DNA of 64,000 bases from Roseomonas populi (GTDB lineage: Bacteria; Pseudomonadota; Alphaproteobacteria; Acetobacterales; Acetobacteraceae), in contig NZ_JANJOU010000009.1 of assembly GCF_024594815.1 (NCBI RefSeq), forward strand, positions 124,001-188,000. The letters run 5' to 3'. Below are positions 1-64,000 of the stretch, piece after piece. Below the pieces are notes generated by a model that saw nothing but the letters and a program-made list of their open reading frames with translations, made no database searches and had not been told where the DNA came from. Both the position numbers and the translations under genes were made by a program. Numbering within the stretch: the first letter of the stretch is position 1; the number at the start of each line of letters is the position of its first letter.

Positions 1-44
1 GGGCGCGGCGTCCCTGGTCACGAAGGTGCAACATTGAACGGCTA

Positions 45-63
45 GCGCAACTCGCGGTTGCGC
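45..63. repeat. Short inverted repeat near left edge
   Basis: A 7-bp perfect stem, GCGCAAC at 45-51 and GTTGCGC at 57-63, encloses a 5-nt loop. It lies beyond the 3' end of the leftmost gene, in DNA with no convincing coding frame. No function can be assigned. Confidence 0.35.
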
Positions 64-138
64 GCCTTGTTGCCATACCAACCGGGAAGCAGGAGCTAGC
101 TGCCCAGCATGGCGGCGGCTTCTTCCCGGCCAAAGGCG

Positions 139-166
139 GGCGGGGAGGATGCCTGCCCTCCCCGCC
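139..166 (-). terminator. Terminator-like hairpin after the NMT1-type binding protein
   Basis: A 10-bp perfect stem (139-148 paired with 157-166) with an 8-nt loop starts a few bases past the stop codon of the minus-strand binding-protein gene. A short T tract (TTT) follows on the minus strand. The placement fits a transcription terminator, though the T run is weak. Confidence 0.5.
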
Positions 167-172
167 AGCAGG

Positions 173-1210
173 TCAGAGGCGCCGCTCCTCGATCGGCGGG
201 AGGAAAGCGTCCGTGTAGATATCCGCCACCTTCAGCCTGTTCGGCATGCCATAGGCGGTCTCCACAGCCTCGATCGCCTTCTGGAAGCGCGCCATGTCGG
301 GGTTGGAAAGCCCATTCCGCATGACGTGGTCCGAGATGACCTGCTGCTCCATGCTGATCGCCTGCCGCTCGGTCTCGATCGCCACATCCGTCAGCGGCTC
401 GACCTTCTTCAGCGCGGCGATGCTCTCCGCACGGTTCCTGTTGGCTTGGATCAGGCCGCGGAACAGGGCGCGCTGCGCGTTGCGCACCACCTCAGGGTTC
501 TTCTCGGCGAAGGCCCTGGTCGTGATGTAGGCGGTACCCAGCAGGTCCAGCCCGTGGTCGCGGTAGTACAGGATGTTCTGCTGCGGGAAGTCCAGCCCCA
601 GCGCCTTCAAGGACATCCCGACGGAGGTAATGGCCCCCGTCACGCCATCCGTCCGCTTCTGCACCAGCATCGGCTCGCGCAGCTCCGGGCTCACGCTCAT
701 CCAGTTCACCTTGCCGGGGTCCACGCCCGCCATCCGGGCAAAGGCGGGAAAGAGCTGGCGGCCCGCATCGGATTCCGGCGCGGCGAGCGTGCGGCCCTCC
801 AGGTCCTTCGGCGTCTTCACCCCGCCATCCGCGCGCGTCACGGCGCAGAGCAGCGAGCGGTCGCCCCAGATGCCGGTGACGACCAGGCCCGAATTCGGGT
901 TCTCCGCCATGAACTTGATGACGGGGTTGATGTCTGCCTGCCCCATGTCATAGGCACCGCCGGCGATGTCCACCGGCACGCGGCCGGAGCCGAAGCCGCG
1001 ATCGACCGAGGCGTCCAGCCCCACCTCGCGGAAATACCCCTTCTCCAGCGCCATGCTGGCATAGGCGTTGGGCCCCTGCTTCGCCCAGTCCAGCGCGAAG
1101 CGCAGCTTCGGCATCGCCTGGGCCCGCGCCAGGTGCGGCCGGGCCAGCCCGCCCGCGGAGAGCGCGGCGGCCGCGGCCAGCAGGTGGCGGCGGGACGGAT
1201 TCTGTTGCAT
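173..1210 (-). CDS. NMT1/THI5-like ABC transporter substrate-binding protein
   Basis: A periplasmic binding protein of about 345 residues in the NMT1/THI5/SsuA group, which feeds ABC importers for nitrate, sulfonates or pyrimidine-like compounds. The start at 1210 is preceded by AGGAG and gives a twin-arginine-like signal (SRRHLLAAAAALSAGG, then ALARAQA-type cleavage). The mature part begins with the family pattern LRFALDWAKQGPNA and has the EKGYFREVGLD segment of this fold. No permease or ATPase gene is adjacent, so the transporter partners must lie outside the window. It is divergent from the amidase and ring-opening amidohydrolase genes with a gap of about 60 bp, which suggests the ligand may be related to their substrate. 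That link is inference. An in-frame extension to 1249 exists but lacks a signal-peptide start. Confidence 0.85.
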   Translation of the reverse strand: MQQNPSRRHLLAAAAALSAGGLARPHLARAQAMPKLRFALDWAKQGPNAYASMALEKGYFREVGLDASVDRGFGSGRVPVDIAGGAYDMGQADINPVIKFMAENPNSGLVVTGIWGDRSLLCAVTRADGGVKTPKDLEGRTLAAPESDAGRQLFPAFARMAGVDPGKVNWMSVSPELREPMLVQKRTDGVTGAITSVGMSLKALGLDFPQQNILYYRDHGLDLLGTAYITTRAFAEKNPEVVRNAQRALFRGLIQANRNRAESIAALKKVEPLTDVAIETERQAISMEQQVISDHVMRNGLSNPDMARFQKAIEAVETAYGMPNRLKVADIYTDAFLPPIEERRL

Positions 1211-1270
1211 GGAGGCTCCTCTTCCCGCCCGAGGGCACCCCGGCGGCACGCCTGCCTGGCAGCAAGAACG

Positions 1271-2737
1271 GTGCCGGAAGGATCAGGGCCTCGCCCGGGC
1301 GCACCGGGCCGCCACAAGCGCCGGAGCACCCCTCCCATCGATCCCTGCCTGATCACGGCCGAAGGCCTCGTCCGCTTCTACCGCCGCCACATCCTCTCGC
1401 CGCTGGAGGTGACGCAGGCCGTGCTGGCGCGGGCGGAGCGGCTGAACCCCGCCCTCAACGCGGTTGTCACCCTCGATTCCGCAGGCGCGCTGGAGGCGGC
1501 GCGGGCCAGCGAGGCGCGCTGGGCGGCGGGTTGCCCGCTGGGCCCGCTGGACGGCGTGCCGCTGACGGTGAAGGACAACATCCCCGTCGCTGGGCTGCGC
1601 TGTAGCTGGGGCAGCGCCACGCACCGCGACTTCATCCCCGCGCGGGACGAGCTGCCCGTGGCGCGGCTGCGCGCGGCCGGCGCCGTGATCCTCGGCAAAA
1701 CCAATGTCCCGGAATTCACGCTGGAGGGCTACACGAGCAACGCCCTGTTCGGCCCCACCCACAATCCCTGGAACACGGATCTCACCCCCGGCGGCTCCAG
1801 CGGCGGGGCCGTGGCGGCCGTCGCCGCAGGACTCGGCCCGCTCGCCATCGGCACGGATGGGGGTGGCTCCATCCGCCGCCCCGCTTCCCACACCGGACTT
1901 GTCGGGATGAAGCCCACCCCCGGCCGCGTGCCCCGCGCGGACGGCCTGCCACCGATCCTGCTGGACCTAGAGGTGATCGGCCCGATCGCCCGAACCCTGG
2001 GCGACGCCGCCATCCTCCTCTCCGTCATGGCCGCGCCGGACCCGGTGCGGGATCCCGCCTCGCGCGGCCTGCCGCCCTTCCTGCCGCCGGACGAGATGCC
2101 GCGGCTCCGCATCCGCTACGTGCCGTACTTCCCCGGCCATCCCGTGGACCCGGGCATCGCCGCCTCGGTCGCCACCGCCGCGCGCGGGTTGGCCGCGCTG
2201 GGCCATGAGGTGGAGGAAGGCCCTCCGCCTTTCGACGTGGAGACAGTCCTGCCCCTTTTCGGGGCCATCGGCGGGGCGGGGCTGGCCTGGCTGCTCTCCA
2301 CCCTGCCGGGGAATCCCGATCCCCGTTCCCCGAACCTCCTCGCCATGGCGCAGGCCGGGCGGGCCATGCCGGCCGGGGCACTCATGGCGGCGCTGGACGG
2401 GATGGCCGCCTTCAGGCGCCAGATCGCAGGGTTCCTGACGACCGAGTGCGACGCCATCCTCACGCCCTCCGCCGCCGCCCTGCCCTGGTCGGCCGGGGAG
2501 TCCCACCCGCCGGTGATCGATGGCCAGCCCGTGGGGCCGCGCGGGCATGCGGTCTTCACCAACTTCGCCAATCTCGGCGGCCTTCCCGCCCTCGCCCTGC
2601 CCTGCGATCCCGTGGGTGGCCTGCCCTGCGGTTTCCAGCTCGTCGGCCCGCCCGGGTCGGATGCCGTGCTGATGGCTGTGGGGGCGGAGTACGAGGCGGC
2701 GCATCCCTGGGCGGATCGCTGGCCACCCCTGGCCTAG
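1271..2737 (+). CDS. Amidase signature family hydrolase
   Basis: A hydrolase of the amidase signature family (Ser-cisSer-Lys triad) that cleaves a C-N amide bond. From a GTG start at 1271 (488 residues), the visible triad is Lys101 in LTVKDN, Ser176 in GGSSGG and nucleophile Ser200 in GGGSIRRPAS. Length is normal for the family. The frame stays open upstream to 149, but that part is the shadow of the minus-strand binding protein. No ATG exists near the family's usual N-terminus, so GTG 1271 is the best but uncertain start. The ring-opening amidohydrolase gene follows 48 bp downstream on the same strand. In s-triazine and oxidative pyrimidine pathways an amidase-family enzyme (AtzE or AtzF type, or ureidomalonase) acts directly after ring opening, so a role on the ring-opened product is plausible. 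Other amidase substrates cannot be excluded. Confidence 0.85.
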   Translation: MPEGSGPRPGAPGRHKRRSTPPIDPCLITAEGLVRFYRRHILSPLEVTQAVLARAERLNPALNAVVTLDSAGALEAARASEARWAAGCPLGPLDGVPLTVKDNIPVAGLRCSWGSATHRDFIPARDELPVARLRAAGAVILGKTNVPEFTLEGYTSNALFGPTHNPWNTDLTPGGSSGGAVAAVAAGLGPLAIGTDGGGSIRRPASHTGLVGMKPTPGRVPRADGLPPILLDLEVIGPIARTLGDAAILLSVMAAPDPVRDPASRGLPPFLPPDEMPRLRIRYVPYFPGHPVDPGIAASVATAARGLAALGHEVEEGPPPFDVETVLPLFGAIGGAGLAWLLSTLPGNPDPRSPNLLAMAQAGRAMPAGALMAALDGMAAFRRQIAGFLTTECDAILTPSAAALPWSAGESHPPVIDGQPVGPRGHAVFTNFANLGGLPALALPCDPVGGLPCGFQLVGPPGSDAVLMAVGAEYEAAHPWADRWPPLA

Positions 2738-2785
2738 TCTGGCCCGCCTCTTGCCCGGCACCGGGGGCCATCACCGGAGCCCCCC

Positions 2786-3826
2786 GTGCCGCGCCTCGTC
2801 ATCCACCGCCTTCCCATGGCGCATCCCGGCGACGTCTCAGCCCTCGCCACCCTGATCGCGGGGGGCACCGTCCCCGCTGCCTCCATCCGCGCCGTCATCG
2901 GCAAGACCGAGGGCAATGGGGGGCTGAACGACTTCACCCGCGGCTACTTTACCCAGTCCCTGATGCAGCTGCTGGCGCGGGAAACCGGTGAGGCGGCCGA
3001 GGACCTGGCCGCCCGCATCCCCTGCGTGCTCTCCGGCGGCACGGAGGGCGTCCTCTCCCCTCACTACGTCGTCTTCGCGGTGGAGGAGGCGGCGGGCGAG
3101 GCCGGCCTGGCGATCGGCACCGCCTTCGGCCCACCGGTCGCCCCCGGCGACGTGGGCAACGACGCCCAGATCGCCCGCGTGGCCGATGCCGTGCGCGCCG
3201 CCATGGCCGATGCGGGGATCGCCGATGCCTCCGACATCGCCCTGGTGCAGGTGAAATCCCCGGCCGGCGGCCCCGGCCTGCTGCTGCGCTCCGTCGCGGG
3301 CGGCGCTATGGGCGCAGCCCTCGCGCTGGGCGACGTGCCGGCGGAAGAAGCACGCGGCGCCGCGCTTCTGGAACGCCTGGACCTCTTCTCCCCCCGCGTC
3401 AGCGCCTCCGCCGGGGTGGAGGTGGAGCGGGACGAGGTGGTGGTGCTCGGCAAGGCCCCCGGCTGGGCGCCCGGCCTCCGCATGGCCGTGCGCGCCATGG
3501 CGGACGCGCTGGACCTGCGCGCCGTGCAGTCCGCCTTCCGCGCCGCGGGGCTGGAGACCGACCCGGACGTGCCGGAGGCGCAGCGCCCGCGCATCCGCGC
3601 CGTGCTCGCCAAGGGCGAGCCGGACCGCACCCTGCGCATCCGCGGCCAGCGCCACACCATGCTCGGCGACACGGACATCGACGCGCAGCGCCACCTGCGC
3701 GGGGCGGTCGGCGCCGTCATCGCCGCCGTGGCGGGGGATGGGCGGATCTTCGTCTCCGGCGGCGCGGCCCACCAGGGCCCGCCCGGCGGAGGCTTGGTAG
3801 CGGTGATCGCGGCGGAGGTGGCGTGA
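2786..3826 (+). CDS. Ring-opening amidohydrolase (cyanuric acid hydrolase / barbiturase family)
   Basis: A 346-residue member of the AtzD/TrzD/barbiturase family, which hydrolytically opens cyanuric acid or barbiturate rings. The family's three-fold internal repeat can be followed: Lys40 (GKTEGNGG) with Ser83 (SGGTEG), Lys157 (VKSPAGG) with Ser208 (SASAG), and Lys276 (LAKGE) with Ser324 (SGGAAHQGPPGGG), giving three Ser-Lys dyads. All catalytic positions appear intact and the length is normal. Whether the substrate is cyanurate, barbiturate or another N-heterocycle cannot be told from the motifs. Its stop codon overlaps the start of the FAD monooxygenase, so the two are probably co-translated. 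The protein family is rare and scattered among bacteria, which makes this locus a candidate for a specialised catabolic function. Confidence 0.9.
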   Translation: MPRLVIHRLPMAHPGDVSALATLIAGGTVPAASIRAVIGKTEGNGGLNDFTRGYFTQSLMQLLARETGEAAEDLAARIPCVLSGGTEGVLSPHYVVFAVEEAAGEAGLAIGTAFGPPVAPGDVGNDAQIARVADAVRAAMADAGIADASDIALVQVKSPAGGPGLLLRSVAGGAMGAALALGDVPAEEARGAALLERLDLFSPRVSASAGVEVERDEVVVLGKAPGWAPGLRMAVRAMADALDLRAVQSAFRAAGLETDPDVPEAQRPRIRAVLAKGEPDRTLRIRGQRHTMLGDTDIDAQRHLRGAVGAVIAAVAGDGRIFVSGGAAHQGPPGGGLVAVIAAEVA

Positions 3827-4986
3827 TGCGGATCGGGATCATCGGGAGCGGCGTCGCCGGCTCCCTCCTCGCCGAAGGGCTCGTCGGCGCCCCCGGCCTG
3901 GACGTCTCCGTTTTCGAGCGCGCGGCGGCGGGCGAGCACGCGGAGGCTGGAACCGGCCTCAACCTCGGACCCAACGCGCTGAAGGCGCTGCGCCTGCACA
4001 ACCCTGCCCGCCACGCGGCGCTGCGCGCGGCCTCCCTGCCCTGGCGCCGCTGGATCGTGGAGCTGTGCGACGGCACGCCCCTGCTCGACCTCGACATGCT
4101 GGAGGTGGCGGAGGAACCCGGCGTCCGCATCCGCTGGTCCGAGCTGTACCGCGTGCTGCGCGCGCCCATCGCCCCCATCGCCCACCAGGGCCACGCCCTG
4201 GAGGCGCTGGAGGAAGACGCCGCCGGCCGCCTCGTCCCTGTGTTTCGCACATCTGGCGGCACCCTGGCCCGGCACGGCGGCTTCGACCTGCTGGTTGGCG
4301 GAGACGGCCGCTACTCCCGCCTGCGCGCCCTGACGGCAGGGGAGCCGCCATCGCGTCAGCTCGGCGTCTGCATCTGGCGCATGCTGGTGGAGGACGCCAC
4401 AAGCTGCCCCTTCGACGACTACGGCCAGTGGTTCCAGGGCCCAAACCGTCTCCTCGCCTTCCGGGTGCCGGGCGACGCTACCTACGTCGCCGGAGCCTTC
4501 CCGCTGGAGGGCGACATGGCCATCCCCGCCGAGGCGCGGACCGCCGCCTTCCAGCGCGCCCTCTTCACCCCCGCGAACGGCAGGCCCAGCCCCGCCGTCG
4601 CCTGGATGCTGGACCGGATCGAGACGGGGATCGGCGACATCCACTGGGCCCGCATGCAGGAAGCCCCGGTCCAGCGCCACGCGGCGGGCGGCCGGGCGCT
4701 GTTCCTGGGGGACGCCGCCCAGGCCATGGTCCCCACCCTCGGCCAGGGTGCGACCCAGGCGGTGGAGGACGGGGTGCTGGCCGCCGCCGTGCTGCGCGCG
4801 GGCGGTGGGGCGCAGGAAGTGGCCGCGCTGCGCGACCCGCGCCTGGACTATGTCCGCGGCCTCTCCCACGAGGCGAGCGACACCATCCTCGGCACCGATC
4901 CCGTTTCCGGCACGCGGAAGAAGGGGGAAGCGCCCTTCTTGGAAAAGCTGCGCCGGCTTTACCTGGATGTGCCGGCGGCAGTTTGA
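3826..4986 (+). CDS. Group A FAD-dependent aromatic/heterocycle monooxygenase
   Basis: A single-component flavoprotein hydroxylase of the p-hydroxybenzoate or salicylate hydroxylase type (386 residues). It carries the N-terminal dinucleotide fold GIIGSGVAGS, the DG motif in LLVGGDGRYSRLR near residue 160 and the GD motif in FLGDAAQAMVP near residue 300. The ATG at 3826 shares one base with the stop of the ring-opening hydrolase (TGATG); a GTG at 3823 is an alternative. Family members of this type hydroxylate rings such as urate, hydroxynicotinate or salicylate. Coupling to a ring-opening amidohydrolase suggests it prepares a heterocycle for hydrolytic cleavage. The exact substrate is unknown. 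Confidence 0.85.
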   Translation: MRIGIIGSGVAGSLLAEGLVGAPGLDVSVFERAAAGEHAEAGTGLNLGPNALKALRLHNPARHAALRAASLPWRRWIVELCDGTPLLDLDMLEVAEEPGVRIRWSELYRVLRAPIAPIAHQGHALEALEEDAAGRLVPVFRTSGGTLARHGGFDLLVGGDGRYSRLRALTAGEPPSRQLGVCIWRMLVEDATSCPFDDYGQWFQGPNRLLAFRVPGDATYVAGAFPLEGDMAIPAEARTAAFQRALFTPANGRPSPAVAWMLDRIETGIGDIHWARMQEAPVQRHAAGGRALFLGDAAQAMVPTLGQGATQAVEDGVLAAAVLRAGGGAQEVAALRDPRLDYVRGLSHEASDTILGTDPVSGTRKKGEAPFLEKLRRLYLDVPAAV

Positions 4987-4999
4987 GCGCTGGTGGCCC

Positions 5000-5020
5000 C
5001 CAAGGGGCTCTGCCCCTTGG
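5000..5020. repeat. Perfect inverted repeat CCAAGGGG-N5-CCCCTTGG
   Basis: An 8-bp perfect stem with a 5-nt loop starts 14 bp after the FAD monooxygenase stop. I recall very similar units as dispersed palindromes in Acetobacteraceae genomes, but no second copy was seen in this window. It could serve as a transcription stop for the plus-strand operon, although no T tract follows. Confidence 0.5.
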
Positions 5021-5037
5021 ATCCCCGCCAGGAGGCT

Positions 5038-5059
5038 GGTTGGACTTATAGGTCCAACC
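5038..5059. repeat. Perfect inverted repeat GGTTGGAC-N6-GTCCAACC
   Basis: An 8-bp perfect stem around a 6-nt AT-rich loop, second of four hairpins in this gene-free interval. Function is unknown; an RNA processing site or repeat unit is possible. Confidence 0.45.
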
Positions 5060-5138
5060 CTGGACCTGCATCGGGCTGCCGAAGGGACTGACTTGCGGCG
5101 TGGCGCTGATGCCAGGGGCCTCATCCTGCCCTTGCAGT

Positions 5139-5163
5139 CGCCTCGGCTCCACGAGCCGAGGCG
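5139..5163. repeat. Perfect 11-bp inverted repeat with CAC loop
   Basis: The arms at 5139-5149 and 5153-5163 are perfectly complementary with a 3-nt loop. Third of the four hairpins between the convergent FAD monooxygenase and glycosyltransferase genes. Confidence 0.5.
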
Positions 5164-5215
5164 CACCGCCAGCGAAGCCCAGACCAGCCGATAGAAAAAG
5201 ATGAGTGTGAGGGGT

Positions 5216-5251
5216 CCGGGGAGAGGAAGAATTCCTTCTTCCTCTCCCCGG
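5216..5251 (-). terminator. Perfect 16-bp hairpin, probable terminator between convergent genes
   Basis: The arms at 5216-5231 and 5236-5251 match perfectly over 16 bp around a TTCC loop. It sits about 20 bp past the stop of the minus-strand glycosyltransferase, where a terminator would be expected. On the minus strand a CTTTTTC tract follows about 15 nt later. It may also block plus-strand read-through from the monooxygenase operon. Confidence 0.6.
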
Positions 5252-5271
5252 GACAGACCGGCCTTGCAAGC

Positions 5272-7455
5272 TCAGAGCGGCTGCGCCGGAACCAGCAGGC
5301 GGTTCTCCAGATAGGCCACCCGGTCCCGCACCTCTCCGGCGCGCATCACCGCCACCGAGACAATGCCGATCCCCACGCGAGTGCCGTCTTCCAGCTCGCC
5401 GCCGGGGGAGGCTTCCAGCACGAGCCGCAGTTCAGGCTCGCCCGGGCCGATCTCCAGCGCAACCTCGCCCGCGGCTTCCGCGCGGCGCTCCACTATCGTG
5501 GCGCTGGCGCCTTTCCGGCCGAAGGTCAGGCGCACGGCCCCTTTCACTCCAGGCGGCGGGCGGAGCGCGACGGTCACGCGGGCCGGGCCCTCGAAGGGCG
5601 CAATCAAGGCCAGCGCGGCCCGCCCGGGCCGGGTCCAGGCGCCCCACTCCTCCGGCGGGAGCCAGCCGGCGCCCTCCGGCAACTGGGCCGCGCGCGCCAG
5701 GGCGGAACTTGGCCCGGGCGAGCCGCCATGGCCGAGACGGACAATGCCGGAGAGCGGCAGGGGCGGCGGTGGGTCCTGCGGCTCCCGCGCCAGGCGGCGG
5801 GCGCTGGCCAGCATCTCCTCCGCCACCTCCGCCCAGGGGCGCAGGCCGCCATGGCGGGGGATGCGGGCGGCGGCGGCGGCCAGCCTCGCCGGATCGGCGA
5901 TCAGCCCCTCCACCGTCGCGGCCAGGTCCTCCGCGCTGCCGGGCGTGAAGAACACGGCGCCGTTGCGCCCGCTCTCCATCAGGGAGGGAATTTCCGACAC
6001 CACGGGCACCCGCCGGTGCAGCAAGGATTCGGAGACAGGCAGCCCCCACCCCTCATGCCGGCTGGGGTAGATGGTGAAGAGGCAGCCCCGGTAGAGCCGG
6101 GCCAGCGCCGCGTCGTCCAGATCGTGGAGGAGCGTCACTCGCTCCGCCAATGCGGGATCGTCGGCCAGCGCCTCAAGGATGCGCCCGTCGCCAGGCGCCC
6201 TCCGGCCCGCGAAGACCAGGCGCGGCGTGCCCGCCGCCCCGCGCCGGTCCAGCAGGATCCGCCAGGTGGTGAGGGCCAGCAGGTGGTTCTTCCGGGGCTC
6301 CAGGCTGGAGACGAGGAGGATGAAGGGCCCCTCCGGCAGCGCCGGGTGGGCGGCCACACGCTGGACGGAAGATCGTGGCATCTCCCGCAGGACCGGCAGC
6401 CGGGGCAGGCGGCGCCCGGGAGGCCCGGCGGCCGGGGCTTCCTCCGGCTCCGGCACCGCGGGATCGCGCCCGTCAGGCGTGACGACGAGGACCGGCGGCG
6501 CCGCCCAGTCCGGCAGGTGGCGCGCCATCAGGCGGCGGTACTCCGCGGCGGTGGCGTGGGAAACGGCGAGAACGCCGTCCGCCAGCACCGGAAGGGCGGA
6601 GAACCAGCGCCCGAACTCCGCCCGCAGCGCCGGCCCGGCGAGGTCCGGCAGGACCAGCGGCCCGCAATCATGCAGCAGCGGCACGTGGCGGGCCCCGGCG
6701 GCGCGGGCGGCGCGAAGGGCGGTGGCGTAGCGCGGCAGCCACCAGGCGCTGCCGGTCATCAGGATCAGGGTGCCCGGCCCGGGCCGCAGCGGCGGGCCCG
6801 CGCGTCGCCACCCCTCCAGCACCCCCAGCGTGTCGAGCCAGACCGGATCCTTTGCGTCCGCGCCGCTGCGAGAAAGGTGGTAGAGGCGCCGGAACAGGGG
6901 CGTCGGCAGCACGCGCCAGCCATCCTCCTCCGGGTGCATGGCGCAGAGCGACACCTGGTCCGCCAGCGCGGCCGCGATCTCGGCCTGCACGCGCTGAATG
7001 CCGCTGGGGGCCCGGCGGTGGAAGAACCAGGAGACGAGGTCAGAGAGGTCCAGCACCGGCCCTTCCCCGCGGGAGGCCGGTACCTGGGACAGGGCGGCGC
7101 GCCACTCCGCCTGGGCCGCCGCGTCCTGGGGGTCGAGTAGGAGGGCGCGGCCATAGGCCTCCGCCGCCGCCTCGCGCCGGCCCAGCAGCTTCAGTGCGTG
7201 GCCGATCTGCAGGTGGATGTCCACGTCGTCCGGCTGCATCGCCTCCGCGCGGCGGTAGAGGTCCAGGGCGCCGGCGGGGTCGCCATCCTCCTTCAGGCAG
7301 TGGCCGCGCTGGACGAGGATGCCGCGATCCTCCGGCCGCAGGCGGAGATAGGCGCCATAGGCCTCCGCGGCCTCGCCCCAGCGCCCGGCATCCCGCGCGT
7401 CGTCGGCCCGGGCCAGCAGCGCGCCCGCATTCCCATCCCCTCGGCTCTCCGGCAA
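5272..7455 (-). CDS. TPR-containing GT4-like glycosyltransferase
   Basis: A cytoplasmic fusion protein of about 727 residues. The first ~110 residues form three TPR-like helical repeats (ARDAGRWGEAAEAYGAYLRL and two similar units). The rest is a GT-B glycosyltransferase with the donor-site signature FTIYPSRHEGWGLPVSESL and, before it, the SLEPRKNH motif. Enzymes of this type add sugars to polysaccharide or O-antigen chains. The C-terminal ~130 residues look like a beta-rich accessory region. The start chosen is a TTG at 7455, because a GGAGGGG ribosome site lies 8 nt upstream; the frame stays open to 7554 but that extension has no ribosome site. It is divergent from another glycosyltransferase, suggesting a shared surface-polysaccharide role. 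The acceptor is unknown. Confidence 0.85.
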   Translation of the reverse strand: MPESRGDGNAGALLARADDARDAGRWGEAAEAYGAYLRLRPEDRGILVQRGHCLKEDGDPAGALDLYRRAEAMQPDDVDIHLQIGHALKLLGRREAAAEAYGRALLLDPQDAAAQAEWRAALSQVPASRGEGPVLDLSDLVSWFFHRRAPSGIQRVQAEIAAALADQVSLCAMHPEEDGWRVLPTPLFRRLYHLSRSGADAKDPVWLDTLGVLEGWRRAGPPLRPGPGTLILMTGSAWWLPRYATALRAARAAGARHVPLLHDCGPLVLPDLAGPALRAEFGRWFSALPVLADGVLAVSHATAAEYRRLMARHLPDWAAPPVLVVTPDGRDPAVPEPEEAPAAGPPGRRLPRLPVLREMPRSSVQRVAAHPALPEGPFILLVSSLEPRKNHLLALTTWRILLDRRGAAGTPRLVFAGRRAPGDGRILEALADDPALAERVTLLHDLDDAALARLYRGCLFTIYPSRHEGWGLPVSESLLHRRVPVVSEIPSLMESGRNGAVFFTPGSAEDLAATVEGLIADPARLAAAAARIPRHGGLRPWAEVAEEMLASARRLAREPQDPPPPLPLSGIVRLGHGGSPGPSSALARAAQLPEGAGWLPPEEWGAWTRPGRAALALIAPFEGPARVTVALRPPPGVKGAVRLTFGRKGASATIVERRAEAAGEVALEIGPGEPELRLVLEASPGGELEDGTRVGIGIVSVAVMRAGEVRDRVAYLENRLLVPAQPL

Positions 7456-7551
7456 CGCCCATCCCCCTCCGGCCCGCGGGGACCATGCCGCGGCGGGCCG
7501 GGCAAGGCCAGCGCCCCGGCATCCCCGCGCGGTGCGGCCGCCCCGGAGGGG

Positions 7552-7589
7552 CAACCCTGGGTTGGCCGCCGCGCCCCATCGCCTATAGG
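7552..7589 (+). promoter_or_regulatory. Palindrome CAACCC-T-GGGTTG over a candidate promoter
   Basis: A 13-bp perfect dyad (7552-7564) overlaps the -35 (TTGGCC, 7562-7567) of a candidate promoter whose -10 is TATAGG at 7584-7589, spacing 16. The predicted start of transcription is only a few bases from the ATG at 7599. The same dyad with a different centre base occurs at 28359-28371 upstream of the GGDEF-EAL gene. An operator role is inferred. Confidence 0.4.
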
Positions 7590-7598
7590 GTCCGGCCG

Positions 7599-8972
7599 AT
7601 GCGCCCCAGAATCCTGATCGACGGCTTCAACCTCGCCCTGGAGCACGGCACGGGCGTATCGACCTACGCCCGTAATCTCTCATACAGGCTTGGCGCCGCG
7701 GGCGCGGAGGTGGAGGTTCTCTACGGCCGCCACGTCGGCCCCAAGTGGACCGACCTGATGCGCGAGGTCGCCTTCTTCGACGACCCAGCCATCGAGCGCA
7801 TGACCCTGGGACGCCGGATCAGGCGCTTCCGCCGGACGCTTGCCGCCGGTTTCGGCGAAACCGCCGCGCACATTCCCGTGACCGGAAAGGTCGTTGCCGA
7901 CACCTATGCCGGGCGTATGCCCCACTTCGACCGGCTGTGGAACATCGAGGACGTGTTCAACCGCGCCCACAACCGGTTCAAGATGTTCCCGAAATCCGTG
8001 CCGGTGAGCCTGCAGGGCACGGCCCCGGCCGTGGCGCACTGGACCTACCCGCTGCCGATCCGCATGCCCGGGGCACGGAACATCTACACCTTCCACGACC
8101 TGGTGCCGCTGCGCCTGCCCTTCACCACGCTGGACCAGAAGCGCCGCTACTTCCGCCTGTGCAGGCTGTTGCTGAATCAGGCGGACCACATCGTGACGGT
8201 CAGCGAGACCTCCCGCCGTGACGTCATCAACCTGCTCGGCGCGCCCGAGGAGAAGGTGACGAACACCTACCAGTCCGTGGAGCTGCCCGCTTCCCTGGCG
8301 AACAAGCCGGAGGACCAGGCGCGGGACGAGATCCGCGGCGCCTTCGGGCTGGAGTGGAAGGGCTACCACCTGTTCTTCGGCGCCATCGAGCCGAAGAAGA
8401 ACCTGGGGCGGCTGATCGAGGCGCACCTCGTCTCCGGCGTGAAGACGCCGCTGGTGATCCTGGGCAAGCAGGCCTGGAAGAGCGACCAGGAGATGCGGCT
8501 CCTCTTCGAGGACCACCAGCGCTGGATGACCCAGTCCGGCGAGCAGAAGCTGACCCAGCGCAAGCTGCGGGAGCAGATCATCCTGCTGGACTACGCGCCC
8601 TTCCGCTTGCTGGTCTCCGTGATCCGCGGCGCGAAATCCGTGCTGTTCCCCTCCCTCTACGAGGGCTTCGGCCTGCCGGCGCTGGAGGCGATGAGCCTCG
8701 GCACGCCGGTGCTGACCTCCAACACCGCTTCTCTTCCGGAGGTGGTGGGGGACGCGGCGGTGAAGGTGAACCCCTACGACATCCGCGCCATGGTGGAGGG
8801 TATCCGCGCCCTGGATTCGGACGAGGAGCTGCGCGAGCACCTCTCCTGGGCCGGGCAGCGCCGGGCCGCGACCTTCAGCGCGGCCGCCTACGAGGCCCGG
8901 CTGGCCGAGCTCTATGCAAAGCTCGGCGTGAACCTGGAGCCGGGGGCGGCCGAGGTCAGGATGGGAGCGTGA
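7599..8972 (+). CDS. GT4-like glycosyltransferase
   Basis: A 457-residue retaining glycosyltransferase of the GT-B fold, probably using a nucleotide-sugar donor at the cytoplasmic face for cell-surface glycan assembly. The N-terminus has the glycine-rich acceptor loop ([20 protein letters not shown]). The C-terminal donor domain has [13 protein letters not shown] and the E-x7-E element in [15 protein letters not shown] followed by [12 protein letters not shown]. The ATG at 7599 fits the family's N-terminus; the upstream open frame is a shadow of the divergent glycosyltransferase. The closing residues after about 440 are hydrophilic and unremarkable. The specific sugar is unknown. Confidence 0.88.
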
Positions 8973-9058
8973 ACGCTCCGGCAGGGCTTGGACTCCGGCA
9001 CCGCCCCCGCTAACACGCCCCACCTTTCTGACTGCCTTGCCCTCCGATGAGGCCCGCC

Positions 9059-9346
9059 ATGACCGACACCCTGCCCGATCGCCTCTCCGCCGATCCCTCC
9101 AGCCCCTTCTTCGACCAGGCCTTGCTGGAACGGGGCGTCGGCGTGCGCTTCAAGGGCGTGGAGAAGAACAACGTCGAGGAGTACTGCGTCAGCGAGGGCT
9201 GGGTGCGGCTCTCCGTCGGCAAGGCCGTGGACCGCAAGGGCAAGCCGATGACCATGAAGCTCCAGGGCAAGGTGGAGCCGTATTTCCGCGAGCCCGCCGC
9301 CCCCGTTGAGGAAGCCCGGGCCGAAGGGGCCTCGCCCGAGGCCTGA
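9059..9346 (+). CDS. DUF3297 family protein
   Basis: A 95-residue protein of the DUF3297 family, recognised from PDRLSADPSSPFFD, VGVRFKGVEKNNVEEYC and KAVDRKGKPMTMK. The family is small, common in proteobacteria and of unknown function. It lacks signal peptide or membrane segments and is probably cytosolic. The start at 9059 (MTDTLPDRL) matches the usual N-terminus; an ATG at 9047 in the same frame adds four residues. It ends 3 bp from the stop of the convergent antiporter gene. Confidence 0.85.
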   Translation: MTDTLPDRLSADPSSPFFDQALLERGVGVRFKGVEKNNVEEYCVSEGWVRLSVGKAVDRKGKPMTMKLQGKVEPYFREPAAPVEEARAEGASPEA

Positions 9347-9349
9347 GGA

Positions 9350-10909
9350 TCAGACCGGCCGCACCCGCGGGTCGGCCGCCAGCTCCATCAGGTCCAGCTC
9401 CTCCTCCAGCACGTGGAAGGCATCGTCCCCGATGGTGCCGTCCTGCCGCAGCGCCTCCAGCGCGTCCCGCGCCGCCTCCACCGCGCGGCCCTGCAGCGCC
9501 GCCGTGCCGCCCGGCGCCGGCGCCTCGATCCGCGCCTCGTCCAGCTTCGCGCGCGCCTTCATGTCCCGCAGCAGCGAATCCCGCGCAGGCGAGGCGGGCA
9601 GCGCCTCCAGCGCGTGCATGGCGGCCTTGGAGGTCTTCAGCCGGGCCAGCCGCACCTCCTCCTCCACCGTGTCGTCCTCCGAGGTGCCGAGGCGCCTCAG
9701 GAGCGGGCCGAGCGTGCTGCCCTGGACCACGAGCGTGACCAGCACCACGGAGACCGCGGCGAAGACGATCGGGTCCCGAAAGGGCAGGTCCTCCGGCAGG
9801 GCCAGCGCCGTGGCGAGGGTGACGATGCCGCGCATCCCCGACCAGGAAATGATGAGGCCACTTCCCACCGTGGGCGCCGGCAGGGGCCGGCCGCGCGGCG
9901 CGTAGGGGCCGAAGCGGCGGAGCGCCCAGCGGGCCGCCGTGTTGTAGGACATCACCCAGCCCAGCCGGGCCAGGATCACCGCCAGGCAGGTGCCGGCGGC
10001 GAGCAGCATCACCCCCTCCCACTCCCCGTCCAGCCGGCCGAGGATCACGCGCACCTCCAGCCCGATCAGCAGGAAGGCCAGGGCGTTGAGCACGAAGACC
10101 GCCACCTCCCACACCGCATAGGCCGCAATGCGGCGCCGGGCGCCGGTGCTGCGCGGGGCGTGGCGGGCGAGCGTCATGCCGTAGGCGACCACGGTGATGA
10201 TGGCCGAGACGTGCAGCGCCTCCGCCAGGATCCAGACGCCGAAGGTGCCGAGGAACTGCAGGATCACGCTGATCGGCATCTCCAGCGCGACCCGGCGGGT
10301 GAAGGCGAAGTAGAGCCGCGCCGCCGCCCAGCCGAGCGCGGCGCCGCCCAGCGCCGTCACCAGCAGCATCGGCACAGCGCTGGCGAGGGAGAAGCTGCCG
10401 GTGGCCGCGGCGGCCAGGGCCAGGCGGAAGACCAGCAGGGCGCTGGCGTCGTTGAACAGGCTCTCCCCTTCCAGGATCACCATGATCCGGTGGGGCGGGT
10501 TCAGTCGCCGCAGCACGGCGGTGGCGGCGGCGGCATCGGGCGGGGCAACGATGGCGCCCAGTGCCACGGCGGCGGCCCAGGGCATCTCCGGCAGGATCCA
10601 GCGGGCCACCACGGCCACCGCGGCGATGGTGATCCCCACCGCCACCAGGGCGAGGGTCGCGACGGGGATCAGATTGTCGCGAAGGTCCCGGGGCGAGGCG
10701 TCGAAGGCCGCGTCCAGCAGCACGGGGGCGACAAAGAGGGCCAGTGCCAGCTGCGGGTCGATCGTGACCAGCGGCACGCCGGGGATGAAGGCGGCCGCCA
10801 GCCCGCCCAGCGCCAGCAGCGCCGGGGCGGGCACGCGCAGCCGATGCGCCAGGGCCGTGAGCAGGGCCGCCGCCAGGAGGAGGCCGATGATCGTCTCGAA
10901 AAGCGCCAT
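9350..10909 (-). CDS. CPA1-type Na+/H+ antiporter
   Basis: An inner-membrane monovalent cation:proton antiporter of the CPA1 (NhaP/NHE) family, about 519 residues. Around 12 hydrophobic segments fill residues 1-400. The family's ion-binding element EGESLFNDASALLVF is present, with the conserved Asn-Asp pair, and the GAIVAPPDAAAATAVL loop precedes it. A hydrophilic helical tail of ~110 residues follows, as in many NhaP proteins, probably cytosolic and regulatory. The start at 10909 (MALFETIIG) puts the first membrane helix at the N-terminus; the longer frame to 11002 adds only charged residues. Role is inferred to be pH and salt homeostasis. Confidence 0.87.
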   Translation of the reverse strand: MALFETIIGLLLAAALLTALAHRLRVPAPALLALGGLAAAFIPGVPLVTIDPQLALALFVAPVLLDAAFDASPRDLRDNLIPVATLALVAVGITIAAVAVVARWILPEMPWAAAVALGAIVAPPDAAAATAVLRRLNPPHRIMVILEGESLFNDASALLVFRLALAAAATGSFSLASAVPMLLVTALGGAALGWAAARLYFAFTRRVALEMPISVILQFLGTFGVWILAEALHVSAIITVVAYGMTLARHAPRSTGARRRIAAYAVWEVAVFVLNALAFLLIGLEVRVILGRLDGEWEGVMLLAAGTCLAVILARLGWVMSYNTAARWALRRFGPYAPRGRPLPAPTVGSGLIISWSGMRGIVTLATALALPEDLPFRDPIVFAAVSVVLVTLVVQGSTLGPLLRRLGTSEDDTVEEEVRLARLKTSKAAMHALEALPASPARDSLLRDMKARAKLDEARIEAPAPGGTAALQGRAVEAARDALEALRQDGTIGDDAFHVLEEELDLMELAADPRVRPV

Positions 10910-11036
10910 TCCCGCAGGGTAACGGGCCGCGAGGACCAGGCGGAAGCGCGGAAGGCGGTTCGCCTTGACTTCGGGCGAAGCAGGAGCCGAGCCTTGCCTC
11001 AAGGTCCCCGCCTAAAAGGACCGGAGAGGACATTCC

Positions 11037-12029
11037 ATGAGGGATTCGACCCTGCGCGGCCCCACGCCCGGCTTCGGCCGCCGCGCCCTGTTCGGCACCG
11101 CCCTGCTGGCGGCCGTTCCAGCCGCCGCGCAGGACTATCCCACCCGCCCCATCCGCATCCTGGTCGGCTTCACCGCCGGCGGCAGCGCGGACATCATGGC
11201 GCGCGACATCGGCCAGCAGCTCTCCGCCGCCTGGGGGCAGCCGGTGGTGGTGGAGAACCGCAGCGGCGCCAACGGCACCATCGCCACCCAGGCCATGATC
11301 GCCTCGCCGCCCGATGGCTACACGCTGCTGATGACGGTCTCCTCCCACGTCACGAACCCGCGTCTCTATCCCGGCGTGGACTACGATCCCGTGCGGGATG
11401 TCTCGCCCGTCACCCTCGTCGCCTCCTCGCCGCTGGTGATCCTGGCGCATCCGCGCTTCGCCGCGGGCGACATGAAGGCGGCGATCGGGGCGGCGCGCGC
11501 GAAGCCCGGCACTGTCACCTATTCCTCGCCCGGCACCGGATCGGTCCAGCACCTGTCCATGGAGCTGATGAACGGGCTGGCGGGGATCGGGATGGTCCAT
11601 GTCCCCTATCGCGGCGGCGCCAACGCGCTGACGGACCTGCTGAGCGGGCAGGTGCAGCTCAGCATCCTCTCCATCGTCCAGGCGCTGCCGCTGATCCGGC
11701 AGGGGCAGGTCAAGGCGCTGGCCGTCACCACCCCTGCCCGCGCCGCCTCGCTGCCGGAGGTGCCGACCCTCGAGGAAGCCGGGGTGCAGGGCTATGATTC
11801 CTCCCTCTGGTTCGCCCTCCTGGCGCCGCCGCGCACCCCCGCGCCGATCGTCCACCGGCTGAACGCGGAGGTGACGCGCATGATCCGCACGCCGGAGATG
11901 CAGGCCCGGCTCACCGCCCAGGGCGCCGACCCGATCGGCGGCACGGAGGAGGAGTTGGCGTCCTTCCTGCGGGCCGAGGACGCCAAATGGGCGGAGGTGA
12001 TCCGCCGGGCCAATGTTCGCCCGGAGTAG
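11037..12029 (+). CDS. Bug-family tripartite tricarboxylate transporter binding protein
   Basis: A periplasmic solute-binding protein of the Bug/TctC family (330 residues). It has an export signal (RRALFGTALLAAVPAAAQ) followed by the family start YPTRPIRILVGFTAGGSADIMAR, then VVVENRSGANGTIA and VHVPYRGGANAL. Bug proteins bind carboxylates or amides and deliver them to TctAB permeases. No tctA or tctB is adjacent, which is usual for these expanded orphan families. A GGAGAGGA ribosome site precedes the ATG. It ends 6 bp from the stop of the convergent enolase-superfamily enzyme, which could act on a carried hydroxy acid; this is inference. Confidence 0.9.
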   Translation: MRDSTLRGPTPGFGRRALFGTALLAAVPAAAQDYPTRPIRILVGFTAGGSADIMARDIGQQLSAAWGQPVVVENRSGANGTIATQAMIASPPDGYTLLMTVSSHVTNPRLYPGVDYDPVRDVSPVTLVASSPLVILAHPRFAAGDMKAAIGAARAKPGTVTYSSPGTGSVQHLSMELMNGLAGIGMVHVPYRGGANALTDLLSGQVQLSILSIVQALPLIRQGQVKALAVTTPARAASLPEVPTLEEAGVQGYDSSLWFALLAPPRTPAPIVHRLNAEVTRMIRTPEMQARLTAQGADPIGGTEEELASFLRAEDAKWAEVIRRANVRPE

Positions 12030-12035
12030 GCGGGC

Positions 12036-13181
12036 TCAGACCGCCTCCTCCCAGTATTCCTGCAGGAAGGGCTCCAGCTCGGCCGGATCGAGATCGACCC
12101 CGATCCCCGGCGCGTCGGGGATCGCCACCGTCCCGTCCGGGGCCACGGGATGGTCCCCGCGCAGCCGGCGCAGCGCGTTCGGCGTGCGGTCGTACTCGAA
12201 GAAGGGATAGGTCCAGGGATCCCCGGCCCGGTGGGACGGCAGCACGGCGGTCATTTGCAGCGAGGCGTGGAAGTTCACGACCGTGCCGAAGACATGCGCC
12301 ATGACGGGGATGCCGAAGGCCTCCCCCAGCGCGGCGATGCCCATGGCGCTGGTGAAGCCGCCGCAGACCGAGAGGTCGGGCTGGAGGATGTCGAAGGTCC
12401 GCTCGATCAGCGCGTCCCGGAAGGCGGGAAGCCCCGCCAGCGCCTCCCCGCCCGCGATGGCGGTGCGCATCAGGCCGGAGAGCATGCGGTAGCCCGGCAG
12501 GTCGTCGGGGGCGAGCGGCTCCTCGATCCAGAGCAGCCCGGCCTCCTGCATCCGGTCGGCGGCCTCCAGCGCCGCGCGGGGCGTGTAGCCGCGGTTCACG
12601 TCGATCATCAGCGCCACGTCCTCCCCGAGGTCCCGGCGCAGCCTCGTGACGATCGCGGCATCGGCGCGCGGGGAGAGGCCGCTGCGGAGCTTCAGGGCCC
12701 GGAACCCCTCCTTCCGATGGGCCTCGGCCTCCTCCGGCACGCGGGCATAGGGGTCCTCGCCGGGCCGCATGAAGGGTCCGCTGACATAGGCGGTGGCCCG
12801 CTGGCGCACCGCGCCGCCGAGCAGTGCGTGGAGCGGCACCCCCTCGATCTTCGCCCGGGCATCCCATAGGGCCATGTCCAGCGCGCTGGTCGCCATAAGG
12901 GAGACCCCGCGCCGGTCGTAGTTCAGCGTGCCCAGCATGGCCCGGTGCAGCGGCAGGGTGGCGCGCGGGTCCCGGCCGAGGACCAGGGGGGCCAGCACCT
13001 TCCGGACATAGGCCCCCGCCGCCACGGGGGAGGAGGCGTTCTCCCCCCAGCCGGAGACGCCCTGGTCCGTCACCACCTGCACCAGCACGGCGGCGCGCCG
13101 GCGCAGCACCTGCAGGGCATTCCCCAGCGGCTCCGGCATATCGCAGGCAACCTGGTAGGCACGGATGGCGGTGACCTTCAT
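12036..13181 (-). CDS. Mandelate racemase / muconate lactonizing enzyme family protein
   Basis: A 381-residue enolase-superfamily enzyme that would abstract a proton alpha to a carboxylate. Metal ligands are seen as Asp in MIDVN, Glu in WIEEP and Glu in AGGEAL. The acid-base Asp is in LQPDLSVCGG and the His in MAHVFG, as in the mandelate racemase subgroup. The lysine motif reads KLR instead of the commoner KxK. The start at 13181 (MKVTAIRAY) has a GGGAGGGG ribosome site; the open frame upstream to 13331 is leader sequence. Likely substrates are sugar acids or hydroxy acids, but none can be named. No dehydrogenase or aldolase is beside it. Confidence 0.87.
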   Translation of the reverse strand: MKVTAIRAYQVACDMPEPLGNALQVLRRRAAVLVQVVTDQGVSGWGENASSPVAAGAYVRKVLAPLVLGRDPRATLPLHRAMLGTLNYDRRGVSLMATSALDMALWDARAKIEGVPLHALLGGAVRQRATAYVSGPFMRPGEDPYARVPEEAEAHRKEGFRALKLRSGLSPRADAAIVTRLRRDLGEDVALMIDVNRGYTPRAALEAADRMQEAGLLWIEEPLAPDDLPGYRMLSGLMRTAIAGGEALAGLPAFRDALIERTFDILQPDLSVCGGFTSAMGIAALGEAFGIPVMAHVFGTVVNFHASLQMTAVLPSHRAGDPWTYPFFEYDRTPNALRRLRGDHPVAPDGTVAIPDAPGIGVDLDPAELEPFLQEYWEEAV

Positions 13182-13364
13182 GGACGGCCCCTCCCTTTCT
13201 TGGATCCCGCCGCAGCCTGTGGCCGGGCGGCCCGCTTGCCCAGCCCTGCCCCGTGCGGGGAGCCGATCCGCCCCCCGGCGGGAGCCCGGTCGCTTGACCC
13301 CTGCCCCGCCCCCTCCGCATATGGCGCCCATGCTCTTCCGGCCCCCCTGCGCGCGAATTCCCGG

Positions 13365-13388
13365 CCCGGCCCTCCTCTGAGGGCCGGG
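13365..13388 (+). promoter_or_regulatory. Hairpin in the ileS leader
   Basis: A perfect 10-bp stem (13365-13374 with 13379-13388) around a CTCT loop lies about 70 bp upstream of the ileS start, in the gene-free interval 13182-13456. No T tract follows, so it is not a standard terminator. It could be a leader structure. Apart from it I see only a weak TATGGC-like element in this interval. Confidence 0.35.
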
Positions 13389-13456
13389 AGACGCCGCCGC
13401 AGCCCCCTTCTCGCCGCGCCCCCTGGCCGGGCGCCGCCCCGAACACCGGACCGACC

Positions 13457-16285
13457 ATGACCGACGCCCCCGCCTCTGAAGCCCGCGACTACCGAGGCAC
13501 CGTCTTCCTGCCGAAGACGCCCTTCCCGATGCGCGGCGACCTGCCGAAGAAGGAGCCCGCGACGCTGGCGCGCTGGGCGGCGCAGGACCTGCGCGGGCAG
13601 CTGCGGGAGCGGTCCCGCGGGCTGCAGAAGTTCGTGCTGCATGACGGCCCGCCCTACGCGAACGGCCCGCTGCACATCGGCCACGCGCTGAACAAGATCC
13701 TGAAGGACGTGATCAACCGCGCCGCCCAGATGTCGGGCAAGGACGCGGACTACGTCCCGGGCTGGGACTGCCACGGCCTGCCAATCGAGTGGAAGGTCGA
13801 GGAGGAGTACCGCGCCAAGAAGCAGGACAAGGACAGCGTGCCCATCCTGGAGTTCCGGGAGGAGTGCCGCGCCTATGCCCGCAAGTGGCTGGACATCCAG
13901 CGCGAGGAGTTCAAGCGCCTGGGCGTGCTGGGCGACTGGGAAGACCGCTACGCCACGATGGACTTCACCTCGGAGGCGACGATCGCCGAGGAGATCGGCC
14001 GCTTCCTGATGAACGGCTCCCTTTACCGCGGCCTGCGCCCGGTGATGTGGAGCCCGGTGGAGAAGACCGCCCTCGCCGACGCCGAGGTGGAGTACCACGA
14101 CGTCACCTCCCCCACCCTGCACGCCGCCTTCCCCGTGGTTAGCACGCGGGCGCAGGGGCTGGAGGGCGCGCGGGTGGTGATCTGGACCACCACCCCCTGG
14201 ACCATCCCCGCCAACCGCGCCGTGGCTTACGGGGAGGAGATCGACTACGCGCTGGTCCATGTGGACGGCATCGAGGAGGGCTCCCGCCTCGCCACCGGCG
14301 ACAACCTGATCATCGCCCTCTCCCTGCTGCCCGCCTTCGCGAAGGAGGCGGGGCTGGCCGCGCATTCCGTGCGGCGGGTCATCAAGGGCACAGAGTTCGC
14401 CGGCACGATCCTGGCGCACCCGCTGCGCGGCTGGGCCGCCGGCCAGGGTGCCTATGACCACGACACGCCGATGCTGGCGGGCGACTTCGTCACCGCCGAT
14501 GCCGGCACGGGCTTCGTCCACATCGCCCCCAGCCACGGCGAGGACGACTTCGCCCTCGGCCGCGCCAACGGGCTGCCGGTGCCGGAGATGGTGGGCGACG
14601 ATGGCACCTACACGGTGCAGGCCGTCGGCTTCACCGGCCTGCACGTCTTCAAGGCGCACGAGGCCGTCTGGGCCGCACTCGAGATGATGGGGACGCTGGC
14701 CGCCAAGGGTTCGCTGAAGCACAGCTACCCGCATTCCTGGCGCAGCAAGAAGCCCGTGATCTTCCGCGCGACGCCGCAGTGGTTCATCGCCATGGACGAT
14801 GCGAACCAGATCCGGGCCAAGGCGCTGCAGGCGATCGCCGACACGCATTTCGTGCCGGACCAGGGGCGCAACCGCATCGGATCGATGGTGGCGGCGCGGC
14901 CCGACTGGTGCATCTCCCGCCAGCGCGCCTGGGGCGTGCCCATCGCCGTCTTCGTGGAGAAGAAGTCCGGCGAGGTGCTGCGCGACCCCGCGGTGATGGA
15001 CCGCATCATCTGCGCCTTCCGCGAGGAAGGGGCCGATGCCTGGTACAAGCCGGACGCGGCCGCGCGCTTCCTCGGCAATGCGCGCAATCCCGATGACTAC
15101 GAGCAGGTCATGGACATCGTGGACGTGTGGTTCGAGAGCGGGAGCACCCACGCCTTCGTCCTGCCGGACCACGGCCTGCCCTTCCCGGCGGACCTCTACC
15201 TGGAGGGATCGGACCAGCACCGCGGCTGGTTCCACTCCTCCCTGCTGGAATCGGTGGGCACGCGCGGCATCGCGCCCTTCAAGGCCATCCTGACCCACGG
15301 CTTCGTGCTGGATGAGTCCGGGCGGAAGATGTCTAAGTCGCTCGGCAACGTCACCGCCCCGCAGGAGGTGATGAAGGACTACGGCGCGGACATCCTGCGC
15401 CTCTGGGTGATGAACTCGGACTTCGCGGACGACCTGCGGATCGGCAAGACCATCCTCGGCCAGCAGGCGGAACTGTACCGGCGCATCCGCAACACGCTGC
15501 GCTGGCTGTTGGGCAGCCTGGAGGGCTTCGCGGACGCCGAGAAGGTGCCCTACGCGGACCTGCCGGAGCTGGAGCGCTTCATCCTGCACCGCGTGGCAGG
15601 GATCGACGCCCGCATACGCAAGGCGGCGGAGGACTACGACTGGTCCGGCGTGATGCCGGAAATCCACAACTTCTGCGCCTCCGACCTTTCCGCCTTCCTC
15701 TTCGATATCCGGAAGGACAGTCTTTACTGCGACCGGCCGGACGAGCCGCGCCGGCGCGCCGCGCGCACGGTGCTGGACATCCTGCACCGCTGCCTCTGCA
15801 CCTGGCTCGCCCCCGTCCTCGTCTTCACGGCGGAGGAGGCCTGGCTCGCCCGCTTCGGGGAGGGCGCGGACAGCGTCCACCTCCAGACCTTCCCGGAGAT
15901 CCCGGCGGAGTGGCGTGACGACGCCCTGGCGGAGCGCTGGGCGCGGGTGCGCGCCGTGCGCGGGCTGGTGACGGGCGCGCTGGAGAAGGCGCGGGCCGGG
16001 GGCGTCATCGGCTCCTCCCTCCAGGCCGCGCCGGAGCTGGCGCTGGCCGAGGCGAATGCCGACCTCTCCGACCTGCCCTGGGCGGAGCTCTGCATCACCT
16101 CCGACCTCGCCCTGCTGGACAGCGTCCCGACCGGCGAGGGCACGGAAGTGGCGCCGGAGGCCGCGGTGCGCTTCGCCCCCGCCCCCGGCAACAAGTGCGA
16201 GCGGTGCTGGCGCGTGCTGCCGGAGGTGGGGCGGTCCGCCGCCCATCCCGGCCTCTGCCTGCGCTGCGAAGCGGCGGTCGGCTGA
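13457..16285 (+). CDS. ileS: Isoleucyl-tRNA synthetase
   Basis: Charges tRNA-Ile with isoleucine in the cytosol. The protein has 942 residues, normal for bacterial IleRS. Class I motifs are intact: the HIGH box in GPLHIGHALNK near residue 75 and KMSKS in GRKMSKSLGNV near residue 630. The CP1 editing domain contains the TTPWT segment. The C-terminal zinc finger is present as CERC and CLRC pairs. Its stop codon overlaps the lspA start by one base. The order ileS-lspA-DUF3035-M16-M16 is a conserved alphaproteobacterial block. Confidence 0.98.
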   Translation: MTDAPASEARDYRGTVFLPKTPFPMRGDLPKKEPATLARWAAQDLRGQLRERSRGLQKFVLHDGPPYANGPLHIGHALNKILKDVINRAAQMSGKDADYVPGWDCHGLPIEWKVEEEYRAKKQDKDSVPILEFREECRAYARKWLDIQREEFKRLGVLGDWEDRYATMDFTSEATIAEEIGRFLMNGSLYRGLRPVMWSPVEKTALADAEVEYHDVTSPTLHAAFPVVSTRAQGLEGARVVIWTTTPWTIPANRAVAYGEEIDYALVHVDGIEEGSRLATGDNLIIALSLLPAFAKEAGLAAHSVRRVIKGTEFAGTILAHPLRGWAAGQGAYDHDTPMLAGDFVTADAGTGFVHIAPSHGEDDFALGRANGLPVPEMVGDDGTYTVQAVGFTGLHVFKAHEAVWAALEMMGTLAAKGSLKHSYPHSWRSKKPVIFRATPQWFIAMDDANQIRAKALQAIADTHFVPDQGRNRIGSMVAARPDWCISRQRAWGVPIAVFVEKKSGEVLRDPAVMDRIICAFREEGADAWYKPDAAARFLGNARNPDDYEQVMDIVDVWFESGSTHAFVLPDHGLPFPADLYLEGSDQHRGWFHSSLLESVGTRGIAPFKAILTHGFVLDESGRKMSKSLGNVTAPQEVMKDYGADILRLWVMNSDFADDLRIGKTILGQQAELYRRIRNTLRWLLGSLEGFADAEKVPYADLPELERFILHRVAGIDARIRKAAEDYDWSGVMPEIHNFCASDLSAFLFDIRKDSLYCDRPDEPRRRAARTVLDILHRCLCTWLAPVLVFTAEEAWLARFGEGADSVHLQTFPEIPAEWRDDALAERWARVRAVRGLVTGALEKARAGGVIGSSLQAAPELALAEANADLSDLPWAELCITSDLALLDSVPTGEGTEVAPEAAVRFAPAPGNKCERCWRVLPEVGRSAAHPGLCLRCEAAVG

Positions 16286-16803
16286 TGGCTGCCTTGGTTG
16301 ATAGTCGGGGCAACCTTCGCCGGGGCCTGATCCTGGCCCTGGTGGTCCTGGTCGCGGACCAGGCCAGCAAGTGGTGGATATTGGAAGTCCTCCAGCTTCC
16401 CCTCCGCCGCAACGTGAACCTGCTGGGCGGCGGCGCCTTCGGGCTGGACCTGACCATGGTCTGGAACCGCGGCGTCACCTTCGGCCTGCTGTCCGGCAGC
16501 GCCCCCTGGCACGCCTGGGCCCTGGCTGCCCTGGCGGCGGCCATCGCCGCCTTCCTCATCCGCTGGATGGTCAAGGCCGAGAACACCCGCACCGCCCTGG
16601 CCCTGGGCGCCATCGTCGGCGGCGCGGTGGGCAACGTGATCGACCGCGCCCGCTTCGGCGCCGTGGTGGACTTCGTCGATGCCTATGCCTGGAACTGGCA
16701 CTGGTACGTCTTCAACGTGGCCGATGCCGCCATCGTCCTCGGAGTCCTCGTGCTGCTGGTCGAGGCCGTGACCGCGCGCCCGCCGGAGCGCGAGGCAGCA
16801 TGA
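16285..16803 (+). CDS. lspA: Lipoprotein signal peptidase II
   Basis: Inner-membrane aspartyl protease that removes the signal peptide of prolipoproteins after lipid attachment. The protein has 172 residues with four predicted membrane helices. The conserved blocks NRGVTFGLLSG and GNVIDRARFGAVVDFVDAY are present, carrying both catalytic aspartates. The ATG shares its first base with the ileS stop (TGATG). The next gene encodes a lipoprotein, a likely client. Confidence 0.97.
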   Translation: MAALVDSRGNLRRGLILALVVLVADQASKWWILEVLQLPLRRNVNLLGGGAFGLDLTMVWNRGVTFGLLSGSAPWHAWALAALAAAIAAFLIRWMVKAENTRTALALGAIVGGAVGNVIDRARFGAVVDFVDAYAWNWHWYVFNVADAAIVLGVLVLLVEAVTARPPEREAA

Positions 16804-16869
16804 CGAAACGTACAGGTCAACGCACCCTGTTCCCGCACAGCTTACATTCTTGCTAGAGAAGCGGCCGCC

Positions 16870-17448
16870 ATGACCTCTCGCCCCCTCCTCCTGGCCCCGC
16901 TGCTCGCCTCCTCCCTGCTGGCCCTCGCCGGCTGCGGCGGGGACACGGCGCGCACGCTCGGCCTGACCCGCGACGCCCCGGACGAATTCCAGGTCGTCAC
17001 CCGCGCCCCCCTCTCCATCCCGCCCAGCCTCGGCGACCTGCCGCCGCCGCGCCCCGGCGCGGTGCGCCCGCAGGAACTCTCGGCGCGGGAGCGGGGTGAG
17101 AGCACCCTGGCCCCCGCGACCCTTCTGGGCGAGGGCCGGACGGACCGCCCCTCCTCTGCCGAGGCCGCGCTGCTGTCCCAGGCCGGCCGGGCCTCCGGCG
17201 CCGGGAACGTGGACGACAGCATCCGCCGCCGCGTGGACGAGGAGAGCCTCCGCCTCGATCGCCCGCAGCAGAACGTTGTGGAGCGCCTGATGTTCTGGCA
17301 GGACCCGCCGCGCCCCGGCACGGTGGTGGACCCGCAGAAGGAATCGCAGCGCCTGCGGGAGAACTCGGCCCTCGGCCGTTCCCCGGAGGATGGCGAGACG
17401 CCGATCATCCAGCGCCGCCAGCGCGGCCTGCTGGACGGCCTGTTCTAG
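16870..17448 (+). CDS. DUF3035 family lipoprotein
   Basis: A 192-residue predicted outer- or inner-membrane lipoprotein. The signal ends in the lipobox LALAGC, giving a lipidated Cys near residue 22. The mature part is rich in Pro and charged residues and includes the DUF3035 core (DEFQVVTRAPLSIPPSL). Function of the family is unknown, but it regularly follows lspA and precedes M16 peptidases in alphaproteobacteria. The C-terminus ends with IIQRRQRGLLDGLF. The 66-bp gap from lspA suggests it may also have its own promoter. Confidence 0.87.
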   Translation: MTSRPLLLAPLLASSLLALAGCGGDTARTLGLTRDAPDEFQVVTRAPLSIPPSLGDLPPPRPGAVRPQELSARERGESTLAPATLLGEGRTDRPSSAEAALLSQAGRASGAGNVDDSIRRRVDEESLRLDRPQQNVVERLMFWQDPPRPGTVVDPQKESQRLRENSALGRSPEDGETPIIQRRQRGLLDGLF

Positions 17449-17529
17449 GATGCGGGCCGGCCCGGGTTTTCACAAATGCGAACCCGGCCGGCCATTCCCG
17501 CGCGCCCCTCGCCCCCCCACATGCCGGGA

Positions 17530-18969
17530 ATGCCATCCCTGACCCGCCGCGCTGCCCTGGCCGCCGCCGCGGCAACCCCTGCCCTGGCCCGCCGCCCCCC
17601 CGCCGCGCCGGCGCCCGCCCCCACCCCCGCCCCGCTGGCGGCCCCGGCCGCCGTGCCGGCCCCGCAGCCCATCCCGGCCGAGAGGCCGCTCTTCGGCGCC
17701 AATCTCTGGCGCATGCCGAACGGGCTGCGCGTGGCCCATGTCGGCACGCGCGGCGCGCCCGTGGTGGCGCATTACCTGTTCTACGGTGTCGGCGCCGGGG
17801 ATGATCCGGAGGGCCGCTCCGGCCTCGCCCACTTCCTCGAGCACATGATGTTCAAGGGCAGCGAGCACGTGCCGGACGGCGAGTTCTCCCGCCGCGTGGC
17901 ACGGGAGGGAGGGCAGGACAACGCCTTCACCTCCCGCGACGTGACCGCCTACCACCAGACAGTGGAGGCTACCCGGCTGAAGCTGGTGGCGATGATGGAG
18001 TCGGACCGCCTCCGCGCGCCCCTCTACCCCGCGGAGGGAGTGGAGACCGAGCGCGCCGTGATCCTGGAGGAGCGGCGCCAGCGGACCGACAGCAACCCGC
18101 GCGCCCGCTTCCGCGAGCTGTATGACGCCACCATGTGGGGCCGCCAGCACTGGCGCGGCCGCCCCATCATCGGCTGGCAGGACGAGATCCGCGCGATCAC
18201 GCGGGACGACATCGTCGCCTTCCACCGCCGCTGGTACAACCCGGCCAATGCCGTGCTGGTCGTGACCGGCGCGGTGGAGGAGGCGGCGCTGCGCCGCGTG
18301 GTAGAGGACGAGTACGGCGGCGCCGAGGGCGGCGAGCCGATCGCGCGCCGCCGGGCGGAACCGCCGCCCGCCCCGCTGGAAGCCCGAATCGTCCGCAACG
18401 ACCCCGGCGTGCGGGAGGCGCAGATGCTGCGCTCCTGGATCGCGCCGACCCTGACCTGGGGCCGGACGGAGGCCGACAAGGACCATGCCCATCCGCTGGA
18501 GGTGCTGGCGCATCTCCTGGGTGGCGGCCCGGGCTCCCGGCTGCACCGGGCGCTGGTCCAGGGCGGCCTCGCGATCGCGGCCGGCGCTGGCTACGACAGC
18601 GACGAGTTGGGCGCGGATTCCTTCGCCCTCTACGCCACCCCGCGCGGCGACACGACGCCCGCGAGGCTGGAGGCCGCCATCGAGGAGGAGGTCTCCCGCC
18701 TGCTGGACCAGGGCGTGACGGCGGAGGAGGTGGCGCGCAGCCAGCGCCAGCTCACCGCCGGGGTCATGCTCTCGCTCGATGGCATCGGCGCCGCCCCGCG
18801 CCTGCTCGGCGGGGCTCTGGCCATCGGCCTGCCCGCCGAATCGGTGGAGCACTGGCCCGCCCACATCCGCGCCGTGACGCCGGAGGCCGTGATGGCCGCC
18901 GCCCGCGCCGTCTTCACTCACCCCTCCCTCACGGGCTGGCTGCTGCCGGAGGGCGTGCGCGCACCATGA
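17530..18969 (+). CDS. M16 zinc peptidase, catalytic subunit
   Basis: An exported pitrilysin-type zinc protease of about 479 residues. The inverted zinc motif HFLEH is near residue 100 and the third ligand Glu lies in VETERAVILEE about 75 residues later. The N-terminus carries a twin-arginine-like signal (LTRRAALAAAAATPALA) followed by a Pro/Ala linker. Starts at 17476 and 17521 are in frame; 17530 places the signal closest to the N-terminus, but no clear ribosome site supports any of them. It overlaps the second M16 gene by 4 bp (ATGA), so the two likely form a heterodimer as in bacterial M16B pairs. Confidence 0.9.
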   Translation: MPSLTRRAALAAAAATPALARRPPAAPAPAPTPAPLAAPAAVPAPQPIPAERPLFGANLWRMPNGLRVAHVGTRGAPVVAHYLFYGVGAGDDPEGRSGLAHFLEHMMFKGSEHVPDGEFSRRVAREGGQDNAFTSRDVTAYHQTVEATRLKLVAMMESDRLRAPLYPAEGVETERAVILEERRQRTDSNPRARFRELYDATMWGRQHWRGRPIIGWQDEIRAITRDDIVAFHRRWYNPANAVLVVTGAVEEAALRRVVEDEYGGAEGGEPIARRRAEPPPAPLEARIVRNDPGVREAQMLRSWIAPTLTWGRTEADKDHAHPLEVLAHLLGGGPGSRLHRALVQGGLAIAAGAGYDSDELGADSFALYATPRGDTTPARLEAAIEEEVSRLLDQGVTAEEVARSQRQLTAGVMLSLDGIGAAPRLLGGALAIGLPAESVEHWPAHIRAVTPEAVMAAARAVFTHPSLTGWLLPEGVRAP

Positions 18970-20228
18970 CCGACAAGGTTCCCAGCGGCTTCACCCTGCC
19001 CGTGCAGGTGGTGGAGTCGGCCGGCGTGACCGGCTGGCTGGCCGAGGATCACTCCGTTCCCGTCGTCTCCCTCGCCTTCTCCATCCCGGGCGGCGCCGCG
19101 CTGGACCCGGCGGGGCAGGAGGGCGCGGTGGCCCTGGCCGCCGCCCTGCTGACCGAGGGCGCGGGCGAGCTGGACGCCAACGCCTTCCAGGAGGCGATGC
19201 GCGACAACGCCATCTCCTTCAACTTCTCCGCCGACCGGGACGAGTTCTCCGGCAGCTTCCGCTGCCTCAGCGATGCCCTGCCGGAGGCCACGCGCCTCGC
19301 CCGCCTCGCGCTCACCAAGCCCCGTATGGAGGCGCAGGACGTTGAGCGGGTGCGCGCCCGCGCCATCGCCGGTGCCCGCCAGGCGCTGGAGAATCCGCGC
19401 GGCCAGGCCGGGCGCGCCTTCTGGGCCGCCGCCCTGCCCGGTGCCTATGGCCATCCGCCGGGCGGCACGGCCGAGACCATCGCCACCCTGCCCGCCGATG
19501 CGCTGCGCGGCGTGCCGGCGCGGCAGCTCCGCAAGGGCGGCCTTCTCGTCGCAGCCTCCGGGGCCATCACGGCCGACGGGCTGCGCGGCGTGATGTCCGC
19601 CCTCTTTGGCGACTGGCCGGCGGAGGAGCCCGCCGGCATCCCGCGCATCCCGCCCTTCTCCGCCACCGGGGTGGCCGTGCTGCCGATGGAGAGCCCGCAA
19701 TCCGCCGCTGTCTTCGGCCACCAGGGCCTGGCGGTGGACGACCCGGACTGGGAGGCGGCGGGCGTGGTCATGCGCGTCCTCGCGGGCGGCGGCTTCTCCT
19801 CGCGCCTCATGCAGGCGGTGCGGGTGGAGCGCGGCCTGGCCTATGGCATCGGCGCGGGGCCGGAGCCGGTGGCGGGGCGCAGCCTCATCGTCGGCGCGGT
19901 GGCCACTGAGAATGCCCGCATGGCCGAGACCCTCTCCGTGCTGCGCGGCGAATGGGCGAAGATGGCTGCCTCCGGCCCTACGGCGGCGGAGCGGGAGGAG
20001 GCGATCGCCTACCTCACGGGCAGCCAGCCCCTCTCCTTCACCTCCACCCGGCAGGTGGCGAACATCCTGCTGGCCCTGCGGCGGAACAACCGCCCGCTGG
20101 ACTGGCTGGCCAACCGTCCCGCCCGGCTGGAGGCGCTGACGCGCGAGAGGCTGACGGCGGTGGCGGCGCGGATCCTGTTGCCGGATTCACTCGCCGTCGT
20201 GGTCGCCGGCAGGCCCGTGGGGCTTTAG
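18966..20228 (+). CDS. M16 peptidase-like partner subunit lacking the zinc motif
   Basis: A 420-residue protein with the M16 fold but no HxxEH; the corresponding segment reads GQEGAVALAAALL. The C-terminal half keeps the family element ERGLAYGIGAG. Such inactive partners supply substrate-binding surface to the catalytic subunit, whose gene overlaps by 4 bp. It has no obvious signal peptide, unlike its partner, so export would depend on the partner or an unrecognised signal. Last gene of the ileS block. Confidence 0.88.
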   Translation: MTDKVPSGFTLPVQVVESAGVTGWLAEDHSVPVVSLAFSIPGGAALDPAGQEGAVALAAALLTEGAGELDANAFQEAMRDNAISFNFSADRDEFSGSFRCLSDALPEATRLARLALTKPRMEAQDVERVRARAIAGARQALENPRGQAGRAFWAAALPGAYGHPPGGTAETIATLPADALRGVPARQLRKGGLLVAASGAITADGLRGVMSALFGDWPAEEPAGIPRIPPFSATGVAVLPMESPQSAAVFGHQGLAVDDPDWEAAGVVMRVLAGGGFSSRLMQAVRVERGLAYGIGAGPEPVAGRSLIVGAVATENARMAETLSVLRGEWAKMAASGPTAAEREEAIAYLTGSQPLSFTSTRQVANILLALRRNNRPLDWLANRPARLEALTRERLTAVAARILLPDSLAVVVAGRPVGL

Positions 20229-20320
20229 CGAGGGCTGGCGAAACCCTATCCCCATTGAATCCTTTTCGTTTTTCCCTGGCCGGCGTTAGATTCGGGCCGG
20301 GGAATCGTAAAGGGGGATCA

Positions 20321-20608
20321 ATGCGAAGCATCGTTGTCGGGGCAGCGCTTCTCGTCGCTGCCGGATCGGCGCAGGCGTCGGACTGCAACTCACCGAACCC
20401 TCCGGGGCCGTATCTGGTGAAGGTGGGCGAGAATCGCGGGGCGCTGCACTACGCCATGCTCTGGCGTTCCCGCCCTGAAACACCGCGCGCGGCATCCATG
20501 TCGTGCCTGCCCGCCCTCAGGGAGAGGGCCCCGCAGAAAGTCTCGGCCGTGATGCCGAGAGCCGAACGGGAGGCTCGCCAGCCCCGCCGTGAGAGGCGAA
20601 CGCCCTGA
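20321..20608 (+). CDS. Small putative secreted protein
   Basis: A 95-residue frame with a convincing N-terminus: AAGGGGG ribosome site 5 nt before ATG, then a signal peptide (SIVVGAALLVAAGSAQA) and a mature start SDCNSP. After about residue 50 the sequence becomes Arg/Pro-rich and looks like chance translation, so the gene may be truncated or frameshifted there. No family is recognised. The interval 20229-20320 before it is T-rich and may hold its promoter (TTAGAT near 20286), but no strong -35 was found. Confidence 0.4.
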   Translation: MRSIVVGAALLVAAGSAQASDCNSPNPPGPYLVKVGENRGALHYAMLWRSRPETPRAASMSCLPALRERAPQKVSAVMPRAEREARQPRRERRTP

Positions 20609-20632
20609 TAGGGATCTGAGGGGATGAATGCG

Positions 20633-20659
20633 GTCCGGGAAGGCATGGCCTTCCCGGAC
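20633..20659 (-). terminator. Hairpin terminator downstream of the SOD gene
   Basis: A perfect 12-bp stem (20633-20644 with 20648-20659) with an ATG loop lies 9 bp past the stop codon of the minus-strand superoxide dismutase, ending the transporter-SOD operon. No long T run follows. Confidence 0.55.
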
Positions 20660-20667
20660 GAGCCGCC

Positions 20668-21389
<722 letters not shown>

Positions 21390-21393
<4 letters not shown>

Positions 21394-22103
21394 GGCGCGT
21401 TCTCCTCGATGCTTGGGGCTGATCGCCCGGGGGAAACGTCGGGACCGGCCGGGCGTGGCGCCCCCCGGCCGAGCAAGAACGCGACAGCAAGCACGATGGC
21501 GACGAGCAGCGGTGTCAGCGGGGCCACGGTCCCGGCCAGCAGCGCCGTCGGCAGGGTCTGGGCGCCCAGCAGGACGGCGGGGGCGCTCTCCCCCAGGGAA
21601 AGGGCGAAAACCAGCGCGGCGCCAAGGGCCATGGCGCGCAGGAAGTGCGGGCGCAGCAGCCGCCGCGCCGCCAGCTCCGGCTCAGCCCCGCAGGCCTGCG
21701 CCGCCCGGTACAGGCGGGGATCCACGCGGTCCAGCGCCGCCAGGATGATGGCCGCGACCAGCGGCGCGCCCAGCAGGGCGTGCCACAGCGCCAGGCCGGG
21801 CAGCCGGGCTTCCCCTCCTAGCCGTTCCGCCACGAGGAGCAGGGCGGCCGCGGGAAGGACGGTCGGCAACAGCACCGGCATGGCGATCAACCCGAGCGCG
21901 AGGCCCCGGCCGAGGAAGCGGCCGCGCAAACCTGCCCCGGCCATGGCGCCGAGCGGCGCACCTACGGCGGCAGCGGCGAGGGCGACGAGAAGGCTGTTCC
22001 CCAGCGGCTCCGCCACCGCCTGCCCCGCGCCCCTCGCCAGCAGCAGCCCCACCAAGGGTGCCAGGAGCAGGAGGATGAGCAGGAGGGAGAGGGGGCGCCT
22101 CAA
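21390..22103 (-). CDS. ABC transporter permease (PotC-like)
   Basis: An inner-membrane permease of about 237 residues with six hydrophobic segments, of the polyamine/iron importer type. The coupling loop is visible as AAQACGAEPELAARRLLRPHF, the EAA motif that contacts the ATPase. No ATG is available; a TTG at 22103 overlaps the stop of the preceding permease as TTGA, giving the start MRRPLSLLLILLLL. Its own stop overlaps the CTG start of the SOD gene. Third cistron of the binding-protein and permease series. Confidence 0.83.
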
Positions 22104-23197
22104 CCCCGCATCCCCCGGCGCAGCAGGAAGGCCGCGGGCAGCACCGGCAGGAGAAGCCAGGCGGCCAGGGCGCCGGCCTGCCCCCAGTCCCCGGCGCGCG
22201 CGGCGGCGGCCAGCGCCCCGGCCGTCAGGGATGCTCCCGGATCCAGCAGGCCCGGCGCGATGAAGCCCCCCAGCGCCTGCGCGAAGACAAGGGCGCAGCC
22301 CACCGCGATCCCCTGCCGGGCGAGCGGCAGGCGGATGCGCCAGAACACCTTGCGCGGCGGCAGGCCGAGCGCGGCCGCCGCGCGCGGCAGGCGCGGCCCG
22401 GCCCGGCGCAGGACGAGCGCGATCGGGAGCACCATCAGCGGCAGCAGCCCGACCGTGGTGGCGAGAAGCGCCGCGCCCGGCCCCGCCTCCAGCAGCGCAG
22501 CCCAGCCGGCGACCCGCGCCGCCTCCCCCGCGAACAGAGGCAGGAGGGTCAGGGCGGCCAGCGCGGCGGCCCGGCGCGGCGATGCCTCGGCGATCCACCG
22601 CGCCAGCGGCCAGGCGAGGAGAAGGCAGCCCAGCACCGCCAGCGCCGCCGCACCCAGCCCGCGCGCCAGGATCGCCCGTGCGTGCGGCCCTTGCCGGCTG
22701 TCCTCCAGCCCGCCCTCCGCCGTGACGCGCAGCCCGGCCGCCGCCAGAAGGTGGAAGCCGGATACGCCCGCACCAGCACGGCGCAGCGCCACCCAGCTCT
22801 CCGCCTCGCCCCAGGCGGGATCGGCGACGAGGATAGCGGCGGCGCGGGTGGTGCGCGTCTCGGCCGCGCGCTCGGCGGTGCCGGGCAGGACCTCGCGCAG
22901 GGCCGGCACGTCGGCGGCCAGGCGCTCCGCCGCCCGCCCCATGGCCTCCGCCCCGGCAGGCCCCGCCGCGCGCAGGGCGGCCAGGTCCGCTGCCAGCGCC
23001 TCGAAGGCCATGTCGTCGGGTAGGCCGGTGCCGTCCCACTGGCGCAGCACGCGCAGGGTGCGCGGCAAGGCGGGCGCCACCTCCGTCTCGGCCGTGCCGC
23101 GCCAGACCAGGGCACCCAGCGGCACCAAGGCGCCAAGCAGGACCAGCAGCGCCAGCGGTGCCGCCAGCAGCGCGGCGCGAAGAGAATCCGGCCTCAA
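22100..23197 (-). CDS. ABC transporter permease (PotB-like)
   Basis: A 365-residue inner-membrane permease pairing with the PotC-like protein. The first membrane helix (residues ~10-33) is followed by a long periplasmic stretch (~38-165), then the remaining helices. The EAA loop reads AAALGLPPRKVFWRIRLPLA. It starts at TTG 23197, overlapping the stop of the binding-protein gene (TTGA). The large periplasmic insert is longer than in E. coli PotB. Confidence 0.83.
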   Translation of the reverse strand: MRPDSLRAALLAAPLALLVLLGALVPLGALVWRGTAETEVAPALPRTLRVLRQWDGTGLPDDMAFEALAADLAALRAAGPAGAEAMGRAAERLAADVPALREVLPGTAERAAETRTTRAAAILVADPAWGEAESWVALRRAGAGVSGFHLLAAAGLRVTAEGGLEDSRQGPHARAILARGLGAAALAVLGCLLLAWPLARWIAEASPRRAAALAALTLLPLFAGEAARVAGWAALLEAGPGAALLATTVGLLPLMVLPIALVLRRAGPRLPRAAAALGLPPRKVFWRIRLPLARQGIAVGCALVFAQALGGFIAPGLLDPGASLTAGALAAAARAGDWGQAGALAAWLLLPVLPAAFLLRRGMRG

Positions 23198-24270
23198 CGC
23201 TGCGGGGCGCCGTTCGCCCAGGCGGAGAAGCGGCGCTCCAGCGGGTCTAGGTTGGCGCGCCAGAAGGCGTCGTCGATCCGCAGCGCGCCGCGGACGTTGT
23301 CGGGCGCGGTGGGCAGGTTGGCCAGCACGTCGTCCGGCAGCCCGCTCTCGGCTCCCTTCGCCGTCACGCCGTAGGGGATGCGCGGGGGCAGCCCGGCCTG
23401 CACGGCGGGGTCCCCCACGAAGCGCAGGAAGGCCAGGGCGCGCTCCCGGTTCGGGCTGCCCTTCAGGACCGCCCAGCTGTCCTGCGCCAGCAGCTGCCCG
23501 GACCAGACGATGCCGAGATCGGCCGAATCCTCGCGGTTGGCGGTATCAATACGGCCGTTATAGGCGACTGCCATCGCCACCTCGCCGGCCATCAGGGCGC
23601 GCGGGGGCTCGCTGCCCTGGTCCCACCAGCGGATGGCCGGGCGGATGGTGTCCAGGCAGCGGAAGGCGCGCGCCACGCCGGCATCCGTGGCCAGGGCGGG
23701 ATAGACCTCCTCCGGCGCCATGCCGTCGCCAAGCAGGGCGATCTCCAGCGTGGTCTTGGCGCCGCGGCGCATCCCGCGCGGGCCGTGGAAGCGCGCGGTA
23801 TCGAAGAAATCGGCCCAGCCTTCCGGCGCCACCCCGCCGCGGCGGTAGGACAGGACGAAGCCGTAGAGGATGTTTCCCACGCCGCATTCCGTCAGCGCGC
23901 CCGGCACATAGCGGTCCGCGCCGCCCACATCCTCGGGCCGGATGGGCTCCAGCAGCCCTTCCTTGCAGCCCAGGAGCAGCTCGTCGCCCTCCACCTGCAC
24001 AAGGTCCCAGCGGGCCGTGCGGGCGCGGTCGCGCAGCGATTCCATGCCGCCGTCCCAGGTCTCCTCCAGCAGGCGCGCGTTGGTGGCGCGCTGGAAGGGG
24101 CGGAAGAAGACCTCGCGCTGGGCGTCCTGGTAGGCCCCGCCCCAGGAGACGACGGTAAGGTCCCGCGCCTGGGCCCGGGCCCCCGGCGCGCAGGCAAACA
24201 GGCCCAGCGCGGCCGTGCCGAGCCGCCTGCGCGCGATGCGCCACGCCGATGGAGGCCCATGCTGGGGCAT
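23194..24270 (-). CDS. Polyamine-like ABC transporter substrate-binding protein
   Basis: A 358-residue periplasmic binding protein of the PotD/PotF type. After the signal (RRRLGTAALGLFACAPGARAQ) the mature chain begins with LTVVSWGGAYQDAQREVFF, the family hallmark, followed later by WDLVQVEGDELLLGCKEGLL. The ligand is probably a polyamine or another small cation, but the binding residues cannot be confirmed. The start at 24270 is preferred over 24324 because it puts the signal near the N-terminus. A 107-bp gap separates it from the ATPase gene, so a second promoter may lie there. Confidence 0.87.
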   Translation of the reverse strand: MPQHGPPSAWRIARRRLGTAALGLFACAPGARAQARDLTVVSWGGAYQDAQREVFFRPFQRATNARLLEETWDGGMESLRDRARTARWDLVQVEGDELLLGCKEGLLEPIRPEDVGGADRYVPGALTECGVGNILYGFVLSYRRGGVAPEGWADFFDTARFHGPRGMRRGAKTTLEIALLGDGMAPEEVYPALATDAGVARAFRCLDTIRPAIRWWDQGSEPPRALMAGEVAMAVAYNGRIDTANREDSADLGIVWSGQLLAQDSWAVLKGSPNRERALAFLRFVGDPAVQAGLPPRIPYGVTAKGAESGLPDDVLANLPTAPDNVRGALRIDDAFWRANLDPLERRFSAWANGAPQR

Positions 24271-24377
24271 CGCCGCCTCTCGCCCGTCCTGTCGGTATTT
24301 CGCACAGCTTAACCCAGGTAGCACGCCAGGCGAACCGCCCCAGGACGCCCATTGCGATGCCGAGCGCGTGATTCCCC

Positions 24378-25583
24378 TCAGGAGGCGTCCCGATGCACCT
24401 GCGCGGCCGAGAGGTTCCAGGCGATGGAGGCCACCTCGCCCGGTTCCGGCAGGGGAAGGCCGGGCGGGCGGTGAGCCACGAGCTCGCCCCCCTCCCCGAC
24501 CGCCAGCCTCAGCCGCACCTGGCCACCGGCGAAGCGCGACTCGACCAGCCGCGCCGCCACCGCGTCCTCTCCCATCGCCTCCGGCGGCAGGGGGGCGACG
24601 GCCACGTGCTCCGGCCGGATCACCAGCGTGCAGTTCGCGCCCGGCAGGGGGGATCCCTCGGGGCCCGTCACCGACAGGCCGGTCGCCTCAAGCCCGCAAT
24701 CCAGCCGCACCAGGCAGACCCCGTCCTCCACCGAGAGGACGCGGCCGGGCAGGCGGTTGCAGGGGCCGGTGAGCGCGGCCACCACCGGGTCGGCCGGGTT
24801 CTCGTAGAGCCCCTGGGGCGTGCCGGCCTGCCGCGCGCGCCCGCCTTCCAGCACCACCATCCGGTCCGAGAGGACCGAGGCCAGCGCCGGATCCCGCGCG
24901 GCGTGCAGCACCGTCAGCCCCAGCGCCCGCCGCAGCTGGGAGAGGTCGGCGGCCAGGGCCTCGCGCTCCTCCCCGTCCAGCCCGCGCAGCGGGTCGTCCA
25001 GCAGCAGCAGCGCCGGGCCGTGCACCGTGGCGCGGGCCAGGGCGACACGGAGCTGGCGCGCGGGGGAAAGGGCCGTGGGGCGGAGGCGGGCCAGGGAGGG
25101 CGGGACGCCCCAGCGCTCCAGCATCGCGGCCGCGCGCTCCTCCCGCCCCGCTCGGTCCACTCCGCGCGCCTCCAGCGGAAAGGCCGCGTTCGACAGCACG
25201 TCCATCTCCGGAAAGAGGTCGGGGCTGTCCGAGACGAGGCCGATGTCGCGCCGCCAGGGCGGCAGCCGCGCCTGCCGCTCTCCCTTGATGAGGATTCGTC
25301 CAGCGTCGGGCTGCAGGAAGCCGGCGACCAGTTCGATCGCCACGCTCTTTCCCGCACCGGCCGGGCCGAGAAGGGTGAGGAACTCTCCCTGTTGGAGTTG
25401 CAGTTCCAGCCAGGCGAGGGCCTGCGTCCCCTCGGCGTGCCCGGCCTTCCGTACCCCGTCCAGCACCAGCACGGCCTGGCCTGGAGCGGCCGCCGACCGG
25501 GCCGCCTCCTGGGCCGCCCCCTGGTCTGCCCCCCGGCCGAAGACCGTGCCTTCCGTGCCGAAGCCGACGAGTTGCTGCGCCAT
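24378..25583 (-). CDS. ABC transporter ATP-binding protein with degenerate catalytic motifs
   Basis: A 401-residue PotA-like ATPase with a C-terminal TOBE-type domain (RPEHVAVAPL). Walker A is normal (GPAGAGKS, 73-80). Other sites are altered: the Q-loop Gln is Asp119 (LVSDSPDLFP), the LSGGQ signature reads LSPARQ (172-177), and the Walker B catalytic Glu is Asp197 (LLLLDDP). The switch His227 is kept. These changes may slow ATP hydrolysis. The N-terminal ~35 residues extend beyond the usual start; MAQQLVGF at 25583 was chosen because the frame further upstream is low quality. First gene of the transporter-SOD operon. Confidence 0.82.
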   Translation of the reverse strand: MAQQLVGFGTEGTVFGRGADQGAAQEAARSAAAPGQAVLVLDGVRKAGHAEGTQALAWLELQLQQGEFLTLLGPAGAGKSVAIELVAGFLQPDAGRILIKGERQARLPPWRRDIGLVSDSPDLFPEMDVLSNAAFPLEARGVDRAGREERAAAMLERWGVPPSLARLRPTALSPARQLRVALARATVHGPALLLLDDPLRGLDGEEREALAADLSQLRRALGLTVLHAARDPALASVLSDRMVVLEGGRARQAGTPQGLYENPADPVVAALTGPCNRLPGRVLSVEDGVCLVRLDCGLEATGLSVTGPEGSPLPGANCTLVIRPEHVAVAPLPPEAMGEDAVAARLVESRFAGGQVRLRLAVGEGGELVAHRPPGLPLPEPGEVASIAWNLSAAQVHRDAS

Positions 25584-25685
25584 GGGAAGAGGGATCGCGG
25601 CGTGGCGCGGCGGTGTCAACCGTATCGGCCTTGCCGGCACGGGCAACGGCGGCTAGCCGGTGGAGAAACAGGGGGCGAAACGACA

Positions 25686-26705
25686 ATGGAGCAGGCTGTG
25701 TCGGGCGTGGTGGCCCGGATCGAGGGGCGGGCGGGCACGATTCTGCTAGACCGCCCGCGGGCGCTGAACGCGCTGGACCAGCCCATGATCGACGCGCTGG
25801 CGGATGCCACGGCGCGCTTCCGTGAGGACCCGGCCGTGGATCTCGTGCTGGTGGAGGGCGCGGGCGGCCGCGCCTTCTGCGCCGGCGGCGACGTGCGCGC
25901 GATCCGCGACGCCGCGTTGGCGGCCGATCGGGCGACCATCGAGCGCTTCTTCTCCTCGGAATACGCGCTGAACCGCGCCATCGCGGAGTTCCCGAAACCC
26001 TGGATCAGCCTCATCGACGGCGTCTGCATGGGCGGCGGCATCGGCGTCTCCGTCCATGGCAGCCACCGGGTGGTGACGGAACACGCGCTGATGGCCATGC
26101 CCGAGACGGCCATCGCCCTTTTCCCGGATGTCGGCACCTCCTTCGTGCTGCCGCGCCTGCCCGGGCGGCGCGGCGCCATGGGCCGGTGGCTCGCCCTCAC
26201 CGGCGCCCGGCTGCAGGGGGCGGAGGCGGTGGAAGCGGGGCTGGCCACCCATTTTGTCCCGCGGGAGCGCTTGCCGACGCTGCGCCAGGCGCTGCTGGCG
26301 GGGGATGCCGGGGCGGTGACCCACCGCGCCGCCGCCGTGCCACCCGGCCGGATCGAGTCGGAGCGCGCGGCAATTGAGCGGTGCTTCTCGCCGGACGACC
26401 TCGTCTCCATCACCTCGGTGCTTGCCGCGGAGGGCACGGACTGGGCGCGGGCGCAGTTGGAGATCCTGCGCCGCATGTCCCCCACCTCGCTCGCGGTGAC
26501 GCTGGAGCTGCTGCGGCGCGGGGCGGGGATGGACCTGCCGGCCTGCCTTGCCATGGAACTGGCCCTGACCCGCGGCGTGACAGCCCATCCGGACTTCGCG
26601 GAGGGCGTGCGTGCCGTCCTGGTGGACAAGGACAACGCGCCGCGCTGGCAGCCGGACTCGATCGGCGCGCTGGACCGCGACGAGGTGCTGCGGCTGTTCG
26701 GCTGA
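25686..26705 (+). CDS. Enoyl-CoA hydratase/isomerase family, 3-hydroxyisobutyryl-CoA hydrolase-like
   Basis: A 339-residue crotonase-fold enzyme. Length and motifs (FCAGGDVRAIRDAA, WISLIDGVCMGGGIG, MPETAIALFPDVG) match 3-hydroxyisobutyryl-CoA hydrolase, which releases 3-hydroxyisobutyrate in valine breakdown. The two oxyanion-hole loops and the Glu in MPE are present. The C-terminal extension (VRAVLVDKDNAPRW) is typical of this subgroup and not of simple enoyl-CoA hydratases. The rest of the valine pathway is not nearby. Confidence 0.88.
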   Translation: MEQAVSGVVARIEGRAGTILLDRPRALNALDQPMIDALADATARFREDPAVDLVLVEGAGGRAFCAGGDVRAIRDAALAADRATIERFFSSEYALNRAIAEFPKPWISLIDGVCMGGGIGVSVHGSHRVVTEHALMAMPETAIALFPDVGTSFVLPRLPGRRGAMGRWLALTGARLQGAEAVEAGLATHFVPRERLPTLRQALLAGDAGAVTHRAAAVPPGRIESERAAIERCFSPDDLVSITSVLAAEGTDWARAQLEILRRMSPTSLAVTLELLRRGAGMDLPACLAMELALTRGVTAHPDFAEGVRAVLVDKDNAPRWQPDSIGALDRDEVLRLFG

Positions 26706-26714
26706 TCCGGGCTC

Positions 26715-27284
26715 TCAGTCCAGCCCGAGCAGGCCGCGGCGCATCCCATTGCTGCCCGAATCCGGGCCGATGAAGCTGGCCAGCATCATCCGGCCCTGAT
26801 GGGCGGTGACGCGGACGGGCGCCTCCCCGGCATAGGCGATCTCCCCGCGGTCGGCCAGGAAGAGCCAATCCTCCACCTGCCCGGCCGGCAGGTCGCGCAG
26901 GCGGGCGCGGAAGTCGGCCGGCATCTCGCAGCCGCAGCCCTCGCGGAAGCCATCCTCCCAGCCGCTCACCAGCCGGCTGCGGGGAACGGGGACGACATAG
27001 CGCAGCCGCAGCAGCTTCACCCCGGGGGAGGCGAGAATGGCCCCGTCATCCGTACTCCGCCGCTCCAGGTAGAGTGCGCCGCGGATCACGGGAATGCCGA
27101 GGAAGCGGCGCACCCCCGTTCCGTTCAGGACAAGGCGGCGCCCGGCCGCGTCCAGGCTGGCGGGTGCTTCCTGCGCTGCGGCGGGACCGGCGACCAACGC
27201 GGCAAGGGCGAGGGGCGCGAGCGCGCGGCGGGAAGGGCCGCGCCGCATGGCCGAGGACTGGTCCGCCACGCCGTGTTCCCTCAT
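26715..27284 (-). CDS. Chalcone isomerase-like periplasmic protein
   Basis: A 189-residue exported protein with the bacterial chalcone isomerase-like domain (LVLNGTGVRRFLGIPVIRGALYLERR, FREGCG). The N-terminal ~45 residues carry an Arg-rich export signal ending in AAQ. The start at 27284 has a GGAGGGG ribosome site; a shorter ATG at 27248 lacks one. Bacterial members are not known to make flavonoids and their function is unclear. It follows mtnP on the same strand after 85 bp. Confidence 0.8.
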   Translation of the reverse strand: MREHGVADQSSAMRRGPSRRALAPLALAALVAGPAAAQEAPASLDAAGRRLVLNGTGVRRFLGIPVIRGALYLERRSTDDGAILASPGVKLLRLRYVVPVPRSRLVSGWEDGFREGCGCEMPADFRARLRDLPAGQVEDWLFLADRGEIAYAGEAPVRVTAHQGRMMLASFIGPDSGSNGMRRGLLGLD

Positions 27285-27369
27285 GCCGCCCCTCCGCTCC
27301 CGCTCCTGCAATGCCTGAGATGGCGTCGAGGCGGCGCTGCGCCAGATGCGGCGGGTTGGTACAGGCGCC

Positions 27370-28257
27370 TCAGGCCGCCTTCAGCACCCGTCCGGCCACC
27401 GCGTCCAGCTTCGCCATCAGCGCCGGGTCCCGGTTCGCTTCCGGGGTGACGATGGCATTGTCCAGCGCGCGGTCGCAGCCGGAGGGACAGGGCCCGCGCG
27501 GGGCGCCGAGCATCGGCACCACTCGGCGCACCAGCGCCTTCGCGCGGCTGGCATTCTCCGTCATCACCTTCACCACCGCATCCACCGTCACGGCGTCGTG
27601 GTCGGGGTGCCAGCAGTCGAAATCCGTGACCATGGCGACGGTGGCGTAGCAGAGCTCCGCCTCCCGGGCGAGCTTGGCTTCCGGCATGTTCGTCATGCCG
27701 ATCACGTCGCAACCCCAGGCGCGGTACAACTCGCTCTCCGCCTTCGTGGAGAACTGCGGCCCCTCCATTACGAGGTAGGTGCCGCCGCGCTTGTACTTCA
27801 GGTCGATCGCGCGCGCCGCCGCCTCCATCGCGTCGCCCAGCCGCGGGCAGAGCGGGTGCGCCATGGAGACGTGCGCCACGCAGCCTGTCTCGAAGAAGCT
27901 CTTCTTGCGGGCGAAGGTGCGGTCGATGAACTGGTCCACGATCACGAAGGTGCCGGGCGGCAGGTCGCCGTTGAGGCTGCCGACGGCGGAAAGGGAGAGC
28001 ACCTCGGTGCAGCCCGCGCGCTTCAGCACGTCGATGTTGGCGCGGTAGTTCAGCTCGCTCGGCGGGATGCGGTGGCCGCGGCCGTGGCGCGGCAGGAACA
28101 CGCAGCGCACCCCGTCCAGCGTGCCGAAGAGCAGTTCGTCGGAGGGCTCGCCCCAGGGACTCTCCACCCGGCGCCACTCGCGGTCCTGCAGACCGTCGAT
28201 GTCGTAGAGGCCGGAGCCGCCGATGAGGCCGATGACGGGCGTGATCTGGTCGGGCAT
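27370..28257 (-). CDS. mtnP: S-methyl-5'-thioadenosine phosphorylase
   Basis: Splits methylthioadenosine with phosphate into adenine and methylthioribose-1-phosphate, the first step of methionine salvage and the removal route for a by-product of polyamine and quorum-signal synthesis. At 295 residues it has normal length. The phosphate loop IGGSGLYDI, the PRHGRGHRIPPSELNYRANI block and GPQFSTKAESELYR are all present. Methionine-salvage partners are not adjacent. Transcription is divergent from the GGDEF-EAL gene with a 180-bp gap. Confidence 0.96.
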   Translation of the reverse strand: MPDQITPVIGLIGGSGLYDIDGLQDREWRRVESPWGEPSDELLFGTLDGVRCVFLPRHGRGHRIPPSELNYRANIDVLKRAGCTEVLSLSAVGSLNGDLPPGTFVIVDQFIDRTFARKKSFFETGCVAHVSMAHPLCPRLGDAMEAAARAIDLKYKRGGTYLVMEGPQFSTKAESELYRAWGCDVIGMTNMPEAKLAREAELCYATVAMVTDFDCWHPDHDAVTVDAVVKVMTENASRAKALVRRVVPMLGAPRGPCPSGCDRALDNAIVTPEANRDPALMAKLDAVAGRVLKAA

Positions 28258-28358
28258 CGCGGGCTCCGTTCCTGGCCGGGATGTTCAAAGCGCGCGGCCG
28301 CGCCTCGGCGCCCGTCTAGCGGAGAGGCCAGGGCGGCACCAGGGGCCGTCGGGCCCCT

Positions 28359-28418
28359 CAACCCGGGGTTGCTATGAGCAACTCAAGGTTGTCAAATTGC
28401 GTTGGATTCACCAATAAC
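28359..28418 (+). promoter_or_regulatory. Promoter with CAAC/GTTG dyads upstream of the GGDEF-EAL gene
   Basis: A perfect dyad CAACCC-G-GGGTTG (28359-28371) lies upstream of a candidate promoter: -35 TTGTCA (28389-28394) and -10 AATAAC (28413-28418) with 18-bp spacing. A second weaker dyad CAAC-N5-GTTG (28379-28391) overlaps the -35. The first dyad matches the one at 7552-7564. Both promoter and operator roles are inferred. Confidence 0.42.
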
Positions 28419-28437
28419 GTGAAGGATCACGGGCAAT

Positions 28438-30258
28438 ATGCCGGGAACCTGGGCCGGGAATGAAGCCGATCGGTTGCTGGACGTCGCCGACATCGCCTCC
28501 TTCGACAAGGTGACGGAGGAGCTGATGGGCGCCTTCGTCCGGGTTGCGAGCGACCTCGTCGGTGTCCCGATCTCCGGCGTTTCCCTCGTCGGCGAGCACG
28601 AGCAGTTCTTCAAGGCCATCCAGGGCCTGCACGCCGGCTCCACCCCGAAGGACGATGCCTTCTGCGCCTACGCCATCGAGAACCCCGATCAGGTGATGGT
28701 GGTTCCGGACCTGAAGGCGGATCCCCGCTTCGGCACCAACCCTCTGGTCCTCGACGATCCCAACCTGCGCTTCTACGCCGGTGCCCCGCTGCGCGGCGGG
28801 CGCGGCACGCCGGTCGGCACCCTCTGCGTGATGGACCGCCAGCCGCGTGAGCTGACGCCGGCCATGGTGGACCGGTTGCAGGACCTGGCACGCGGCGTCT
28901 CCGCGGCGCTGACCCTGCGGCACGCGATCCGGGAGGTGCACCGCGCCGCCCGCACCGACGCGTTGACGGGGGTGTGCAACCGCAAGGGCATGGAGGAGAT
29001 GCTCGCCGAGGCCGAGCCGCGGGACTTCGGCATCCTCATGATCGACCTGGATGGCTTCAAGCCGATCAACGACACCTACGGCCACGCCGGCGGCGACCGC
29101 GCGCTGGTGGAGGTGGCGAAGCGGCTGCAGGCCACGGTGCGCTCCATGGATACGGTGGTGCGGCTCGGCGGTGACGAGTTCGTCGTGCTGGTCCGCGGGG
29201 TGGACAAGCCGGAGGCCGGGCTGGGGCTGGCCGCCCGGATCCACGCGGCGCTGGCGGACACCTTCGTCCTCAACGGCTCCCCCGTGCCGCTGCGCGCCTC
29301 CATCGGCTTCGCCGCCATTCCCTGGCACGCCGGGGACGTGCACACGCTGCTGGAGCGGGCCGATGCCGCACTCTACGCCGCCAAGCGGGCGGGGCGCGGC
29401 GTGACCCGTTCCGCCGGCGCCAGCGCGTCCGGGGAGACGGTGGGCCGCGCGGCGCTGGAAACCCGGCTGCGCGAGGCCTTCGCGCCCGGCGGCACGGTGC
29501 CCTTCCACCTCGTCTTCCAACCCATCGTGGAACTGAAGACGGGCGAGGTGACGTCGGTGGAGGCGCTGCTGCGCTGGCGCACGGATACCGGCCTCTCCCT
29601 GCGCCCCGGCGACGTGCTGCCGGTGATCGAGGGCATGGGCTATTCCGGCGCGCTGGACCGCTGGGTGGTGGACGAGGCCTGCCGGATGGTCGCGCTGGGC
29701 CACCCGCCATTCACCATCGCCATCAACGCCTCGGCCAGCACCTTCGGCATGCCGGGCTTCGACGCCCAGGTGGCGGGCGCGCTGAAGAAGCACGGCATCA
29801 GCGGCGACCGGCTGATGATCGAGATGACCGAAGGCTCGCTGGCCGGGGATGCCGATGCGGCGCTGGCCAACATGCAGGGCCTGGCAAAGCTGGGCGTGCG
29901 CGTGGTGCTGGATGATTTCGGCGGCGGGCACGGCACCCTGGCCCGGCTGCGCGGCTACCCCTTCGACGCCATCAAGATCGACCGTTCCCTGGTGACGGAC
30001 TGCGCGCGGGACGCGCAGGGCACGGCGCTGATCGAGGCCGTGGCGGGCATGGCTCACGCCCTCTCCGTTCCCGCCGTGGCGGAGGGCGTGGAGGACGCGG
30101 CGCAGCTGGCCGTGCTGGCCCGCTTCGGGGTGGAGCGGGCGCAGGGCTTCCTGCTCTCTCGCCCTGTTGCCTGGGACCGGCTGGAGGAGCTGGTCGCCAC
30201 CATCCCCGCCCGCGTCCAGGCGGCGCTGGAGGCGCCCACCCCCATCAGCGCGGACTGA
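28438..30258 (+). CDS. GAF-GGDEF-EAL cyclic-di-GMP enzyme
   Basis: A 606-residue cytosolic signalling protein. Residues ~25-160 form a GAF-type sensory domain (DDAFCAYAIENPDQVMVVPD). A GGDEF domain follows at ~178-330 with an intact GGDEF active site (RLGGDEFVVL). The EAL domain at ~350-595 has EALLRW, DDFGGGHG (commonly DDFGTGYS), KIDRSLV and AEGVED. Both synthesis and breakdown of cyclic-di-GMP are therefore possible; which dominates cannot be read from sequence. No transmembrane segments are seen, so the GAF domain probably senses a cytosolic ligand. A promoter with palindromes precedes it and a strong bidirectional terminator follows. Confidence 0.92.
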   Translation: MPGTWAGNEADRLLDVADIASFDKVTEELMGAFVRVASDLVGVPISGVSLVGEHEQFFKAIQGLHAGSTPKDDAFCAYAIENPDQVMVVPDLKADPRFGTNPLVLDDPNLRFYAGAPLRGGRGTPVGTLCVMDRQPRELTPAMVDRLQDLARGVSAALTLRHAIREVHRAARTDALTGVCNRKGMEEMLAEAEPRDFGILMIDLDGFKPINDTYGHAGGDRALVEVAKRLQATVRSMDTVVRLGGDEFVVLVRGVDKPEAGLGLAARIHAALADTFVLNGSPVPLRASIGFAAIPWHAGDVHTLLERADAALYAAKRAGRGVTRSAGASASGETVGRAALETRLREAFAPGGTVPFHLVFQPIVELKTGEVTSVEALLRWRTDTGLSLRPGDVLPVIEGMGYSGALDRWVVDEACRMVALGHPPFTIAINASASTFGMPGFDAQVAGALKKHGISGDRLMIEMTEGSLAGDADAALANMQGLAKLGVRVVLDDFGGGHGTLARLRGYPFDAIKIDRSLVTDCARDAQGTALIEAVAGMAHALSVPAVAEGVEDAAQLAVLARFGVERAQGFLLSRPVAWDRLEELVATIPARVQAALEAPTPISAD

Positions 30259-30278
30259 AGCAAGGACCCCGGAAAGAA

Positions 30279-30314
30279 AAAAGGCCCTGCCCCGTCACCG
30301 GGGCAGGGCCTTTT
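30279..30314. terminator. Bidirectional rho-independent terminator
   Basis: A 15-bp perfect stem (30279-30293 with 30300-30314) with a 6-nt loop, flanked by an A run on the left and a T run on the right. It sits between the convergent GGDEF-EAL and petC genes and fits termination in both directions. Confidence 0.85.
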
Positions 30315-30329
30315 CGTTGGCCGCTCCGT

Positions 30330-31127
30330 TCAGGGGGCCGGCTCTCTTTGGTGCAGCCGCGCCCAGATCTTCTTCTTCACCGCGAAGACCAGGCCGCCGA
30401 GGATCGCCAGGTAGATGATCATGCGCACGCCCATGGCGCGGCGCTGCTCCAGCTCCGGCTCCGCGGCCCAGGCGAGGAAGGTGCTCACATCCGTCGCCAT
30501 CTGGTCCACCGTGGACTTGGTCTCGTCCGCGTAGGTCACCTGGCCCTCGCTGTTCAGCGGCGGCGCCATGGCGATCTGATGGCCCGGGAAGTACTTGTTG
30601 TAGTGCATCCCCTCGGCAATCGTGACGCCGGGCGGCGGGTCGGCGTAGCCGGTCAGCAGGGCATGGATGTAGTCCGCCCCGCCCTCGCGCGCCTTCACCA
30701 TCACGGAGAGATCAGGCGGCAGGGCGCCGTTGTTGGCGGCGCGCGCCGCGGCATCGTTCGGGAAGGGCCGGCGGAAATGGTCCGAGGCGCGTGCGGGGCG
30801 CTCGAACATCTCGCCATTGTCGTTCGGCCCGTCCTGCACCTGGAACTGGGAGGCGAGCGCCGCGACCTGCCCCTCGGTCAGCCCGATCCCCCGCAGGTGG
30901 CGGTAGGAGAGGTGCCGCATGGAATGGCAGGCCGAGCACACCTCCTTGTAGACCTGGAAGCCCCGCTGGGCGGAGGCGCGGTCGAAGGTGCCGAAGATCC
31001 CTTCGAAGGAGAACTTCGTGTCGGGCAGGTGGATCTCGTCATGCCCCTGGGCCATGGCGCCCGCGGGCACCAGGGCGAGGGCGCTGAGCAGCACCGCCGC
31101 CTTCAGGGTGGAAACGCTACGGCGCAT
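30330..31127 (-). CDS. petC: Cytochrome c1 of the bc1 complex
   Basis: The heme-c subunit that passes electrons from the Rieske protein to soluble cytochrome c. After a signal peptide ending AMAQ, the heme-binding CSACH motif is near residue 65. A C-terminal membrane anchor (GVRMIIYLAILGGLVFAVKKK) closes the 265-residue protein. The ATG at 31127 shares one base with the petB stop (TGATG). Two conserved segments around the Met ligand (NDAAARAANNGALPPDLS, GMHYNKYFPGH) are present. Confidence 0.96.
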   Translation of the reverse strand: MRRSVSTLKAAVLLSALALVPAGAMAQGHDEIHLPDTKFSFEGIFGTFDRASAQRGFQVYKEVCSACHSMRHLSYRHLRGIGLTEGQVAALASQFQVQDGPNDNGEMFERPARASDHFRRPFPNDAAARAANNGALPPDLSVMVKAREGGADYIHALLTGYADPPPGVTIAEGMHYNKYFPGHQIAMAPPLNSEGQVTYADETKSTVDQMATDVSTFLAWAAEPELEQRRAMGVRMIIYLAILGGLVFAVKKKIWARLHQREPAP

Positions 31128-32404
31128 CACGCCTTCTCCATCGGCTTGGCGGTGGCGCCGGAGGGCAGTGGTCCTCCGCCCCTGTGCTTGAGGACCGAGG
31201 CCGCGATGCTCTCGGGCAAGGGCAGCGGGCGCTCGATCTTCGCCAGCAGCGGCAGGATCACCAGGAAGTAGGCGAAGTAGTAGGCAGAGCAGATCTGGGC
31301 GATGAGAATGTAGGGCTGCTCGGCCGGCTTGCCGCCCACCCAGCCCAGCACCACGAAGTTCACCGACCAGAGCAGGAAGGCCCACTTCGCGATCGGGCGG
31401 AAGCGCATGGAGCGCACCGGCGAGGAGTCCAGCCAGGGCAGGAAGAAGAGGATGACCAGCGCGCCGCCCATCATCGCCACGCCGCCCAGCTTGTTCGGGA
31501 CCGCGCGCAGGATCGCGTAGAAGGGCAGGAAGTACCATTCCGGAACGATATGCGCGGGCGTCACCAGCGGGTTGGCGGGGATGTAGTTGTCGGGGTGCCC
31601 GAGGTAGTTGGGCATGAAGAAAACCAGGATCGCGAAGACCATTAGGTAGACGATGATCCCGATGCTGTCCTTGCTCGTGTAGTAGGGGTGGAAGGGGATG
31701 GTGTCCTTCGGCCCCTTCGGCTCGATGCCCAGCGGGTTGTTGGAGCCGGTGATGTGGAGCGCGGCGATGTGCAGGAACACCACGCCCGTGATCACGAAGG
31801 GCAGGAGGTAGTGCAGCGAGAAGAAGCGGTTGAGGGTGGGGTTGTCCACCGAGAAGCCGCCCCACAGCCAGGTCACGATGTGCTGGCCGACCACTGGTAT
31901 GGCCGAGAAGAGGTTGGTGATGACCGTGGCGCCCCAGAAGGACATCTGGCCCCAGGGCAGCACATAGCCCATGAAGGCGGTGGCCATCATCAGGATGAAG
32001 ATGACCACGCCAATCATGAAGAGCAGCTCGCGCGGCGTCTTGTAGGAGCCGTAGTACAGGTTCCGCCAGATATGCATGTACACGACGATGAAGAACATCG
32101 AGGCGCCGTTGGCGTGGGCATAGCGCAGCAGCCAGCCGTAGTTCACGTCGCGCATGATGCGCTCGACGCTGTCGAAGGCGAGCCCCGTGTTCGCCGCGTA
32201 CTGCATGGAGAGGATCACGCCCGTGGCGATCATGATCACCAGGTTGATCATCGCCAGCGCGCCGAAGTTCCAGAAGTAGTTGAAGTTCCGGGGCGTGGGG
32301 AAGGTGCCGTATTCCCGCTGCACCATGGAGATCACGGGCAGGCGCCGGTCGATCCAGCGCAGGACGGGGTTCGAAACGTCGGAGTCGTGGAGGCCCTCGG
32401 CCAT
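31127..32404 (-). CDS. petB: Cytochrome b of the bc1 complex
   Basis: Integral-membrane quinol-oxidising subunit, 425 residues, eight membrane helices. Paired heme ligands are visible in [21 protein letters not shown] and [22 protein letters not shown]. The Qo-site PEWY motif is present in [13 protein letters not shown]. It lies 11 bp from petA and overlaps petC by one base, so the operon reads petA-petB-petC. Confidence 0.97.
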
Positions 32405-32415
32405 GGTGTCTCTCC

Positions 32416-33027
32416 TCAGCCGATCCGGACGCGGGTGTCGGAGGTGAAGGCGTAGGTGGGCAGGGCCAGGTTCAGCGGCGCCGGCCCGCGGCGCACGCGC
32501 CCGGCCGTGTCGTAGTGGCTGCCGTGGCAGGGGCAGAACCAGCCGTCATAGTCGCCGCGCGGGTCCGTGGGCTTCTGGCCCAGCGGCACGCAGCCGAGAT
32601 GGGTGCAGACGCCGATCACGATCAGCCACTGGTCCTTGCCGGGCTTCACGCGGGCCGAATCCGGCGCCGGGTCGCGCAGCTCGCCGACGTTGACGGAGCG
32701 CGCCTCCTGGATCTCCTTGGCCGTGCGGTGGCGCACGAAGACCGGCTTGCCCCGCCACATCACCGTGATGGCCTGCCCTTCCGCGATGGGGGCCAGCTCC
32801 ACGTCGGTGGAGGAGAGGGCGAGCACGTCGGCGCTCGGGTTCATGGAGTGAATGAAGGGCCAGGCGAGCACGCCCACGCCCACGGCCGCGAAGGAGCCGG
32901 CGGCGAGCTTCAGGAAGTCCCGGCGGACCGGCCCTTCCCCCTCGTGCACCGTGCCGGCGGGATCGGCATGGCGCGGACCGGGTTCGGAGGGACTCGTCTT
33001 CGGCGGGGAAGCCAGCACATCGGCCAT
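32416..33027 (-). CDS. petA: Rieske iron-sulfur subunit of the bc1 complex
   Basis: Carries the 2Fe-2S cluster that takes electrons from ubiquinol. The 203-residue protein has a twin-arginine signal anchor ([19 protein letters not shown]) and both cluster loops, CTHLGC and CPCHGSH. The start at 33027 (MADVLAS) fits the family; the frame upstream is non-coding. First gene of the operon, divergent from hemF across about 200 bp. Confidence 0.97.
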
Positions 33028-33229
33028 TCGATCGCTCGTCCTGTTCTCCGTTCCCGTCCCGAGCGCCGGGCGGGCGGTTGCTTCCTCCCCCGCCGGACCG
33101 GATTGACGGGCCGGGTACGGGGCGCAGGCCCGGCACGCGCGGGCTGCGCCATGCCAAGCCGTCGATGCCGCCATATAACGGTGTGAAACGCGGGGTGGCA
33201 ACGGCACGTCCCCCCGCCGCAACGTCGCG

Positions 33230-34159
33230 ATGGCCAGAATGACACATCCCCTTCCCTCGCCCGCTCCCGTCGATCGCCCCGGCCCGGCCGACCACCCGCT
33301 CGCCGCGCCCGCCCGCGCCTGGTTCGAGGGGCTGCGCGACCGGCTCTGCGCCGCCTTCGAGGCGATCGAGGACGAGGGAACCACCGGCCCCCATGCCGGG
33401 ATGGCGCCCGGCCGATTCGCCCGCACGCCCTGGCAGAGGGAGGGAGGCGGCGGCGGGGTCATGTCCGTGATGAAGGGGCGGGTCTTCGAGAAGGTGGGCG
33501 TGAACGTCTCCACCGTGCATGGCGAGTTCAGCCCGGAATTCCGCCGCCAGATCCCGGGGGCGGAGGAGGATCCGCGTTTCCTGGCCACCGGCGTCTCGCT
33601 GGTGGCCCATATGCGCTCCCCCAAGGTGCCGGCCGCGCATATGAACACGCGCTTCATCACCACCAGCCGCGCCTGGTTCGGCGGGGGTGGGGACCTGACG
33701 CCGATGTTCCCCGATTCGGCGGAGTCCCAGGAGGATGGGGCGGCCTTCCACGCCGCCTTCCGCGCGGCCTGCGAGAAGCACGATCCCGGTTACTACCCGC
33801 GCTTCAAGGCCTGGTGCGACGAGTACTTCTTCCTGCCCCACCGGGGCGAGCCGCGCGGGCTGGGCGGCATCTTCTACGACTGGCTGGGCCGTGAAGACCC
33901 GGACGAATCGCGCCTGCCCGACCACTTCGCCTTCACGAAGGACGTGGGCGAGGCCTTCCTCTCCGCCTATCCCGCCATCGTCCGGCGCCGCATGCACGAG
34001 CCCTGGACGGAGGCCGACCGGGACCACCAGCTGGTCCGCCGCGGCCGCTACGTGGAGTTCAACCTGCTGCACGACCGCGGCACGCTCTTCGGCCTGCGGA
34101 CGGGGGGCAATGTGGAGGCCATCCTCATGTCCATGCCGCCGGAGGTGCGCTGGCCCTGA
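33230..34159 (+). CDS. hemF: Oxygen-dependent coproporphyrinogen III oxidase
   Basis: Decarboxylates coproporphyrinogen III to protoporphyrinogen IX using oxygen, late in heme synthesis. The 309-residue protein has the family blocks [43 protein letters not shown] and the C-terminal SMPPEVRW. It faces away from petABC, placing heme supply beside a heme-protein operon. The interval between them contains a TATAAC-like element near 33174 that may serve hemF. Confidence 0.97.
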
Positions 34160-34219
34160 GGCGACTCCACCCAGAGCAGCCCCGCGCATGCTGGGCGATG
34201 CTGCCTGCAGCGAACCGCC

Positions 34220-34396
34220 CTAGCGGCCTCCATCGGGAAGGCCGGCGCAACGCAACTGCTCCCGCCCTGCCTCGTGGCGCTTGCGGTTCCCGAAGGTCAT
34301 GTCGCGCCAGGGCGGGCAGCAGCCATTGGCCTTGTGCGGCTTGCACAGGAGGCAGCCGGCACGGGCGCTCTTCGGCTTCTTGCGTTTGAAATGCAT
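34220..34396 (-). CDS. Small Cys-rich basic protein
   Basis: A 58-residue basic protein beginning MHFKRKKPKSARAGCLLCKP. The spacing CLLC and, 10 residues later, CC suggests a small zinc-binding knuckle, but the metal is inferred. I recall this N-terminal pattern as a widespread short hypothetical protein in proteobacteria. It is convergent with hemF and divergent from the next Bug-protein gene. Confidence 0.65.
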   Translation of the reverse strand: MHFKRKKPKSARAGCLLCKPHKANGCCPPWRDMTFGNRKRHEAGREQLRCAGLPDGGR

Positions 34397-34486
34397 ACCC
34401 CGCCTACCCTGGCCCCGTGAGACTTGGACGGCCCGGTAACGGACTGGCACAGTCGGGGCAACGAGAGACGTCCGAGGGAAGCTTCC

Positions 34487-35464
34487 ATGATCGCGCGCCG
34501 CACCCTTCTCGGGGCCGGGCTGGCCCTGCCCGCCATCGCCCCCGCCCTTTCCCAGTCGGCCGAATGGCCGAGCCGGCCCATCCGCTTCATCGTCCCCTTC
34601 CCCCCCGCCGGCTCCACGGACGTGATGACGCGGATCTACGGGGAGCAGCTCCAGGCCCGGCTGGGCCAGAGCATCGTCGTCGAGAACCGGCCGGGCGCGG
34701 GCGGCAACATCGGGATGGACGCGGTCGCGAAGGCGCCGGCCGATGGCTACACCTTCGGCATGGCCACGATCGGGCAGTTCTCGATCAACCAGTTCCTCTA
34801 TTCCCGCATGCCATGGGACATCGACCGGGACTTCATCGCGGTGGCCCTGACCTATGAACTGCCGAACGTGGTGGTCGTCAGCAGCGCGCACTGCCCGGCG
34901 AGGACGCTGCAGGAGTTCATCGCCTGGGCGCGGGACAGGCCGCAGGGCATCAGCTACGGCAGCCCGGGGGTGGGCACCACGGCGCATCTCTCCGGCGGCC
35001 TCTTCGCCAGCCGCCTGAAACTGAACGCGGAGCACGTGCCCTTTCGCGGCGCGGCGCAGATCACCCCTGCCATGCTCTCGGGCGACCTGACCTGCGCGAT
35101 CGACAACCTGGCCTCCTACATCCCCATCATCCAGGAGGGCCGGATGCGCGCCTTCGCCGTCACGGGCGCGGAGCGCTGGCCGAGCCTGCCGGACCTGCCG
35201 ACCATGGCGGAGGCGGGAATGCCGGACTTCGTCATCACCTCCTGGGCCGCCCTCGTTGCCCCTGCCGGCACGCCGAAGGTGGCGGTGGACCGGATGAACG
35301 CCGCCCTGAAGGCGGTGGCGGAGGACCCGGCGGTGCAGCGGCGCTCGCTCCAGGCCGGCACGAAGCTGCTCTGGTCCACGCCGGAGGGCGCGGTGGAGCG
35401 CGGCAAGCGCGAGCGGCCGATGTGGCAGGAGGCCGTCCGGATCACCGGCGCCCGAGCGGACTGA
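34487..35464 (+). CDS. Bug-family tricarboxylate transporter binding protein
   Basis: A 325-residue periplasmic binding protein with a twin-arginine-like signal (ARRTLLGAGLALPAIAPALS), then the family motifs RPIRFIVPFPPAGSTDVM, VVENRPGAGGNIG and EHVPFRGAAQITP. No TctAB partner genes are adjacent. A GAGGGA site precedes the ATG at 34487; the frame upstream to 34424 is not supported. It stands alone, followed by a strong hairpin. Confidence 0.9.
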   Translation: MIARRTLLGAGLALPAIAPALSQSAEWPSRPIRFIVPFPPAGSTDVMTRIYGEQLQARLGQSIVVENRPGAGGNIGMDAVAKAPADGYTFGMATIGQFSINQFLYSRMPWDIDRDFIAVALTYELPNVVVVSSAHCPARTLQEFIAWARDRPQGISYGSPGVGTTAHLSGGLFASRLKLNAEHVPFRGAAQITPAMLSGDLTCAIDNLASYIPIIQEGRMRAFAVTGAERWPSLPDLPTMAEAGMPDFVITSWAALVAPAGTPKVAVDRMNAALKAVAEDPAVQRRSLQAGTKLLWSTPEGAVERGKRERPMWQEAVRITGARAD

Positions 35465-35480
35465 GAAGGGCAGGTTGAGA

Positions 35481-35515
35481 AAGGGGCCGGGGCGGTCCTG
35501 CCGCCCCGGCCCCTT
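35481..35515 (+). terminator. Strong GC-rich hairpin after the Bug protein
   Basis: A perfect 15-bp stem (35481-35495 with 35501-35515) with a TCCTG loop begins 16 bp after the stop codon. It ends in CTT rather than a long T run. It may also end the convergent small-protein pair. Confidence 0.6.
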
Positions 35516-35538
35516 GTCCGGATCATCGGTGACGGGCC

Positions 35539-35754
35539 TCAGTAGCCCGTGCGGTCGCCCTTCTTCTCGGGATCATGGGTGTGGTGGCTGTCGCGCTCAC
35601 CACCACCGCCTGAGACCTGGCTCTTGTCGCTGTTGGTCGCCGGGCCGGGCACGGTCTTGCCCTTCTCCCGGTGAGCTTCGCCGTGGCTGCCGCCCTGATG
35701 GCTGCTGCCGGGGCCGCCGCCGGCGTTTTCCTTGTTCTCTGTTCCCTTGACCAT
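35539..35754 (-). CDS. Small Gly/His/Lys-rich hydrophilic protein
   Basis: A 71-residue protein of low complexity (GGGPGSSHQGGSHGEAHREKGK, ending EKKGDRTGY) that is probably disordered. Composition resembles stress-associated hydrophilins. It lies 3 bp after the partner gene on the same strand, so the two are co-transcribed. Reported function: none known to me. Confidence 0.6.
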   Translation of the reverse strand: MVKGTENKENAGGGPGSSHQGGSHGEAHREKGKTVPGPATNSDKSQVSGGGGERDSHHTHDPEKKGDRTGY

Positions 35755-35757
35755 GGC

Positions 35758-35964
35758 TCAACGATCCTGCTGATAACCCTGGTGGTGGGTGTTGATGCCG
35801 GTGCTGCCGGTCGTCCCCTGCTGGCCCGGATCGTACTTGCCCCGGTTGGCGGCCGTGTTCTTGGCCTCCTTCGGGTTCACCTCCCCCTGGCCCGGGGTGC
35901 TGCCGCCGTGATGGGGCGCCTGGTTCTCGGGCGGAACCGGCGGCATGTGGGCTTTGGACGACAT
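35758..35964 (-). CDS. Small hydrophilic protein, first of a tandem pair
   Basis: A 68-residue protein rich in Gly, Gln, His, Pro and Asn (NPKEAKNTAANRGKYDPGQQG). It has no membrane segment and is probably disordered. The start at 35964 has a perfect AGGAGG ribosome site 6 nt upstream. A candidate EcfG-type promoter lies 35-60 bp upstream, which would place both small proteins in the general stress response. Function is unknown. Confidence 0.65.
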   Translation of the reverse strand: MSSKAHMPPVPPENQAPHHGGSTPGQGEVNPKEAKNTAANRGKYDPGQQGTTGSTGINTHHQGYQQDR

Positions 35965-35998
35965 GGCGGGCCTCCTCTTCATCTGTCAGAGGGCGATT

Positions 35999-36025
35999 AA
36001 CGTCCCGGCGGCGAGGGATGTTTCC
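35999..36025 (-). promoter_or_regulatory. Candidate EcfG (general stress) promoter
   Basis: On the minus strand GGAAA (36025-36021), 18 nt, then CGTT (36002-35999). The alphaproteobacterial EcfG consensus is GGAAC-N16-19-CGTT, so only the last -35 base differs. Transcription would start near 35991, about 27 nt before the small-protein ATG. The downstream genes encode stress-like hydrophilins, which fits. Confidence 0.45.
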
Positions 36026-36069
36026 CCCGGCGTTGCCCTTTCGGCCCTCCCCGCCCTATTTCCCGCCCT

Positions 36070-36744
36070 ATGCCCCCCCGCGCCCAATATGACCTGACGA
36101 CCCCCGCCGGACGCCGGGCCGCGGTGATGAATAGCCTCTTCGTGGACCACGCCATCCTTCGCCAGGGCTGGCGCAACTGGGGCGTGGTGGTGCCGGGGCG
36201 GCTCTACCGCTCCAACCACCCCTCCCCCTGGCAACTGCGAAGCGCGACGCGGCGCTTCGGGCTGCGGACGGTCATCAATCTCCGCGGAGAGCGGGTGGAT
36301 TGCGGCTCCGACGCCCTCTCCCGCGCTGAGGCCGCGCGGCTTGGCCTCACCCATATCGACGCGCCCTTCGAGAGCCGCGGCGCCCCGCACCGGGACCGCA
36401 TCCTGCGCCTGGCCGGGATCTTCGCGGAGATGGAGGAGCCCGCCCTGCTCCACTGCAAGTCCGGCGCGGACCGCACCGGGCTGGCGGCCGGCCTCTACCT
36501 CCTGCTCTGGGGAGGGACGAGCGCGGATGCCCTCGCGCAGCTTCACTGGCGCCACGGCCACGTCTCCGCCTCCCGCACCGGCATCCTGGACGCCTTCTTC
36601 CGGCTCTACGCGCGCCGGGCGGAGGGCCGCTTGCCGTTCCTGGATTGGGTCCGGGACGAGTACGACGAGGCCGGGCTGCGCGCCGACTTCCGCAGCCGCC
36701 CCTGGGCCGACCGGCTGGTGGACGGGGTGCTGCGGCGGGAATAG
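36070..36744 (+). CDS. Dual-specificity/tyrosine phosphatase family protein
   Basis: A 224-residue phosphatase with the CX5R active site HCKSGADRTG near residue 133. The P-loop Cys and Arg are both present. An upstream conserved segment, GRLYRSNHPSPWQL, is typical of the alphaproteobacterial form of this family. No signal peptide, so probably cytosolic. Substrate (protein or lipid phosphate) is unknown. It is divergent from the small hydrophilic proteins. Confidence 0.82.
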   Translation: MPPRAQYDLTTPAGRRAAVMNSLFVDHAILRQGWRNWGVVVPGRLYRSNHPSPWQLRSATRRFGLRTVINLRGERVDCGSDALSRAEAARLGLTHIDAPFESRGAPHRDRILRLAGIFAEMEEPALLHCKSGADRTGLAAGLYLLLWGGTSADALAQLHWRHGHVSASRTGILDAFFRLYARRAEGRLPFLDWVRDEYDEAGLRADFRSRPWADRLVDGVLRRE

Positions 36745-36877
36745 CCGCCCCAATCCCCGTGCCGATTTGCAAAAACCATATGAGGCACTAAATCAACCCG
36801 TGAAATAGGCGGCGCGAGACCGGCCATCGGGGTGGGCGTTCATCGTGGGCCTTGCAGCCCCCCGACCGGAACGTGCC

Positions 36878-38233
36878 ATGACCGCCCCAACGCCCCGCCA
36901 GATCAGCCTCGGCCTCTTCCTGCTCTCCACCGGCCATCACATCGCGGGCTGGCGCCACCCGGATGCCTGGGCGGGGATGCCGATGGACGTCCGCGCCTAT
37001 GCCGAGGTCGCCCGGCAGGCCGAGGCGGCGCGCTTCGACATGCTCTTCCTGGCCGACAACAACTGCGTGCCGCAGACCGATTGGCCCGCGGTGCGCCGCA
37101 CGACGCGCGAGCACATCCTGGAGCCGATCTCGCTCCTCTCCGCACTGGCGATGGTGACGGAGCGGATCGGCCTCGTCGCCACAGGCTCCACCACCTATTC
37201 CGAGCCCTACCACACCGCCCGCAGCTTCGGGACGCTGGACCATGTCTCGGGCGGCCGGGCGGGGTGGAACATCGTCACCACCTCCAACGCCAATGAGGCC
37301 TGGAACTTCGGGCGGGAAAGCCACTTGGCCCATGGCGATCGCTACAAGCGCGCGGCCGAGTTCGTGGAGGTGACGAAGGGGCTGTGGGACAGCTTCGAGG
37401 ACGACGCCTTCCTGAAGGACAAGGAGAGCGGCGTCTATTTCGATGCTGCGAAGCTGCGCGTGCTGGAGCACAAGGGCGAGCACTTCTCGGTCAAGGGCCC
37501 GCTGAACCTCTCCCGCCCGCCGCAGGGCTATCCCGTGCTGGTGCAGGCCGGCGGTTCCGATGCGGGGCGTGACCTGGCCGCGCGCACGGCGGAGGTGATC
37601 TTCTCCGTCAACCAGACCCTGCCGGAGGCGCAGGCCTTCTACGCCGACATCAAGGCGCGGCTCTCCGCCCATGGGCGGGACGCGGATTCGGTGAAGGTGA
37701 TGCCCGGCCTCTTCCCCGTCGTCGGCCGCACGCGGGCGGAGGCAGAGGACCGGATGGCGGAGCTGCAACGCCTGCTTCACCCCGATGTTGGCCTCTCCAT
37801 CCTCTCCTTCCTGACGGGCGGCTTCGACTTCTCGCCCTATGACGTGGACGGGCCGCTGCCGGATCTGCCGGACACGGATGTGGGCAAGGCGCGGCTGAAG
37901 GTGATCGCCGACCTCGCCCGGCGCGAGAACCTGACCATCCGCCAGCTCTACGAGCGCATCGCCGTCTCCCGCGGGCACCACATCGTCGTGGGCAGCGCGG
38001 AAGAAGTGGCCGACGACATGCAGCAATGGTTCGAGGAGCGCGGCGCGGACGGCTTCAACGTGATGCCCCCGACCTTCCCCGAGGGCTTCAGGGCCTTCTG
38101 CGAACTGGTGGTGCCGGAACTGCAGCGGCGCGGCCTGTTCCGCACCGCCTACACGGGGGCCACGCTCCGCGAGCATCTCGGCCTGCCCCGCCCCGCCCAT
38201 GCGGCGCGCGGCACCGTGGCCCTTCCCGCCTGA
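36878..38233 (+). CDS. Flavin-dependent monooxygenase of the NtaA/SnaA/DszA type
   Basis: A 451-residue luciferase-like (LLM class) oxygenase that uses reduced FMN from a separate reductase. Family features include GWRHPDAW near residue 28, SEPYHTARSFGTLDHVSGGRAGWNIVT in the middle, and PVLVQAGGSDAGRDLAAR. Members oxidise nitrilotriacetate, sulfones, pristinamycin or long-chain alkanes; the substrate here is not predictable. A Bug binding protein gene follows 14 bp downstream on the same strand, probably supplying the substrate. No reductase gene is adjacent. Confidence 0.88.
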   Translation: MTAPTPRQISLGLFLLSTGHHIAGWRHPDAWAGMPMDVRAYAEVARQAEAARFDMLFLADNNCVPQTDWPAVRRTTREHILEPISLLSALAMVTERIGLVATGSTTYSEPYHTARSFGTLDHVSGGRAGWNIVTTSNANEAWNFGRESHLAHGDRYKRAAEFVEVTKGLWDSFEDDAFLKDKESGVYFDAAKLRVLEHKGEHFSVKGPLNLSRPPQGYPVLVQAGGSDAGRDLAARTAEVIFSVNQTLPEAQAFYADIKARLSAHGRDADSVKVMPGLFPVVGRTRAEAEDRMAELQRLLHPDVGLSILSFLTGGFDFSPYDVDGPLPDLPDTDVGKARLKVIADLARRENLTIRQLYERIAVSRGHHIVVGSAEEVADDMQQWFEERGADGFNVMPPTFPEGFRAFCELVVPELQRRGLFRTAYTGATLREHLGLPRPAHAARGTVALPA

Positions 38234-38247
38234 TCCCGGAGACGATC

Positions 38248-39225
38248 ATGACCCATGCCCTGACCCGGCGGGCGGCCCTCAGCCTGCTTGCCGCCCCCGC
38301 GCTGCTGCGCGTGGCCAATGCCCAGGCTCCCTGGGCGCTGGACCATGCGGTGCGGATCATCGTGCCCTTCCCGCCGGGCGGCGGGCTGGACCTGGTGGGC
38401 CGCGTGCTGGCCGAGGTGGTCTCGCCCGCCCTGGGGCAGCCGGTCGTGGTGGACAACCGCGCGGGCGCGGCCGGCGCGCTGGGGATCGAGCAGGTGTTCC
38501 GCTCGGCGCCGGACGGCCACACGCTCGGCATCACCAGCGCCGGCAACATCACCATCGGCCCGCTGCTGCGCCGCAGCCCGCCCTATCCGCCGCTGGCGAT
38601 GACGCATGTCTCCCGCCTGACGACGAGCCCGCTGATGCTGGTGGCCCGCAAGGACCTGCCCGTGGCGGACCTCGACGCCTTTCTCGCCTGGGCGCGCGCA
38701 AAACCGCAGGAGGTGCGCTTCGGCTCCGGCGGCGTCGGCTCCTCCCCGCACATGGCGCTGGAGCTGCTGAACATCCGCCTGGGCGCGACGATGCTGCACG
38801 TGCCCTATCGCGGCACCACGCCGCTGCTGACGGACCTTGCCGCGGGGCAGGTGGATGTGGGGTTCAGCGACGCCTCCGGCTGGCCGCTGGTGCAGCAGGG
38901 CGCGCTCCGCCTCCTCGCCGTCTCCACGGCGGAGCCCTGGGCGCGCAGCGCGGGGACGCCCACGCTGGATAGCCGGGTGGGCGACTTCAACGTCAGCAAC
39001 TGGTACGGGCTCGTCGCCCCGCCGGGCCTGCCCGCGCCGGTCCTGGCCCGGTGGGAGGCCGAGACGGCGAAGGCGCTGGCGACACAGCGCGTGAGGGACG
39101 CCTATGAGGGCTCGGGCTTCACGCCGTCGCCGCTGCCCGAGGCGGAGTTCAAGCCCTTCCTGGAGCGCGAGATCGCGCTGTGGAAGAGCGTGATCGAGAC
39201 GGCGAAGATCGAGCCCGAGGGCTGA
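38248..39225 (+). CDS. Bug-family binding protein next to the flavin monooxygenase
   Basis: A 325-residue periplasmic binding protein with a signal (LTRRAALSLLAAPALLRVANAQ) and family motifs VRIIVPFPPGGGLDLVGR, VVVDNRAGAAGALG and LHVPYRGTTPLL. It follows the LLM monooxygenase by 14 bp with a GGAG ribosome site, so they are likely one operon. The ligand may be the oxygenase substrate. It ends near the convergent HutD gene. Confidence 0.9.
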   Translation: MTHALTRRAALSLLAAPALLRVANAQAPWALDHAVRIIVPFPPGGGLDLVGRVLAEVVSPALGQPVVVDNRAGAAGALGIEQVFRSAPDGHTLGITSAGNITIGPLLRRSPPYPPLAMTHVSRLTTSPLMLVARKDLPVADLDAFLAWARAKPQEVRFGSGGVGSSPHMALELLNIRLGATMLHVPYRGTTPLLTDLAAGQVDVGFSDASGWPLVQQGALRLLAVSTAEPWARSAGTPTLDSRVGDFNVSNWYGLVAPPGLPAPVLARWEAETAKALATQRVRDAYEGSGFTPSPLPEAEFKPFLEREIALWKSVIETAKIEPEG

Positions 39226-39231
39226 GGCGCT

Positions 39232-39759
39232 TCAGCCCAGTTCCACGAGGAGGACGATCGCCGGCCCGTCCGCCGCCACCGCGGCGCCGGGCTGCATCAT
39301 CGTGTCGCCGGCCTCCAGCCGCGCATCGCCGATCCGCACCGCGCCCCTGGCACAGTAAAGTGCCAGCGCGCCGGCGGGCGGCACCAATCCCTGTCCTGCC
39401 GCCAAGCCCCGCACGGCCACGCGCGGCTCAAAGCGCCCGCGCCCGACGATGAGGTTGAAGGCGCGGGCCGCGCCGCCGCTCGGCTCGTAGTGGCAGGGCA
39501 CGTCGCCAGGAAAGCCCGCGGGCACGAAGGGCAGGCAGGGCAGCGGCGGCCGGTCGGCGAAGGAGAGCGTCGCGCCCTCCCCCTCGATCAGCGTGAAGAC
39601 GCGATCCTGCCCGGGAAAGTGGGAGAAGGCGGCAGCCGTGCCGAGATCGGCGACGGCGATCGTCCAACCCTCGCCAGAGGCGATCTCGCGCGAGATGCCG
39701 AGCCCGTTCACCCAGGGGCGCGGCTCCAGCGCGGCGTAGCGGATGGCGGTCTGCGGCAT
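39232..39759 (-). CDS. hutD: HutD family protein
   Basis: A 175-residue cupin-like protein of the HutD/Ves family, with the N-terminal PWVNGLGISREI pattern and the DRVFTLIEGEGATL strand region. HutD is thought to govern histidine utilisation, but no other hut gene is in the window. The protein has no signal peptide. It begins 11 bp after the MsbA-like exporter stop and may be in the same transcript. Confidence 0.85.
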   Translation of the reverse strand: MPQTAIRYAALEPRPWVNGLGISREIASGEGWTIAVADLGTAAAFSHFPGQDRVFTLIEGEGATLSFADRPPLPCLPFVPAGFPGDVPCHYEPSGGAARAFNLIVGRGRFEPRVAVRGLAAGQGLVPPAGALALYCARGAVRIGDARLEAGDTMMQPGAAVAADGPAIVLLVELG

Positions 39760-39770
39760 CTCTCTTCCCT

Positions 39771-41540
39771 TTAGGCGGTCGCGAAGGCCTGGGCGCGGAC
39801 CAGCCCGGCATAGAGGCCACCCGCCGCCAGAAGCTCCGCATGGGTCCCGGATTCGGCCACTCGGCCGGCCTCCATCACCACGATCAGGTCGGCGTCCCGC
39901 ACGGTGGAGAGGCGGTGCGCCACCACCAGCGTGGTGCGGCCCGCGCGCAGCCTCGCAAGTGCGGCCTGCACCGCCGCCTCGCTCGCCGTGTCCAGCGCGC
40001 TCGTCGCCTCGTCCAGCAGCAGCACGCGCGGGTTCCGCAGCAGGGCGCGGGCGAGGGAGATGCGCTGCCTCTGCCCGCCCGAGAGCCGCGCGCCACCGGG
40101 GCCGAGCACCGTGCCGTAACCTTCCGGCAGCACCGTGATGAAGTCGTGCGCGGCTGCGGCGCGGGCGGCGTCCTCCACCTGCGCCGCCGTGGCGCCGGGG
40201 CGGCCGCAGGCGATGTTGGCCAGCGCCGTGTCGTCGAACACCACCGCGTCCTGGCCGACATAGGCGATGGCGTCGCGCAGGCTCTCCAGCGAGACGTCGC
40301 GCAGGTCCGCGCCGTCCATCGTCACGCGCCCGGCGGTGGGATCGTAGAGGCGCGGCACCAGGGCCAGCGCCGTGGACTTGCCCGCGCCCGATGGGCCGAC
40401 GAGCGCGACGGTGCGGCCCGGTTCCGCGGTGAAGGTCACGCCATCCAGCGCCACGCGGCCGTCCTCATAGGCGAAGCGCACATCCTCAAAGGCCACGCGG
40501 CCATGGCCGGGCGGCAGGGCGGGGGCGCCGGGGCGGTCCTCGACGTGACGCGGGGCGTCGATCACGGCGTTGACGCGGGACAGCCCGGCCAGCCCTTCCT
40601 GCAAGGCCGCGTTCAGGCTGCCCAGCGCGCGCACGGGGCGGGATGCGATGAGAAGCGCGGCGACGAAGCCGGTGAACTCGCCCACCGTCCCCTCCCCCTG
40701 GGACACCCGCCAGCCGACGAGGGCGAGGATGGCGGCCACGGCCACGCCGCCGATCGCCTCCAGCATCGGGTCCAGGCTCGCGCGGGTGCGGGCAATGGAG
40801 AGCAGGCTGGCGCGCAGGTTGGCGAAGAGCCGCGCGGCCCGCGCCTCCTCCGCCGCTTCCAACCGGTAGGTGCGGACCACGCGGGCGGCGGCGAAGCTCT
40901 CCGTCAGCGTCGCCGCAGCCTCCCCCACCCGCTCCTGCATGCCGCCGGAGGCGCGGCGTATGCGCTTGCCCAGACGCAGGATCGGCACCACCGCGACGGG
41001 GTAGAGCAGCGCCGCCACCAGCGACATCTTCCAGTCCAGCCAGACCATGGAGGCAACGAGGCCCACCACCGTCAACACGTCCGCCACGGCATTGATGGCC
41101 TTGGTCAGCGCTTCCCGGATAGCGGCGGCATCGGCGGTGAAGCGGGCCGCGTGGCGGGCGGGGGCTTCCCGCGAGACGGCGGCGAAGTCGGCGTGGGTCA
41201 GCGCGCGGAAGAGGCGGTTCTGCAGCCCCTCGATCACCCGCAGCACGGTGGACTGGATGGAGACGGCCTGCCCGTACTGCGCCAGCGCCTTGGCGACCGT
41301 CAGCGCGATGATGGCGGGCGGCATGGCCCAGACGATCCGCTGGTCCCCGGCGGCAAACAGGTCGAAGGCCTGCTGGATCACCACGGGGTAGAGGGCGGTG
41401 AGCCCGGCCACGAGGCCGGTGCAGAGCAGGGCGATGAGGATCCGGCGGGGATGGTGCCGCACCTCCTCCCGCCAGAGGCGGAGGATCAGCGCGCGGCTCG
41501 CCTCGGGGTCGATCCGCCGGGACTTGGAAGGGGAGGCCAT
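39771..41540 (-). CDS. MsbA-like ABC exporter (fused permease and ATPase)
   Basis: A 589-residue half-transporter. Six membrane helices fill residues ~30-310 and the nucleotide-binding domain covers ~345-585. Walker A (GPSGAGKST), the signature LSGGQRQR, Walker B (LLLDEATS) and the H-loop (VAHRLS) are all intact. Family members flip lipid A precursors or export drugs and lipids as dimers. Candidate role is lipid export, but the substrate is unproven. No lipid A genes are adjacent. Confidence 0.92.
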   Translation of the reverse strand: MASPSKSRRIDPEASRALILRLWREEVRHHPRRILIALLCTGLVAGLTALYPVVIQQAFDLFAAGDQRIVWAMPPAIIALTVAKALAQYGQAVSIQSTVLRVIEGLQNRLFRALTHADFAAVSREAPARHAARFTADAAAIREALTKAINAVADVLTVVGLVASMVWLDWKMSLVAALLYPVAVVPILRLGKRIRRASGGMQERVGEAAATLTESFAAARVVRTYRLEAAEEARAARLFANLRASLLSIARTRASLDPMLEAIGGVAVAAILALVGWRVSQGEGTVGEFTGFVAALLIASRPVRALGSLNAALQEGLAGLSRVNAVIDAPRHVEDRPGAPALPPGHGRVAFEDVRFAYEDGRVALDGVTFTAEPGRTVALVGPSGAGKSTALALVPRLYDPTAGRVTMDGADLRDVSLESLRDAIAYVGQDAVVFDDTALANIACGRPGATAAQVEDAARAAAAHDFITVLPEGYGTVLGPGGARLSGGQRQRISLARALLRNPRVLLLDEATSALDTASEAAVQAALARLRAGRTTLVVAHRLSTVRDADLIVVMEAGRVAESGTHAELLAAGGLYAGLVRAQAFATA

Positions 41541-41590
41541 GGGCGGGCGGTTAGCGCAGGGGACCCGCCCATGGCCAGTGGACGCGAGGG

Positions 41591-41619
41591 GCCGGGACGG
41601 AAGGAGGCTCCGCCCCGGC
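41591..41619 (-). terminator. Imperfect hairpin after DoxX
   Basis: An 11-bp stem (41591-41601 with 41609-41619) with one mismatch and a 7-nt loop lies just past the stop codon of the minus-strand DoxX gene. It may be its terminator. Confidence 0.4.
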
Positions 41620-41626
41620 GGCCAGG

Positions 41627-42025
41627 TCAGGCCTTGTTACGGGCCGCGTCCACGCTCCAGGGGCCGGGGCCCGCGAAGACGAGGTAGAGGAAGATGAAGC
41701 AGTAGAGGATGGCCGCGTCGCCGCCGTTCAGCGTGGGGTAGAAGTTCCGGGGGAAGTGGAACATCCAGTAGGCCACCGCCATCTCGCCGGAGAGGATGAA
41801 GGCGACCGGGCGGGTGAAGGCGCCGATCAGCAGCAGGATGCCGCCTACCAGCTCCAGGATCGCGCCGATGCCGTAGAGCGACATGATCGGTGGCAGGTTG
41901 CCGCCCATCGGCGGCCCGGGAAAGGCGAAGAGCTTCTGCGTGCCGTGCAGCAGGAAGATCAGCGCCGCGACGATCCGGAGTACGGAAAGAACGCGGGGGG
42001 CCCAGACGATCAGGGCAGGAGACAT
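41627..42025 (-). CDS. DoxX family membrane protein
   Basis: A 132-residue inner-membrane protein with four hydrophobic segments, typical of DoxX (FLLHGTQKLFAFPGPPMGG). The family is related to thiosulfate:quinone oxidoreductase subunits and to redox-linked membrane proteins in other bacteria. Specific function is unknown. It lies 46 bp downstream of cca on the same strand. Confidence 0.87.
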   Translation of the reverse strand: MSPALIVWAPRVLSVLRIVAALIFLLHGTQKLFAFPGPPMGGNLPPIMSLYGIGAILELVGGILLLIGAFTRPVAFILSGEMAVAYWMFHFPRNFYPTLNGGDAAILYCFIFLYLVFAGPGPWSVDAARNKA

Positions 42026-42070
42026 GGCGAACCTCGGATTCGGGTTATGAATGATGCGTAACCCGAAGGA

Positions 42071-43354
42071 TCACATTTTCGGAAGCGTCTTCGTGTGAAT
42101 GGCCTTCATCATTTCTGCCAATTGTCGCCGGCACGCATCGGCGTCCGCTGTGCAGCCATCTTCCATCCACCAGCGGCGCGTTTCGGCCAGGAGCCGTCCC
42201 ATCTCAGGGCCGGGTTTCACCCCCAGCGCCAGCGCATCCCGCCCCTGCAGGGGAAAGGTGGGAATCGGCAGGGCGGCCAGCCGCGCCCGGAAACGATCCC
42301 AGGCAGGATCATCCGGCCCCTGCCAGCCCCAGGCGCGGTTCACCGCCTGCCGCAGCCAGGCAGCGTCCAGCAGCCGGTCGCGTGGTTGATCGGCCAGCAG
42401 GCGGCGCAGCGCGTCGTCATCCGGCCCGCCCACCGCAATGGCGGGCTGGATCGGCAGGATGTCGTGCCCGGCGCGGTAGCGGGCCACCAGCCGCGCCACC
42501 TCCTCGCCCGAAGCTTTCAGGCGCCGAGCGGCCTCGGCGGCGCCATGGGTCAGCAGGGCATCGAATCGCAGCATTGGATCTGCCGGGGCGCCGATGGCCG
42601 CCAGGGCGCCCAGCACGCCGGGGGCGCCGAGCGTGGCGGGGCCGAGCACGGTGGGCAGCACGCCGGTGGCCTCCATCAGCGCCACGGCCTCTGCCGGGTC
42701 CGGCGCGGCGAGGAGGCGCTTCAGCTCCATCCAGATCCGCTCCACCGAGAGGCGGGAGAGGAAGGGCACGGCGCCGCGGATGGCCTCCACCGCCGCCGGA
42801 TCGGGATCGCCGCGCCCGTAGCGGGCCTGGAAGCGGAAGTAGCGGAGGGCGCGGAGATGGTCCTCTGCCAGCCGCGTCGCGGGGTCGCCCACGAAGCGCA
42901 CCCGCCCGGCTTCCAGATCGGCACGCCCGCCGAAATAGTCCCACAGCTCGCCCTCGGCCGAGAGGGAGAGGGCATTCATGGTGAAGTCCCGCCGCGCCGC
43001 GTCCTCCCGCCAGCTGGTGGTCCACGCCACCACGGCGTGGCGGCCATCCGTCACCACGTCCCGGCGCAGGCTCGTTACCTCCACGGGCTGGCCGGCCAGG
43101 ACGGCGGTGACGGTGCCGTGGGCCAGCCCCGTCTCATGGACCCGCAGCCCGGCGGCCGTCAGGCGGGCCGCGATCTCCTCCGGCGGGAAGGGCGCGGCCA
43201 CGTCCACATCGGCCACGGGGCGGCCGGCCAGTACGTCGCGCACCGCCCCGCCCACGGCGCGGCCGCCCGGCAGGGCCGCCAGCACGGCGGCGGGGGCGGG
43301 ATCGGCCAGGATAGCGGGGGGAGCGATCCGCGCGACGGGTAGATCGTCGCTCAC
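42071..43354 (-). CDS. cca: CCA tRNA nucleotidyltransferase
   Basis: Adds or repairs the CCA end of tRNAs. The protein has 427 residues. The catalytic head shows GGAVRDVLAGRPVADVDVA, the G-G-x-D-x-D motif, and the ATP-binding RRDFTMNALS block; EDHLRALRYFRF follows. It starts at GTG 43354, overlapping the stop of DUF6111 by 4 bp (GTGA). An ATG-only reading would extend through DUF6111 and is wrong. Confidence 0.93.
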   Translation of the reverse strand: MSDDLPVARIAPPAILADPAPAAVLAALPGGRAVGGAVRDVLAGRPVADVDVAAPFPPEEIAARLTAAGLRVHETGLAHGTVTAVLAGQPVEVTSLRRDVVTDGRHAVVAWTTSWREDAARRDFTMNALSLSAEGELWDYFGGRADLEAGRVRFVGDPATRLAEDHLRALRYFRFQARYGRGDPDPAAVEAIRGAVPFLSRLSVERIWMELKRLLAAPDPAEAVALMEATGVLPTVLGPATLGAPGVLGALAAIGAPADPMLRFDALLTHGAAEAARRLKASGEEVARLVARYRAGHDILPIQPAIAVGGPDDDALRRLLADQPRDRLLDAAWLRQAVNRAWGWQGPDDPAWDRFRARLAALPIPTFPLQGRDALALGVKPGPEMGRLLAETRRWWMEDGCTADADACRRQLAEMMKAIHTKTLPKM

Positions 43355-43602
43355 GGCGCGCGCGCGGGCGGCACGGGGCGGGCGGGGCCGTCCGCCTCGA
43401 GGCGCGGGGGGACGTAGAGGGTGGTCGGGCTCTCCCCGCGAGACAGCCCGTAGATGATCGCCCCGCCGATCGCGATGACGAGCCCCACCACGGCCAGGGC
43501 GATGACGTGCGCCCCCACGGCCCGGCCGGGATTGAAGCGCAGCCACAGCGCGTAGAGGGCGAAGGGCGCGAGGAAGAGGATCGCCTCGGCGAGATAGGGC
43601 AT
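43351..43602 (-). CDS. DUF6111 family small membrane protein
   Basis: An 83-residue protein with two hydrophobic segments (residues ~5-22 and ~32-52) and a Pro-rich tail. It matches the DUF6111 family that sits between NUDIX and cca genes in related bacteria. Function unknown. Overlaps cca by 4 bp. Confidence 0.8.
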   Translation of the reverse strand: MPYLAEAILFLAPFALYALWLRFNPGRAVGAHVIALAVVGLVIAIGGAIIYGLSRGESPTTLYVPPRLEADGPARPVPPARAP

Positions 43603-43643
43603 GGGCGGCCTTTATGCCGCCGGGCGGGGCGCGCCGGTAGGGC

Positions 43644-44246
43644 TCAGTCCCGCAGCGCCAGCGCCAGGCTCCGCAGCATGCTCGCCGTCGCGCCCCAGAT
43701 GGTCTGGGTTTCGTGCGGCCACTGCCAGTAATGGCGCGTGCGGCCGGCGAACACGCCGCTGCGCTGCTCCGGCCCGGCAGGGTCCAGCAGCCGGGCCAGC
43801 GGGTACTCGAAAATCTCCGCCACCTCGTCCGGGGAAGGAGTGAGGGTCACGGGCGGGTCCAGCAGGGCCACCACGGGGATTACGTGGAAGCCGGTACCCG
43901 TCACCATCGCGGGAAGACGCCCGGCCAGGCGCGGCAGGCGGGGGTCCAGCCCCACCTCCTCCGCCGCCTCGCGCAGGGCCGCGGCCTCGGGCGTCTCGCC
44001 CGGCTCGATCCGGCCGCCGGGGAAGGCCACCTGCCCGGCATGGGAGGAAAGGGTGGCGGCGCGCTGGGTCAGCAGCACCGTCGGCGCCTCGTGCAGCAGG
44101 ATCGGCACCAGCACGGCGGAGCGGCGGTGCCCCACCGGCGGCTGCACGTCCCCCTCCGCACGGGCCAGGCGGGCGGGGTCGGCCAGGCGAGCCTCAACCT
44201 CGGCCGGGTCGAGGCCCGGCAGGAGCACGGGAAGCGCGTCGGTCAC
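43644..44246 (-). CDS. NUDIX CoA pyrophosphatase
   Basis: A 200-residue NUDIX hydrolase of the CoA-pyrophosphatase type, which splits coenzyme A into 4'-phosphopantetheine and 3',5'-ADP. The Nudix box GGRIEPGETPEAAALREAAEEVGL is complete and the preceding SSHAGQVAFPGG is the CoA-specific signature. It starts at GTG 44246, overlapping the DUF1285 stop (GTGA). Part of the DUF1285-NUDIX-DUF6111-cca operon. Confidence 0.92.
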   Translation of the reverse strand: MTDALPVLLPGLDPAEVEARLADPARLARAEGDVQPPVGHRRSAVLVPILLHEAPTVLLTQRAATLSSHAGQVAFPGGRIEPGETPEAAALREAAEEVGLDPRLPRLAGRLPAMVTGTGFHVIPVVALLDPPVTLTPSPDEVAEIFEYPLARLLDPAGPEQRSGVFAGRTRHYWQWPHETQTIWGATASMLRSLALALRD

Positions 44247-44890
44247 GCCAACTCGTCGTCCAGTTCCTCGAGGTCCTCGGGCAGGTCGTCGGGGGCCGGG
44301 CTGTCGTCGATGATGAAGAAGACGCCCTGGCTCCACACGCCCATTACCTCGCGCCCATCCACCGTTTCCGGCTGGGCCAGTGCCACCAGCTCGTAGAAGA
44401 CGGGGCGGCTGATCCGGGCCTCCAGGCCCGGGCGGACGGTGATGTAGGGCCGGGGCTCCCGGGTAACGGGATCGATCTCCACCCGGATGGGGTGGTTCTC
44501 GTCGGCCGAAACCATCTCATCCAGATTGGTGCGGAAGGTCAGGCACTGACGCGCGGGCGGCTTGCGGGTGCCCGCTCCCGTCTCGCAGGCGCCCTCGCCG
44601 CAGCAATGGCCCCAGGTCAGCTCCACGGCCACGAAGGGGGCATCCTCGACCTCGATCCGCCCGCGCTCCGCGGGGGTCTCCAGCCAGTAGCTGCCGTCCT
44701 CCTCCCTCTTCAGCACGGTGGCGAAGAGACAGACCAGTTCCTTCCGGCCGATCGGGCTGCCCTGGTAGTACCAGGTGCCGTCCCGGGCGATCCGCATGCG
44801 GAAATCGCCGCATATCGTGCGGGGCGAGCGAGCTATCGGGGGCATTTCTGCTTTCCGGCCTTGCGTAACGTCATGCATCCCCAGCGCCAT
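44243..44890 (-). CDS. DUF1285 family protein
   Basis: A 215-residue protein of the DUF1285 family (CGDFRMRIARDGTWYYQGSPIGRKELVCLFATVL). It is probably cytosolic and its function is unknown. A GGAGGAA ribosome site precedes the ATG at 44890. The gene is divergent from the MoxR operon, a pairing conserved in alphaproteobacteria. Confidence 0.9.
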   Translation of the reverse strand: MALGMHDVTQGRKAEMPPIARSPRTICGDFRMRIARDGTWYYQGSPIGRKELVCLFATVLKREEDGSYWLETPAERGRIEVEDAPFVAVELTWGHCCGEGACETGAGTRKPPARQCLTFRTNLDEMVSADENHPIRVEIDPVTREPRPYITVRPGLEARISRPVFYELVALAQPETVDGREVMGVWSQGVFFIIDDSPAPDDLPEDLEELDDELA

Positions 44891-45007
44891 GTGACTTCCT
44901 CCGCGCCATCGAAGGGCCCTACCCTCCCTATTCACCGTCCCGCCTCCATCTTCAGAAGGGGCGGAGGTCAGGGCGTTACCGTCCAGCCATATGAGAAGGG
45001 GCCACGC

Positions 45008-46016
<1,009 letters not shown>

Positions 46017-46024
<8 letters not shown>

Positions 46025-46895
46025 GGGGGGGCCGCTTCCCCGCGGAGGTTTGCCCCTCAGGGCCGAGGCCGCCGCCGCCCGGCTGCCGCCCCTGGTGGTG
46101 GCCGCGGAACGCGTGGCCGCCACGGTGATGCAGGGCGTCCATGGCCGCCGCCGCGCCGGGCAGGGCGACAGCTTCTGGCAGTTCCGCCCCTATTTGCCCG
46201 GCGACGACGCCGCGCGGGTGGACTGGCGGCAGAGCGCCAAGTCTGACCGGCTCTACCTGCGGGAGACGGAGTGGGAATCCGCCCAGACCGTGGCGCTGTG
46301 GCGGGATGCCGGGCCAGGCATGGACTGGTCCGGCCATCCTTCCCGCGCCACCAAGAGGGCGCGGGCGGACCTGTTGCTGCTGGCCCTCTCCTCCCTGCTG
46401 CTGCGGGGCGGGGAGCGCGTGCGGCTGCTGGGCGGGGGGCGCGGGCTTTCCGGCCGGGGCGCCCTGCCGGCGCTGGCGGTGCGGCTGGAGGGACAGTCCG
46501 GCCCGCCCGCCGAGAACCTGCCCGTCCGCCATGCCCGCGCCGTGCTGTTCGGCGACTTCCTCGCCCCCCTGCCGGATCTGCGTGCCGCCCTGGCGCCGCT
46601 CGCCGCCGCCGGGCTGCGCGCCACGCTGGTGGTGCTGATGGACCCGGCGGAGGAGACCCTGCCCTATGGCGGCCGCGTGCAGTTCGAGCCGCTGGACGGC
46701 ACCGATCCCGCGCTGGTGCCGCGGGTGGAGGGCATCCGCGGCCTCTACGAGGAGCGTCTCGCCGCGCATCGTGAAGGCGCCTCGGCCCTGGCCGCCTCCT
46801 TCGGCTTCAGAATGTTGTCGCACCGCACGGACCATCCGCCGGAAGCTGCGCTGATGGCGCTCTGGCAGGCCCTGGCCCCGCAGGGGGCCCGATGA
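46017..46895 (+). CDS. DUF58 domain protein (vWA-like MoxR partner)
   Basis: A 292-residue protein with the DUF58 signature (PGDDAARVDWRQSAKSDRLYLRETE) near residue 65. Such proteins have a von Willebrand A-like fold and partner MoxR ATPases. It starts at TTG 46017, overlapping the MoxR stop by 8 bp, which implies translational coupling. No signal or membrane helix. Confidence 0.9.
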
Positions 46896-46935
46896 CCCGG
46901 GAAAGGGCTGGGGACACGATGCACGAAAGGCGTTC

Positions 46936-49653
46936 ATGACCGGCGCCCTCTCCTTCGCCGCGCCCTGGCTGCTGGTGGCGCTGGCCGCCCTTCCCGCCCT
47001 CTGGTGGCTGCTTCGCGTCACGCCGCCCACGCCGCGCACCCAGTCCTTCCCCCCTTCCCGCTTCCTGCGGGACCTGCCGGCGGTGGAGGAGACTCCCGCG
47101 CGCACGCCCTGGTGGCTGCTGCTGCTGCGGCTGCTTGCGGCGGCGCTGATCATCCTCGGGCTCGCGCGCCCCGTTTGGAACGCGGCGCAGGGCGATCCGG
47201 GGGACCAGCCGCTGCTGATCGTGGTGGATGACGGCTGGGCCTCAGCCTCCGACTGGCCGGACCGCATGGCTGCGGCGGGCGCCGCGCTGGACGCTGCCGC
47301 CCGCGCTGCGCGGCGCGTGGCGATCCTTTCCACCAGCCCCACCGCCACCGGCGAGGCCCCGCGCCCGACGGGGTGGATGCCGGCCGAGGAGGCGCGCGCC
47401 CGGCTGGCTGCGCTGCGGCCGCACCCCTGGGCGCCGGACCGCCCGGCGGCGCTGGAAGCCTTGCGGTCCTGGCGCAACGGTGCATTCGCCAGCCTCTATG
47501 TCAGCGACGGCTTGGCCCATGCGGGGAATGACGGCGCGGCGCTGATGGCGGCGCTGGCCGATGCCGGGCCCCTGCAGGTGGCGCTCGGCGCGCCGGGCAC
47601 GGCCCGTGTGCTGCTGCCGCCGCGCGCGGAGGCGGACCGGCTCGTGCTCGGCCTGCGGCGGGCGCCCGGCGGCCCGGCGGGCGAGGCGGCGGTGCTGGCG
47701 ATGACGCCGGACGGGCGCACCCTTGGCCGCGCCACCCTGGCCCTGGCCGCTGGCGCTACGGAGGTGGAAGGCGCACTGGAGCTGCCGGTAGAGATCCGCA
47801 ACAGCGTGACGCAATTGGCCCTGGAGGGAGCGTCAGCGGGCGCGCCTCCCGGCGCCGCCGGCGTGGTGCTGCTGGACGAGCGCTTCCGCCGCCGCCCCGT
47901 GGGGCTGCTGGCGGCGCAGGAGGAAGCGGCGGACACACCCCTGACCGGCTCGCTCTACTACCTGGACCGCGCCCTCTCCCCATTCGCGGAGGTGCGGCGC
48001 GGCACGCTGGAGACGCTGCTCTCGCGCCGCCTTGCCGTGCTGGTGCTGGCCGACCGGCCGCTGGCCGAAGGGGCGGAGACGGAGGCGGTGACGCGCTTCG
48101 TGGAGGGCGGCGGGCTGCTGCTGCGCTTCGCCGGGCCGCGGCTGGCGGAGAAGGGCGACGCGCTGCTGCCCGTGCCGCTGCGCGCGGGGGAGCGGGCGCT
48201 GGGCAGCGCGCTTTCCTGGGAACGGCCGCAGACGCTGGCCCCCTTCGCCGAAGGCAGCCCCTTCGCCGGGCTGACTCCGCCGGCCGAGGTGACCGTCACC
48301 ACACAGGTTCTCGCCGAGCCGGTTCCCCGGCTGGCGGAGCGGAGCTGGGCGCGGCTGTCCGACGGCACGCCGCTCGTCACCTTCGAGAACCGGGGACAGG
48401 GGCGGATCGTGTTGTTCCACGTCACGGCCAATGCCGACTGGTCCAACCTGCCGCTCTCCGGCCTCTACATCGACATGCTCCGGCGCATCGTGGCCCTCTC
48501 CTCCGGCGTGGCCGGTTCCGAGGGAGAGGCGCCCCTGGCGCCGGTGGAGACGCTGGACGGCTTCGGCCGTCTGGGTGCCCCGCCCCCTGCCGCAGGCCCG
48601 ATCCTTGCCGCGCGGCTGGATTCCACCACGCCCGGCCCGCGCCACCCGCCGGGCTGGTACGGCACCCCCGGCGAGGGCGGGGAGCGGCGGGCGCTGAATC
48701 TCTCGGCCCACCTGCCCGCCCCGGCCCCCGCGGCAGCACCGCCTTCCGGAGCGCGGGAGACGCGGATCGGCGGCGTGCCGGTGGAGAGGGACCTCGGCCC
48801 CTGGTTGCTCGCCGCGGCGCTGGTGCTGCTGGCGGCGGACCTGCTGCTGTCCCTGCAAAGCCGCGGGCTGGGGCTGCGCGCCCGCGCCGCCCTCCTTGCG
48901 CTCGCGATCCTCACGCCGGGGATGGCCCAGGCCCAGGCTCCGCCGCAGGATGGCGCGGCGGCGCTGGCGACGCGGCTGGCCTATGTCGTCACCGGCGACA
49001 CGGCGACGGACGACGTTTCCCGCCAGGGACTGGTGGGCCTTTCCGAGTACGTGAACCGCCGCACCGCCGCGAACCTCGCCGAGCCCGTCGCGCTGCGGCC
49101 GGGGGTGGACGACCTCTCCCTCTATCCCCTGCTGCTCTGGGTGGTGCTGCCGGACGCGGCGGCGCCGGACGCGCGGGCGGTGGAGGCGCTGAACGCCTTC
49201 ATGCGGAACGGCGGTATCATCCTCTTCGATACGCGCAACGAGGGCTCTGGCGAGGGCGTCTCGCTGGGCGCGGACGCTGCGCTGCGCCGGCTAACCTCGC
49301 GGCTGCAGGTGCCCCCGCTGGCGCCGCTGCCGGAAGACCATGTCCTGAAGCGCGCCTTCTACCTGCTGCCGGACCTGCCCGGCCGCTACGCCGGCGGCCC
49401 TGTATGGGTGGCGCGGGACACGGACCGAGCGAATGACAGCGTCTCTCCCGTCATCATCGGCGGGCACGACTGGGCTTCCGCCTGGGCGGTGGATGCGCGG
49501 GGGAGCAACCCCTACGCGGTGATCCCCGGTGGGGCGCGGCAGCGGACGCTGGCCTACCGCTTTGGCGTCAACCTCGTGATCTACGCGCTGACCGGCAACT
49601 ACAAGGGCGACCAGGTGCACGTGCCCGCCATCCTCGAGAGGCTGGGGAACTGA
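46936..49653 (+). CDS. BatA-N / DUF4159 membrane protein
   Basis: A 905-residue protein. Two membrane helices at ~10-27 and ~58-76 form the aerotolerance BatA N-terminal region. A long periplasmic region follows, with a third helix near 625-650. The last ~210 residues form a DUF4159 domain (YPLLLWVVLPD and GGIILFDTRNEGSG). Reported roles of these Bat-like genes are in envelope stress tolerance. The stop overlaps the next gene by one base. Confidence 0.88.
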   Translation: MTGALSFAAPWLLVALAALPALWWLLRVTPPTPRTQSFPPSRFLRDLPAVEETPARTPWWLLLLRLLAAALIILGLARPVWNAAQGDPGDQPLLIVVDDGWASASDWPDRMAAAGAALDAAARAARRVAILSTSPTATGEAPRPTGWMPAEEARARLAALRPHPWAPDRPAALEALRSWRNGAFASLYVSDGLAHAGNDGAALMAALADAGPLQVALGAPGTARVLLPPRAEADRLVLGLRRAPGGPAGEAAVLAMTPDGRTLGRATLALAAGATEVEGALELPVEIRNSVTQLALEGASAGAPPGAAGVVLLDERFRRRPVGLLAAQEEAADTPLTGSLYYLDRALSPFAEVRRGTLETLLSRRLAVLVLADRPLAEGAETEAVTRFVEGGGLLLRFAGPRLAEKGDALLPVPLRAGERALGSALSWERPQTLAPFAEGSPFAGLTPPAEVTVTTQVLAEPVPRLAERSWARLSDGTPLVTFENRGQGRIVLFHVTANADWSNLPLSGLYIDMLRRIVALSSGVAGSEGEAPLAPVETLDGFGRLGAPPPAAGPILAARLDSTTPGPRHPPGWYGTPGEGGERRALNLSAHLPAPAPAAAPPSGARETRIGGVPVERDLGPWLLAAALVLLAADLLLSLQSRGLGLRARAALLALAILTPGMAQAQAPPQDGAAALATRLAYVVTGDTATDDVSRQGLVGLSEYVNRRTAANLAEPVALRPGVDDLSLYPLLLWVVLPDAAAPDARAVEALNAFMRNGGIILFDTRNEGSGEGVSLGADAALRRLTSRLQVPPLAPLPEDHVLKRAFYLLPDLPGRYAGGPVWVARDTDRANDSVSPVIIGGHDWASAWAVDARGSNPYAVIPGGARQRTLAYRFGVNLVIYALTGNYKGDQVHVPAILERLGN

Positions 49654-51734
49654 TGGTCCGCTCCCTCTCCTCCATCGATTTCGCGCCCGTCCTTCCGGCC
49701 TGGCTCGTCGTCGCGCTCGCCGTGCTGGCGGTGCTGGCGCTGGTGCCGGCCCTGTGGCGGCGCGCGCGCGGGGCCGGGTGGCGGGCCCTGGCCTTCCTGC
49801 TCATCCTCGGCGCCATCGCCAATCCCCGGCTGGTGCAGCAGACGCGGGAGGTGCGGCCGGACATCGCCCTTCTCGCGGTGGACAGCAGCGCCTCCACCAC
49901 CGTGGCGGGGCGCGAGGCCGCGATCGCCGCGGCGCGGGCGCAGATCGAGGCCCGCCTCGGCCGCCTGCCGGACCTGGAGATCCGCACCGTGGTGGCGGAG
50001 GAGGGCGGCAACCAGGGCACGCGCCTTTTCGCCGCGATCGAGCGCGGCCTAGCCGACATTTCCCGCGCAAGGCTGGCGGGCATCGTCGCCCTCACCGACG
50101 GGCAGGTGCACGACGTGCCCGCGAACTTCCCCGCCGAGGCGCCGCTGCACCTGCTGCTGCCCGGCCGCGCGGGCGAGGTGGACCGGCGCCTGCGGGTGAT
50201 CGAGGCGCCGGGCTTCGGCATCGTCGGCCGCGGCGTGGAGATGCGCGTGGTGGTCGAGGACCTGGGCGCGCCCGCCTCCGACACGCCCGTGCGGCTCTCC
50301 ATCCGGCGCGACGGCGGCGCCCCGCGCACGGAGAGCGTGGTGCCCGGGCGCGAGCACCGCATCGCCCTGCCGATCGAGCGCGGCGGGCCGAGCGTGATCG
50401 AGATCACCGCGGAGGAACGGCCGGGCGAGGTCTCCGCGCTGAACAACCGCGCCATCGTCACCGTGAACGGCGTGCGGGACCGGCTGCGCGTGCTGCTGGT
50501 CTCCGGCGAGCCGCATGCGGGGGAACGCACCTGGCGGCGGCTGCTGAAGGCGGACCCGAACGTCGATCTCGTCCACTTCACCATCCTTCGCCCGCCGGAG
50601 AAGGACGACCTGACGCCGCTGAACGAGCTGGCGCTGATCGCCTTCCCCGTGCGGGAGCTGTTCCAGCTGAAGCTGCGCGAGTTCGACCTGATCGTCTTCG
50701 ACCGCTTCTCCAACCGCGGCATCCTGCCGCCGCAGTACCTCCGCAACATCGCGGACCATGTGCGCCAGGGCGGCGCGTTGCTGATGTCTGTGGGGCCGGA
50801 ATTCACTGGCGCGGCCTCTCTCGCCAATACGCCGCTGGGGCAGGTGCTGCCGGCGCGTCCCCTGCCCGGCAGCGCGGCGCTGCTGGAAACGCCGTTCCGC
50901 GCCCAGGTGAGCGAGACGGGGCTGCGCCACCCCGTGACGGAGGGGCTGACGGGCGCCAACGCGAACGCCGCCGCGCAGGCGAACTGGGGCCGGTGGTACC
51001 GGATGCTGCGGGCCGAGCCGCGCAGCGGCGCCAACATCATGAACGGGCCGGACGGCAATCCCCTGCTGCTGATGGACCGCGTGGGCGAAGGGCGCGTGGC
51101 GCTGCTGCTGTCGGACCAGATCTGGCTCTGGTCGCGTGGGCACGATGGCGGCGGGCCGCAGGCGGAACTCCTGCGCCGCATCGCCCATTGGCTGATGCGC
51201 GAGCCGGAGCTGGAGGAGGAGGACCTGACGGCGGCCATCACGCAGGGCCGCCTGACGGTGACGCGCCGCAGCCTCTCCGACGCGCCGCCGCCGGAGATCA
51301 CGGTCACGGCGCCGGACGGCACGGTCAGCCGCCACGCGCCGGAGCGGCGCGACGGCGGGCGCGCGGTGGTGGAGGTGCCGGCAACCTCGCCCGGCGTCTG
51401 GTCCGCCACCGACGGCACCCGCACCGCCTTCGCCGCCGCCGAGGCCGCGAACCCACCGGAGGTGGCCGATCTGCGCGCCGATCCCGGGCGGATGGGCAAC
51501 CTGGTCCAGGCCAGCGGCGGCGCGGCGCGCTGGATCGGCGACGGCTCGGCCCTGCCGGACATCCGCCGCGTCTCCATGGGGCGCGACGCCAGCGGCCCCG
51601 GCTGGATCGGGCTGGTGCGGCGGGAGGACCATACGGTAACCGGCATTTCCGCCCTGCCGCTGCTACCGCCCTGGCTGGCGCTGCTGCTGGTGCTCGGGGT
51701 GGCCGTGGTGGCGTGGCGGCGGGAGGGGCGGTAG
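49653..51734 (+). CDS. Large membrane-anchored vWA/GATase-like protein of the MoxR operon
   Basis: A 693-residue protein with two N-terminal membrane helices (~17-35, ~45-58) and one at the C-terminus (~668-688). The region after residue 68 (DIALLAVDSSASTTVAGREAA) is vWA-like with a DSSAS metal-site pattern. Residues ~275-500 resemble a class I glutamine amidotransferase-like fold (LIVFDRFSNRGILPPQYL). It shares one base with the previous stop. The likely role is with MoxR-DUF58 in envelope maintenance. Confidence 0.85.
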   Translation: MVRSLSSIDFAPVLPAWLVVALAVLAVLALVPALWRRARGAGWRALAFLLILGAIANPRLVQQTREVRPDIALLAVDSSASTTVAGREAAIAAARAQIEARLGRLPDLEIRTVVAEEGGNQGTRLFAAIERGLADISRARLAGIVALTDGQVHDVPANFPAEAPLHLLLPGRAGEVDRRLRVIEAPGFGIVGRGVEMRVVVEDLGAPASDTPVRLSIRRDGGAPRTESVVPGREHRIALPIERGGPSVIEITAEERPGEVSALNNRAIVTVNGVRDRLRVLLVSGEPHAGERTWRRLLKADPNVDLVHFTILRPPEKDDLTPLNELALIAFPVRELFQLKLREFDLIVFDRFSNRGILPPQYLRNIADHVRQGGALLMSVGPEFTGAASLANTPLGQVLPARPLPGSAALLETPFRAQVSETGLRHPVTEGLTGANANAAAQANWGRWYRMLRAEPRSGANIMNGPDGNPLLLMDRVGEGRVALLLSDQIWLWSRGHDGGGPQAELLRRIAHWLMREPELEEEDLTAAITQGRLTVTRRSLSDAPPPEITVTAPDGTVSRHAPERRDGGRAVVEVPATSPGVWSATDGTRTAFAAAEAANPPEVADLRADPGRMGNLVQASGGAARWIGDGSALPDIRRVSMGRDASGPGWIGLVRREDHTVTGISALPLLPPWLALLLVLGVAVVAWRREGR

Positions 51735-51767
51735 GGTCCGGCCCGAGGATCGGCACGGGAAGAGCTC

Positions 51768-52736
51768 ATGGGATTGCGTGACCTGCTGCGGCAGCGGCTC
51801 CGGCTGCCGGTGATCGGATCCCCACTCTTCATCATCTCCGTGCCGGATCTCGTCGTGGCCCAGTGCACCAGCGGCGTGGTCGGCAGCATGCCCTCGCTGA
51901 ACGCGCGCCCGGCGGAGCAGCTGGACGAGTGGCTGGCGGAAATCCGGGAGCGGCTGGACGCGCACGACGCCGCGCATCCGGACCGCCCTTCGGCGCCATT
52001 CGCCATCAACCTCATCGTCCACCGCTCCAACGACCGGCTTGAGCACGACCTCGCCCTCTGCGCGAAGCACCGCGTGCCGATCGTTATCACCTCGCTCGGC
52101 GCGCGGCCGGACGTGAACGAGGCCGTGCACGCCTATGGCGGCTACGTGCTGCACGACGTCATCAACCAGACCTTCGCGCGCAAGGCGGTGGAGAAGGGCG
52201 CGGACGGCCTCGTGCTCGTCGCGGCCGGCGCGGGCGGCCATGCCGGCAGCACCTCTCCCTTCGCACTGGTGCAGGAGACGCGCGCCTGGTTCGACGGCGC
52301 CATCGCCCTCTCCGGCGCCATCGCGACCGGCCGCGCCATCCTGGCGGCGCAGGTGATGGGGGCCGATGTCGCCTATATCGGCAGCGCCTTCATCGCGACG
52401 GAGGAGGCGCGCGCGGCCGAGGGATACAAGGCGATGATCGTGGAGGGGGCTGCGGGCGACATCGTCTACAGCGACCTCTTCACCGGCGTGATGGGTAACT
52501 ACCTGCGCCCCTCCATCCGCAACGCCGGGCTGGACCCGGACAACCTGCCGCGGCCGGACCCTTCCTCGGTGAATTTCTCCACCAACCGCAACAAGCCGTG
52601 GAAGGACATCTGGGGATCGGGCCAGGGGATCGGCGCGATCGGGGCGGTGCAGCCCGCGGCGGAGTTGATCGCGCGGCTGCGCGCCGAGTACGAGGCGGCA
52701 CTGGATGCGGCCCAGGTGCTGAGCGAGGGGCGGTAG
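51768..52736 (+). CDS. Nitronate monooxygenase
   Basis: A 322-residue FMN enzyme of the 2-nitropropane dioxygenase family that oxidises toxic nitronates such as propionate-3-nitronate. Features are the N-terminal LPVIGSPLFIISVPDLV, the AAGAGGHAG segment with the catalytic His, and GADVAYIGSAFIATEEA. Length is normal. It is alone on its strand between the MoxR operon and a convergent PEP-CTERM gene. Confidence 0.9.
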   Translation: MGLRDLLRQRLRLPVIGSPLFIISVPDLVVAQCTSGVVGSMPSLNARPAEQLDEWLAEIRERLDAHDAAHPDRPSAPFAINLIVHRSNDRLEHDLALCAKHRVPIVITSLGARPDVNEAVHAYGGYVLHDVINQTFARKAVEKGADGLVLVAAGAGGHAGSTSPFALVQETRAWFDGAIALSGAIATGRAILAAQVMGADVAYIGSAFIATEEARAAEGYKAMIVEGAAGDIVYSDLFTGVMGNYLRPSIRNAGLDPDNLPRPDPSSVNFSTNRNKPWKDIWGSGQGIGAIGAVQPAAELIARLRAEYEAALDAAQVLSEGR

Positions 52737-52744
52737 GGGCACGA

Positions 52745-52768
52745 GCCCCGCGGAGCATCCGGCGGGGC
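52745..52768. terminator. Hairpin between convergent nitronate monooxygenase and PEP-CTERM genes
   Basis: A 7-bp perfect stem (52745-52751 with 52762-52768) with a 10-nt loop sits 8 bp after the monooxygenase stop. No T run, so only terminator-like. Confidence 0.35.
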
Positions 52769-52797
52769 GCCGGACGCGCCCTTCAATCCTGCCCGAC

Positions 52798-53544
52798 CTA
52801 AGCGAGCCGGGCTGCACCGCGCCGACGGGCAACGCCCGCAAGCACGATCAGGCCCACACCGAGAAGGGCCGAAGAAGCGGGTTCCGGCACGGTGACGACC
52901 TGCACGTTGGAGAGAGCGAAGGAGGCGAACAGGTCAAGGTTCGTCTGGGCCTGACCGGTCCATGAGACGGTGAACATGTTCGTCGGGGCGTCGAACAGCG
53001 CGCCGAAGAAGTAGGACGACTGGGGGTCCTTCCACGCGGTCCCGCTGACGATTTTCCCTCCGCCCAGCTCCGGCATGAAGTCCGGCCCCGGCCAGTAGTC
53101 GGCCGCAAGGTGCAGCGCTCCCGTAAGCCCGATGATCTGGTAGGGAAGCGTGAAAGTGACCCGGTACGATCCGAGGCAGGGATAAATGTTCGAATAGCAG
53201 GTGAACGTCGCACCTAGGCCACCAGGGACCGACGGATTGGCGAAGGATGCCATGAAGCCGCGGCTGCTCGTCGCATTCGGATCATTGTACGGATAGGCCG
53301 CCAGCCCGGTCGGAACCGGGTCGTACACGGTGCCTTTGGTCCATGTGCCAAAGGCGTCCTGATAGGCGGCCTCGTAGCTCGGCAGCCCCAACAAATCGGT
53401 ACTGCCGTATTGCCCAATGGAGGACAGGGCGGCAGCCCAACTGGCGGCATCCTGGTAGATGGCAGCCTCGGCACGGGGCGCCGCCGATGCGAGGCCTGCC
53501 AGGAGCCCGACAACCAGCGTGAAGCATTTCGAAAGGGACTTCAT
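52798..53544 (-). CDS. PEP-CTERM sorting domain protein
   Basis: A 248-residue secreted protein. It has a signal peptide (CFTLVVGLLAGLASAAPRAEA) and a C-terminal PEP-CTERM tail: VPEPASSALLGVG, a hydrophobic helix and an RRR cluster. This tail is cut by exosortase and the protein is delivered to the cell surface or exopolysaccharide. The middle is beta-rich with no recognised enzyme. No exosortase or polysaccharide genes lie beside it. GGAGGA precedes the ATG and a probable sigma-54 promoter lies upstream. Base composition is noticeably less GC-rich than neighbouring genes. Confidence 0.88.
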   Translation of the reverse strand: MKSLSKCFTLVVGLLAGLASAAPRAEAAIYQDAASWAAALSSIGQYGSTDLLGLPSYEAAYQDAFGTWTKGTVYDPVPTGLAAYPYNDPNATSSRGFMASFANPSVPGGLGATFTCYSNIYPCLGSYRVTFTLPYQIIGLTGALHLAADYWPGPDFMPELGGGKIVSGTAWKDPQSSYFFGALFDAPTNMFTVSWTGQAQTNLDLFASFALSNVQVVTVPEPASSALLGVGLIVLAGVARRRGAARLA

Positions 53545-53574
53545 GGCCTGTTCCTCCGCACCCGGAGGAGGACG

Positions 53575-53591
53575 GGCAAGATGAATGCCAG
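53575..53591 (-). promoter_or_regulatory. Probable sigma-54 (RpoN) promoter for the PEP-CTERM gene
   Basis: The minus strand reads CTGGCATTCATCTTGCC. The -24 TGGCA and -12 TTGC elements match the sigma-54 consensus with exact spacing (12 bases from the first G of GG to the G of GC). The predicted start, near 53564, leaves a 20-nt leader containing GGAGGA before the ATG at 53544. Other PEP-CTERM genes have been reported to be under PrsK/PrsR and RpoN control, which supports the call. Confidence 0.65.
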
Positions 53592-53646
53592 CCAGAATTT
53601 GTAAGGATGTCAGGTGATTCCACGGAAGGTCCGAACGCCCCTGACA

Positions 53647-53661
53647 CGTTCGTAAAGAACG
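53647..53661. promoter_or_regulatory. Inverted repeat upstream of the sigma-54 promoter
   Basis: CGTTC at 53647-53651 and GAACG at 53657-53661 flank a 5-nt centre, about 85-95 bp upstream of the predicted transcription start. This is a usual distance for an enhancer-binding activator site. The sequence evidence is only one short dyad. Confidence 0.3.
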
Positions 53662-53882
53662 CTGGCAATCGGCACAGGCCTGACGCCCGCACCAGGTCAC
53701 AACGAAGTCCGGCCACCAACAGCATCTGCTGCTCCCCCATGCCGCGACTTCCCTTGCCGTTCGATCCGGCAAGAGAGGATGGGCATGACATGGGCGCAGC
53801 AATGGCCACACCTCCGCTCGGCATGGATCGTGCTAAACGTTCCGGGAATGAGCGGCCGGTTCAGCCGCCGAAGGAGCCCCCC

Positions 53883-55457
53883 ATGTCGCTGCGCCGCCTT
53901 GTTCTCCACCTCGGCGCCTGCACCGCGCTCGCCTGGGCCGGGCCCGCCGCGGCAGAGACCACGCTGCGGATCTCGTTGAGCCTACCAGCCTCCAGCCTCG
54001 ATCCCGTGCAGTCCACGGCGGCGACCGTCCGCAATCACGGCTTCTTCGTCTACGACCAGCTCTTCGGCCTGGACAGCAAGGGCGTGCCGAAGCCGCAGAT
54101 GGTGCGGGACTGGACCGTCTCCGACGACCGGATGACCTGGCGCTTCACCCTGCGCGACGGGCTGGCCTTCCACGACGGGCAGCCGGTGCGCGCGGCGGAC
54201 GCGGTGGCCTCCATCAAGCGCTGGGCGCAGCGCGACGTGGTGGGCCGCGCGCTGGCGGCGGCGACGGGCGCGATGGAGGTGGTGGACGACAAGACCTTCG
54301 AGATCCGCCTCGCCCGCCCCTTCGGGCTGGTGCTGGAAGCCCTGGCGCGCCCCACGGGCAGCGCGCTGTTCATCATGCCCGAGCGCATCGCGCAGACGCC
54401 GCCCAACACGGCCATCACGGAGGCCATCGGCTCCGGCCCCTTCATCTTCCAGGCAAATGAGTGGCGGGCCGGTGACCGCGCGGTCTATCGCCGCAACCCG
54501 AACTACCGCGCGCGGGAGGAGGCGCCGGACGGGCTGGCCGGCAGCAAGGCCGTTTACGTGGACCGCGTGGAATGGGTGACCATGCCCGACGCCACGGTGG
54601 CGGTGAACGCCCTGGGCAATGGCGAGCTGGATTTCGTGGAACAGCCCCCGCCCGACCTGATCCCGACGCTGGAGCGCAACCGCCGCGTGACCGTGTCGCC
54701 GGTGAACCCGGTGGGCAGCATGGCCTGGCTGCGCCTGAACCACACGCAGCCGCCCTTCAACGATCCCCGCGCCCGCCAAGCGCTTCTCTTTGTGCTGAAC
54801 CAGCGCGACGTGCTGGAAGGGATGGGAATCCGCCCCGCCGAGCAGGTGCCCTACTGCCCGTCCTACTTCATGTGCGGCACGCCGCTGGAGACCGCGGCCG
54901 GCGCGCGCGGCTTGCAAAAGCCCGAGTTGGAGCGCGCCCGCGCCCTGCTGCGCGAGGCGGGCTATGACGGCCGGCCTGTCGTCTTCCTCAACGCCACCGA
55001 CAACGTGCTGAACAACGCCTCCACGCTGGTGATGGCGGATGCCTTCAAGCAGATCGGCCTGAACATGGACGTGCAGGCGATGGACTGGGGCACGCTGACG
55101 GCCCGCCGCAACCGGCGCGAGCCGCCGGCCCAGGGCGGGTGGAACATGTTCATCACCATCGCCAACGCGCTGGATTCGGCGGACCCACTCTCCAACCTCT
55201 ATCTCGCCAGCACCTGCGACGCGGCGCCGGCTGGCTGGCCATGCGACGAGGAGCTGGAGCGCCTGCGCGCCGCCTGGGCCGCCGAGGGCGACCCGGGCAA
55301 GCGGCGCGCGCTGCTGGACCAGGTGCATGCCCGCGCCTACGAGGTTCTGCCCTACATCAATGGCGGCCAGTTCCGCGCCAATGCCGCCTGGCGCAGCAAT
55401 GTCACGGGCATCCGGCCGACGACGGTGCCGGTCTTCTGGGGCGTGCGGAAGGAGTAG
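53883..55457 (+). CDS. Peptide/nickel-type ABC transporter binding protein
   Basis: A 524-residue periplasmic binding protein of SBP family 5 (DppA/OppA type). A signal peptide (LHLGACTALAWAGPAAAE) precedes TLRISLSLPASSLDPVQS, and WRFTLRDGLAFHDGQPVRAADAVASIKRW is the family signature near residue 85. The ligand may be a peptide or similar organic molecule. The ATG at 53883 has AAGGAG upstream. No permease or ATPase gene is adjacent. It ends 3 bp from the convergent RraA-like gene. Confidence 0.9.
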   Translation: MSLRRLVLHLGACTALAWAGPAAAETTLRISLSLPASSLDPVQSTAATVRNHGFFVYDQLFGLDSKGVPKPQMVRDWTVSDDRMTWRFTLRDGLAFHDGQPVRAADAVASIKRWAQRDVVGRALAAATGAMEVVDDKTFEIRLARPFGLVLEALARPTGSALFIMPERIAQTPPNTAITEAIGSGPFIFQANEWRAGDRAVYRRNPNYRAREEAPDGLAGSKAVYVDRVEWVTMPDATVAVNALGNGELDFVEQPPPDLIPTLERNRRVTVSPVNPVGSMAWLRLNHTQPPFNDPRARQALLFVLNQRDVLEGMGIRPAEQVPYCPSYFMCGTPLETAAGARGLQKPELERARALLREAGYDGRPVVFLNATDNVLNNASTLVMADAFKQIGLNMDVQAMDWGTLTARRNRREPPAQGGWNMFITIANALDSADPLSNLYLASTCDAAPAGWPCDEELERLRAAWAAEGDPGKRRALLDQVHARAYEVLPYINGGQFRANAAWRSNVTGIRPTTVPVFWGVRKE

Positions 55458-55460
55458 GCC

Positions 55461-56126
55461 CTACCCTCCCGTCACGCGCGCCGTCGCGCCCGAGAGCGCG
55501 CCGAGGCGCACCTCCCCGGCGGCGAGGCGCCGGGCCGTCTCGGCGCCGCGGGCCTGGGTCTCGATCGCGCGCCGGGCCTCGGCCTCCGCCTCGCCGGGCG
55601 GCAGGACGAGGACGCCGCTGCTGTCGCAGATCACCGCATCGCCCGGCATGACCACCACGCCACCGATGCTCACCGGCACGTTCATTCCCCCGCCCATGTC
55701 GAGCATCTGTGTGGTGACCGGGGCGAGGCCGCGGCACCACACGGGGAAGCCCGCCTCCTCGATCTCCTCCAGGTCCGTGCAGGGCCCGTCCACCACGGCG
55801 GCTACGGCGCCCGCCGCCCTCGCCGCCACCGCCAGCCCGCCGCCGATGCAGGCGTGGCGGTCGTCGCCCAGCCGGTCCACCACCAGCACATCGCCGGGCC
55901 GCAGATGGTCCAGCGCGTGGGCGAGGATCGTGCCGTCATTCGCGGGCAGCATCACCGTGAAGGCGGTGCCCGCCACGCGCCGGCGCGGCAGGAGGGGCGC
56001 GACGTGCCGATCCACGAAGCCCCAGAGCCGCCAGTGCCCGATGGTGGCGGTCTCCGCCTTCTCCAGCAGGGCAACCAGCGCCGGTTCCAGCGAGGGCGGA
56101 GGGGCGCCGGTGACGTAGCGGGCCAT
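55461..56126 (-). CDS. RraA-like family protein
   Basis: A 221-residue protein of the RraA / 4-hydroxy-4-methyl-2-oxoglutarate aldolase fold. Features are RPGDVLVVDRLGDDRHACIGGGLA and, later, PGDAVICDSSGVLVLPP. The metal-site Asp in DGPCTDL is kept, but the Arg that normally precedes it (RD pair) is Thr. Aldolase members use this Arg to bind substrate, so activity may differ. It is 4 bp upstream-adjacent to the M20 hydrolase on the same strand. Confidence 0.85.
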   Translation of the reverse strand: MARYVTGAPPPSLEPALVALLEKAETATIGHWRLWGFVDRHVAPLLPRRRVAGTAFTVMLPANDGTILAHALDHLRPGDVLVVDRLGDDRHACIGGGLAVAARAAGAVAAVVDGPCTDLEEIEEAGFPVWCRGLAPVTTQMLDMGGGMNVPVSIGGVVVMPGDAVICDSSGVLVLPPGEAEAEARRAIETQARGAETARRLAAGEVRLGALSGATARVTGG

Positions 56127-56130
56127 GAGG

Positions 56131-57414
56131 TCAGCCCTGTTCCACCCCGCACCAGTCGGCGATGAAGGCGGCCATGGAGAGCGTCGTCTTCTTCAGCAGA
56201 TCGAGGTTCGTCCGCTCGTCGAAGCCGTGATTCCCCTCGCCGCCCGGGCCGTAGCAGAGGGCAGGCATGGCGTAGTAGCGGCCGTAGTAGCGCGTGTCGT
56301 TCACGGCGGTGGAGAGCCGCGCTTCCATCCCCGCGCCGAAGGCCTGCTCATGCGCGGCGGCCAGCACGCGCTCCGCCTCGCTGCCCTCCTCCAGCACGTA
56401 GCCGTCCGCGACGAAGCCGTGCCAGGTGATCTCCGGCGGGTTGTTGGCAAGGAAGGTGTCGCCCGCCCGCGCCGCCTCCACCGCGCGCTCGATTCCCTTC
56501 TGCACCTCGGCCACCTCCATGGAGGGCGTGAGGCCGATACGGCAGTCCACCTCGCACCAGGAAGGCGTGGAGGAGGCCCAGTCGCCGCCGCGGATGATGC
56601 CGGGGTTGAACTTGATGGGGTTCTTCACCCCGCCGAAGGAGGGATCGGATTTCGCTTTCTCGTTCAGCTCCACGGTGAACTTCTGCAGCGCCTGGATCAG
56701 GTGCATGGCGGAAAGGATGGCGTTGGTGCCGCTGTCGGCCACCGCCACATGCACGGGCACGCCGCGCACGCGCAGGCGGAACCAGATGGTGCCGGTGTGC
56801 GCGCGGGTGATGGTGCCCGCCGTCGGCTCCGGAATCAGGCAGGCATCGGCGCGATAGCCGCGCAGCAGCGTGGAGAGGGCGCCATTGCCCGTGCTCTCCT
56901 CCTCCGTCACGGTCTGGACGTGGATGTCGCCCTTCGGCGTCAGCCCGGCCTCCTTCAGCGCGTCCATGGCGAAGACCATGGCGGCCACGCCCGCCTTCAT
57001 GTCGTTCGCGCCGCGGCCATAGAGCCAGCCGTCGCGCACCACCCCGGCATAGGGCGGGTGCGTCCACATGGAGGTCGGGCCCTCCGGCACCACGTCGATA
57101 TGGCCCTGCAGGATCAGGCTGCGCCCGCCCGCTTCCTTCGCGCGCTTCGTCGCCACCACCTGCACGGAGCCGGCGGGGTCCACATCCACCATCGGCGCCG
57201 CCTTCTCGTGCGATTCGAGCGGCACGTCGGCGAGGGTGTAGCGATCCACCTGGTAGCCGCGCCCGGCCATCTGCCGCGCGAACCAGTCCTGCAGCGGCGC
57301 TTCCCGCCCGCGCAGGCTGGGGAAGCGGACCAGCTCGGAGAGAAAGGCGGTCTCGGCCTCGAAGTTCTTCTCCACGGCGGCGCGCAGGCGGTCGAGGATG
57401 GCGGGATCGGGCAA
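56131..57414 (-). CDS. M20 family metallohydrolase (ArgE/DapE-like)
   Basis: A 427-residue zinc-dependent amidohydrolase. Metal-site motifs QGHIDVVPEG, GRGANDMKAG and the catalytic TEEESTGNG are intact. A dimerisation domain insertion occupies the middle (~200-320). Such enzymes deacylate N-acyl amino acids or cleave small peptides. The RraA-like gene follows within 4 bp, and a Bug binding protein is divergent, suggesting a local catabolic unit. Confidence 0.92.
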   Translation of the reverse strand: MPDPAILDRLRAAVEKNFEAETAFLSELVRFPSLRGREAPLQDWFARQMAGRGYQVDRYTLADVPLESHEKAAPMVDVDPAGSVQVVATKRAKEAGGRSLILQGHIDVVPEGPTSMWTHPPYAGVVRDGWLYGRGANDMKAGVAAMVFAMDALKEAGLTPKGDIHVQTVTEEESTGNGALSTLLRGYRADACLIPEPTAGTITRAHTGTIWFRLRVRGVPVHVAVADSGTNAILSAMHLIQALQKFTVELNEKAKSDPSFGGVKNPIKFNPGIIRGGDWASSTPSWCEVDCRIGLTPSMEVAEVQKGIERAVEAARAGDTFLANNPPEITWHGFVADGYVLEEGSEAERVLAAAHEQAFGAGMEARLSTAVNDTRYYGRYYAMPALCYGPGGEGNHGFDERTNLDLLKKTTLSMAAFIADWCGVEQG

Positions 57415-57575
57415 GGCGGGCGTCCTTTCGCGGTGCGGTGCGAATGGTTGCGCCGGGACGGGGCGGGAAGGAAGGGGCCGGGCGCCGTAAAGCCGGGACA
57501 GACCCGCGCTTCCCGCAATTGCGAGTGAGTTGCGGATTGGCTATCTCCGGCCCGCCTATCCGGACGGAGCCCGCC

Positions 57576-58586
57576 ATGGACCTCGCCAGCCCTCCACCGC
57601 GCCTCGCCCGTCGCAGGCTTCTGCTCGCCTCCGGGGCAGCCGCCATGCTCGCCACCCCGGCCATCGCCCAGACCGCCAATGGCCGCCAGCCCGTCACGAT
57701 CATCGTTCCCTTCACCCCCGGCGCGCCGCCCGACATCGTGGCGCGCGTGCTGGCGGAAGGGCTGCAGAAGCGGCTCGGCCAGCCCGTGGTGGTGGACAAC
57801 CGGCCGGGCGCCAGCGGCAATATCGGCGCCGGCCTCGTCGCCCGCGCGGCGCCGGACGGGCACACGCTGATGGTCCACACCACCACGCTGGTGATGAATG
57901 CCGGCCTCTACGCCAGCCTGCCCTACGACCCGCTGGCCTCCTTCGCCCCAATCGCGATGCTGACGGAGGTGGACTACGCGCTGGTGCTTCACCCGTCCGG
58001 CGGCGCCGACCTCGCGGAATTCATCACCCGTGCCCGCGCCCGGCCGGAGGCGCTGAACTACGCATCCCCCGGCATCGGCACGCCGCACCACCTGCTGATG
58101 GAGCTGTTCCAGCGCCAGGCCGGGCTGCGGCTGCTGCACGTGCCCTATCGCGGCACCGCCGGCGCGGTGACAGGCGTGACGGCGGGCGAGGTGCAGGCGA
58201 TGTTCATGCCCGTAAGCGGCGCGGCGGAGCTGACGCGCGGCGGCCCGTTGCTGGCCGCGGCCGTCACCGCCCCCGCGCGCCTCGCCCTGCTGCCCGAGGC
58301 CCTCACCCTGGCCGAGAGCGGGGTGGAGGGCGTGACGGTGCGGGACTGGTTCGGCCTTCTCGCCCCCTCGCGCGTGTCCCCGGCTGCGCTGGAGGGGCTG
58401 AACGAGGCGGTGAACGCCGTGCTGGCCGCCCCGGAGACGGTGCAGGCGCTGGAGTCGCAGGGCTACAACGTGGCCGGCGGCACGGCCGAGGCCTTTCGGC
58501 GGCGCATGGCTACCGACATGGAGCGCTGGGGCAGCCTGGTGCGAGAGGCCGGGATCACGGCGGACGGCCCCGCCCCGGGCCGCTGA
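57576..58586 (+). CDS. Bug-family binding protein divergent from the M20 hydrolase
   Basis: A 336-residue periplasmic binding protein with a twin-arginine-like signal (LARRRLLLASGAAAMLATPAIAQ), then VTIIVPFTPGAPPDIVAR, VVVDNRPGASGNIG and LHVPYRGTAGAV. A GGAG site precedes the ATG at 57576. It is divergent from the M20-RraA pair across about 160 bp, so it may bind their substrate. No TctAB genes adjacent. Confidence 0.9.
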   Translation: MDLASPPPRLARRRLLLASGAAAMLATPAIAQTANGRQPVTIIVPFTPGAPPDIVARVLAEGLQKRLGQPVVVDNRPGASGNIGAGLVARAAPDGHTLMVHTTTLVMNAGLYASLPYDPLASFAPIAMLTEVDYALVLHPSGGADLAEFITRARARPEALNYASPGIGTPHHLLMELFQRQAGLRLLHVPYRGTAGAVTGVTAGEVQAMFMPVSGAAELTRGGPLLAAAVTAPARLALLPEALTLAESGVEGVTVRDWFGLLAPSRVSPAALEGLNEAVNAVLAAPETVQALESQGYNVAGGTAEAFRRRMATDMERWGSLVREAGITADGPAPGR

Positions 58587-58656
58587 TGGCGGCGCGTTCC
58601 GCCAGCAGGCCCGAATCATGAACACGGTCCTTCCGCAACCGGGCCGGACACCCCAG

Positions 58657-59028
58657 ATGCTGGGCATGATCCGCGCCCTGTCCCTCCTCCCGTTTCTTGC
58701 CCTCGCCGCCTGCGCCACCGGGCCCACTCTGGACCAGCGGCTCTCCACCTTCGTCGGCCGATCGGAGCTGGAGCTGGTCTCCGCGCTCGGCGTGCCGACG
58801 CGGCACTACGAGACGGGCGGGCAGAAGTTCCTGCAGTACGACGAGCAGCGCACCGTCGCCTTCCCCGCCGGCTTCGGGGGTGGGCCCTTCTACGGGCCCT
58901 ACGGGCGCGGCTTCTACGGCGGCGGCTTCGTCGGCACCACTTACGCCCCCGTGCAGTGCGACGTGACCTTCGCGCTGAACGACGGCCGCGTCTCCGGCTT
59001 CAGCTTCCGCGGCCAGGGCTGCGCCTGA
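58657..59028 (+). CDS. Small putative lipoprotein
   Basis: A 123-residue protein with a lipobox (LALAAC) near residue 20 and a mature part containing an ELELVSALGVPTRHYETGG segment, resembling small outer-membrane lipoproteins of the SmpA/OmlA type in its short LVSALGVPT pattern, and a Gly-rich region (GGGPFYGPYGRGFYGGG). Start uncertain: 58618, 58657 and 58666 are all in frame; a short signal favours the last two. Function unknown. Confidence 0.7.
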   Translation: MLGMIRALSLLPFLALAACATGPTLDQRLSTFVGRSELELVSALGVPTRHYETGGQKFLQYDEQRTVAFPAGFGGGPFYGPYGRGFYGGGFVGTTYAPVQCDVTFALNDGRVSGFSFRGQGCA

Positions 59029-59042
59029 CCGGGTATAACGGA

Positions 59043-59068
59043 CCGGCTGCCGCCGAGAGGGCAGCCGG
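59043..59068 (+). terminator. Hairpin after the small lipoprotein
   Basis: A perfect 9-bp stem (59043-59051 with 59060-59068) with an 8-nt loop lies 14 bp past the lipoprotein stop. No T tract follows. Terminator-like. Confidence 0.4.
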
Positions 59069-59116
59069 GCGCCGCGGGATTGGCCCCGCCGCGCGCCGAG
59101 GGCTATAGGAGTGACC

Positions 59117-59842
59117 ATGCGCCGCCTCCCTCTCCTCCTCGCCCTGGCCGGCCCGCTGCTGGCCTCGCCCGCCTTTGCCCAGATGGGCGGCGGCATGGCG
59201 GGACGGGGCGCGCCCCCGCCGGCCGGCAACGCGGCCCGCCCGCCGCCGCCCGCCCTGCCCGGCCTGGCCAACCGCCGCGCGGTGGAGCCCATCCCCGCGG
59301 AGACGCCGAGCGCGAACCTCTCCCCCAACGATGCGATCTTCGACGCGGTGAACCGCGGCGACCTGGGGGCGGTGAAGGAGGCCATGAGCCGCGGCGCCGA
59401 CCTCAACGCCCGCAACCAGCTCGGCTTGACGCCGGTGGACGCGGCGGTGGACCAGGGGCGGACGGAGATCGCCTTCTATCTCCTCTCCGCCCGCGGCAGC
59501 GCCGGTAGCGGCCCGACCATGGCGCCGGAACCGACACCGACACCAGCACCGGCCCCCGCCGCGGGCCGCGGCCGGAACGGGCGTGAGGCGCCGGCCGCCG
59601 CCCGCGCCGAGGAGGCCGGGCCCGCCCGTCCCTCCGCCCTGCTGAGCGACCCGCCGCGCGGAGGCCGTACGGCCCCCACCGCCCCTTCCGCGCCCGTGCG
59701 CGCGCGGCTCTTCGCCGGGGATGGCGGCAGCCCGCGGCCGGAGATCGGCTTCCTCGGCTTCGACGCCGGCCGCCCCGCCGGGGCCGAGCCACTGCCCGAG
59801 GCCGTGGAGCGCCCCGCCGCGCGGCGCGGCCGCCGGGCCTGA
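59117..59842 (+). CDS. Exported protein with ankyrin-like repeats
   Basis: A 241-residue protein with a signal peptide (LPLLLALAGPLLASPAFAQ) and one to two ankyrin-type units (residues ~75-125: DAIFDAVNRGDLGAVKEAMSRG, NARNQLGLTPVDAAVDQG). The rest is Pro/Ala/Arg-rich and probably disordered. AGGAG precedes the ATG at 59117; a GTG at 59111 is the alternative. Location is periplasmic or outer membrane. Function unknown. Confidence 0.75.
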   Translation: MRRLPLLLALAGPLLASPAFAQMGGGMAGRGAPPPAGNAARPPPPALPGLANRRAVEPIPAETPSANLSPNDAIFDAVNRGDLGAVKEAMSRGADLNARNQLGLTPVDAAVDQGRTEIAFYLLSARGSAGSGPTMAPEPTPTPAPAPAAGRGRNGREAPAAARAEEAGPARPSALLSDPPRGGRTAPTAPSAPVRARLFAGDGGSPRPEIGFLGFDAGRPAGAEPLPEAVERPAARRGRRA

Positions 59843-59913
59843 ACCCGGCGCCCCCGCAGCGGCCCGGCCCGGAGGGCGGGGCACCCCCTGCCTTCCACCC
59901 TGCAGCAACCCTC

Positions 59914-60468
59914 GTGGCAGCACCGCCCGACCCGCCCCTGCCCGGCCCTGCCCAACCCGGCGCGCTCGTGCTCTTCAGCGTGGGCGGGGCCCTCTGCGCC
60001 CTCCCGCGGGAGGCGGTGCGCGCCCTGCTGCCGCTGCCGAGGCTGGACGCCCCGCCGGGCCTGCCGGCGCCCCTGGCGGGCTTTCTCAACCTCGGCGGCG
60101 CGGCTGTACCCGTGGTCGCCCTCGCGGCCCTGCTCGGCCTGCCGCCCGGCGAGCCGCACCCCTACCGCCACCTGATCCTGCTGGAGAGAGGGCGCGCCGG
60201 CGCGGCGGGGCCCGTGGCTCTCCTGGTGGACCGGGCGGCGGACGTGCTGCCGGCCGGGCTGCCCCTGCGCCCCGCGGATGAGGGCACCTCCCTCGGCGAT
60301 ACGGTGGCGGGCGCGGTGGAGCTGCCCGCGGAGTCCGGCGGCGGCACGGCCCATCTCCTCGCCCCGGAGCGCCTGCTGATGGCGCAGGAGGCGGCGATCC
60401 TGGAAGCGCTGGCGCGGCAGGCGCAGGAGAGGATGGCGCGGTGGGAGGCGCCCGGGGGCGCCGCATGA
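59914..60468 (+). CDS. CheW-like coupling protein 1
   Basis: A 184-residue CheW-domain protein that would link a chemoreceptor to a CheA kinase. The domain runs from ~residue 17 (LVLFSVGGALCALPREAVRALLPL) to ~140, with a helical tail. It starts at GTG 59914 and its stop overlaps cheR by 4 bp (ATGA). In Wsp systems one CheW precedes a CheR-TPR gene and another follows it, as here. Confidence 0.83.
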   Translation: MAAPPDPPLPGPAQPGALVLFSVGGALCALPREAVRALLPLPRLDAPPGLPAPLAGFLNLGGAAVPVVALAALLGLPPGEPHPYRHLILLERGRAGAAGPVALLVDRAADVLPAGLPLRPADEGTSLGDTVAGAVELPAESGGGTAHLLAPERLLMAQEAAILEALARQAQERMARWEAPGGAA

Positions 60469-61892
60469 GCGGCACGGCCGGGGAGCCGGCGTCGCCCGAC
60501 GGGGATTTCGCGCCGCTCAAGCGCCTGATCATCGCCCGCACCGGCCACGCCTACTACGAGGACAAGGACGCAGCGCTGTGGGAGCGGGTCCGCGCGCGCA
60601 TCCGCGCGACCGGCGCGGGGGGATCCGCGGGATACGCCGCCCTTCTGCGCGACCCGGCGGAGGGCGAGGCCGAGTGGGCCGCGCTGGAATCCGCCATTAC
60701 CATCGGCGAAACCTTCTTCTTCCGCGATGCCCGGCAATTCGCGGCCCTGCGGGACAGCATCCTGCCCGGGCTGATCGCGCGCCGAGCGGAGGCGAGGCGG
60801 CTGTGGATCTGGTCGGCCGGCTGCTCCACGGGGGCGGAGCCCTACTCCATCGCCATCCTGCTGCGCCGGCTGCTGGGCCCGGCGCACCGGGAGTGGAGCA
60901 TCACGATCCTCGGCACGGACATCAGCGAGGCGGCGCTGGCCGCCGCGCGCACCGCCCGCTTCTCCCCCTGGGCGCTGCGCGGGATGGGGGCGGCGGAGCG
61001 GGCGCGCGACTTCGTGCCCGTGGATGGCGGCCGCGCCTGGCAGCTGCGGCCGGAGCACCGCGGCACCGTGCGCTTCGAGCGGGGAAACCTGCTGGCACTG
61101 CTGGACGGCAGCCTGCCGCTGGGCATGACGGATTTCGACCTCATCCTCTGCCGCAACGTGCTGATCTACTTCGACCGGGCGCAGGTGCCGGCCATCGTGC
61201 GGGCCCTGGCCGGGCGGCTGCGGCCGGATGGCTGGCTCCTGCTGGGCCACGCGGAGCCTGACCCGGCCTACGGCGCCTTCCTGGAGGCCGTCACCCTTTC
61301 CGGCGCCACGGCCTGGCGCCCGATCCAGGGTCCGCCGGCCCCCTCCGCCCTCTTCCACCCGGCGCCCGAGGAGGCCTCGCAAGGGCCGGAGCCCTGGCAG
61401 CCCCTCCTTCCGCCCCTGGCGCCACCACCACCGGCCCGCCCGGCCCCGATCCTGCTGACCGCCGCCCCGGCGGCAGGGGATGACCTGCCCGCCGTGATCG
61501 GGCGGGCCCGCGCGGAGGCCGATTCCGGCGCGCTGGACGATGCAAAGGCCACGCTGCGCGCCGGGCTGCTGGCCCATCCCACCGCGGCGGCGCTGCACTA
61601 CTTGGACGCTCTCGTCGCGCGCGGCCTCGGCGATGCGGCGGCGGCCGAGGCGGCGCTGAGGCGCGCCCTCTACCTCGACAAGGGCTTCGTGGCGGCGCAC
61701 TACCAGCTCGGCCTGCTGCTGCTGGGCCAGGGCGCGGACGCGGCGGGGCGGCGCAGCGTGGCGAACGCCGCGCGTCTGGCCCGCGCCCTGCCTGGCGACA
61801 CCGTGCTGGAGGAAGGGGACGGGATGACGGCGGAAACCCTGCTCGGCCTCGCGCGGCAGCACCTGGATCAGCCGCTGAACGGGGCAGGCTGA
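60465..61892 (+). CDS. CheR methyltransferase with C-terminal TPR (WspC-like)
   Basis: A 475-residue methyltransferase that methylates chemoreceptor glutamates using S-adenosylmethionine. The N-terminal CheR domain covers ~15-275. Motifs are AGCSTGAEPYSIA (usually GEEPYS) and LCRNVLIYFDRAQV. A Pro-rich linker (~285-340) leads to TPR-like helices at ~345-470. This CheR-TPR arrangement is typical of WspC in biofilm-type chemosensory operons. It overlaps CheW-like genes at both ends (4 bp and 1 bp), so all are co-translated. Confidence 0.9.
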   Translation: MSGTAGEPASPDGDFAPLKRLIIARTGHAYYEDKDAALWERVRARIRATGAGGSAGYAALLRDPAEGEAEWAALESAITIGETFFFRDARQFAALRDSILPGLIARRAEARRLWIWSAGCSTGAEPYSIAILLRRLLGPAHREWSITILGTDISEAALAAARTARFSPWALRGMGAAERARDFVPVDGGRAWQLRPEHRGTVRFERGNLLALLDGSLPLGMTDFDLILCRNVLIYFDRAQVPAIVRALAGRLRPDGWLLLGHAEPDPAYGAFLEAVTLSGATAWRPIQGPPAPSALFHPAPEEASQGPEPWQPLLPPLAPPPPARPAPILLTAAPAAGDDLPAVIGRARAEADSGALDDAKATLRAGLLAHPTAAALHYLDALVARGLGDAAAAEAALRRALYLDKGFVAAHYQLGLLLLGQGADAAGRRSVANAARLARALPGDTVLEEGDGMTAETLLGLARQHLDQPLNGAG

Positions 61893-62485
61893 TGGCGCTG
61901 CGCTTCCTACCCAATCCGGGGATCCTCGGCACCGTCGGCGAGGCGCGCGCGGCGCGGCTGCTGGACGAGCGCGCCGAGGCCCTGGCCCGCCGCGGCGCGC
62001 CGGAACCGCCCAGAGGAGCGCCCGTGCTGGTCGTCGCCGTGGGAGCGGAAACCTTTGGCGTGCCGCTGGCGCGCGTGGCGGAGGTGCTGCCGGCCGAGCC
62101 CCCCTGCCCCCTGCCCGGCGCCCCGCCCGCCCTGCTGGGGCTGCGCGCCCGCGCCGGGCGGCTGCACGCCGTGCTGAACCTGGCCGCGCTGACCGGGGCG
62201 AACGCCGGCGATGCGCCGGAGGGCGGGCACGACGTGCTGCTGCGGCCGGGGCCCGGCGGGCGGCGCTTGGCGCTGCGCGTCGTTCGCGCCCTCTCCGCCG
62301 CCGAGCCGGTTCCTCTGCCGCCGGAGCGCGCGCCCGCCGGCCCGGGCGGCGCGGTGGCCTTCCACGCGATGCTGCCCGGCCCCGATCCGCACGGGACCGC
62401 CACCATCATCGCGGTGCTCGACCTCGACCGACTCCTGCGGCCCTATGCCGCGCCTTCCACAGCCCCAGACGCACACGGAGCCTGA
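61892..62485 (+). CDS. CheW-like coupling protein 2 (WspD-like)
   Basis: A 197-residue CheW-domain protein. An N-terminal helical extension (~1-40, RAARLLDERAEALARRG) precedes the CheW domain (PVLVVAVGAETFGVPLARVAEVLPA onward), as in WspD-type proteins. Its ATG shares one base with the cheR stop. The receptor gene starts 5 bp after its stop. Confidence 0.83.
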   Translation: MALRFLPNPGILGTVGEARAARLLDERAEALARRGAPEPPRGAPVLVVAVGAETFGVPLARVAEVLPAEPPCPLPGAPPALLGLRARAGRLHAVLNLAALTGANAGDAPEGGHDVLLRPGPGGRRLALRVVRALSAAEPVPLPPERAPAGPGGAVAFHAMLPGPDPHGTATIIAVLDLDRLLRPYAAPSTAPDAHGA

Positions 62486-62490
62486 CCCGC

Positions 62491-64000
62491 GTGTCCATCA
62501 CCAACCGCGCCCTGCTGGGCTTCGTCGCGCTCACACTGCTGACCATCCTCCTGGGCTTCTGGAGCCTGGACCAGTTCGAGGTGGTGCGGGAATCCACCCG
62601 CCTCGTCGCGACGCGGGACGGCAGCGTTTCGCGCCAGGTGGACGACGTGCGGAACGCGCAGATCAACCTGCGTAACACCCGGTCCCGCATCATGATCGCC
62701 TATCTCGGCCGCCGCGCCGCCCCGGAGGCCGCCCCCGCCGCCGTGCCGACGGCGGACTGGCAGCAGGGCAGCGCGCGCATGGCGACGCTACTGAACAACG
62801 CGCTCGTGGCCGCGCAGGGCTTCGCCGCCGGGGCCCTCGCGCCGGACCGGGTGGAGGCCTGGCAGCGCGTGATCGCCGCGCTGAACGAGGTGAACGCCGC
62901 GCTGCAGCGTCACCGGGACCGGGTGGAGGCGAAGCTCCGCTCCCTGGCCGCGGACGACGTGAACGCCGTGCTGGCCGCCGAGCCCGGCGTGGCCGAGAGC
63001 GCGACCGAGCTGGACCAGTCGCTGGACCGGGTGGACGCGGCGATGGAGCGCCTGGCGGTCATCGGGCAGCAGCGGCTGGACGAGATCTCGGAGCGCTCCC
63101 GCGTGCTCATCCTCGGTGGCATGGGGCTGGCGGTGCTGATCGCGGTGGCGGTCACCCTCCTCGTGCGGCGGGCCATCTCGAAGCCGCTCGAGGTGCTGGT
63201 GGAGTTCGTGCAGCGCATCGGCCGGGGCGATCTCTCCGGCACCCCGGCGCGGGAGGGAAGCGACGAGTTCGGGCGGCTGGGCGAGACGCTGAACGCCATG
63301 GTGGCCGGGCTGCGCGACCTGGCTCGCCAGAGCCGCGACGCCACCCACCAGCTGGACGCCGCCACCGCCGAGATCCGCGCGAGCACGCAGGAGCAGGCAG
63401 CCTCCGTGGAGGAGCAGCTAGCGGCTGTGCAGGAGACGGCGGCCACCGTGGACGAGATCACCCATTCCGGCAGCCAGATCGGTAAGCGCGCGCAGGAGGT
63501 GATCGCCGCCGCCCAGGCCACGGTCCGCACCAGCGACAGCGGGCTGCGCGCCGTGGAGGAGACGGTGCGCGCCATGGACAACATCCGCGAGCAGGCGGAG
63601 CGCGTGGCCGAGAACATCGTGGCGCTGAGCGAGAAGACCCAGGCCATCGGCGAGATCACCGCGACCGTGAACGACATCAGCGAGCGCAGCCACCTGCTGG
63701 CGCTGAACGCGGCCATCGAGGCGGCGGCGGCCGGGGAGCAGGGCCGCAGCTTCGCCGTGGTGGCGGCCGAGCTGAAGTCCCTCGCCGACCAGGCGAAGGA
63801 GGCGACGGCGCAGGTGCGCGCCAACCTCGGCGACATCCAGCGCGGCATCAACTCCTCCGTCATGCTGACGGAGGAAGCGGTGAAGCGCGCCGCCGCTGGG
63901 CGCGAGCGCACGGCGCAGAGCCACAAGACGATCCGCGAGATCACCGGCAGCGTGCAGGAGGCGGTGCAGACCTTCCAGCAGATCGTCGCCAGCACGAACC
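62491..64000 (+). CDS. Methyl-accepting chemotaxis protein, truncated by window edge
   Basis: An inner-membrane chemoreceptor, at least 503 residues, open at the right edge. It starts at GTG 62491 (SITNRALLGFVALTLL). The first membrane helix is ~8-25, a periplasmic helical sensor ~26-203, the second helix ~204-224, then HAMP ~225-277. The signalling domain reaches the hairpin tip near residue 395-415 (SHLLALNAAIEAAAAGEQGR). Methylation segments are present. It is the receptor of the CheW-CheR-CheW operon. A CheA, CheB and a response regulator are expected beyond the edge. Confidence 0.93.
   Translation, partial: MSITNRALLGFVALTLLTILLGFWSLDQFEVVRESTRLVATRDGSVSRQVDDVRNAQINLRNTRSRIMIAYLGRRAAPEAAPAAVPTADWQQGSARMATLLNNALVAAQGFAAGALAPDRVEAWQRVIAALNEVNAALQRHRDRVEAKLRSLAADDVNAVLAAEPGVAESATELDQSLDRVDAAMERLAVIGQQRLDEISERSRVLILGGMGLAVLIAVAVTLLVRRAISKPLEVLVEFVQRIGRGDLSGTPAREGSDEFGRLGETLNAMVAGLRDLARQSRDATHQLDAATAEIRASTQEQAASVEEQLAAVQETAATVDEITHSGSQIGKRAQEVIAAAQATVRTSDSGLRAVEETVRAMDNIREQAERVAENIVALSEKTQAIGEITATVNDISERSHLLALNAAIEAAAAGEQGRSFAVVAAELKSLADQAKEATAQVRANLGDIQRGINSSVMLTEEAVKRAAAGRERTAQSHKTIREITGSVQEAVQTFQQIVASTN

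Follow-up and report, generated by a model that had tools for sequence, protein, structure and literature searches.

A candidate cyclic-ureide catabolic module in Roseomonas populi pairing an AtzD/barbiturase-family hydrolase with a flavin monooxygenase

Genes at the locus

The window, by which we mean the whole stretch of 64,000 nucleotides of Roseomonas populi that was analysed, carries a run of three genes on the forward strand, with a fourth gene divergent from them:

173..1210, minus strand: NMT1/THI5-type periplasmic substrate-binding protein (PF09084, 93.9 bits, cut-off 20.5)
1271..2737, plus strand: AMI, amidase-signature hydrolase (PF01425, 322.6 bits, cut-off 27)
2786..3826, plus strand: HYD, AtzD/barbiturase-family (Toblerone-fold) ring-opening amidohydrolase of the 'Q-type' clade (PF09663, 355.7 bits, cut-off 25)
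3826..4986, plus strand: MOX, group A FAD monooxygenase, HpxO-like (sequence motifs and fold match)

All four lie where the initial annotation had placed them. AMI and HYD are separated by 48 bases, and HYD, which runs from a GTG at 2786 to a TGA ending at 3826, overlaps MOX by one base (stop TGA 3824-3826, start ATG 3826-3828), as had been read before. The AMI frame is open from 149, and the GTG at 1271, the start chosen initially, is the likely candidate as judged from the sequence, the next in-frame candidates downstream being at 1409 and 1421. A consensus scan of 1100-5400 for promoters and terminators detected no site, which says little because the DNA is so G+C-rich.

The hydrolase and its place in the family

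For the AtzD/barbiturase family, cyanuric acid and barbituric acid are the two substrates established, and there are also published groups with none, as far as the partial text of PMC3758960 goes. HYD is a member of this family by its Pfam score, and its predicted model (mean pLDDT 85.8, with segments 44-48, 284-299 and 327-330 under 50) matches the Moorella cyanuric acid hydrolase 6buo at Z 46.9 and rmsd 1.8 over 330 aligned residues; the structural search returned 14 family entries at Z 39.5-46.9, the next row being at 9.9. The three Ser-Lys dyads named in the initial annotation are all present (K40/S83, K157/S208 and K276/S324), identical in 78/78 rows of an alignment that leaves out four loci in which HYD is too short or broken (L099, L101, L102 and L107). 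Of the family invariants listed in the accessible part of PMC4051656 (the Ser226-Lys156 dyad, Glu230 and Arg52, Azorhizobium numbering), HYD has each, as S208, K157, E212 and R52.

These features are shared with the cyanuric acid hydrolases (CAH; AtzD, TrzD and the Moorella and Azorhizobium enzymes), and HYD also passes, narrowly, the NCBIfam cyanuric acid amidohydrolase equivalog NF052395 (378.2 bits, cut-off 360), this pass and the fold being points for an ordinary cyanuric acid hydrolase pathway in which MOX is a passenger serving another reaction. We consider this reading unlikely. The CAH motif, S-G-G-x-E-x-Q-G-P-x-G-G-G-P in the portion of PMC9118981 seen, is broken twice in the HYD stretch SGGAAHQGPPGGGL, with Ala for Glu and Leu for the final Pro; Gln301 replaces Thr321, with Gln in 72/78 rows; and of Arg194 and Arg324 (AtzD numbering) the second is kept, as Arg305, while Val170 stands in the column of Arg194, a column that is less sure because about 20 residues are deleted within the local alignment there. 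The Q-type HYDs form a separate clade outside the reference CAH branch (the residue names 'E-type' and 'T-type' were coined in this analysis).

Neither is HYD a barbiturase by its residues. The signature Asn195, His321, Lys325, Val345 and Ser/Ala346 (PMC3758960, partial text) is absent, these positions being occupied by Val170, Gln301, Arg305, Gly325 and Gly326. Barbiturase (5hwe) and the oxidative pyrimidine pathway with ureidomalonase resemble the locus in the family involved and in the succession of oxidation, ring opening and amide hydrolysis, and window-lineage HYD likewise is without Arg194 and the loop Glu, but the four replacements of Asn195/His321/Lys325/Val345 by Val/Gln/Arg/Gly and the monooxygenase partner set the two apart. 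In the CAH/barbiturase comparison proposed initially, HYD stands in a clade of its own. Within this clade, three carbonyl-binding Arg are kept in 66/72 Q-type rows. The window lineage lacks one of them (V170), along with one loop Glu (Ala), and therefore, going by sequence, the window HYD may act on another substrate than the other Q-type enzymes do.

The monooxygenase partner and neighbouring genes

MOX carries the group A motifs GxGxxG (G8, G10, G13), DG (D161, G162) and GD (G296, D297), each in at least 69/70 rows, and with fold matches of Z up to 37.6 its initial assignment as a group A FAD monooxygenase holds, although its 19.3 bits fall short of the curated Pfam FAD_binding_3 cut-off of 22. 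The best match, tied with TrlE, is the urate hydroxylase HpxO (3rp6, Z 37.6, rmsd 2.9, 362 aligned; 37.4 for the uric acid complex 3rp7), and HpxO Arg204 and the Tyr twelve residues on are aligned with R209 and Y221 of MOX, both conserved in at least 69/70 rows. Arg204 and Tyr216 of HpxO have a role in urate binding; Arg204 is Gln in structure 3rp8.

These likenesses agree with a purine branch, in which MOX would be a urate- or methylurate-type hydroxylase in the role of HpxO, HYD would act on the product of MOX, or on a cyclic ureide further along the route, by opening its six-membered ring, and AMI, with or without an AtzH-like protein, would finish. However, MOX is only 22-25% identical to HpxO (25% to one annotated HpxO) and scores 51.9 bits on the HpxO equivalog NCBIfam NF033623, with its cut-off of 500. 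The neighbourhoods of 75 relatives of HYD in alpha-, beta- and gammaproteobacteria, retrieved with peptide patterns taken from the window protein, which biases the set to close relatives of that protein, speak on both sides. In two loci (L062 and L077) the module is followed by genes for uricase, allantoinase (PuuE) and OHCU decarboxylase/HIU hydrolase (UraD/UraH), PuuE-like matches occur in 12/75 loci, an XDH-family molybdenum hydroxylase large subunit is encoded in 25/75, and the window's own genome (G000) has no uricase match. Yet uricase occurs in those 2/75 loci only, and as uricase and HIU hydrolase already adjoin the module there, MOX would be redundant in them. We regard the purine branch as rather unlikely.

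Linkage of HYD and MOX is pervasive among the same loci: MOX is present in 69/75, less than 2 kb from HYD in 64 of the 69 and less than 300 bases in 45, on the same strand in 54 and divergent in 15. With an amidase in 44/75 as well, a hydroxylase coupled to this hydrolase, which had been described as no standard arrangement, is therefore a recurrent one, the pairing itself being real; a limited literature search gave no publication on it. The order of the genes varies (HYD AMI MOX in 20 loci, HYD MOX in 14, HYD MOX AMI in 14, divergent MOX HYD in 13, AMI HYD MOX in 5, others in 9), so that gene order was rejected as general evidence of an operon. The order of the window, whose conservation the initial annotation had proposed to check, is confined to five loci of Roseomonas or Pararoseomonas, and it is the linkage that is kept. 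MOX is missing from two loci with a full-length HYD (L057 and L058), and L102 has a MOX fragment only.

Across 100 related genomes, MOX and an AtzD-family gene occur together in 11, MOX alone in none, the AtzD-family gene alone in six and neither in 83 (Fisher 8.7e-11, a nominal value as the genomes are related to each other); matches under 60-90 bits were left out in some of the genome and locus comparisons. Within 1.5 kb flanks in relatives' loci, MOX accompanies 8/8 distinct Q-type genes, 0/11 distinct genes of readable CAH-type signature and 0/3 further family members without one, and no plasmid record matches MOX (E up to 1e-15), while 132 match the AtzD family; both observations argue against MOX as a passenger of cyanuric acid hydrolysis. 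In favour of that role, no Q-type HYD lies within about 8 kb in 14/20 other MOX loci, hand-picked from 34 non-own places, which led us to reject a strict tie of MOX to HYD. A VOC gene is still nearby in four of these 14, no common partner was seen among the neighbours of the HYD-less MOX genes, and 3/31 MOX-bearing genomes have no AtzD-family match.

A VOC protein and parts of an NMT1-type importer are encoded in about two thirds of the 75 loci. In G000 this unit lies about 103 kb from AMI-HYD-MOX, and in the relative G013 (L189) homologs of the window NMT1 protein, 74% and 58% identical, stand beside the VOC/ABC unit. Among 15 genomes of the genus, the VOC gene is present in exactly the seven with HYD and MOX (agreement in 15/15), and NMT1 and ATPase genes adjoin it in all seven. 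A full phyletic match beyond the genus was rejected: G025 and G028 carry the VOC gene but no Q-type HYD, and in G024 HYD and MOX are present but VOC is not. The initial annotation did not include the VOC/importer unit, the molybdenum hydroxylase and AtzH-like protein seen in other loci, or the loss of one substrate-binding Arg and one loop Glu in the window lineage.

The atzDGEHF operon of pADP-1 offers a further comparison. Like it, the loci have an AtzD relative, an amidase-family enzyme and, in 22/75, an AtzH/HpxZ-like protein 56-67% identical to pADP-1 AtzH, a point for the cyanuric acid reading; AtzH has been proposed to decarboxylate 1,3-dicarboxyurea (PMC6219798, partial text). Unlike it, they have MOX, a VOC protein and an NMT1 importer, AMI falls below the cut-off for AtzE, 1-carboxybiuret hydrolase (TIGR02715, 208.4 against 425.75 bits), and AtzG is matched in 0/75 loci, a weak test with a 68-residue query at E 1e-8, which can overlook a protein of this size. 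In the window's genome AtzH is encoded on a different contig, and a stretch of 16 kb there holds no match to AtzE or AtzG.

The molybdenum hydroxylase has quinoline 2-oxidoreductase, a CoxL and 6-hydroxypseudooxynicotine dehydrogenase as its nearest solved relatives, and its best NCBIfam model is the aerobic carbon monoxide dehydrogenase group, just below cut-off (925.1 against 950). The first and last of these relatives fit a hydroxypyridine route, in which the molybdenum enzyme would form a 2,6-dihydroxypyridine, MOX would hydroxylate it, HYD would open its cyclic-imide tautomer to an amide and AMI would hydrolyse this amide; 6-hydroxynicotinate 3-monooxygenase is also among the MOX matches, and a nicotinamidase-like gene is found in 4/75 loci, the four being Bradyrhizobium loci without a detected amidase, where its product may replace AMI. 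The three carbonyl-binding Arg are, however, better suited to a 2,4,6-trioxo ring, and ureide genes lie near the module in some loci; this route appears quite improbable. In the window's own genome, the best relatives of the molybdenum enzyme are 45% and 41% identical; they lie on a different contig, where neither HYD nor MOX nor VOC is matched in the vicinity, and were rejected as candidates.

Aspartate dehydrogenase genes, in 5/75 loci, would suit an orotate-like substrate, with HYD opening a 6-carboxy pyrimidine-dione to a ureido-C4 acid and AMI converting this to iminoaspartate. PDB entry 5hy0 is titled 'orotic acid hydrolase', and its alignment to the window HYD, taken at the level of aligned ranges (2-173 to 36-209), continues across the part of domain B in which the other solved members have an insertion. 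Against this, the label comes from an entry title rather than an assay and the dehydrogenase is rare, and we hold such a substrate to be highly improbable. The enzyme of 5hy0 is a class V enzyme from Frankia, and a 2017 paper on it (classes V and VI) reportedly gave no substrate.

A possible cyclic-ureide pathway

Overall, the three adjacent genes probably serve to degrade a small N-containing ring, which would be oxygenated and opened and its product trimmed. Our main reading, to which we give a probability of roughly 45%, is that AMI, HYD and MOX form the enzymatic core of a pathway degrading a cyclic ureide aerobically, a compound with a CO-NH-CO unit in a six-membered ring, such as a pyrimidine-dione or a barbiturate-type ring. 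Uptake would be by an ABC system of the NMT1 type whose genes lie elsewhere in the genome; MOX, acting before HYD and drawing on FAD, NAD(P)H and O2, would hydroxylate the ring, by analogy with HpxO at the carbon that has a carbonyl-bearing carbon on either side; Ser208 of HYD, activated by Lys157, would hydrolyse one imide C-N bond to give an open ureido acid, while the ring carbonyls are held by the remaining two dyads and Arg52/Arg305; and AMI would free ammonia from the ureido or amide end. In the concrete version that we prefer, a uracil-type ring would be converted to barbiturate (by the molybdenum hydroxylase where present), barbiturate to 5-hydroxybarbiturate by MOX, this to ureidotartronate by HYD, and ureidotartronate to ammonia and a deaminated acid by AMI. 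The initial outline of oxygenation, ring opening and amide hydrolysis of an N-heterocycle is thus retained, but with a hydrolase that fails the CAH and barbiturase residue signatures while passing the NCBIfam cyanuric acid model.

In favour of the cyclic-ureide pathway we count the linkage, the co-occurrence across genomes, that of VOC, the Toblerone fold and dyads of HYD, the fold match of MOX to HpxO with the conserved Arg204 and Tyr equivalents, the AtzH-like and ureide genes, and the molybdenum hydroxylase. Against it we count the NCBIfam cyanuric acid call for HYD, the MOX loci without a Q-type HYD and the HYD loci without MOX, the nearest relatives and models of the molybdenum enzyme, which do not point to ureides, and the loss of a carbonyl-binding Arg in the window lineage (V170). 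Of other pathways considered, that of riboflavin was rejected, its ring opener LumH being an 80 kDa protein and the word 'cyanuric' being absent from the accessible part of PMC12746152; literature searches gave nothing for a pyrazinamide pathway and, by titles and abstracts, no paper on the genes of the oxidative uracil pathway.

Somewhat more tentatively, the Q-type hydrolases may have a function of their own, the third in the Toblerone family, opening the ring only after a partner monooxygenase has hydroxylated it (5-hydroxybarbiturate, for example), and with the importer, the VOC protein and in some taxa the molybdenum hydroxylase they may constitute an aerobic route, so far undescribed, by which alpha-, beta- and gammaproteobacteria degrade cyclic ureides derived from pyrimidines or purines. 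The HYD-MOX pairing recurs in many distantly related bacteria, and the distinct residue signature of the clade, with its recurring oxygenase partner, points to the chemistry to be explored next. Some members of the family may be misnamed by NCBIfam as 'cyanuric acid amidohydrolase', and the module may add a bacterial route for recovering nitrogen from nucleobases.

Gene arrangement and conservation of the module

The window starts at position 124001 on contig 40 of the 5.87 Mb R. populi genome (G000), the closest named loci being those of Pararoseomonas and Roseomonas, and the genes in question are arranged as follows:

173-1210, minus strand, NMT1-type periplasmic binding protein
1271-2737, plus strand, amidase (AMI)
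2786-3826, plus strand, AtzD-family ring-opening hydrolase (HYD)
3826-4986, plus strand, group A FAD monooxygenase (MOX)

AMI and HYD are spaced by 48 bases, HYD and MOX overlap by one base, and HYD, matched as two pieces of one gene, is the sole AtzD-family gene found in this genome. A consensus scan recognized no promoter or terminator site at the operon. The window also holds four matches to TctC-type solute-binding proteins (11136-12020, 34496-35461, 38341-39219, and 57636-58565), and two adjacent molybdenum hydroxylase large subunits, one match containing an in-frame TGA, are encoded on contig 39 (196126-202365).

Scanning of a species-genome collection, with partner genes scored at fixed bit-score thresholds, produced 75 HYD loci, representing Roseomonas and relatives, Bradyrhizobium, Variovorax, Hydrogenophaga, Pseudacidovorax, Noviherbaspirillum, Devosia, and Pseudomonas profundi, among others. 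By tblastn, 69 of the 75 contain MOX; of the 65 loci with 15 kb or more of sequence, 62 do. MOX lies up to 300 bases from HYD in 45 of the 69 and up to 2 kb in 64, on the same strand in 54 and divergent in 15. These counts, and those of other partner genes anywhere in the locus, are lower bounds, many loci being cut by contig ends: a VOC protein is encoded in 53 of the 75 loci, importer genes in 50 (ATPase), 47 (NMT1 protein), and 44 (permease), an amidase also in 44, and a LysR regulator in 30; 25 loci encode the large subunit of a molybdenum hydroxylase, 22 an AtzH/HpxZ-like protein, five aspartate dehydrogenase, and four a nicotinamidase-like protein. The six loci in which MOX was not found comprise three short contigs (L042, L044, L101), two loci that each encode an amidase (L057, L058), and a locus with pieces only (L102). 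The latter, from a MAG of Candidatus Protistobacter heckmanni, matches both HYD and MOX only in fragments, which would suit pathway decay or a poor assembly. The module is not described in the titles and abstracts of the open-licence literature on barbiturase, also together with cyanuric acid hydrolase (CAH), and on AtzD in connection with monooxygenases and gene clusters (for wider topics, in the best-ranked matches), and a subscription paper could exist.

The hydrolase and the monooxygenase

The predicted fold of HYD is that of CAH (6buo: Z 46.9, rmsd 1.8, 330 aligned) and barbiturase (5hxu: Z 44.2, rmsd 2.1, 335 aligned), in a model whose confidence is low over three short segments, including two at the active-site loops of domain 3. 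HYD retains all three dyads, along with E212, R52, and R305. However, it differs from CAH in the published motif, where Ala replaces Glu and Leu replaces Pro, in possessing Gln at the position of Thr321, and in possessing Val at the position of Arg194, next to a deletion of approximately 20 residues. Judged from these residues, HYD fails three published specificity features. Barbiturase, like HYD of the window lineage, lacks the Arg and the Glu. The Gln (72 of 78 rows, the other six being second copies) and the Leu (71 of 78) are traits of the whole MOX-linked clade, hereafter Q-type, while the Val and the Ala are confined to one and the same set of six rows, the window and five Roseomonas/Pararoseomonas loci. 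In a FastTree phylogeny of the 78 rows and 20 references, the 72 Q-type rows stand apart from every reference and every second copy (support 1.000). Counting against such a separation from CAH, HYD exceeds the cut-off of the NCBIfam cyanuric acid equivalog by 18 bits. Five of the HYD clusters (L053, L080, L083, L090, L093) also encode a further hydrolase paralog, which joins barbiturase (support 0.949); it carries Glu at the Thr321 position and reads SGGTEHQC instead of SGGAEHQG.

As to MOX, its model (mean pLDDT 92.0) has HpxO as the top match (3rp6: Z 37.6, rmsd 2.9, 362 aligned; with uric acid, 3rp7: Z 37.4, rmsd 3.0, 363 aligned), but TrlE, a tropone monooxygenase, ties with it (Z 37.4, rmsd 2.7, 357 aligned), and 6-hydroxynicotinate 3-monooxygenase comes next (Z 35.9). 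R209 aligns with HpxO Arg204 (Gln in entry 3rp8) and Y221 with the HpxO Tyr twelve residues beyond it, each being conserved in at least 69 of 70 MOX rows; Arg204 and Tyr216 are urate-binding residues of HpxO. As sequence identity to HpxO is low (22-25%), transfer of its substrate to MOX is only a lead.

Co-occurrence of MOX, AtzD-family, and VOC/importer genes

Of a sample of 100 related genomes, 11 encode MOX (E <=1e-60) and 17 an AtzD-family protein (E <=1e-10), all 11 falling within the 17 (Fisher 8.7e-11, a nominal value since the genomes share kinship). Eight of the 11 possess a Q-type gene, and three (G018, G028, G049) possess a CAH-type gene only. In the loci of relatives with 1.5 kb flanks, MOX lies beside all eight distinct Q-type genes and none of the 11 distinct CAH-type genes. 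MOX is rare: counting the own genome, 32 of 299 genomes in the family encode it, as do 3 of the 385 sampled from the class and 1 of the 398 sampled from the phylum; plasmid records, 132 of which match HYD, have no match to MOX at E <=1e-15. The reverse test, from MOX loci to HYD, is weaker. Among 20 MOX loci taken from other genomes, a Q-type HYD is found within approximately 8 kb in six and not in 14, yet 28 of the 31 MOX-bearing genomes examined possess some AtzD-family gene, often a CAH-type one at another site in the genome, and thus MOX may partner with either hydrolase type or have other roles. Three HYD-less MOX homologs (L136, L139, L141) have NtaA/DmoA-type FMN monooxygenases and family 5 solute-binding proteins nearby.

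In R. populi, genes for the VOC protein (70% identity with a Bradyrhizobium counterpart), NMT1 protein, ATPase, and permease are clustered at approximately 19,447-22,476 of contig 40, approximately 103 kb from the AMI-HYD-MOX operon. Within the genus, all seven genomes with HYD and MOX possess the VOC gene, adjoined in all seven by NMT1 and ATPase genes, while none of the eight others does. Exceptions exist beyond the genus, with VOC present without a Q-type HYD in G025 and G028, and HYD and MOX present without VOC in G024. In G013, two homologs of the window binding protein (74% and 58%) are encoded beside the VOC/importer unit.

Proposed pathway and substrate class

From the observed genes, linkage, and residues and the predicted folds, we infer a substrate class, an order of steps, and products. 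A purine-derived substrate is possible, and two kinds of gene neighborhood are compatible with it. One is presented by the two loci in which purine genes adjoin the module (L062, L077). Another is presented by two plasmids with AtzD-family genes within urate or xanthine dehydrogenase clusters. On a Pseudanabaena plasmid (L129:2998-4068), a ring-opening amidohydrolase with CAH-type residues is encoded between the allantoinase gene puuE and uraH, in a urate cluster, after hpxO and uraD. On an Acidithiobacillus caldus megaplasmid (L128:1-7004), a member of published group IV is accompanied by xanthine dehydrogenase subunits, ureidoglycolate lyase, an AtzE-family amidase, and HpxZ, suggesting ureide breakdown.

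For the aerobic cyclic-ureide pathway that we favor, the molybdenum hydroxylase, where present, could first supply a ring carbonyl; its nearest models and structures (the CO dehydrogenase group, quinoline 2-oxidoreductase, CoxL, 6-hydroxypseudooxynicotine dehydrogenase) include none that names a ureide. HpxO oxidizes a carbon of a ureide ring, AtzD-family enzymes hydrolyze imide bonds in ureide-type rings, and enzymes of the amidase-signature type release ammonia from the opened ureido acid. Roles of the HpxO, AtzD, amidase, and AtzH types are compatible with a single cyclic-ureide pathway, AtzH being proposed to take off the resulting carboxylate (PMC6219798).
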